From positions 1 through 24,271 of IMG/VR virus record IMGVR_UViG_3300023174_000615: a DNA stretch of 24,271 nucleotides, one strand, 5' to 3'. This DNA is from a virus. The notes under the pieces were generated by a model that did no database searches, had not been told where the DNA came from, and worked only from the letters and a program-made list of their open reading frames with translations. This document shows positions 1 to 24,271 of this stretch, in pieces; within the stretch, counting starts at the first letter, position 1, and every line of letters begins with the position of its first letter. The position numbers were made by a program, and so were the translations under genes.

Positions 1-235
1 GAATGTATGCACCAGAGATATTGGCACTGGTGATGATGTTGCCGTTAAGACTTGAGCTGGCTAGGTAAGCAGCCACATTGGAATTGCCGTAAGCATTGCC
101 TCCGGCCTGTTCAATCACAGCATTGTAATTGATAGTGATGGGATATTGTGTGCTTGACACACTGACATTTGTGGTGTTGTTGTCAATGATGATATTGGCC
201 GATGTCTCTTCGGTGATTACAATTTGGTAGGTCAT
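1..235 (-). CDS. Tail fibre / minor tail protein, N-terminal fragment (cut by window edge)
   Basis: Only the first 78 codons are in the window and the frame is open to the left edge. The start ATG (235-233) lies one base after the TAA of the upstream gene, with no clear ribosome site, so translation is probably coupled. The visible protein starts MTYQIVITEETSANIIIDNN and is rich in Asn, Ser, Thr, Ile and Val, like the fibre proteins beside it. No domain can be named. Its place at the distal end of the tail operon, after the tip protein and the 174-residue protein, suggests a fibre or receptor-binding component. The function is inferred from position and composition only. Confidence 0.7.
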   Translation of the reverse strand, partial: MTYQIVITEETSANIIIDNNTTNVSVSSTQYPITINYNAVIEQAGGNAYGNSNVAAYLASSSLNGNIITSANISGAYI

Positions 236-236
236 G

Positions 237-761
237 TTAGGCCACCACTAGAGTTGAATAAAGAGGACTTGTGCTGAGTGTGGGATCACCAGCAGTGACT
301 CCGGGTTCCCATGCCTGAACCAGTGCATACCTATGTGTGTTTACATTGGCAATGGGTGTGTTGACATCTGTCCATGTGGTTGAGAACACAGTGATGGGAA
401 CATTTTTTCTTGCATCAGGAATGATTGGTCCTGTATACATCAAGTTGGGCTGAATCACTCGCACAGTGCCTGTGGTGGCATTGAGTATGGTGGGCACATA
501 GATGCCTCCTGCAAAGCTGGCCATGGTCTGCACAGGGAATGTGCCAATCACAGTGGAGTCTGCAAAGTTGGGCTGGCCAGTATAGCGTAAAAAGCTCACT
601 TGGTCAACCACAATGGTTTGGAATTCTACCGCAAAGGTCCAGCCGGTAATGTCTTGTTGAAAGTTGTAGATTAATGTTCTACGACTTGATGGAAACCATT
701 GTTCACAAATGATCTCATCGGGACTACCCACATACTGGGCAAAGTTTAATACACCGGCCAT
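237..761 (-). CDS. Putative baseplate/tail-tip accessory protein (174 aa)
   Basis: A complete 174-residue ORF beginning MAGVLNFAQYVG with a strong ribosome site (TTAGGAGAG, 7 bases before ATG). The first 80 residues have a beta-rich pattern (RRTLIYNFQQDITGWTFAVE, then VSFLRYTGQ and VIGTFPV). This faintly recalls the N-terminal domain of BppU-type baseplate upper proteins, which attach receptor-binding proteins to the tail, but the likeness is too weak to name it. There is no signal peptide or membrane segment. It lies between the J-like tip protein and a fibre gene, which supports a tail-tip or fibre-attachment role. A perfect hairpin in its leader (785-806) may affect its expression or mRNA stability. 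Confidence 0.7.
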   Translation of the reverse strand: MAGVLNFAQYVGSPDEIICEQWFPSSRRTLIYNFQQDITGWTFAVEFQTIVVDQVSFLRYTGQPNFADSTVIGTFPVQTMASFAGGIYVPTILNATTGTVRVIQPNLMYTGPIIPDARKNVPITVFSTTWTDVNTPIANVNTHRYALVQAWEPGVTAGDPTLSTSPLYSTLVVA

Positions 762-784
762 AATTTCTCTCCTAAGGGGGATAC

Positions 785-806
785 TGCTGATGCAAAGGCA
801 TCAGCA
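785..806 (-). other. Perfect 9-bp stem hairpin in leader of the 174-aa tail gene
   Basis: TGCTGATGC and GCATCAGCA are exact inverted repeats separated by four bases. The hairpin sits in the largest gap of the tail module (762-843), about 20 bases ahead of the ribosome site of the downstream gene. No T-run follows on either strand, so it does not look like an intrinsic terminator. An RNA processing or stabilising stem is more likely. Apart from this stem and the ribosome site, the gap holds only AT-rich sequence. Confidence 0.6.
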
Positions 807-843
807 ATGCGTTTATTTATTAAGAATCTAAAAAACCAATTGA

Positions 844-2574
844 TCAGGTGAAGAAACGATAGTTTAACCAGCTGTCAGCCTGACCATTGATCAGGCTATT
901 GGCAGCTGATATGCCTGGCACTTGAAATGTGTTTGGACCAGCGTCAAATATCACAGTGTTGCCAGAGAATGACTTGGTATAGTTGATTATAGGCACACCA
1001 CTGTTGCCAGTTGTGGGTATGATGTTGCTCCAGGATGCTGGTATCAGAGTAGAACTTACACCAAATGCTATGATATTTCCAGTGGAGTTGCTGAGATTCA
1101 ACACAGCATTGGTGCTGGTGCTAATTCTTAAATTACCAGTTAGGCTACTTGAATCATCTAAACTTGCACCAATTAGATTCCAACTGCTCCAGCTCAATCC
1201 AGCAAAGCCACTGGAGTTGTATGTGCTTTGATTCCAAGGTGCTGTGGCATAATACACAGCAACACCTGCTTTGATACTGAGACTGCTTCTGGTGTCTGCC
1301 AATGCAGTGGTGTTGTGGCTGACTTCAACTACACAATTTGCAGCCGGGGCAATCACACCTGCCACATTACCTACCGCACTTCCAATTCCAGCCATGTAGG
1401 CATCAGCAGTGAATATCATGCCTTTGTAAACACTATTTCCAGAATATATCAATGTGTCAGCAGGCGAATTAACAAATGCAAATTGTCCACTTGTAATAGT
1501 ATTGCCACCAACAACAGTGCCAGAACTATTCACAACAGGAGTGTCAATCTTGATCACATCAGGTGCTTGATTTCTTGAGTATGTGACATTGGCACTGACA
1601 TTACTGAATGGTCCTGTTCCATCACCATTCACTCCGCGAGTCTTCCATGACCAAGTGCCATCACGCAGGCCAGTTGTGGTAAAGATCACTGTGTTGCCTG
1701 TGACAAAAGCATTGGCATCTGTTGATGCTTGTGTGCCTATGAGATTGTAATTGGTATTGGCCACATTGCCTGTGATTGTGACATTGCCTGCCCAGAACTG
1801 CACTCTATCCACAACACCTGCAGGCACAGTGGTGCTGACCACTTGTGCTGGCAAACTGTCCACTGTTTTCAATGTGATTGTGGGTGTGCCTGGTGTGCCA
1901 ATGGATGAGATTGATCTAATGCCAGGTGCTCCTGCCACAAGGAAGTTGGCCCAGGTTCCATCATAAATGGTGTCATCATATTCAGTGCAGGAGAATTCCA
2001 ATCGCAGACTTCCATCATCTCCTTCAATCTCCTTCACACGCATGATTCGAAACTCTTTGGCAGTCCATCCATAAGTGGTTGAGGTGATGTCAATGATGTT
2101 ACCGGCTTGCAGATTGATCTTGGAGTAATCCATCACGATTGTGACAGTGAGATCTAGACGACTCTGTTTGAGAGTAATCATACCATAGTGTTCAGCCTGC
2201 GGTTGATTGTTGATGAACTCTGAACTCACTTGTAAGGTATTGTCAGGTTCGTATGCATTACGCAGATTATCAGGCAGATTCAATGTTGCATAGTGAGGTT
2301 GATCACGCATGTCATTTCTGGGATACTCAACCTCTATTGCATTGTAGAGATTGGTCAGGCCTGATCCAGATATCTGAATAGGTCCAATGATGTCTGCTTC
2401 AGATATGCTTGCTACTGAGTTGCCAGCCGCATTCACAGTCCAGGAATACAATCCCTCGTGTGTGTTATAGGTAAACCAAGCAGTGGTGGCCTCAGCCAGT
2501 CGTTCTAGATTTGACCACACAGGTTCGCTGGTGCGGACTACGCCGTTAATTTGTTGGACATTTAAACTTGGCAT
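844..2574 (-). CDS. Tail tip protein, C-terminal half of a lambda J-like protein with FN3-like domain
   Basis: 576 residues. The first ~215 residues match the middle of lambda gpJ-type tip attachment proteins (Phage-tail_3 type): an N-terminal VQQINGVVRTSEPVWSNLER segment, then NAIEVEYPRNDMRDQPHYAT, and a segment ending SLRLEFSCTEYDDTIYDG, the usual end of the hub domains. Residues of about 225-335 look like a fibronectin type III repeat (GTWSWKTRGVNGDGTGPFSN). The rest is Asn/Ser/Thr-rich beta sequence ending LNYRFFT, probably the receptor-facing tip. The N-terminal half of the same protein appears to be the separate gene at 4704-5570, with the 707-residue adhesin gene between them. The start follows AAGGAAAAC closely. 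Role: central tip of the tail, contacting the cell surface; inferred from family likeness. Confidence 0.8.
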   Translation of the reverse strand: MPSLNVQQINGVVRTSEPVWSNLERLAEATTAWFTYNTHEGLYSWTVNAAGNSVASISEADIIGPIQISGSGLTNLYNAIEVEYPRNDMRDQPHYATLNLPDNLRNAYEPDNTLQVSSEFINNQPQAEHYGMITLKQSRLDLTVTIVMDYSKINLQAGNIIDITSTTYGWTAKEFRIMRVKEIEGDDGSLRLEFSCTEYDDTIYDGTWANFLVAGAPGIRSISSIGTPGTPTITLKTVDSLPAQVVSTTVPAGVVDRVQFWAGNVTITGNVANTNYNLIGTQASTDANAFVTGNTVIFTTTGLRDGTWSWKTRGVNGDGTGPFSNVSANVTYSRNQAPDVIKIDTPVVNSSGTVVGGNTITSGQFAFVNSPADTLIYSGNSVYKGMIFTADAYMAGIGSAVGNVAGVIAPAANCVVEVSHNTTALADTRSSLSIKAGVAVYYATAPWNQSTYNSSGFAGLSWSSWNLIGASLDDSSSLTGNLRISTSTNAVLNLSNSTGNIIAFGVSSTLIPASWSNIIPTTGNSGVPIINYTKSFSGNTVIFDAGPNTFQVPGISAANSLINGQADSWLNYRFFT

Positions 2575-2583
2575 TTGTTTTCC

Positions 2584-4707
2584 TTAATAGAACTTGATTA
2601 TTGCAACACCAGGATTGCCAGATGCACCTGATCCAGAAAGAGCACCTTGACCTCCCAGTCCATATGAATTACCTCCATTGGCAGCAGGGCCACTGAGACC
2701 CGCACCACCCCCACCACCACCAAGCACCGCTGTGCCAGTAAGAACATTGGTAACACCAGCACCGCCTGCAATACCTGTCAAGCCACCGTTACCTCCAGCA
2801 CCAGCACCTGTTCCTCCAGCACCACCTATTGCTGACACAAATGCTCCGCCTATGCGTGAATATGTTCCGCCTAGACCAAAATTAACTGAAAAATCATTAT
2901 AGTCAGATGTTATTGAGGTATCAGATCCAAGACCACCTGTGATAGTTGCATTGCCGCCCGGGAAGGTGGCACCACCCCCACCTTGACCAATGGTTACTGT
3001 GTATGGATTGTTTACCAATGTAATAGCAGTGTTGTATGCTATGCCACCTCCACCACCACCAGCACCACCACGACTGAAAGCACCACCAGCACCTCCGCCT
3101 CCGCCTCCAACCAATAATATGTTGGCCCGAGCATAAGTTCTTTCAGTAAAACTTGGAGTAAACACAGTATCACCTGTGTAAGTGTATGTTACTGAACTAA
3201 ACGGTTGCACATTTGCTGTGAGAGTTTTTGTTAAATTCACCTGACTGATACCATCTCTTGATTGTGTGTATGTAAAGGTGCTATTACCAGTCACTGTGTT
3301 AGCGGGTGCAAATCTAATGTTGGCAAAGTTGGCATTTACAGTGCTGGTGTTACCAGTGAATGTGTAAGTGTTGGCAATATTAGCCCAGTCATTAGAATCA
3401 AAATATGAATTACTATTTCCAAATTTACCAATTGGGCTGTTTAAAGTAAATGTGTATGATTGTCCATAGTCAGGACCATCATCAAGCACAGGAGTAGAGG
3501 TAGAAAATAATTGTGTAATTGCATTGGTAGTGTATGTTCTATCAATCATGTTTGATATCTCAGGATTGGTCACGGCTGTGAAGGTGGCCACAACATTGCT
3601 GGCCTGAGTAACATTGCCAGTTGCCAATGTTTTGATCTGATTGTATGTGAAACTCACATTGCCTGTATAATCCACAGGAGGCATCCATTCGATGGTATTA
3701 TTGATTGCTGCCTTACTACCAGTAACATTTAATTGTGTGTTGGCATAACCTACTAGGCTATTACTTTGATAGAATTGACCAATATTGCCTGCGGTTTGTT
3801 GAATACCTATGGTGAAACTTAGTGCATGTGTATCTAGATCAGTAATTGTGTTACCAAATGCCAATCTTGTGTCTTCGGTATATGTGCCTCCGGGGAAATT
3901 ATATTCCGCATGTGGTGTGCCAATTTGTATGTTGGCATTGGCTGTGCTGAATATTGCAGTTGTGTTACCCAGGGCAAAGTTGATAGCATTGCCCACATTG
4001 CTCACAAGATCGCTTGCAGGTAAAAACTTGAGAGCATTGGCAGCAATCTGACTATTAAGACTTGTGGCATTACCATCAATAAAGATTGAGTTGCCTGTTA
4101 TAATACCATCTGTCATAGACCCATATGTGGGGATGGTATTGGCAAAAAGTCTAAATGTCACTGTGGATGTGGCATCAACTACTACATTGGCCACAGTGAC
4201 ATTTGTCAATGTATCTTCATTGTAGATCACATTGCCTGTGATACTTAAACTAGGTTGTTGTGTTACATTAACAACAGTGGTCCAGGCTCTTGTGTTGCCT
4301 GCTTGATCATTTACTGTTGTAACATATGAATATTCAGGTGAGATGTTACTGGCACCAGTAAGATCAGAATATTTTACATTGGCAAATGCTTCCGTGTATT
4401 GTGCAACTGATCTAATACCATTCACACGCCAGGCAGCAGGAGCAATTTGTATTAGACCAATGTTGCTGTATGTTCCTGTGTAGGCCATGCTTACATTGCC
4501 CACATTTGAAAATTGCACATCCAGCAACAAATCTCTAACAGCACTGGTGATTGAAGTTAATGTAGTTTGTTGTGTGATATTGGCTGTTTGATATGCAGGA
4601 ACATTGGCAGTGGTATTGCCAGCATTGGCACCAAAAACAATGGCGTAATTGGCCTCATCATTGTAGTTGATGGTTCGTGCTGTGTTTAGGTCTATAATAG
4701 TGCTCAT
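2584..4707 (-). CDS. Large glycine-rich tail adhesin / fibre protein (707 aa)
   Basis: The first ~530 residues are Asn/Thr/Gly/Val-rich with many TGN, ANV and NVT steps, consistent with serial beta-sandwich (cadherin-like or Ig-like) repeats. Recurrent patterns include NEDTLTNVTVANVVV and TYTEDTRLAFGNTITDLDTH. From about residue 535 a marked glycine domain begins: NILLVGGGGGGAGG, GGAGGGGGGIAYN, TIGQGGGGA, and further GGxGG blocks to the end (PGVAIIKFY). Such domains occur in phage adhesins and fibres and can form glycine-rich sandwiches at the receptor-binding tip. Its ATG overlaps the TGA of the J-N-like gene (ATGA), so it is translationally coupled. Its position between the two halves of a J-like protein is unusual. 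A plus-strand reading of the glycine part gives a proline-rich shadow that is not a gene. Confidence 0.8.
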   Translation of the reverse strand: MSTIIDLNTARTINYNDEANYAIVFGANAGNTTANVPAYQTANITQQTTLTSITSAVRDLLLDVQFSNVGNVSMAYTGTYSNIGLIQIAPAAWRVNGIRSVAQYTEAFANVKYSDLTGASNISPEYSYVTTVNDQAGNTRAWTTVVNVTQQPSLSITGNVIYNEDTLTNVTVANVVVDATSTVTFRLFANTIPTYGSMTDGIITGNSIFIDGNATSLNSQIAANALKFLPASDLVSNVGNAINFALGNTTAIFSTANANIQIGTPHAEYNFPGGTYTEDTRLAFGNTITDLDTHALSFTIGIQQTAGNIGQFYQSNSLVGYANTQLNVTGSKAAINNTIEWMPPVDYTGNVSFTYNQIKTLATGNVTQASNVVATFTAVTNPEISNMIDRTYTTNAITQLFSTSTPVLDDGPDYGQSYTFTLNSPIGKFGNSNSYFDSNDWANIANTYTFTGNTSTVNANFANIRFAPANTVTGNSTFTYTQSRDGISQVNLTKTLTANVQPFSSVTYTYTGDTVFTPSFTERTYARANILLVGGGGGGAGGAFSRGGAGGGGGGIAYNTAITLVNNPYTVTIGQGGGGATFPGGNATITGGLGSDTSITSDYNDFSVNFGLGGTYSRIGGAFVSAIGGAGGTGAGAGGNGGLTGIAGGAGVTNVLTGTAVLGGGGGGAGLSGPAANGGNSYGLGGQGALSGSGASGNPGVAIIKFY

Positions 4708-5570
4708 TCTAAATCAATCCAATCATATGAATCCAGTCCCAAGCGACTGATGGTTGTGGCATTGCTTTCGCCTGTGTCAATTTCTCGAAGTCTAATGCCT
4801 GCACCATATCTTGTGTTGGTAGCATAATCAAACAATACATCTCCACTTTTGCTCATTGAGTTGATGATGTTGAATTGGTAATCACCTATTGATGTCACAT
4901 TCTTGTCTCTATTGTAATCCACACGGACTAAGGCAAACACAAGATCACTCATGTTTGAATTAGGTGTTGTTCCTGACGGTGCTGTCCAGTCAGGGAATAT
5001 GTCCCAGGCATTCACAGCACTCAATGTTGGTGCGGCATTGCCAACACAACTAGTAGCCGCTGGGGCAATTTGATCGGCACTGGCTCCTGATCCCCCATAC
5101 ATGTAGATCTTAATCAAGCCATTCATTGACTCATCAGTATTGCCATCAGCATCCCGAGTATTGTTGACAGTGATACCATCTGCTTTGAATATCACTTGAT
5201 CAGCATTGCGATAGCATTCATTAAATGTGTATGAGGAGGCAGCACCTGTTTCAAACAGATTGCCTGTCTTTTCACTTATGGTCAATGCTACCCACATGGT
5301 CTTGTTGTCATTCACAAGTTGTGCATCTGTTATGGCACCACCAAGATAGGCTGATCCATACACCACAGGTATCTTGTGATTGGTTGCTGGACTCAGCATT
5401 TGTCTTGAGCCAGCATCAAATCCAGTTTGTGATTGATTCTTTGAGATGCTACGATTTAGGGCGTAGCTTACCAGTGCAGTCACAGCAGTGCGAACCAGTA
5501 ACACACCAATAGTGCTGGTCACTCCAATCCATCCTGCTACTGCTGTGGCGATTGCAGTTAAAAATGCCAT
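4704..5570 (-). CDS. Tail tip protein, N-terminal half of a lambda J-like protein
   Basis: 288 residues from the ATG at 5570, which overlaps the TAA of the acetyltransferase gene and has AAGGAAGC just ahead. A longer in-frame start at 5609 would overlap that gene by 40 bases and is unlikely. Residues ~1-45 are hydrophobic (MAFLTAIATAVAGWIGV, LLVRTAVTALVSYAL), then comes the J-type entry SPATNHKIPVVYGSAYLGGA with MWVALTISEKTG. The end carries the typical hub stretch DVLFDYATNTRYGAGIRLRE. These are hallmarks of the first part of lambda gpJ-type tip attachment proteins. The protein stops at DSYDWIDLE, where gpJ would normally continue into the part encoded at 844-2574. It probably forms the hub ring of the tail tip together with that protein. 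Confidence 0.75.
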   Translation of the reverse strand: MAFLTAIATAVAGWIGVTSTIGVLLVRTAVTALVSYALNRSISKNQSQTGFDAGSRQMLSPATNHKIPVVYGSAYLGGAITDAQLVNDNKTMWVALTISEKTGNLFETGAASSYTFNECYRNADQVIFKADGITVNNTRDADGNTDESMNGLIKIYMYGGSGASADQIAPAATSCVGNAAPTLSAVNAWDIFPDWTAPSGTTPNSNMSDLVFALVRVDYNRDKNVTSIGDYQFNIINSMSKSGDVLFDYATNTRYGAGIRLREIDTGESNATTISRLGLDSYDWIDLE

Positions 5571-6028
5571 TATGCTTCCTTCATCCAGGTTTGTTCTATC
5601 AGTTTCCACCCTCTACGGCTGGGATCAAAATTGGTGTCAGGACCTTGTGTGCTCAAGAGAACAGCTTGCACACGACCTTGACGCAGATATTGATCACAGT
5701 CATGATCCCATGCACGCCATAACACAGCACCTGCACGACTGCCACGATGTGATTGGCTCACATACCAGGCCCGTTCCTGCAATAGTTTTCGTTCAGGATC
5801 CCAAAAGTCTTCACCATGTTCAGCAATTAGTGTGCCCACAATCTTGTTATCTTGAACTGCCACACGCACATAATGATCTTGTTGCCATCTAGTGACCAGT
5901 CGATAGATCCTTGGTGTGTCGCTTTCTGATCTCCAGGACCTGAAGCCCACTCGTGCTTGTGATGAGAACTCTTTTAGTAGTTCACACACACCTGACACAT
6001 CTTGCAGAGTGGCAAAGCGGCACAGCAT
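5570..6028 (-). CDS. GNAT-family N-acetyltransferase in the tail operon
   Basis: 152 residues. It begins MLCRFATLQDVSGVCELLKE, the usual GNAT beta1-alpha1 opening, with KIVGTLIAEHGED as the central hairpin. The strand-loop-helix WYVSQSHRGSRAGAVLWRAW (about residues 88-107) carries the pyrophosphate-binding RGSRAGA loop for acetyl-CoA, and the C-terminal NFDPSRRGWKLIEQTW resembles the closing GNAT strands. Start and stop overlap both neighbours (TAATG on each side), so it is part of the same translation chain as the tail tip genes. It occupies the place where many lambda-like tails encode a gpK peptidase (NlpC/P60 plus JAMM domains). The substrate is unknown; it could modify a tail protein or a host protein. 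The fold call is from sequence pattern only. Confidence 0.75.
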   Translation of the reverse strand: MLCRFATLQDVSGVCELLKEFSSQARVGFRSWRSESDTPRIYRLVTRWQQDHYVRVAVQDNKIVGTLIAEHGEDFWDPERKLLQERAWYVSQSHRGSRAGAVLWRAWDHDCDQYLRQGRVQAVLLSTQGPDTNFDPSRRGWKLIEQTWMKEA

Positions 6029-6687
6029 TAGGCTTGTTCCTGCACAAATTCAGTTGTGGGCGAATTCAGAGGTGTTGTGACCTGTGCTGTCTTGGTCACA
6101 GGAGCACCAAAGTCAAACGGACGACCAATCAGGTTGGTGATGCGATTGAAACTGCTATCACTAGGATAGAACAGGTTCATTGATTCCTGATTGGTCCTAC
6201 GACCAGTAATTTTGGTATTCAGCATGTCCACAAGACTTGAGCAACTCAAGTTGATGATCAAACTGGATTCATCACTCCATTCATTATAAGTTTCTGAGAA
6301 GCCATAGTTTGTGACCACACCTTGAAACATGAATATGGGATTGCCCGAGATGGCAAGTGGGTTGTCAGTAAGTGGGTCAGTGAATACTCTGCGAATCTCT
6401 ATCCTGGACCCTTTGATCCGCACTGCCTGCACTCCTTGTGCATACGCAATGGGAATGCCAGTAAGGCCAACTGCGGTTTCTACTGAGCTGGCTCTAAGTT
6501 CGTTAACACTTTCACTCACACTCATGAGCACACCAGCAGGTGAATACGAATAGTCAAAGCCATCCGATTCAGTAATCGTAATGGCTTTGTGAAATGTTGA
6601 TAATCTTAATATGCCATAGTCAGGTATGTCCAATCTCACACAAAGACAAACACCTACTGAACTATATCCTGATAAGTTTATGCTCAT
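6028..6687 (-). CDS. Minor tail / baseplate protein (219 aa)
   Basis: No sure family can be named. The N-terminus (LSGYSSVGVCLCVRLDIPDYG) and the central YSPAGVLMSVSESVNELRAS suggest a beta-rich structural protein. The middle (GSRIEIRRVFTDPLTDNPLA, NPIFMFQGVVTNYGFSE) fits a tail tube-to-tip adaptor that describes an offset or attachment surface, similar in position to lambda gpL and DUF2163-like proteins of other tails. Its ATG overlaps the TGA of the preceding gene and its TAA overlaps the acetyltransferase ATG. From position two genes after the tape measure, it likely belongs to the distal tail ring or hub. Confidence 0.65.
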   Translation of the reverse strand: MSINLSGYSSVGVCLCVRLDIPDYGILRLSTFHKAITITESDGFDYSYSPAGVLMSVSESVNELRASSVETAVGLTGIPIAYAQGVQAVRIKGSRIEIRRVFTDPLTDNPLAISGNPIFMFQGVVTNYGFSETYNEWSDESSLIINLSCSSLVDMLNTKITGRRTNQESMNLFYPSDSSFNRITNLIGRPFDFGAPVTKTAQVTTPLNSPTTEFVQEQA

Positions 6688-7322
6688 GTTCGATCCTCAT
6701 AGAATACAAAATCACCTGACCAGGAGACCAGCATGTTGTTGCCAGCTGGCACTAGACTCCAGGTGGGTCTTGTGACACACAGCACTGACCATGTGACATT
6801 GGCACCAAAGTATCCTGTGTATGATCCAGCGGCTTCATCTATTGGTCTGTTCAATGTAACAGTGGCACCATTGCCTGCGGCAGGATCTGCAACCACTTGA
6901 TAAACTGAACCTGCGGCACCAATCTGTAACCAATCACCTGCTCGGCAAACATAACCGCTGGCAAGTGTGCCTGCTGTGATGGTGCATGTGGTTACTGAAG
7001 TTCCAGCGGGCACAACAACTGTGAATCCGCCTGTGCCAGATCCCAAATATCCAATGATGTTCTCAAATCCCACATGATTGAAATTGATATCTGCAATGGT
7101 AATTCTGTCCATTTGATCTAGTTTGGCCAGGTAAGGACGGGCTTCTACATAGGTGGCACCAGGGCTTGGTGTGACTGTGAACTTCCACACACGACCTCCG
7201 CGACTCACTGTGCGGATCACATTTTCTCGAGTGGTTGTGGCAGCTACTACACCACGACCATCAATACTGAGAGCAGTGGCTGAGTTTACTATCCATTGAA
7301 AGGCTTCATTAGCTGTGGCCAT
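6684..7322 (-). CDS. Distal tail protein-like minor tail protein (212 aa)
   Basis: The gene lies directly downstream of the tape measure gene, the usual place of the distal tail protein or lambda gpM. Recognisable stretches are GGRVWKFTVTPSPGATYVEA and AKLDQMDRITIADINF at the N-terminus, then a Gly/Ala/Thr-rich beta section (VVVPAGTSVTTCTITAGT, AGDWLQIGAAGSVYQV) and a C-terminus NNMLVSWSGDFVFYEDRT. Segments of the RAGDWLQIG..VYQV type occur in lambda-like minor tail proteins that close the tube. A ribosome site (GGAGATAATT) precedes the ATG two bases after the tape measure stop. Assignment is from position and weak pattern. Confidence 0.65.
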   Translation of the reverse strand: MATANEAFQWIVNSATALSIDGRGVVAATTTRENVIRTVSRGGRVWKFTVTPSPGATYVEARPYLAKLDQMDRITIADINFNHVGFENIIGYLGSGTGGFTVVVPAGTSVTTCTITAGTLASGYVCRAGDWLQIGAAGSVYQVVADPAAGNGATVTLNRPIDEAAGSYTGYFGANVTWSVLCVTRPTWSLVPAGNNMLVSWSGDFVFYEDRT

Positions 7323-7324
7323 AA

Positions 7325-9604
7325 TTATCTCCGTTGTGTGGGCTGTCTACGACGCCCTTGTTCTGTAACAGCAAACATAAATTCAGGATCACTGGCCACT
7401 AGGCTGCGGAAACTTGAAGCATCTACTGCATTGATGTTGTAGGTGATCATGGTTGATCCACCCAGGGCATCATTGGGTATGACCCCTCTTCCACCAGCAC
7501 CTGTTAATATTTCTGGTCCGCGTTCACCCACCAGCACAGGTGAATTGGTTGGAATCATACCGCCTGAAGCAAATCCCAACAGACTCTTGGCACCTGAGAA
7601 CAAGTCACCAAGTATGCTGCCACCTCCTGTGGACCCACCACCAACCTTGAATGATTGTGCTAGCAGTTGTTGAATCTGGCTGCGAAGTATTTGTTCCACA
7701 ATTGAACTTATGAATGATCTGAATTCCAACTTGCCTGTCTTGGCAAAATTCACAATCATGTCTTCCATACCTTTGGTTGTGGTAGAAAATATGTTCCGGG
7801 CATAGTCTGCGGCATTGTAGGCAGCATCTGCATACTCGTTGAATGCCGCCTTCCATCCTTCAGCAAAGGTTCTTGACTGTTCTAGATTGGCCATTTGTGC
7901 TGATGCAATTTGATTATAGCGTTCAGCAATTTGTGCAAGTCCAGCAGCAAGTTCAGTGGCCTGTTGAGTTGTCAGATCCATATCAGCAAACTGTGCGGCA
8001 AAACTACGACTGGCCGACAATGCAGCCTTGCGGTTTTCTTCTTGAATCTGAGCCATTCCCTTGGCCAATGGACCCATTCCCTGTGTATTGGCAGCAAATG
8101 TTACTTCTTGCATGCGATCATTGGCTGTGACCAATTGCTCGGCCAGAACTGATTGTCTTTCCAACTGTCGGGTGATGGCTTCTAGTATGTTTTTACGATC
8201 TTGATCCAGGGCCGTATTCACCATCTGACGATTGATCACTTGTTGCACTTGTGCCACTTGCTTGTTGTATAACTCAGCATTGGCTTTGATCTGTGCATTG
8301 ATTGTGGGGATTAGATACGAGTCTTCAGCTTTGAGATCTCGTTTTTTCTTCAGTAACTGATCTTGAACATCAAGGAATTTTTGTGCAAGATCAAATAATG
8401 CCAATTGAATATTTTTTTCATCTTCAGTTTTACCAATAAGATCCGCCTCAACAAATGCACGAGCATTGCTCATACGGAATTGTTTTTCGTATTCGCTAGT
8501 GACATCACGAATGGCATTGATCTCTCGTGTTTGATTTTCAAGGTTAATCTTGCGTCGTGCAGCTTCTTCTTTTTTGAGTTTTTCAGCGGCTGCAAGGTCT
8601 TCCGCAGTAGGGCCGGCTGCAACATCTGGTTTGTCAGGTGATCTAAGACCAATAACCGCGGCTATTCCAGCACCCAGAGCTGCCACCAGGGCAACAGCAC
8701 CTCTAAGTCCCACCATAAACGGACTCATAGCAGTAAAAATACTTACAATTTTGGAGGAAGCATTTAGATAAGTGAATAGTCCAGTAATGGCTGTGACTGC
8801 TCGCCCTATTTGTCCAATGAATGCCACAATTGCAAGTCCGCCTGTGACAGCAAATGCAGTCACAATGGCCACAGTCAATACTTTTATAACTAGAACTAAA
8901 TTATCAATTTTGCTCTTGCCATCTTCCATGGCTCGGTTGAAATCATTCATGCGTTGGATTGGTCCAGAGAATGCTTCTAAAAATGCCAATTTCATTGTGC
9001 CGGCGGCAGTGGCCAAACCATCTTGTAATTCAGCGGCTCTTTTAACTGTGGCAGCATATGCATCCATTGTGCCTGCTGTGGTTCTTAATTTGTTAGCAAG
9101 TTCACCAGGATCTACTGTTCGAAAACTCTTGCCAAACTTGTCCATCATTGCGGCTGCACGCTCACTAGCATTTGGCAATGCCGCAATGCCTTCCAGTGTC
9201 TTGATCAATAAATCTCGTTCACTGAGAGCACCAAGGTCGCTGAGACTTACTCCTAGTTCTTGAAAACCATAAATGGCTTTCTGACTGCCTTGTGCTGCCT
9301 CATCAACACTTTGTGCAAACTTGGTAATGCCTGTGGCCATCTGATCAGCTTGTCCGCCAGATGTTTCAAGTGCTTTCTTGAACTCCAACAAGTTGCCTGT
9401 GGCGATACCACTGGCATTTGAAAGATCCTGCAGATCATCGGCCATTTGCAATGCCGAGCGACCTAGTGCGGCAAATCCCAAACCAGCAACCACACTTCGT
9501 AGTCCCAGCATGCGACGGGTCATACCATCAAGACTTGAACTTAGTTTGTCAAGACTTGCCTGACCCGTGACTCTAACATCAATGGTTGCATTGGTTGTGG
9601 CCAT
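7325..9604 (-). CDS. Tail tape measure protein
   Basis: 759 residues, the largest protein in the window. The N-terminus carries the typical ring-binding region (DKLSSSLDGMTRRMLGLRSV, GFAALGRSALQMADDLQDLS, GIATGNLLEFKKALE). Hydrophobic segments lie at about residues 234-280 and 286-320, followed by a long charged helical region (330-600). The C-terminus has the conserved tape-measure signature VLVGERGPEILTGAGGRGVI. Its role is to set tail length and to help DNA pass into the host. At about 0.15 nm per residue the tail would be near 110 nm. It starts at the ATG that overlaps the preceding TAA (TAATG). It follows the frameshifted chaperone gene, whose products coat the tape measure during tail assembly. 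Confidence 0.93.
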   Translation of the reverse strand: MATTNATIDVRVTGQASLDKLSSSLDGMTRRMLGLRSVVAGLGFAALGRSALQMADDLQDLSNASGIATGNLLEFKKALETSGGQADQMATGITKFAQSVDEAAQGSQKAIYGFQELGVSLSDLGALSERDLLIKTLEGIAALPNASERAAAMMDKFGKSFRTVDPGELANKLRTTAGTMDAYAATVKRAAELQDGLATAAGTMKLAFLEAFSGPIQRMNDFNRAMEDGKSKIDNLVLVIKVLTVAIVTAFAVTGGLAIVAFIGQIGRAVTAITGLFTYLNASSKIVSIFTAMSPFMVGLRGAVALVAALGAGIAAVIGLRSPDKPDVAAGPTAEDLAAAEKLKKEEAARRKINLENQTREINAIRDVTSEYEKQFRMSNARAFVEADLIGKTEDEKNIQLALFDLAQKFLDVQDQLLKKKRDLKAEDSYLIPTINAQIKANAELYNKQVAQVQQVINRQMVNTALDQDRKNILEAITRQLERQSVLAEQLVTANDRMQEVTFAANTQGMGPLAKGMAQIQEENRKAALSASRSFAAQFADMDLTTQQATELAAGLAQIAERYNQIASAQMANLEQSRTFAEGWKAAFNEYADAAYNAADYARNIFSTTTKGMEDMIVNFAKTGKLEFRSFISSIVEQILRSQIQQLLAQSFKVGGGSTGGGSILGDLFSGAKSLLGFASGGMIPTNSPVLVGERGPEILTGAGGRGVIPNDALGGSTMITYNINAVDASSFRSLVASDPEFMFAVTEQGRRRQPTQRR

Positions 9605-9909
9605 TATGGTGTGCTCCTAAATATGTGCGTGATTCGTCGCTGACTCCACTTGAGGAAAGGATCAGTCATGCCCCGGGGTGCTTGTGGAGAGTAACCATCA
9701 TCAAGTCGTTGTGCATAAGGATAGTCAGCACGAATTTCAGTTTTTTGACCATTCAATGCAGTGTGTCTACGGGCATTACCAGTGCGAACAGGTGTTAATT
9801 TTTTGAACTCAACTTCAGCATCTTGAGGATATGCAGCCAATTCTTTTTGAATTCTGGACAGCATGTTTTGCACATTATTTTGTCCAACGCGAATATCAAC
9901 TGATATCAT
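9604..9909 (-). CDS. Tail completion / neck protein (HK97 gp10-like)
   Basis: 101 residues. The pattern LTPVRTGNARRHTAL, then ADYPYAQRLDDGYSPQAPRGMTDPF is the core of HK97 gp10-type proteins: a (P)xRTGxAR entry, a YPYAxxLDxGxSxQAP turn and a final helix. These proteins join head and tail or complete the tail. The gene usually lies between the connector and the tail terminator; here it has moved to between the chaperone and the tape measure. The start overlaps the stop of the frameshift product (ATGA) and the stop overlaps the tape-measure ATG, so the three genes are translated as a chain. Confidence 0.75.
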   Translation of the reverse strand: MISVDIRVGQNNVQNMLSRIQKELAAYPQDAEVEFKKLTPVRTGNARRHTALNGQKTEIRADYPYAQRLDDGYSPQAPRGMTDPFLKWSQRRITHIFRSTP

Positions 9910-10175
9910 GATTTAGATCCTTTTACTGATTCGATCATTTGCAGCATGGTCTTTTCACTGAGCTTTTTGGCCAGGGGCTTGCCAGTGCGTTCAGATTCCA
10001 TTTTCTCATAATGATAATTTGACCACTTGGTAGAAATATCCAGCACATACAAATCAAATGTGGTAGCTCTGCCCAAAGCCTCACTGGGTAGGCATTGGTA
10101 TCTGTGTGCGAGGTTATCTAAAGTTATGATCATTTTAATTTCACCGCTTTCCCAGTCAGGATCCTCGCAGATTAC
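9906..10175 (-). CDS. Tail assembly chaperone, -1 frameshift extension (gpT-like part)
   Basis: This is the -1 frame continuation of the 98-residue chaperone. After the slippery GGGAAAG (10181-10175) a ribosome that slips back one base reads GTA ATC TGC GAG and stays open through 14 codons (VICEDPDWESGEIK) into the ORF starting MIITLDNLAHRYQC and ending at 9906. The fusion would be 98+89 = 187 residues. The internal ATG at 10133 has only a poor ribosome site, so a separate 75-residue protein is less likely. In lambda the equivalent gpGT binds both the tape measure and the major tail protein. The T part contains SEALGRATTFDLYVLDISTK and a Lys-rich C-terminus. The TGA overlaps the next start. 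Confidence 0.8.
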   Translation of the reverse strand, partial: VICEDPDWESGEIKMIITLDNLAHRYQCLPSEALGRATTFDLYVLDISTKWSNYHYEKMESERTGKPLAKKLSEKTMLQMIESVKGSKS

Positions 10176-10468
10176 TTTCCCAATGTTGTGGTAATACTAC
10201 CAATGGCAGCAATTAACACATGCGTTGGCAACATGGCACCATCAGTGACAATTTGTGAACCATCTTCATTGAGTATGAGTGTGCGAACAATATCAATCAT
10301 ACTGCCCACATCGCTCTCTTTGGCATTGGCCAGCTTCATAAACACATCAAGAGGCTGGCGATCCCAGGTCCAGAATTCTATTGCTTCGCCAAATTCTTTT
10401 ACCAGGTGCTCGTCATCTAGTGTGATTTTGATTAGTTGTGGCTTTGCAGCCAATTGATTTAATTTCAT
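10172..10468 (-). CDS. Tail assembly chaperone, gpG-like
   Basis: 98 residues, MKLNQLAAKPQLIKITLDDE ... FWTWDRQPLDVFMKLANAKE ... TLILNEDGSQIVTDGAMLP, ending TTTLGK. The pattern LDDEHLVKEFGEAIEFWTWD and the GAMLPTHVLIAAI helix are typical of tail assembly chaperones placed just ahead of the tape measure. The zero-frame TAA follows directly after the slippery heptamer GGGAAAG, which is the same heptamer used in lambda G/GT. Most ribosomes should make this short form, a few the 187-residue fusion. The start overlaps the TGA of the 57-residue coiled-coil gene (ATGA). Confidence 0.88.
   Translation of the reverse strand: MKLNQLAAKPQLIKITLDDEHLVKEFGEAIEFWTWDRQPLDVFMKLANAKESDVGSMIDIVRTLILNEDGSQIVTDGAMLPTHVLIAAIGSITTTLGK
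10175..10181 (-). promoter_or_regulatory. Programmed -1 frameshift slippery site GGGAAAG
   Basis: The zero-frame codons are TTG GGA AAG TAA, so the heptamer is in the correct G GGA AAG register (X XXY YYZ) and the stop codon is the next triplet. After a -1 slip the frame is open into the downstream ORF. A second GGGAAAG copy lies 26 bases downstream in the -1 frame and is not in a useful register. Confidence 0.85.
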
Positions 10469-10638
10469 TTGATCTCCTGTCTTTGAATCAGTTCATTCAG
10501 CACTGCCACTGTGAATTGCAAGCGGCTTTGTGCTTTTTCTATATCGCCTCGGGCACAACGCAGTTCATTAGTGGCCTTGGCGATCTCTGCCAGTAAACTT
10601 CTCAGCAGATCTTCGCTTGTCTTTGAATCTATTGTCAT
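10465..10638 (-). CDS. Small coiled-coil protein ahead of tail chaperone (57 aa)
   Basis: A short ORF beginning MTIDSKTSEDLLRSLLAEIA and ending QRQEIK, with an AAGGA ribosome site 7 bases before ATG. Its TGA overlaps the chaperone ATG. The whole sequence is helical with heptad-like Leu/Ile spacing (LLRSLLAEIAKATNELRCAR, then IEKAQSRLQFTVAVLNELI), so a dimeric coiled coil is likely. No family is recognised. It is the first gene after the terminator at 10676-10703. It may serve tail assembly or only translational coupling of the chaperone. Confidence 0.65.
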   Translation of the reverse strand: MTIDSKTSEDLLRSLLAEIAKATNELRCARGDIEKAQSRLQFTVAVLNELIQRQEIK

Positions 10639-10675
10639 CTGTGAATCCTTGTGAACACATATTTAGTCAGTCATA

Positions 10676-10703
10676 AAAAAAGGCCCGGTTAAGGGCCTTT
10701 TTT
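10676..10703 (-). terminator. Intrinsic terminator after the major tail protein gene
   Basis: A perfect stem (AAAAAAGGCCC with GGGCCTTTTTT, loop of six bases) with T-runs in both orientations. It lies 16 bases after the stop of the major tail protein gene, so on the minus strand it would end most transcripts that carry the coat and major tail genes and let only a fraction continue into the chaperone, tape measure and tip genes. This matches the much smaller number of copies of those proteins in a virion. Confidence 0.92.
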
Positions 10704-10719
10704 CTAGTGCTGAATTAAA

Positions 10720-11223
10720 TCAGGCAGCACTTGGTGCAGTGTTGGTAACCACAGTGTAGTCACCTGTCACAGTGATTGTGATTGGGCTCACAAACACAGG
10801 TGAATCTGCTGAAGTGGCAGGTGCCAAGCCAGTAATATAACCTTGACAAGTCATTGTTACATTGCTGTTGGCATTGCCAGACTCTGGACCCATGAAGATT
10901 CTAACATTGCAGAGATCTTTATTGCGGCTGAGTCCGAACACACCTTGTGATGCTGCATTAGCACCTTGTGCCGCAGTGACATTGGCACCAAAGAATGATG
11001 TTTTGTCAAGAACCAGGTTCATTGACACATCATTGGTTGCTGTGGTTGGCACTTGCTTTTTGCTGCCAGCGTCAAGTTGTGTCCAGGTGAACACATCCGT
11101 AGCAGCGTTGATCGTGATGTCTGTTAGTGCAGGCACCACTAGGTTGCCAGTTGCTGTGCCGTTGGTCTGTAACCAAACTTGCACATTACCGGCAGTTCCT
11201 GGGGCTGGGTAGATATAAGCCAT
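10720..11223 (-). CDS. Major tail protein
   Basis: 167 residues beginning MAYIYPAPGTAGNVQVWLQT, with an AAGGAAAAAG ribosome site. The composition (Thr, Val, Ala, Asn, Gly; few charges) and the pattern LVVPALTDITINAATDVFTW, SMNLVLDKTSFFGAN, VRIFMGPES and a C-terminal beta section VFVSPITITVTGDYTVV fit the tail-tube beta-sandwich. Position between tail terminator and chaperone is canonical for the tube subunit of siphoviruses. A strong terminator follows directly, consistent with very high expression. No added Ig-like C-terminal domain is seen. Confidence 0.85.
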   Translation of the reverse strand: MAYIYPAPGTAGNVQVWLQTNGTATGNLVVPALTDITINAATDVFTWTQLDAGSKKQVPTTATNDVSMNLVLDKTSFFGANVTAAQGANAASQGVFGLSRNKDLCNVRIFMGPESGNANSNVTMTCQGYITGLAPATSADSPVFVSPITITVTGDYTVVTNTAPSAA

Positions 11224-11238
11224 TTTGCTTTTTCCTTA

Positions 11239-11640
11239 TTATGAATTTACAATCAGCTGTCTAAAGCTGAAATCAAACTGTGTTACCTGGGCATCACCAA
11301 TGAACTCCGTTGACACTTGAGTTGCTCGTTGGGTTACACCGGTAATGTCGGTGTCAAGTCTGGCATTCTGAAATGTTGAGACCATGGTAGCATAGTTTGA
11401 GGGTTGGTTTTTGGCATCTGTTGTGATAAAGGTGCGAACAGTTGTGATTTCATTCACAATGCCCACACCATTAAGCACATCGATGAGAGGTTCTTGTGCA
11501 ATTTGATCCGAATCAACATAGATGTATTTGAAGTTCTTCAAGTATAACGGATTGCCCTGGGTATCCCACGGCAGTTCCTGTGTCAATGTGTAACCACTGA
11601 CCTTGTTGGCTTTGAAATAATCAAGTATCTGTGTTCTCAT
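11239..11640 (-). CDS. Tail terminator / tail completion protein (133 aa)
   Basis: The chosen start is the ATG at 11640, which overlaps the TGA of the connector gene (ATGA) and has GGAGAG ahead of it; an in-frame ATG at 11661 is inside the connector gene and is unlikely. The protein (MRTQILDYFKANKV ... VRTFITTDAKNQPSNYATMV ... FSFRQLIVNS) fits the alpha/beta fold of the gpU-like terminator group: N-terminal helix, central strands and a closing strand F.FRQL. Its role is to cap the tail tube at the neck. Family assignment is by position (before the major tail protein) and pattern. Confidence 0.7.
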   Translation of the reverse strand: MRTQILDYFKANKVSGYTLTQELPWDTQGNPLYLKNFKYIYVDSDQIAQEPLIDVLNGVGIVNEITTVRTFITTDAKNQPSNYATMVSTFQNARLDTDITGVTQRATQVSTEFIGDAQVTQFDFSFRQLIVNS

Positions 11641-12155
11641 CTCACTCTCCGTAGATTCCACACACCCGGCTGTTTGTCAGCTGAGTCTATGGTGGCTGAA
11701 TTGTCAAAGTTATACCAATCGCCTGCAGTGATCAGTTCACCAAACAACAGATCATATTTCTGTTGATAGTAAGCCATCTTGCGACGCTCTGCTGAGTCTT
11801 CATTGGAGAAGTCAGCAATGTAGGGAAGAATGTAATTGTATAGGCCATAGTAGCAACACAGATCTGTGAAGTCGTCCTCACGAGCCTGAATCTTTGTGGG
11901 ATCCAGGGGCGGGACATCAGCCACAGTGTTGATCTGGACGGCTCCAGACCCTGTGTTACGGGCAATAAAATAACTTCTCCACCAATCAGTAGATCTCAAC
12001 AGTTCTAGTATTCTAGTTGTAGAGCGGATAAGTTGATCCTGAATGTAATTTGCGTCAAGGCCTTCATTTTGCTCGAACAAACGAGCATCCAAAGCATCAA
12101 GGTCTTCACTTGTGGCGAAGCTTAATACTGTGTTATTGAATGAGATGAAAGCCAT
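11637..12155 (-). CDS. Head-tail connector / head completion protein (172 aa)
   Basis: 172 residues following the coat protein gene. The mainly helical sequence (ATSEDLDALDARLFEQNEGL, YIQDQLIRSTTRILELLRST, DDFTDLCCYYGLYNYILPYI, MAYYQQKYDLLFGELI) resembles adaptor proteins of the HK97 gp6 / SPP1 gp15 type that bind below the portal. No catalytic motif is present. It starts at the ATG at 12155, 15 bases after the coat protein stop, with a weak ribosome site GGAACTTGACATC. Confidence 0.7.
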   Translation of the reverse strand: MAFISFNNTVLSFATSEDLDALDARLFEQNEGLDANYIQDQLIRSTTRILELLRSTDWWRSYFIARNTGSGAVQINTVADVPPLDPTKIQAREDDFTDLCCYYGLYNYILPYIADFSNEDSAERRKMAYYQQKYDLLFGELITAGDWYNFDNSATIDSADKQPGVWNLRRVR

Positions 12156-12170
12156 GATGTCAAGTTCCGA

Positions 12171-13028
12171 TCAAGGATTGATACTGGAGTTGTTGTTCAA
12201 TGCACGACCATAATTGGTCTGTAGCAACCCTGTGCCATAATAAGCAGAACACACAATGTCATCACCAAGGAAAGCAGCTCTACGCTGTGTTTCAATTGCG
12301 ATATCACCAATCATACCAAGACCCATAGCATCACGCTGGAAAATAGCACCCAGGTAGTTGCCTGCACTACCAGAGTTGGCAATGTTGCTGGTTTGATACA
12401 CAGGAATTCCTGCCAGCATACCAATAAAGCCTGTTCTCATGGCTTCATTTGCATTGTCACCATAAGCACCTGCTGTGAATGGAGTGTTGCCTTGTGTGGT
12501 CAATGCTGACTTCAAGTCATACGCAATTTCAGGATGAATCACGCAGACCATGCCTTCCATTGGCACAGCATCAGCTTGCAGTTTGGCAACTGCTGTGAAG
12601 ATTTGTGCGGCTGTGATAACAGTTGTGCCAGCAGTGGGTGCTGTGAAGCTTGAGAACAGGGCTGTCAAGTCTGTGTCCATCTTCCTGGCCACGGCCTCGC
12701 CAAAAAGTTTTCCCAAATCAGCAACCACATTTGAAGCGGCTGACACACGGGCTAGGTCTGTTAACAATGTGCGGATAGCAACAGGACGAACTGTGAGTTG
12801 TGCTGTGCTGGTTGACACTGGTGTGTTATCTACTTCATTGCCTTCTGTGACAACGGCTGCTGTTTGGATTGGGTAAATTGGCACATTGACATTTTTACCT
12901 GAGCCTGCTGGCAGAGTGTAGTTTTTTACCAAGCCACGCATGATTGAACGCTCTGATGCGACGAACATTGCTTCTTGGATGATCTCTGGTAAGAGGTCGT
13001 TTAGTGTTGTTGTGGTTGAACCGGCCAT
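12171..13028 (-). CDS. Major capsid protein (HK97-fold)
   Basis: 285 residues starting MAGSTTTTLNDLLPEIIQEA with AAGGAAAATATATT ahead. Characteristic stretches: FVASERSIMRGLVKNYTLPA (N-arm), NVNVPIYPIQTAAVVTEGNE (E-loop start), VRPVAIRTLLTDLARVSAAS, LFGEAVARKMDTDLTALFSS (spine helix region), MVCVIHPEIAYDLKSAL, MLAGIPVYQTSNIA and a C-terminal AYYGTGLLQTNYGRAL. These fit the HK97 fold coat proteins of phages that use a separate scaffold rather than a fused delta domain. No prohead protease gene is seen, which agrees with a non-cleaved coat. It follows the scaffold gene by 19 bases. Confidence 0.92.
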   Translation of the reverse strand: MAGSTTTTLNDLLPEIIQEAMFVASERSIMRGLVKNYTLPAGSGKNVNVPIYPIQTAAVVTEGNEVDNTPVSTSTAQLTVRPVAIRTLLTDLARVSAASNVVADLGKLFGEAVARKMDTDLTALFSSFTAPTAGTTVITAAQIFTAVAKLQADAVPMEGMVCVIHPEIAYDLKSALTTQGNTPFTAGAYGDNANEAMRTGFIGMLAGIPVYQTSNIANSGSAGNYLGAIFQRDAMGLGMIGDIAIETQRRAAFLGDDIVCSAYYGTGLLQTNYGRALNNNSSINP

Positions 13029-13047
13029 AATATATTTTCCTTAAATT

Positions 13048-13728
13048 TTAGGCTATACCAGAAGTCTTACGGTATTCCGCATAGAGCTTCCGATGTTCTG
13101 GATTTTTCATATCCAGTTTGGTGATATCGACCTTGTTGCTTGTGCCGCCTCTACCCACATTTGACTGTGTGTTTGTGGTAGCAGGTGCAGCCGAAACAAA
13201 ATGCGGATTGGAATCTAAGAATTCTCGCACTAGGTCATCAACTGCAAGTGGTGCTCCTGAGTCCGTGTAACGAACAGCACCCTTGGCATCAACAATCTCT
13301 ACATCACCTTCTGAGTTGAGTCTAAGGTTGGGCTGTAGTAAACTACGCACTTGATCTGGATTCACAGCACGATACTTTGCGGCAGCATTCAACACCGGAG
13401 TGTTGACCTTATACTCTTTGATGATTAAATCTCTTTTGGAGATCTCAGCATCTTTTTTAGCAGCCATTTCTTGTAGGGTTTTTTCAAACTCACCACGCTT
13501 GAGTTGTTGTTCCTGTGCTCGCTTTTCAGCGTCGGTCTTTAACACACGCAGTTGATCTGGATCACCTAGGTCTTCATAGGGTTTCAACAATTTCTTTTCC
13601 AATGACCCTTTCATGCGGGCCATCATGTTGTCTACCTCTTGTTGACTGTAAGTCTTGGTTGCTGTAGCCTGATTTTCAGATGTGTCTGCGGCACCAGTTG
13701 CCTCATTTGCCAATGTATTGTCTGACAT
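13048..13728 (-). CDS. Capsid scaffolding protein
   Basis: 226 residues, charged and helical. There is an acidic, disordered N-terminus (MSDNTLANEATGAADTSENQ), an entry helix YSQQEVDNMMARMKGSLEKK, a long coiled coil (residues about 60-105, KRAQEQQLKRGEFEKTLQEM), then PDQVRSLLQPNLRLNSEGDV and a Gly/Asn/Ser linker before a C-terminal helix DMKNPEHRKLYAEYRKTSG. The last helix is the usual coat-binding part. Location directly before the coat gene supports the role: it guides prohead assembly and then leaves. The ATG follows AAAGGCG. A possible promoter lies upstream (13771-13798). Confidence 0.87.
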   Translation of the reverse strand: MSDNTLANEATGAADTSENQATATKTYSQQEVDNMMARMKGSLEKKLLKPYEDLGDPDQLRVLKTDAEKRAQEQQLKRGEFEKTLQEMAAKKDAEISKRDLIIKEYKVNTPVLNAAAKYRAVNPDQVRSLLQPNLRLNSEGDVEIVDAKGAVRYTDSGAPLAVDDLVREFLDSNPHFVSAAPATTNTQSNVGRGGTSNKVDITKLDMKNPEHRKLYAEYRKTSGIA

Positions 13729-13770
13729 CGTTGCATCGCCTTTTCATAAAAGTTAGTAGTATATTTATAG

Positions 13771-13798
13771 ATTATACAAAATCTTCAGTCATTAACGA
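13771..13798 (-). promoter_or_regulatory. Candidate promoter ahead of scaffold and coat genes
   Basis: A minus-strand TATAAT (13776-13771) lies 16 bases from a poor -35 (TCGTTA). About 40 bases downstream is the start of the scaffold gene. It would raise expression of scaffold, coat and major tail genes. The -35 is weak, so this is a tentative call. Confidence 0.35.
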
Positions 13799-13872
13799 CT
13801 GGGTTTGATAGGTTTTGGCCGCTTTCGGTTCCGTTCAGTGCGTGATCCGCGAGCAGGCAAAGGTCTTGTCAT
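13792..13872 (-). CDS. Tiny basic peptide gene (26 aa)
   Basis: ATG overlaps the TGA of the previous gene (ATGA). The reading is MTRPLPARGSRTERNRKRPK plus PIKPSR: 26 residues with 11 Arg/Lys and four Pro. It could be a nucleic-acid- or portal-binding peptide, or a chance ORF in a gap. Coupling and extreme charge favour a real gene, but the length makes this uncertain. Confidence 0.4.
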   Translation of the reverse strand: MTRPLPARGSRTERNRKRPKPIKPSR

Positions 13873-14021
13873 TTCTTCTTCTCCGCCCGGTATCCAGCCG
13901 CATAGGCAGCTCGGCCTTGTAGTGTGGCTTTGGCTTCAGCACCTGGACCAAAATAAACATGACCTTGATCTCCCCAACGAAAGCCTATCTTGCCATCTTG
14001 AATAACCTTGCGAACTGGCAT
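13869..14021 (-). CDS. Small conserved-type head-region protein (50 aa)
   Basis: MPVRKVIQDGKIGFRWGDQG, HVYFGPGAEAKATLQGRAAY and a Lys-rich end AAGYRAEKKK. The layout (K-x-G-x-RWG, then a GxAEAKA.QGRAAYAAGYR helix) matches small proteins often seen next to portal genes in aquatic phages, whose function is not known. ATG is two bases after the upstream stop; the stop overlaps the next ATG. Confidence 0.65.
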   Translation of the reverse strand: MPVRKVIQDGKIGFRWGDQGHVYFGPGAEAKATLQGRAAYAAGYRAEKKK

Positions 14022-14023
14022 GA

Positions 14024-14218
14024 TTATTTCTTCTTCTGTGTGTATTTGCGAACAATGGCAGGTTTATCTGCTTTGATGGCAGCGTCTCTTGCTACATTGA
14101 GAGCAATGGCAATGTTCTGTGCCTGACTTTGCTTGGGATATTTTTTCATCTCATAAGCAATGTTCTTGCCCACAGATGTTTCACTGTAGCCTCTAATGAT
14201 TTTGGTTTGTTTGGCCAT
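14024..14218 (-). CDS. Small head-region protein, DUF6496-like (64 aa)
   Basis: MAKQTKIIRGYSETSVGKNI, then KKYPKQSQAQNIAIALNVARD and AADKPAIVRKYTQKKK-like basic tail. The QAQNIAIALNVARDAA helix resembles the QAIAIAL.EARKA core of DUF6496 proteins found beside portal genes in many phages. It is basic and lacks a known activity. The gene lies one base after the portal stop, with GGAGCATAAT as ribosome site. The DUF link is from memory of the pattern only. Confidence 0.65.
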   Translation of the reverse strand: MAKQTKIIRGYSETSVGKNIAYEMKKYPKQSQAQNIAIALNVARDAAIKADKPAIVRKYTQKKK

Positions 14219-14219
14219 A

Positions 14220-16040
14220 TTATGCTCCTGGTTGTTGTGGTGTTGTGTCCGTTATGGGACCACCTGCGACCCATGCGTCACAGGTTCTTGTGCTCTTGCA
14301 CTTGAAGTCAAATGCTTCACAGTAGCCCAGTTGGCCACCGCCTACACTATCCCATTCATCGCCAGTGGCTCCACCAGCTGATAAACCTGCGTCAATGCAA
14401 TCTAGTATTGGTGTAGTCTGATCAAAGAATGAGCAGTTGCCACAAAGACTTTGCCGGGCTGTGGCAGGAGTTGTGTTCCACATGTCAGCTTTGGCAGCCC
14501 AGAACACAGTGTTGGGCAGTGCAGGATTTAGTGGACCATAGTTGGCAGTGTCAATAGCAGTTTGTCTGTTGGCCAGATTAACACCAATGTCTTGAGTGGC
14601 AATAGGACAACCATCTGTTGCAATGGATTCAGATTCCTGATCAGGTGCTAACAATGCAGCCACTGCCAGGGCGTCAGCTGGTTCAATTGGCATGAGTGTG
14701 TTGATGATGTTGACTAGTTCGCCTGGCTCTTCACCTAGTGCTTCCAGCAGTTTGTAGTCAATCACAGCCAGCACAGCAGGATCAGTTGCAGTGGCTTTGG
14801 CAATTTGTAGTTGTTGGAATTCTTTTTCAGTATCACGAATATTGAATGAACCTGGGTATTCAATTTCACCATCCCATGTTGTGCCCTGATAGTGTGCAAA
14901 TATGCTCCAGATTTGTTCTTCCGCAAGTTCAAGCCCGTCGGCCTTGGCTGATAGTTTGGCATTGAGCAATTGAAATTCAGTTTCCATGGCCACACCACTC
15001 ATGCTTCTTGATTCTGTGGCACGGATGGCACCGGTGTTGGCCATCTTGTCAATCACACTCACAAGGTTTTGTTTCACACTCAACATGGCACCCAGTTCAG
15101 CACCATTGTAGTCCAATATATAGGGTTTTAATCCTGGATCTAAATTGTCAGGCATCTGTATAATGGATCCTGCACCAATGCCTGCTTGTGTTTCAGGTGT
15201 CTTAACGAGACTGGGGTGGCTGTCAATTCTAATGCTTTGTTCAATCTCACTGTTGATGTTGTAGAGCATGCGTTGTGTGTCAGCAATGTCAGTGATGTCA
15301 CTAACACCAATGCCACGCATGTTTGATCGCATGTTGTAGGCACACACAGCCGGAATGTAGCCCAGGCCATTGGGTTCCACAGTATCACTCCGGATGGATC
15401 TATTTTTGGTATCTACTTCAATGGTCTCAATGGTTTCTCGGGTCCAGATCTTGATGGTTTGTCCTGAATCAGTGAACTCTTCAATGTATTTGAAATAGTC
15501 TAGTTCATAAACACCTTGAGCATTGCGTCGATAGTTCCAGTCAGTCACTGCAAGTGGAGTCATTAGGTTGAGATAAGGACGCACACCTAATGCTTGTTCA
15601 TCAGCAAGTGTCACAGCACCTGTGTTGGGTTTGGCCACTAGAATCCAGCAGTGTCCAAATACACTGGCCCAGGTGGCCACATCCTTCATGAATGCATCTA
15701 GACTGCGACCATCGAGGTCAGCGTCTCGTAGGAATGATTCAGCTGAGGGTGATCCCTCTAGTGATCCTAGATCGCGATCAGGTTCTTCACGAAACAAGAA
15801 TGAGTTATACACCTGCACCACTGAGGCACAGTGATTGTCTAGGGGTGTGCTACGCAATCTAGCCTGATACTCAGCGGCGGTTTCCAATTGGTATCTTGTG
15901 AGATAAGCACCATCCTGGTATTCTTGACCGCCCATGTAGCTTTGGTAAAGATATTCCCAGCGTGGCCTGAAATCATTGTAAGTGGTATTGCTTGAAAGTG
16001 CGTCTGCAATTTGTTCGTCTATGGTTCTAATTGTGCTCAT
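14220..16040 (-). CDS. Portal protein with C-terminal cysteine-rich module
   Basis: 606 residues from MSTIRTIDEQIADALSSNTT (AAGGA lies 8 bases ahead); a longer frame to 16103 lacks a ribosome site. RWEYLYQSYMGGQEYQDGAY, YQARLRSTPLDNHCASVVQV and YNSFLFREEPDRDLG are typical of DUF4055-like portals. The crown and stem follow (IADTQRMLYNINSEIEQSIR, then MSGVAMETEFQLLNAKLSAK). The portal dodecamer is the DNA channel and motor docking site. The last ~75 residues are unusual: C533-x2-C536-SFF, C548, GYC574, C581 and C587-DAW, a spacing like that of a HiPIP-type iron-sulfur or a zinc-binding domain. It lies downstream of terL with an HNH gene in between on the other strand. Confidence 0.9.
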   Translation of the reverse strand: MSTIRTIDEQIADALSSNTTYNDFRPRWEYLYQSYMGGQEYQDGAYLTRYQLETAAEYQARLRSTPLDNHCASVVQVYNSFLFREEPDRDLGSLEGSPSAESFLRDADLDGRSLDAFMKDVATWASVFGHCWILVAKPNTGAVTLADEQALGVRPYLNLMTPLAVTDWNYRRNAQGVYELDYFKYIEEFTDSGQTIKIWTRETIETIEVDTKNRSIRSDTVEPNGLGYIPAVCAYNMRSNMRGIGVSDITDIADTQRMLYNINSEIEQSIRIDSHPSLVKTPETQAGIGAGSIIQMPDNLDPGLKPYILDYNGAELGAMLSVKQNLVSVIDKMANTGAIRATESRSMSGVAMETEFQLLNAKLSAKADGLELAEEQIWSIFAHYQGTTWDGEIEYPGSFNIRDTEKEFQQLQIAKATATDPAVLAVIDYKLLEALGEEPGELVNIINTLMPIEPADALAVAALLAPDQESESIATDGCPIATQDIGVNLANRQTAIDTANYGPLNPALPNTVFWAAKADMWNTTPATARQSLCGNCSFFDQTTPILDCIDAGLSAGGATGDEWDSVGGGQLGYCEAFDFKCKSTRTCDAWVAGGPITDTTPQQPGA

Positions 16041-16058
16041 TGCGAGTGTCCTTAATAA

Positions 16059-16087
16059 TTGTGTTTGTGGTAGTCTCTTGCTATAAT
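16059..16087 (+). promoter_or_regulatory. Plus-strand extended -10 promoter for the HNH gene
   Basis: TTGTGT (16059-16064), a 17-base spacer and TATAAT (16082-16087) preceded by TGC, so the -10 is perfect and extended. Transcription should start about 16094, which is the A of the HNH start codon, giving a leaderless mRNA. The promoter sits in the portal gene's upstream region on the opposite strand. Confidence 0.7.
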
Positions 16088-16093
16088 GTAAGC

Positions 16094-16537
16094 ATGGACA
16101 CAAACAATCTCATGACCCTTGCCAGATTTTGGAGGCAAGTAAAAATAATTCCAGAATCCAATAGCCCTGCTTGCTGGGAATGGCAAGGTAGCATGTCGCC
16201 TTCTGGTTATGGCATTTGTTGTGTGGGCAATAGCCAAACTGAATTGGCTCATCGCTATATCACTAGTATTACTTATAATATCCAAAATAAAGTGGTAGCA
16301 CATCAATGCGATAATCCCAGGTGCGTGAGACCAGATCATTTGTTTGTTACTGATCAAGCAGGCAATCTTTTGGATCAACGCCAGAAAGATCGTAAGCGAA
16401 CTATTCTCACGAGAACCAGTGTGCTGGATATCAGGACCCGACGACTGTCTCGTCCAGAATTTGCTAAACTTTACAAGTGTAGTGAATTCACAATAGGACA
16501 AGTGCAAAGGCGAGAAACTTGGCAGCATGTTACTTGA
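16094..16537 (+). CDS. HNH homing-type endonuclease with C-terminal DNA-binding helix region
   Basis: 147 residues, on the opposite strand to its neighbours. HNH_3-type core: ACWEW (C27-W30), SGYG (37-40), LAHR (51-54), then VVAHQCDNPRCVRPDHL (H70, C72, D73, N74, C77, P80, H82) and N91. The pairs of Cys likely bind zinc and H70/N74/H82 make the beta-beta-alpha metal site. Residues ~105-145 (SVLDIRTRRLSRPEFAKLYK, CSEFTIGQVQRRETW) form a helix-turn-helix like those that follow HNH cores in homing enzymes. The start at 16094 agrees with a perfect promoter; upstream in-frame codons are within the promoter. The 3' end overlaps terL by 8 bp. It is probably a free-standing selfish nuclease, though HNH proteins beside terminases can also assist packaging. 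Confidence 0.85.
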   Translation: MDTNNLMTLARFWRQVKIIPESNSPACWEWQGSMSPSGYGICCVGNSQTELAHRYITSITYNIQNKVVAHQCDNPRCVRPDHLFVTDQAGNLLDQRQKDRKRTILTRTSVLDIRTRRLSRPEFAKLYKCSEFTIGQVQRRETWQHVT

Positions 16538-17771
16538 CATCAATTGAATGACCCCAGCGTTGAGGTGCTGTGAGAGGCATGTCTCGACGCACTGGAAATA
16601 CATAGTCAATGTAGTAACGCATGGCATCACTCATGTGATCAAATCCTGAATCCTTGTCAGGAATGTTACTGTTCATTTTATAACTGTGTTTCTCAAGACT
16701 TTCAATGGTCTTTCGGCATCGGGGATCAACCATCATGCGTCTGCGTCCAGATGTTGAACACAACATGCTGTTCACAGCGTTGACGCCATCTCTCACAGGG
16801 TTGTGGGCTCTAGGTGCTTTGACAATGAATCCAGCATTGGCCAGGATTGAGTGATCAGTAACGCCGCCAGCTGAGGTTTTGCGGGCTGATCCTGCTGGGT
16901 CTGGATACACAAAGATTTTTTGTCGTGAATAGCGTTCTCGTATTTCAGCCACAACTTCTGCGGTGTTACTAGATAGCAAGGCAATTTCATCAATGACATG
17001 AGTGGTATCTCCAGTTTGTGCAAACACAGCACCAGACATCTGTCCCACATTAAAATCTAATCCTATGTGCAGGATTTCTGGCGTAGGCAGTGTCCAAGGT
17101 AAGATATTGTGTGCTCTTTCAAAAGCATAAAACAATCTGTTGCTGTAGGTTTCAAAACTAGCAAGATATTCTTGTCTAAATGTTCGTTCGTCAAGATCAT
17201 TGCGGGCTTGTGCAATTTCATCCTCACTAACATTACCACCATCCAGGGTGGTAAACTGATAACTGCTCCATTCTGACTCAGTAGGGTCAAGACCACGATT
17301 ATACAAATCATATGCCCAGTTGGCTTGTCCCATTGGAGTGCTAATAAACATTGCTGAGCCTTTACGATCACTAAGAGTGGGTCGCAAAACTTCAGTCCAG
17401 GCCTTTTGATCAATCATGGCAAACTCATCCATGATGATTCCATCAAGACCTACGCCACGCAAACTATCAGGGTTGTCAGCACCACGCAGACTGATCTTGC
17501 TGCCGTTTTTTAATACAATTGTTAGGTCAGTTTCGTTGATCTTGTCAGTCCAGCGTAGATCTTGTAATCGCCATTTCAATTGGTCCCACACAATTTGACG
17601 AGCCTGTCTGTAGGTAGGGGCAACATAAAATACTCTACGATTTGGTTCTCGAGCAATACGAGCTAGTTCTCTAATGGCCAAAAAAGTTTTACCCCATCTA
17701 CGCCCAGCCACAATTACTTTGAATCGTGCTGAATCTTTACTGACCAATTGCTGGCCAGGGTTAAGACTCAC
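16530..17771 (-). CDS. terL: Terminase large subunit
   Basis: 413 residues. ATPase: Walker A AGRRWGKT (residues 22-29), Walker B GIIMDEFAM with D115 and catalytic E116, and coupling motif FISTP (142-146). Nuclease (RNase H-like): HIGLDFN with D239, VYPDPAG with D291, and the final FDHMSDAMRY with D378 and D382. All the key acidic residues are present. It packages the genome into proheads at the portal. The ATG overlaps the TGA of the preceding small gene (ATGA), and the gene's end overlaps the convergent HNH gene by 8 bases. The order small terminase, large terminase, portal is canonical except for the inserted gene. Confidence 0.96.
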   Translation of the reverse strand: MSLNPGQQLVSKDSARFKVIVAGRRWGKTFLAIRELARIAREPNRRVFYVAPTYRQARQIVWDQLKWRLQDLRWTDKINETDLTIVLKNGSKISLRGADNPDSLRGVGLDGIIMDEFAMIDQKAWTEVLRPTLSDRKGSAMFISTPMGQANWAYDLYNRGLDPTESEWSSYQFTTLDGGNVSEDEIAQARNDLDERTFRQEYLASFETYSNRLFYAFERAHNILPWTLPTPEILHIGLDFNVGQMSGAVFAQTGDTTHVIDEIALLSSNTAEVVAEIRERYSRQKIFVYPDPAGSARKTSAGGVTDHSILANAGFIVKAPRAHNPVRDGVNAVNSMLCSTSGRRRMMVDPRCRKTIESLEKHSYKMNSNIPDKDSGFDHMSDAMRYYIDYVFPVRRDMPLTAPQRWGHSIDVK

Positions 17772-18097
17772 TCATCGCTCCAGGGCAGGGCACGACCTTC
17801 ATCTGTGCGAACTTCTTGTGGACGACCAACTATTCTATCAAACACTGACGCAAATGCTTGTGCATCGCCTTCACGACGAGCCCGCATCAACACTGACCAG
17901 GCAGCGTTGTGAAGTTCTGCGGCCCATTGTGCTTGATACTCATCAATGGTTTGTTTCATAACTTCACGCATGGCTTTCTTTTCGCGACGCTTTTTCAAGT
18001 GTGCGGCCTTTTGTTCAGGTGTGAGTGCGTTCAGGAAGTCAGCATAAGGTGCTGTGCCTGGCTTCCAGATCTGTGGTAGATTACGGTTTGCAGCCAT
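17768..18097 (-). CDS. Putative terminase small subunit (109 aa)
   Basis: 109 residues, helical and highly charged: PYADFLNALTPEQKAAHLKK, RREKKAMREVMKQTIDEYQA, then AWSVLMRARREGDAQAFASV and FDRIVGRPQEVRTDEGRALP. The (G)DAQAFxxxFDRIxGRPQ ending is a pattern seen in DUF5681-like proteins and in terminase small subunits. No clear N-terminal helix-turn-helix is visible. Overlap with terL (ATGA) and position support the role of DNA recognition at the packaging start. Assignment is mainly positional. Confidence 0.55.
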   Translation of the reverse strand: MAANRNLPQIWKPGTAPYADFLNALTPEQKAAHLKKRREKKAMREVMKQTIDEYQAQWAAELHNAAWSVLMRARREGDAQAFASVFDRIVGRPQEVRTDEGRALPWSDE

Positions 18098-18099
18098 TG

Positions 18100-18273
18100 T
18101 TAAATTTCGTTGTTGGCTTCTAGTATGTCAGACACCATTCTAGGCGTGAGCACCAGTTCCGCATTCCAGCCTTCATGCAAGGGATCAGGTTCAGACACAG
18201 GTTTTTTTGCAGTCATGAAGCTCTTGCACATGGCCACAAGCTCACCTGCGGAGAGTAATTTTGAGTCAGTCAT
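18100..18273 (-). CDS. Small hypothetical protein upstream of small terminase (57 aa)
   Basis: MTDSKLLSAGELVAMCKSFM, then TAKKPVSEPDPLHEGWNAEL and VLTPRMVSDILEANNEI. The frame is complete, with two bases between its stop and the next ATG and five bases between the previous stop and its start, so it is packed like its operon neighbours. The fold seems to be two helices around a Pro-rich loop. No family is recognised. Confidence 0.6.
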   Translation of the reverse strand: MTDSKLLSAGELVAMCKSFMTAKKPVSEPDPLHEGWNAELVLTPRMVSDILEANNEI

Positions 18274-18278
18274 TGCAA

Positions 18279-18455
18279 TTATTTAGCAATGATGGATTTT
18301 TTCTCTTTGTTATGAGCAGTTTCAGGGAACTCTAATCTGATTGCTTCCAATACTGTTTCCAGTGCTTGATCACGACCTTGGCTTTTGATCATGCGTTGCA
18401 GAATGCTTTGTATACGAAGGCGTTCCATCAGTGTGTGTATGCGTATATTTGTCAT
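18279..18455 (-). CDS. Small helical protein (58 aa)
   Basis: The start at 18455 overlaps the TGA of the lipoprotein gene (ATGA); an upstream in-frame ATG at 18521 would lie inside that gene and is rejected. The protein MTNIRIHTLMERLRIQSILQ RMIKSQGRDQ-ALETVLEAIR is entirely helical with a basic first half and an acidic/Leu second half and a Lys-rich tail (HNKEKKSIIAK). No family is recognised. A short DNA- or protein-binding helix pair is plausible. Confidence 0.6.
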   Translation of the reverse strand: MTNIRIHTLMERLRIQSILQRMIKSQGRDQALETVLEAIRLEFPETAHNKEKKSIIAK

Positions 18456-18688
18456 CTGATGTAGCCTAAAGTTTGGCCGTGTGTGTTTGTGATGCGTGTT
18501 CGACCACGAGCGGCACCACACCAGGCGGGAAAGTCTTGACGACTATAAGCTTCTGGCTTGAGTCTTGTGCCGTCAAATTTTGAGAACTCCTGTGTCTGAC
18601 AAGGATCTCGTGAGTCATAGTAGTTGGCCAGGAACGCAGGAGGAGCGGCACAACCTGTTAGTGCAAGGCATAGAACAAGATATTTCAT
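18452..18688 (-). CDS. Small secreted lipoprotein (78 aa)
   Basis: MKYLVLCLALTGC is a lipoprotein signal peptide: one Lys, a hydrophobic core, and lipobox LTGC with the lipid-bearing Cys at residue 13. Position +2 is Ala rather than Asp, so sorting to the outer membrane is expected in a Gram-negative host. The mature part (YYDSRDPCQTQEFSKFDGTR, then SRQDFPAWCGAARGRTRITN) has two Cys that may pair. It is encoded in the small-gene block upstream of terminase, away from lysis genes, so an o-spanin role is not favoured. Superinfection exclusion or another envelope effect is more likely. Start overlaps the AT-hook gene stop (ATGA). Confidence 0.75.
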   Translation of the reverse strand: MKYLVLCLALTGCAAPPAFLANYYDSRDPCQTQEFSKFDGTRLKPEAYSRQDFPAWCGAARGRTRITNTHGQTLGYIR

Positions 18689-18933
18689 ACAGGAGTCTTT
18701 CTTGGGCGGCCACGAGGTTTGCCTGAGGGAGTTAAACTGGGAGTTAATGGTTTCTCTTTCTTGGGAGGTGCATTGGGATCAGGTTCCGGCACTGCATCCA
18801 CAAGATCAAAAAACTCATTTACATCGTCTTCGTTGTTGGGATCTTTGCCCATTAACTTACACCAACGCAGGTGAATGCGTTCTCGCTCATCTAGATCTAA
18901 CAATCGATACACTGACCAAGTTGGTAGTTTCAT
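18685..18933 (-). CDS. Small protein with C-terminal AT-hook-like tail (82 aa)
   Basis: The N-terminal half is helical and acidic (TWSVYRLLDLDERERIHLRW, NEDDVNEFFDLVDAVPEPDP). The last 20 residues are basic and contain GKPRGRPRK (71-79), the core of an AT-hook that binds the minor groove of AT-rich DNA. A Pro/Lys linker joins them. It lies in the early-to-packaging operon upstream of terminase and overlaps both neighbours (TAATG, ATGA). It may act on DNA or transcription; the AT-hook call is a motif inference. Confidence 0.6.
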   Translation of the reverse strand: MKLPTWSVYRLLDLDERERIHLRWCKLMGKDPNNEDDVNEFFDLVDAVPEPDPNAPPKKEKPLTPSLTPSGKPRGRPRKTPV

Positions 18934-19346
18934 TATTTGTCTCCAAACATTGATTCAACATGTGAGTAAAGTGGCACTATTTCAAATCCTGTGTGAGTGA
19001 GTTCTACTGATTCTTCTTTTGAAATAACACCATCCAACAGCAATCGTTTGATGTATCGTTTGACCAGGGTTTGTTGTTTGTCAGTAGATTTGAAAAGTTT
19101 TTTGGCAGTGGAACAACCATAGTTGTTTTGGCCTAATCGGTGTAGAACATACAACTGCTCATCATCACAGATGCCAATATCAATGTATCCATCACCATAG
19201 CAATCAAGTTCTTGTGGGTTTTTTGAATCTGCCACACGCTGTGAATATTTGGGAATAGGCATAATAATATCTACTGCCCATAAGTCGGGCAACTCACGAT
19301 TGCCATCACCAAGCACTGTGCTAATTGAAAGTTTGATCTTGTTCAT
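18933..19346 (-). CDS. Hypothetical early protein, possible winged-helix C-terminus (137 aa)
   Basis: The first 75 residues look like a mixed alpha/beta domain (MNKIKLSISTVLGDGNRELP, LDCYGDGYIDIGICDDEQLY). The C-terminal part resembles a winged helix: helices around KLFKSTDKQQTLVKRYIKRL and LLDGVISKEESVEL then THTGFEIVPL as wing. If so it could bind DNA and be a regulator. The ATG overlaps the TGA of the 19343-19555 gene? In fact its TAA overlaps the next ATG and its own ATG overlaps the TGA of the upstream gene, so the coupling is complete. No family is recognised. Confidence 0.65.
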   Translation of the reverse strand: MNKIKLSISTVLGDGNRELPDLWAVDIIMPIPKYSQRVADSKNPQELDCYGDGYIDIGICDDEQLYVLHRLGQNNYGCSTAKKLFKSTDKQQTLVKRYIKRLLLDGVISKEESVELTHTGFEIVPLYSHVESMFGDK

Positions 19347-19555
19347 ACTGCCTCCTTGACACCGGCACGAGTAAGTTCGTATTGGTATGATTCAATGATG
19401 GTATTATGTATAGCAATTTGATTGCAATCGCGATCATGCTGTGCATGATCTCCGAGACCTTGCCACACAGTCAATCTCTCGTAGCAGTCTGCTCGGTGTT
19501 TGGTATGACGACGGATACCATCTTGCCACCATAAGATATCAGATTTTTTAGCCAT
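19343..19555 (-). CDS. Hypothetical small early protein (70 aa), first gene after promoter P1
   Basis: MAKKSDILWWQDGIRRHTKH RADC-YERLTVWQGLGDHAQ, then HDRDCNQIAIHNTIIESYQY ending TRAGVKEAV. It is rich in His, Asp and Arg with two Cys and several aromatic residues; no motif is recognised. AGAGGC lies 6-11 bases before ATG. It is the first gene of the run reading from promoter P1 into the packaging genes. The stop overlaps the next ATG (ATGA). Confidence 0.7.
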   Translation of the reverse strand: MAKKSDILWWQDGIRRHTKHRADCYERLTVWQGLGDHAQHDRDCNQIAIHNTIIESYQYELTRAGVKEAV

Positions 19556-19590
19556 TTAGTGCCTCTTTAAAGCGTTGTTGATAAGTGTAT

Positions 19591-19619
19591 AGTATAGCAC
19601 AGACTGATTTTGTGGTCAA
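19591..19619 (-). promoter_or_regulatory. Early promoter P1 (cassette copy 1)
   Basis: Reading on the minus strand: TTGACC (19619-19614), a 17-base spacer, TATACT (19596-19591) preceded by TGC, an extended -10. Transcription should start near 19584. The surrounding ~70 bases (19571-19640) are the same as those of copy P2 at all but about three positions, and the P1 cassette begins at the stop codon of the gene before it. Confidence 0.85.
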
Positions 19620-19626
19620 TCTGTGC
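19597..19626 (-). promoter_or_regulatory. Operator-like palindrome across promoter P1
   Basis: Two 11-base arms, GCACAGATTGA and TCAGTCTGTGC, pair at 10 of 11 positions around an 8-base centre. The palindrome overlaps the -35 and most of the spacer, so a protein bound here would block RNA polymerase. It is present in P1 and P2 but lost in P3. It could also form an RNA hairpin in read-through transcripts, but no T-run follows. Confidence 0.55.
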
Positions 19627-19635
19627 GTGTTGTTT

Positions 19636-19923
19636 TTACGCCACAGCCTGTTCAATGACCCGTTGTAAGGATCTATAACTCACAGGATATTTGGTATTGT
19701 CCAACACAATGGCATTGGAATAAACACCAATCTTTTTACCACTGGGCAACCGAACTTCTAATGTGCCCATACCTTGTATCTCGTATTCAACATCTTTGCC
19801 AGTGCCCAGTATAGGCACTCCTAATCTAACGGTCTTTTTACCACTAAAGGCAACATAGCCTTTGGTTGGATGATCCATTGTGCGATTCCAAACCTGGTCA
19901 ATCAGTTTGTCAAGTTGATTCAT
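19636..19923 (-). CDS. Hypothetical early protein (95 aa)
   Basis: MNQLDKLIDQVWNRTMDHPT, then KGYVAFSGKKTVRLGVPILG and YEIQGMGTLEVRLPSGKKIG, ending YRSLQRVIEQAVA. One helix opens it, then beta strands and a final helix, perhaps a small beta-barrel fold. No family is recognised. It has its own promoter (P2) and GAGGAGC ribosome site, so it forms a single-gene unit, although weak read-through to P1 genes is likely as no terminator follows. Its stop codon is part of the next cassette's edge. Confidence 0.7.
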   Translation of the reverse strand: MNQLDKLIDQVWNRTMDHPTKGYVAFSGKKTVRLGVPILGTGKDVEYEIQGMGTLEVRLPSGKKIGVYSNAIVLDNTKYPVSYRSLQRVIEQAVA

Positions 19924-19957
19924 TGTGTGCTCCTCGAAGCGTTGTTAGTAAGTGTAT

Positions 19958-19986
19958 AGTATAGCACAGACTGATTTTGTGGTCAA
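19958..19986 (-). promoter_or_regulatory. Early promoter P2 (cassette copy 2)
   Basis: TTGACC (19986-19981), 17-base spacer, TATACT (19963-19958) with TGC ahead. Identical hexamers, spacer and start region to P1. The predicted start is near 19951 with a ~28-base leader before the ATG of the 95-residue gene. Confidence 0.85.
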
Positions 19987-19993
19987 TCTGTGC
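19964..19993 (-). promoter_or_regulatory. Operator-like palindrome across promoter P2
   Basis: The same 30-base palindrome as in P1, arms GCACAGATTGA and TCAGTCTGTGC, in the same position relative to -35 and -10. Exact preservation in two copies suggests selection or recent duplication. Confidence 0.55.
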
Positions 19994-20002
19994 GTGTTGT
20001 GT

Positions 20003-20230
20003 TTACGCAACAAGTAAAGGGTTAAAGATGCGTTTGCTCTCGCGGTTGAGATCATTACAATCCCACTCTTGGTAAGCCAAACCAAACCAATCCCGGCCCC
20101 AATAGTTGGTGGCCATTGCCGCAATGAGATCTGGATTGTCGCTGTCAACTACAAATAAGCCTGTTGGGATCAAGTATTCCTGATCGCTATCTGAGTCATA
20201 ACCCAGTTGGTAAACCAATGTGCTCTTCAT
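20003..20230 (-). CDS. Hypothetical early protein (75 aa)
   Basis: MKSTLVYQLGYDSDSDQEYL, then IPTGLFVVDSDNPDLIAAMA, TNYWGRDWFGLAYQEWDCND and LNRESKRIFNPLLVA. It is acidic and rich in aromatic residues; no motif or family is recognised. AAGGAGC lies 6 bases before ATG. It is driven by promoter P3. Acidic small early proteins can be inhibitors of host enzymes, but nothing in the sequence proves this. A 67-residue ORF that overlaps it in another frame is a shadow. Confidence 0.7.
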   Translation of the reverse strand: MKSTLVYQLGYDSDSDQEYLIPTGLFVVDSDNPDLIAAMATNYWGRDWFGLAYQEWDCNDLNRESKRIFNPLLVA

Positions 20231-20244
20231 CCGGTGCTCCTTGA

Positions 20245-20310
20245 AGCGTTGTTAATAAGTGTATAGTATAGCAAAATGCGATTTTGTGGTCAAGCCGTGA
20301 TTTGTTGTGA
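20245..20310 (-). repeat. Promoter cassette repeat, copy 3 of 3 (diverged)
   Basis: Aligns to copies 1 and 2 over the leader, -10, centre of the spacer and -35, with changes clustered in the palindrome arms. The rest of the gap up to the next gene (20311-20409) shows a loose CTGACC/GGTCAG inverted repeat around 20340-20367 and no convincing gene. Confidence 0.7.
20265..20293 (-). promoter_or_regulatory. Early promoter P3 (cassette copy 3, no palindrome)
   Basis: TTGACC (20293-20288), 17-base spacer, TATACT (20270-20265) with TGC ahead. The hexamers, spacer length, the CCACAAAATC block and the leader TTAACAACGCTTCAAGGAGC are kept, but both palindrome arms have diverged, so P3 should escape any regulator that binds P1 and P2. 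Confidence 0.82.
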
Positions 20311-20409
20311 AAAAATAACACCTCCAGCACCCTGGGTAGCTGACCATGCAAAAAACCAGGTCAGAGGCGTTGTAAGTCATTGATTTCATTGAGGTTTTTC
20401 AGGCGTTTT

Positions 20410-20631
20410 CTAAGGTTTTTGGTCTGGGACCCACCGCGATCGTGCCAGTTCTGGATGTTTGAGCAACAACCAGATCCAAGACTCTTCTGTGATGTAGAAT
20501 ATTAGTGTATCCGAGTTCATGTCCCAGACATCTCGGTGTATGCTGGCTGTGATCAAGTCCATGAAAGGTGTCACACCCATTTCATTGATGGCTTGTCTTG
20601 TGAACACCACACTCATTGGTGTCGAAGTCAT
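20410..20631 (-). CDS. Hypothetical early protein (73 aa)
   Basis: The chosen ATG at 20631 overlaps the TGA of the preceding gene (ATGA); a longer start at 20691 is within that gene. MTSTPMSVVFTRQAINEMGV, then TPFMDLITASIHRDVWDMNS and DTLIFYITEESWIWLLLKHP. An alpha/beta pattern with two helices and a central strand; no family is recognised. It is the last gene before the P3 gap and has no own ribosome site, so it relies on coupling. Confidence 0.6.
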   Translation of the reverse strand: MTSTPMSVVFTRQAINEMGVTPFMDLITASIHRDVWDMNSDTLIFYITEESWIWLLLKHPELARSRWVPDQKP

Positions 20632-20996
20632 ACCTGTGGCCGCCGTTTGTGTTTGGGACCTGTTTGACCACGAGCAAACTTCACAACCCATGAGCGTCGC
20701 ACATGTTCATGTCGGGGCACAATGTCCACATTGTCTCGGCTCCAAGGCAGATCGTAATCACATCTGGTCATGCACAATTGTTCACTGGCTCTACCTCTAT
20801 GTGCCCAGTCTGTGCCCCATACAATCACAAAGTCTTCAAATGGCATATCCCAACCTTCTCGGCGAAAATTGGCCTGTGCCCGTTGCCGCAGCCATTGAGT
20901 GTATTGTTCGTGTCTTAAAGGATCAGTGCCAGACTTCCACACATGTGGTCTTAGTCCTGTGCCTTTGCCTGCTCTTGGGTTTGGTGTTGTTGTCAT
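20628..20996 (-). CDS. HNH-like small phage protein, nuclease-related (122 aa)
   Basis: The start at 20996 has AAGGAT 6 bases ahead; a longer frame to 21038 overlaps the previous gene. The N-terminus is a Gly/Pro-rich linker (NPRAGKGTGLRPHVWKSGTD), then a helical part (HEQYTQWLRQRAQANFRREG), FVIVWGTDWAHRGRASEQLC and the conserved end MTRCDYDLPWSRDNVDIVPR-HEH. The pattern 'MTRxDxxxPWSxDNVxIVxR' is recurrent in phage proteins described as HNH-like or of unknown function, in which the DNV/R...H region resembles the HNH second half but the metal residues are not certain. A basic tail follows (GPKHKRRP). Likely a DNA-acting early protein. Confidence 0.65.
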   Translation of the reverse strand: MTTTPNPRAGKGTGLRPHVWKSGTDPLRHEQYTQWLRQRAQANFRREGWDMPFEDFVIVWGTDWAHRGRASEQLCMTRCDYDLPWSRDNVDIVPRHEHVRRSWVVKFARGQTGPKHKRRPQV

Positions 20997-21015
20997 ATCA
21001 TATCCTTTGTTGTGG

Positions 21016-21222
21016 TTAGGTATTGGAGATTCTATCAATAATTTCTACTCGTTTTTTCAAAGCACATAACCATGCCCATTGCTTGGGTGTTACAGTCTGA
21101 TCAAGATCACAAGCAACCAGCATGTTGATTAGAAACTTCTGTTCAGATTCACTAAAGTGAGCATAATGTGCCTGAACCATGTGATGTAAGTGTGTGGGAT
21201 TCAGCAGTGATCTTATACGCAT
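21016..21222 (-). CDS. Hypothetical small early protein (68 aa)
   Basis: MRIRSLLNPTHLHHMVQAHY, then AHFSESEQKFLINMLVACDL and DQTVTPKQWAWLCALKKRVE. All-helical, two helix-turn units; the FSESEQKFLINML..CDLDQTVTPKQWAWL part resembles small helical phage proteins of unknown function that often accompany replication genes. AAAGGATAACC precedes the ATG and a candidate promoter lies at 21250-21277. Confidence 0.7.
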   Translation of the reverse strand: MRIRSLLNPTHLHHMVQAHYAHFSESEQKFLINMLVACDLDQTVTPKQWAWLCALKKRVEIIDRISNT

Positions 21223-21249
21223 TGGTTATCCTTTCTCGAGAAGTAAGAC

Positions 21250-21277
21250 ATTATAATGACAAAACAAACTATATCAG
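21250..21277 (-). promoter_or_regulatory. Candidate early promoter in gap after the polymerase-like gene
   Basis: CTGATA (21277-21272), a 16-base spacer and a perfect TATAAT (21255-21250) on the minus strand, 28 bases ahead of the next ATG. It would drive the small genes 21222-20410 separately from the polymerase-like gene. Confidence 0.5.
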
Positions 21278-21291
21278 TTATAGATAGCATG

Positions 21292-22323
21292 TTAGTCCTC
21301 AAATACTGCATAATCAAGTTTGATTACAAATCCAGTTTGTCTTCTAACTTTTTGAATCAGTTCTACAGGATCCACTGCTTGATCACACTGCCAACCATCA
21401 TGCACCCAAAGAAATCTCAACTTTTGTTTCCTCAATGCCTTCTGAATAACTCGTGCTATTTGATTCTCAAATTGCCTGTAATAAGCACTCTTTTGTCTTG
21501 CACTTAATCTACGACATCTCAGAGATCCATTCTTGTCTATGCTCTTGTCACGAGGAAACTCATCTCGCAGACATTGCCAAAGTCTTTTGATATCTGCTCT
21601 AATCTCAGTCAATGTCTGTGATTGTTTGAGTCTATCAATCAAGGCATAATCTTGATCCAACGCACAGAACAACTTGTTGTTTCCCCAGGTGCTGATTATA
21701 CTACCTTGCAACAAGGCATTCATGACTCTTTTGATTTGATCTGTAGTGCAACTGGCTTCGTTGGCAATTTGATTTCTAATACTGGTGCGATCATCAATGT
21801 AGGCCTGCAATGCGGGTGCTTCAAAATCAATTTTGCATTGCTGTGCTCGTTGCAACAAAATTGTGGGGGCGGCGGCTTCAATGTCATAGGCATAACGATA
21901 ACCTGCATTGGCCAACAACGGACCTCGCACACGGCTGTTGATGAATTGAGCAGTGGTATACCAACGGTCGCTTTTGAGTTCGTATTCAAAATCACCTGTG
22001 TCAATTTGTGTTTGAATCTCTGATGTGGGTGTGTAGGTGCTGTGAATGCCCAACTGAGTTTTGAGTTCGTGTAGGTTTTGCTCACGCAAACGATATTTGA
22101 TGCACTGCCCTGTATTCATATTCCAGTGAGGGTCTGCTGTAGCTAGCAAGTGTGAGTCTAGCCAATTGCTCAAGGGATTGCTGAGTGTGCCAAACCAGGC
22201 ACGCCGTTGGCTTTGTGCTATGCTGTAGACCTGACGAGGTTTGACATACTGTTCAACAGCTTGAATGGCTGACATAGCCCGTCTGCGATTGCGTGGGTCT
22301 GAGAAGTTAGGTGTGTAAGTCAC
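21292..22323 (-). CDS. Minimal polymerase of the family A DNA pol / T7 RNA pol superfamily (TV-Pol-like)
   Basis: 343 residues from a GTG start (GGAG 6 bases ahead, 3 bases after the upstream stop). Three ordered motifs fit the palm of superfamily A polymerases. Motif A: YAYDIEAAAPTIL with D147. Motif B: IKRVMNALLQGSII with K198 and G207, the K-x8-G spacing and KR.VM start seen in T7 RNA polymerase (K631, G640). Motif C: FLWVHDGW with H308, D309. Spacing A-B ~50 and B-C ~110 residues. The N-terminal 130 residues (AWFGTLSNPLSNWLDSHLLA, KYRLREQNLHELKTQLGI) are helical. It is far shorter than usual members. TV-Pols (Iyer, Abhiman and Aravind 2008) are short viral and transposon members thought to be primase-polymerases; this gene fits that idea. 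No helicase or primase is near it. Confidence 0.65.
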   Translation of the reverse strand: MTYTPNFSDPRNRRRAMSAIQAVEQYVKPRQVYSIAQSQRRAWFGTLSNPLSNWLDSHLLATADPHWNMNTGQCIKYRLREQNLHELKTQLGIHSTYTPTSEIQTQIDTGDFEYELKSDRWYTTAQFINSRVRGPLLANAGYRYAYDIEAAAPTILLQRAQQCKIDFEAPALQAYIDDRTSIRNQIANEASCTTDQIKRVMNALLQGSIISTWGNNKLFCALDQDYALIDRLKQSQTLTEIRADIKRLWQCLRDEFPRDKSIDKNGSLRCRRLSARQKSAYYRQFENQIARVIQKALRKQKLRFLWVHDGWQCDQAVDPVELIQKVRRQTGFVIKLDYAVFED

Positions 22324-22326
22324 AAC

Positions 22327-22698
22327 TTACTCCAGTTCAAACAGGTTGTGGAATGTGCTAGATTGTGATCTTTGGTTGTTGATCACAGCACGATGTAGCA
22401 CACCTGCTTCGTGCTGACTGGCCAATTGGTCTGTCATCTCAGGCACTGCGTCTGCTGTGACCACTGCACGATGGTGGCGTGTGTTGCGTTGCACTATGTT
22501 GAGCCCTGTGTAGACTCCATAGGGATTTGGAGCATATATCAAGGGCTCCCAAGCAGGGAAGTTACGCATGGTGGTGTCAACTGTGGTGTCGTATGTGGCA
22601 CCTGTGTCTAGGTCAGTCCAACTGAATCTCCAGTATGTGCCGCCAGTGATCTTACTGGCAGTGGCAGGAGTGCGATTGGTGAGTAATAGTCGTTTCAT
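22327..22698 (-). CDS. Hypothetical protein paired with the polymerase-like gene (123 aa)
   Basis: MKRLLLTNRTPATASKITGG, then TYWRFSWTDLDTGATYDTTV, DTTMRNFPAWEPLIYAPNPY and NTRHHRAVVTADAVPEMTDQ. Beta-rich N-terminal part with several aromatic residues, consistent with an OB-like or other small barrel fold, followed by a helical, charged tail (LASQHEAGVLHRAVINNQRS). A single-stranded DNA-binding or accessory role is possible because it directly precedes, and is closely coupled to, the polymerase-like gene, but no family is recognised. It is the first gene after the early promoter at 22746-22774. Confidence 0.65.
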   Translation of the reverse strand: MKRLLLTNRTPATASKITGGTYWRFSWTDLDTGATYDTTVDTTMRNFPAWEPLIYAPNPYGVYTGLNIVQRNTRHHRAVVTADAVPEMTDQLASQHEAGVLHRAVINNQRSQSSTFHNLFELE

Positions 22699-22745
22699 TA
22701 GGTTCTTTCATTTTAAATTGTGCCATTTCAAGTCCATTGTTATTT

Positions 22746-22774
22746 AGTATAGCATACAAATCATTATATACAAA
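22746..22774 (-). promoter_or_regulatory. Leftward early promoter (PE) ahead of polymerase-like operon
   Basis: TATACT (22751-22746) with TGC ahead, the same extended -10 as P1-P3; a 17-base spacer and a weak -35 TTTGTA (22774-22769). The -10 block matches the cassette promoters, the -35 and flanks do not. A start near 22739 gives a ~40-base leader. Confidence 0.6.
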
Positions 22775-22794
22775 GAGAACTGGCAAGATTGCCC

Positions 22795-22829
22795 AAAAAA
22801 AAATCCCCCAGACACAACTGAGGGATTTT
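22795..22829 (-). terminator. Strong leftward intrinsic terminator
   Basis: A 12-bp stem (AAAATCCCTCAG with CTGGGGGATTTT, one G-T pair) and 6-base loop followed by nine T on the minus strand. It stops leftward transcripts coming from the late fibre/lysis unit just before the early promoter at 22746-22774. It is partly active in the other direction because the stem ends in ATTTT there. Confidence 0.88.
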
Positions 22830-22941
22830 AGGGGTGGAGTTTTTAGGAAACTTCTTTTTATGAGTCATTACAAAGATGTGAGCAGACGCACATGACTTAA
22901 AGGATTAGAAATGGCGTTATCTAAAATGAATGCATGAACCT

Positions 22942-22957
22942 CCCTGATTGCTCAGGG
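22942..22957. other. Perfect 6-bp hairpin in the divergent control region
   Basis: CCCTGA and TCAGGG around a four-base loop TTGC. No T-run, so not a terminator. The region 22830-23041 holds this hairpin, an 8-codon ORF with a good ribosome site (22911-22937, plus) and a second hairpin with T-run (22999-23022), but no convincing gene. Confidence 0.55.
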
Positions 22958-22998
22958 TCTTGAACAGGAATTGTCTGCCCACGCGAATATTTATACAC

Positions 22999-23022
22999 TA
23001 GGTTGAAAAAACCTATTTTTTT
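22999..23022 (+). terminator. Weak plus-strand terminator/attenuator before the zinc-ribbon gene
   Basis: TAGGTT and AACCTA form a 6-bp stem with a 5-base loop followed by seven T on the plus strand. It lies 20 bases ahead of the plus-strand gene at 23042. Low GC makes it weak; it may be an attenuator or end an unknown short transcript. Confidence 0.5.
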
Positions 23023-23041
23023 ATGTGTGTAAATATGATCT

Positions 23042-23500
23042 ATGAACCCAGATGAATTTCGCACACGAATAGAGCAGTTGGCTGATGTGCAATGGAGACT
23101 GCCCGACCAACCTGCTGTGCAAGGACCAAGATACAGACTCACTAGTGACCAAGGTCCAGGTGCCACAATACAACAACTGCACTTAACTCCTGCTAAGTGT
23201 GATGATTGTAGCATTATCTGCACACAACGGCCCAGACGAGACTTTCAAAAGAGATCACATGGTTGGATAGAACGGTGTCGCGAATGTGGATTGTGGAGAA
23301 ATGAACAGGGCACCTGGGGTGACTTGCCCTACAAGAAAATTGGTAGACCTGCACTGAAGTCTACCATGATTATTACAACAAGCGACTTGCCGCCCATCCC
23401 AGACTGCTTAGAAGCACACCAATCACTGCCCATTGAGCACGATGCCAATGATTCATGGTCTGATCCTGTTGACGATCGAGATCACGAGCAAGACCTTTAA
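23042..23500 (+). CDS. Plus-strand zinc-ribbon-like protein (152 aa)
   Basis: MNPDEFRTRIEQLADVQWRL, then PRYRLTSDQGPGATIQQLHL. Cys pairs C53-x2-C56 (CDDC, plus C60) and C79-x2-C82 (CREC) fit a treble-clef or zinc-ribbon. GRPALKS lies at about 101-107. Residues ~111-152 are acidic and encoded opposite the 3' end of the membrane-protein gene. No ribosome site is seen, so the start is uncertain. It is the only gene besides HNH on this strand. Small phage zinc ribbons can act on transcription, but function here is unknown. The 23042-23372 part has a clear protein-like pattern; the overlapping 128 bases may simply be a long tail up to the first stop. Confidence 0.65.
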   Translation: MNPDEFRTRIEQLADVQWRLPDQPAVQGPRYRLTSDQGPGATIQQLHLTPAKCDDCSIICTQRPRRDFQKRSHGWIERCRECGLWRNEQGTWGDLPYKKIGRPALKSTMIITTSDLPPIPDCLEAHQSLPIEHDANDSWSDPVDDRDHEQDL

Positions 23501-23621
23501 TCATAGTTTTGAGTTCGGTCATGTCTTCGGTCATTCTATCTAGACGATCATTTAGAGCCTGATATCGAAGCTCACAAATTGATACATGAGCATCTAAAGA
23601 GTGGCGTTCAATTTCACTCAT
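23373..23621 (-). CDS. Coiled-coil membrane protein, holin / XhlA-like (82 aa)
   Basis: The start ATG at 23621 overlaps the fibre gene stop (TGATG). MSEIERHSLDAHVSICELRY QAL-NDRLDRMTEDMTELKTMI is a coiled coil; residues 62-80 (RAQWAVIGVLLSSLGWAASR) form one transmembrane segment at the C-terminus. This layout (coiled coil then a single C-terminal TM helix) is that of XhlA-type holin-associated proteins. An XhlA-like or holin role fits the position after fibre genes at the end of the late unit; an endolysin is not in the window. A longer start at 23729 is inside the fibre gene and is rejected. Confidence 0.7.
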   Translation of the reverse strand: MSEIERHSLDAHVSICELRYQALNDRLDRMTEDMTELKTMIKGLARDLDRQQDQTMNHWHRAQWAVIGVLLSSLGWAASRLL

Positions 23622-24271
23622 CACACGCTGAGAATAATGCTTGAGGGCAAAGAGAAGTTTGCCGAACCTGAATTGGTTCCTGTGTATCCCCGGTTGGTGC
23701 CTGAATACACTCTTAGATCCTGTATCCAACCATTGTAGTCGTTGCTATCAGTAGAACTGAATTGAGCAATGTGCAAAGTGGTAAATCCTGTGTTGGCTGT
23801 GTCCCAGGCACCACGGTAGATACCATCTGAATAGAATCTTCTTGTGCCTGAATCCAGCACAATGGCCACATGGTGCCATCCTGTGCCTATGCCACAGTCG
23901 TTTTGACTGGCAAAGGTAAATGCGGAGCCTGTGTTGATGCCAAACAACCAACGACCATTAGCGTCTGCTGAACTCAATGCCCAGTTGGCATTGGTGGTGG
24001 CATCCGTGGCATAGAACCAGCCTTCTACCACATATGAGTTAGATCCTGCTGTGGCATCTGGTAATGCTGAGGGTAATGTGTATGTGAGTGCTTGTTGACC
24101 TGCGGTATTGGTGCTTTTTACACTTTGCACATAGTTAGGACTTGAAGTCCATTTGACCTGATCAGATGCCATGTCAGTGTTGGTGCCATCTGTCACCGCG
24201 GCTGATCCACCAGATCCTTTGATTCTCCAGGCAATGTCAGTCATGCCTGTTCGGCTGCTGAATGGCACTGC
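23621..24271 (-). CDS. LamG/concanavalin-like tail fibre protein, C-terminal part (cut by window edge)
   Basis: The frame is open to the right edge; the visible part has 216 codons plus stop. Pattern: YVVEGWFYATDATTNANWAL, WLFGINTGSAFTFASQND, GTGWHHVAIVLDSGTRRFYS, DGIYRGAWDTANTGFTTLHI, YNGWIQDLRVYSGTNRGYTG. The order EGWFY..., GWHHVAI.LDSGT.R.Y.DG, then 'G.I.DLRVY.G..' is the LamG/concanavalin-A-like jelly roll found in phage fibres and tail-spike heads that bind sugars. The end (SANFSLPSSIILSV) is as in many such fibres. It is the 3' end of a longer fibre gene and overlaps the start of the membrane protein. Confidence 0.85.
   Translation of the reverse strand, partial: AVPFSSRTGMTDIAWRIKGSGGSAAVTDGTNTDMASDQVKWTSSPNYVQSVKSTNTAGQQALTYTLPSALPDATAGSNSYVVEGWFYATDATTNANWALSSADANGRWLFGINTGSAFTFASQNDCGIGTGWHHVAIVLDSGTRRFYSDGIYRGAWDTANTGFTTLHIAQFSSTDSNDYNGWIQDLRVYSGTNRGYTGTNSGSANFSLPSSIILSV

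Follow-up and report, generated by a model that had tools for sequence, protein, structure and literature searches.

A compact family-A polymerase of small environmental phages and its possible role as a TV-Pol-like primase-polymerase

The window analysed here (the whole stretch of DNA, one entire IMG/VR record of 24,271 bp) encodes a 343-residue protein, P0001, which by fold and catalytic residues is a polymerase of the family-A (Pol I/T7-type) superfamily. P0001 and its relatives form a real family of dozens of unannotated proteins, and the phages that carry them seem to bring no other copying enzyme. From the computed fold, catalytic residues, conservation, selection and gene content, we put at about 55% the probability that P0001 is an active minimal family-A polymerase with a winged-helix-like domain, working as a TV-Pol-like initiator primase-polymerase from which the host takes over.

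Results

The open reading frame singled out in a preliminary description of this DNA is real and lies on the minus strand, which that description did not give. Its GTG start is supported by an N-terminus, MTY.PNF, that is common to relatives. The features of the gene, its product and the adjoining gene are as follows.

21292-22323 (-): polymerase gene P0001, 343 aa, GTG start (ORF and translation, homologous loci, AlphaFold2, Foldseek)
22039-22323 (-): N-terminal domain (residues 1-95), whose predicted secondary structure resembles a winged helix (DSSP of the AlphaFold2 model)
21958-21981 (-): beta-hairpin, residues 115-122 (strands 115-117 and 120-122), with invariant Arg120 (56/56)
21868-21894 (-): motif A, residues 144-152 (strand 144-148), with catalytic Asp147 and, at D+5, Ala152 (both 56/56)
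21703-21777 (-): fingers, residues 183-207, with Arg183 and motif B Lys198 (both 56/56) and Gly207 (55/56)
21394-21402 (-): motif C, His308-Asp309-Gly310 (56/56), at the turn of the palm hairpin (strands 304-307 and 310-313)
22327-22698 (-): partner gene, 123 aa, directly upstream of the polymerase gene; product ends SSTFHNLFELE (iterated HMM and alignment)

Terminase, portal, capsid and tape-measure genes, identified in Pfam/PHROG scans, lie on the same strand as the polymerase gene, so the source virus is a tailed phage; as genes run off both ends, the record may be incomplete. An HNH endonuclease ORF on the opposite strand (16031-16537, +; PHROG 59, E 2e-19), likely a homing endonuclease, overlaps the terminase and portal ORFs at their ends. 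An intrinsic-terminator-like site (22800-22829, -), with a 12-bp stem and a T run, lies immediately upstream of the operon formed by the polymerase gene and its partner. Small early genes are preceded by an 83-nt block that is present in three copies on the minus strand (19563-19645, 19930-20012 and 20237-20319; 70-92% identical). Every copy carries TTGACC-17-TATACT with an extended -10, and we read the block as a repeated promoter module of host (sigma-70) type. No other repeated promoter-like element of at least 16 nt stood out in the window, nor did a repeat search of the window find an iteron array or iteron origin near the polymerase gene.

P0001 has no match among Pfam, PHROG, NCBIfam or PDB-sequence profiles, and as a single query it retrieved no relative from viral contigs or from 50,697 phage genomes. 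The family surfaced only once a terminase scan, which gave 53 relatives of the phage, had supplied locus L009 and profiles were used; L009 encodes a 393-aa homolog of P0001 upstream of its terminase gene (29% identity, E 7e-42). Profile searches then found relatives, 23-46% identical, at about 70 loci in IMG/VR viral contigs, and a repeat scan with a 56-sequence profile added no new branch. Prokaryote genome contigs, scanned with one short pattern, yielded no relative, a result from which, given that single pattern, absence from prokaryote genomes does not follow. We did not find the family described in the open-access literature that we searched.

In an alignment of 56 sequences (P0001 and 55 relatives from other contigs), 14 residues are invariant: Arg120, Gln126, Tyr146, Asp147, Ile148, Ala152, Arg183, Lys198, Trp249, Tyr282, Glu286, His308, Asp309 and Gly310. 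The motifs YDIEAAAPTIL (Asp147), IKRVMNALLQG (Lys198 and Gly207) and WVHDG (Asp309), on which the preliminary description had based its polymerase assignment, are at the residues it gave, and they exceed chance, because Asp147, Lys198, His308, Asp309 and Gly310 are kept in 56/56 sequences and Gly207 in 55/56. Both proposed catalytic aspartates are thus conserved in every aligned relative. The dN/dS ratios of comparable pairs (0.12-0.30) indicate purifying selection.

DNA_pol_A (PF00476) has no match above the Pfam cut-off in P0001, in the 56 family members or in 28 carrier records, comparison of family profiles with the PDB gave chance matches only, and hhalign of the family against T7 gp5 (E 0.025) and T7 RNA polymerase (E 0.23) was not significant. 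AlphaFold2 modelled P0001 with a pLDDT of 84.7 from 6 sequences and of 95.1 (pTM 0.84) from 56. Foldseek matched the latter model to T7 DNA polymerase (E 4.7e-5) and Bst Pol I (E 1.5e-4) with probability 1.00, and the first model to 1xwl (E 4e-5). Family-A polymerases (T7 gp5, Bst and Taq Pol I; E 4e-5 to 1e-3) take all the top places among the PDB matches, followed by mitochondrial RNA polymerases (E 0.01-0.1); TM-scores to solved polymerases are modest (0.3-0.5) and the rmsd is large. Among viral models (BFVD), which were searched with the first, 6-sequence model, the best matches were uncharacterised Caudovirales proteins (E 3e-12) and TV-Pol-type replication proteins of virophages, among them the Zamilon virophage replication protein (E 9e-7) and a Qinghai Lake virophage helicase/primase/polymerase (E 9e-6). 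The earlier proposal of a compact superfamily-A polymerase is therefore borne out by the fold match, the catalytic residues and the alignment.

In the model, residues 1-95 consist of helices 10-26, 37-44 and 50-59, strands 60-64 and 76-79 and helix 81-91 (DSSP), an arrangement that resembles a winged helix and presumably binds DNA. One short helix (101-109) separates this domain from the beta-hairpin, whose Arg120 occupies the position of the template-contact Arg of family A and TV-Pol. After the hairpin come the Asp147 strand, the helical fingers with Arg183 and Lys198, helix 275-299 with Tyr282 and Glu286, the strand-turn-strand of His308-Asp309-Gly310, a helix and a strand. We take the +4 spacing of Tyr282 and Glu286 to resemble that of N845/Q849 in helix Q of Pol I. 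No thumb is visible and there is no exonuclease, the winged-helix-like domain and the palm/fingers accounting for the whole protein. A family-B reading (DIxxAAPT resembling DxxSLYPS, KxxxNA resembling KxxxNS) was rejected, because polymerase alpha (E about 0.03-0.08) comes far below family A in the Foldseek ranking and the spacing from Lys to Gly is that of family A.

The active site combines features that are strictly kept with others that are missing. The +9 spacing of Lys198 and Gly207 is the same as in T7 gp5 (K522) and T7 RNA polymerase (K631), in agreement with the spacing noted before for the latter. The Arg expected four residues before the Lys is conserved nowhere in the family, this position being mostly E, P, V, L or T (Thr194 in P0001, as previously noted), and it is also absent from Ma-LMM01 gp030, P0004 and a protein of Desulfovibrio phage 7757, all described below; an invariant Arg183 sits 15 residues upstream of Lys198. 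The preliminary description had taken the missing Arg to leave activity uncertain, a doubt that is settled in part: an Arg missing across an otherwise strictly conserved family does not speak for an inactive enzyme. There is no Tyr at K+8 (Y639 of T7 RNA polymerase), so that the RxxxK-with-Tyr form of motif B is absent, and position 178 is Asp or Asn (25/24), so that a fingers Asp is not invariant. At D+5, a position with Glu in Pol I and T7 gp5 and Gly542 in T7 RNA polymerase, all 56 sequences have Ala (Ala152); at K+4 (position 202) 54/56 have Asn or Thr (Asn202 in P0001), with no Phe/Tyr. The family lacks the ribose-discriminating residues of the E710 and F762 type, and relaxed sugar selection can be predicted. 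We keep the family in superfamily A, as a divergent branch, because the fold and the catalytic aspartates are present although the motif-B sequence is not.

One polymerase copy was found in each of 27 carrier records. DNA_pol_A is absent from the 28 carriers scanned; D5_N and Helicase_C occur in 0/30 records, and DnaB_C in only one (of 101 kb) among 30. From ten carriers, 76 representatives of other ORF clusters (at least 150 aa long) were scanned against Pfam; the 25 of 30 matched families listed were structural, methylase, glycosyltransferase and similar ones and included neither a helicase nor a primase nor a replication polymerase. The carriers in which the family enzyme is the only polymerase found are contigs of 20-52 kb; as these contigs are linear and perhaps incomplete, the assemblies could have missed a helicase. 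For the window, the suggestion that P0001 is the sole replication enzyme stood up in that it is the only recognisable one of its contig (Pfam, PHROG and helicase/polymerase profile scans).

A related phage, L046, whose TerL is 56% identical to that of the window, has no P0001 homolog. The corresponding region, upstream of terL, encodes a 403-aa protein, P0004 (L046:6136-7347), with the same motif order (E 1.5e-6 against the A3 profile; hhalign E 3.4e-5), and a member of the partner-gene family lies about 1 kb away. On these similarities L046 seems to carry a different family-A-like polymerase in place of the P0001 family; a single-sequence scan of viral contigs found no further relative of P0004. 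A 767-aa protein of Desulfovibrio phage 7757 (L127:2194-4497) also aligns with the family (hhalign E 1.5e-11). Both proteins, which are family-A-like polymerases outside the P0001 family, share with P0001 the hairpin, motif A, a fingers Lys with Gly at +9 and an HD motif C, and both are likewise unannotated; their flanking domains are longer or different, and the Desulfovibrio phage protein has the motif-B Tyr that the P0001 family lacks.

By iterated HMM the partner family comprises 11 members; seven other carriers have one close to their polymerase gene, and L046 and L003/L004 encode members as well. Searches of PDB, PHROG and Pfam assigned the partner protein to no known family, and neither these searches nor comparison with T7 gp2.5 supported a single-stranded DNA-binding protein; we consider it a probable accessory protein of the polymerase. 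Near the polymerase, small proteins from two or more families with no apparent relationship to each other have (F/Y)xxLF at the C-terminus, in many cases with E or D after it (the product of 22330-22698 in the window, and loci L057, L060, L070, L071, L073, L074, L076, L077, L079, L081, L089, L095, L112 and L121). Close to the polymerase, a looser LF-tail pattern shows an enrichment of about 2.5-fold (40/394 vs 14/318); its p of 0.004 is optimistic, since examples had been seen before the pattern was picked and the 40 include mutual homologs. Such tails may serve for docking to the polymerase or to the host sliding clamp.

Discussion

In 2008 Iyer, Abhiman and Aravind (PMC2579912) predicted that family-A enzymes of mobile elements act in priming. 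They described TV-Pols as having a fingers Asp with RxxxK, a thumb at the N-terminus made of two antiparallel helices, neither an exonuclease domain nor a link to one, and an association with a D5-like helicase, or with a helical N-terminal domain and a recombinase. P0001 shares with TV-Pols the compact exonuclease-free palm/fingers, the hairpin Arg, the two catalytic Asp and the occurrence in small viruses or mobile elements, and virophage TV-Pol members are good structural matches (Zamilon, as above). It differs in having neither a conserved RxxxK Arg nor an invariant fingers Asp, in having no D5 helicase, fused or elsewhere in the contigs, and, apparently, in a winged-helix-like N-terminal domain standing where a thumb would be. 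The TV-Pol-like character put forward in the preliminary description thus stands as resemblance, virophage TV-Pol models being among the best matches, and fails as membership in the sense of 2008, for want of the RxxxK Arg and the D5 helicase. As RxxxK with the fingers Asp and the D5 link are both absent, we treat the family as a distinct TV-Pol-like branch.

The hypothetical protein gp030 of Ma-LMM01 (L128:22746-24266), encoded beside transposase genes, has TV-Pol-like motifs and is probably the protein that Iyer et al. had in view as a TV-Pol; copies are found at 16 viral-contig loci, nearly all 91-94% identical. It shows YDVV..H, K........GA and HDG in the order of P0001, although its link to the family is weak (hhalign E 1.3e-3, probability 19%). 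The divPolA2 proteins of barbaviruses and vibriophages (PMC11348598) are also small phage PolA enzymes with an active palm, an N-terminal domain of their own, no exonuclease and no ordinary thumb, and the polymerase of Rheinheimera phage Barba31A, probably a divPolA2, is in the BFVD list (E 1.9e-3). The profile link to the divPolA2 representative AUR84708 is weak (E 0.036), and divPolA2 sits beside a regular PolB in barbavirus genomes of 80-85 kb, whereas the P0001 family provides the only polymerase found in contigs of 20-52 kb. The family is thus near TV-Pol and divPolA2, a member of neither as defined, and may well work like TV-Pol.

In CCPol-MP of SCCmec, a demonstrated primase-polymerase, and in PolA-SSB of SCCmec and other mobile elements, a small partner gene adjoins a family-A polymerase, as it does here (PMC7581432, PMC10061031). 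CCPol, however, keeps E174/F225, equivalent to E710/F762 of Pol I (PMC7581432), and has a helicase encoded alongside it; in P0001 the two residues are Ala152 and Asn202, and no helicase was found with it. DNA polymerase I and T7 gp5 (PF00476) share the palm/fingers fold, the K...G of motif B and the HD of motif C; unlike them, P0001 has no PF00476 match, exonuclease, steric-gate Glu, motif-B Arg or Tyr.

For P0001 we favour a TV-Pol-like initiator primase-polymerase. The N-terminal domain would set the enzyme on phage DNA, and the palm, with Asp147 and Asp309, two metal ions and Lys198 for the incoming nucleotide, would make a primer or a short new strand, from which host helicase and replisome would continue replication. 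We propose this hand-over because no helicase, primase or other polymerase was found in the phage. A bolder version, which we think rather less likely, is a self-contained initiator in which the family-A core, placed by an origin-binding winged helix, would prime with ribo- or deoxyribonucleotides without a phage helicase, and the F..LF tail of the partner may dock on the host sliding clamp.

The main rival to priming is a primer-dependent DNA polymerase, which would copy phage DNA or fill gaps from host primers. The invariant residues do not discriminate between priming and primer extension, the closest solved folds are primer-dependent DNA polymerases, and TV-Pol priming rests on one characterised system, in which the complex of CCPol with its partner MP was the primase (PMC10061031, PMC7581432). 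We nevertheless find such an enzyme doubtful here: it would have neither the exonuclease nor the visible thumb of processive replicases, no helicase gene was found to support it, and the Glu and Phe/Tyr used against ribonucleotides are missing. Their absence bears on another reading, that of a T7-like single-subunit RNA polymerase for phage transcription with the N-terminal domain as promoter reader. Ala152 is small, as is Gly542 of T7 RNA polymerase, and there is no Pol I-type Glu; mitochondrial RNA polymerases are among the Foldseek matches, and the same possibility was raised by the authors of divPolA2 for their related group (PMC11348598). This is unlikely, however, since the early genes downstream carry repeated promoters of apparent sigma-70 type, for which host RNA polymerase suffices, no other repeated promoter stood out, the motif-B Tyr is absent and P0001 is far smaller than known single-subunit RNA polymerases.

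P0001 could also serve in repair or lesion bypass and be dispensable for genome replication. A repair role has been proposed for divPolA2 of larger phages (PMC11348598), and the absent exonuclease domain would fit. We think this very improbable for an enzyme that is the only polymerase found in its contigs, where barbaviruses also have a regular PolB, and whose place is taken by a different polymerase in L046. That P0001 is no polymerase at all, its motifs being coincidental or its palm catalytically dead, is hardly credible given a fold match of probability 1.00, the two catalytic Asp and the Lys kept in 56/56 sequences, and purifying selection. The missing motif-B Arg and Tyr and the lack of any profile match speak for it, although the missing Pfam match is uninformative because gp030 and divPolA2, accepted or likely relatives, have none either.

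P0001 represents the probable replication enzyme of small environmental phages in which current annotation recognises no replication gene. Its very small family-A core, lacking the motif-B Arg and the residues used against ribonucleotides, raises the question of what a family-A polymerase can do without. It also raises the question of whether family-A primases exist outside SCCmec, as predicted in 2008 and with one confirmed case, CCPol-MP, in the literature consulted. If the self-contained initiator is true, a family-A initiator-primase would take on a task that otherwise falls to DnaG, AEP or Rep proteins.
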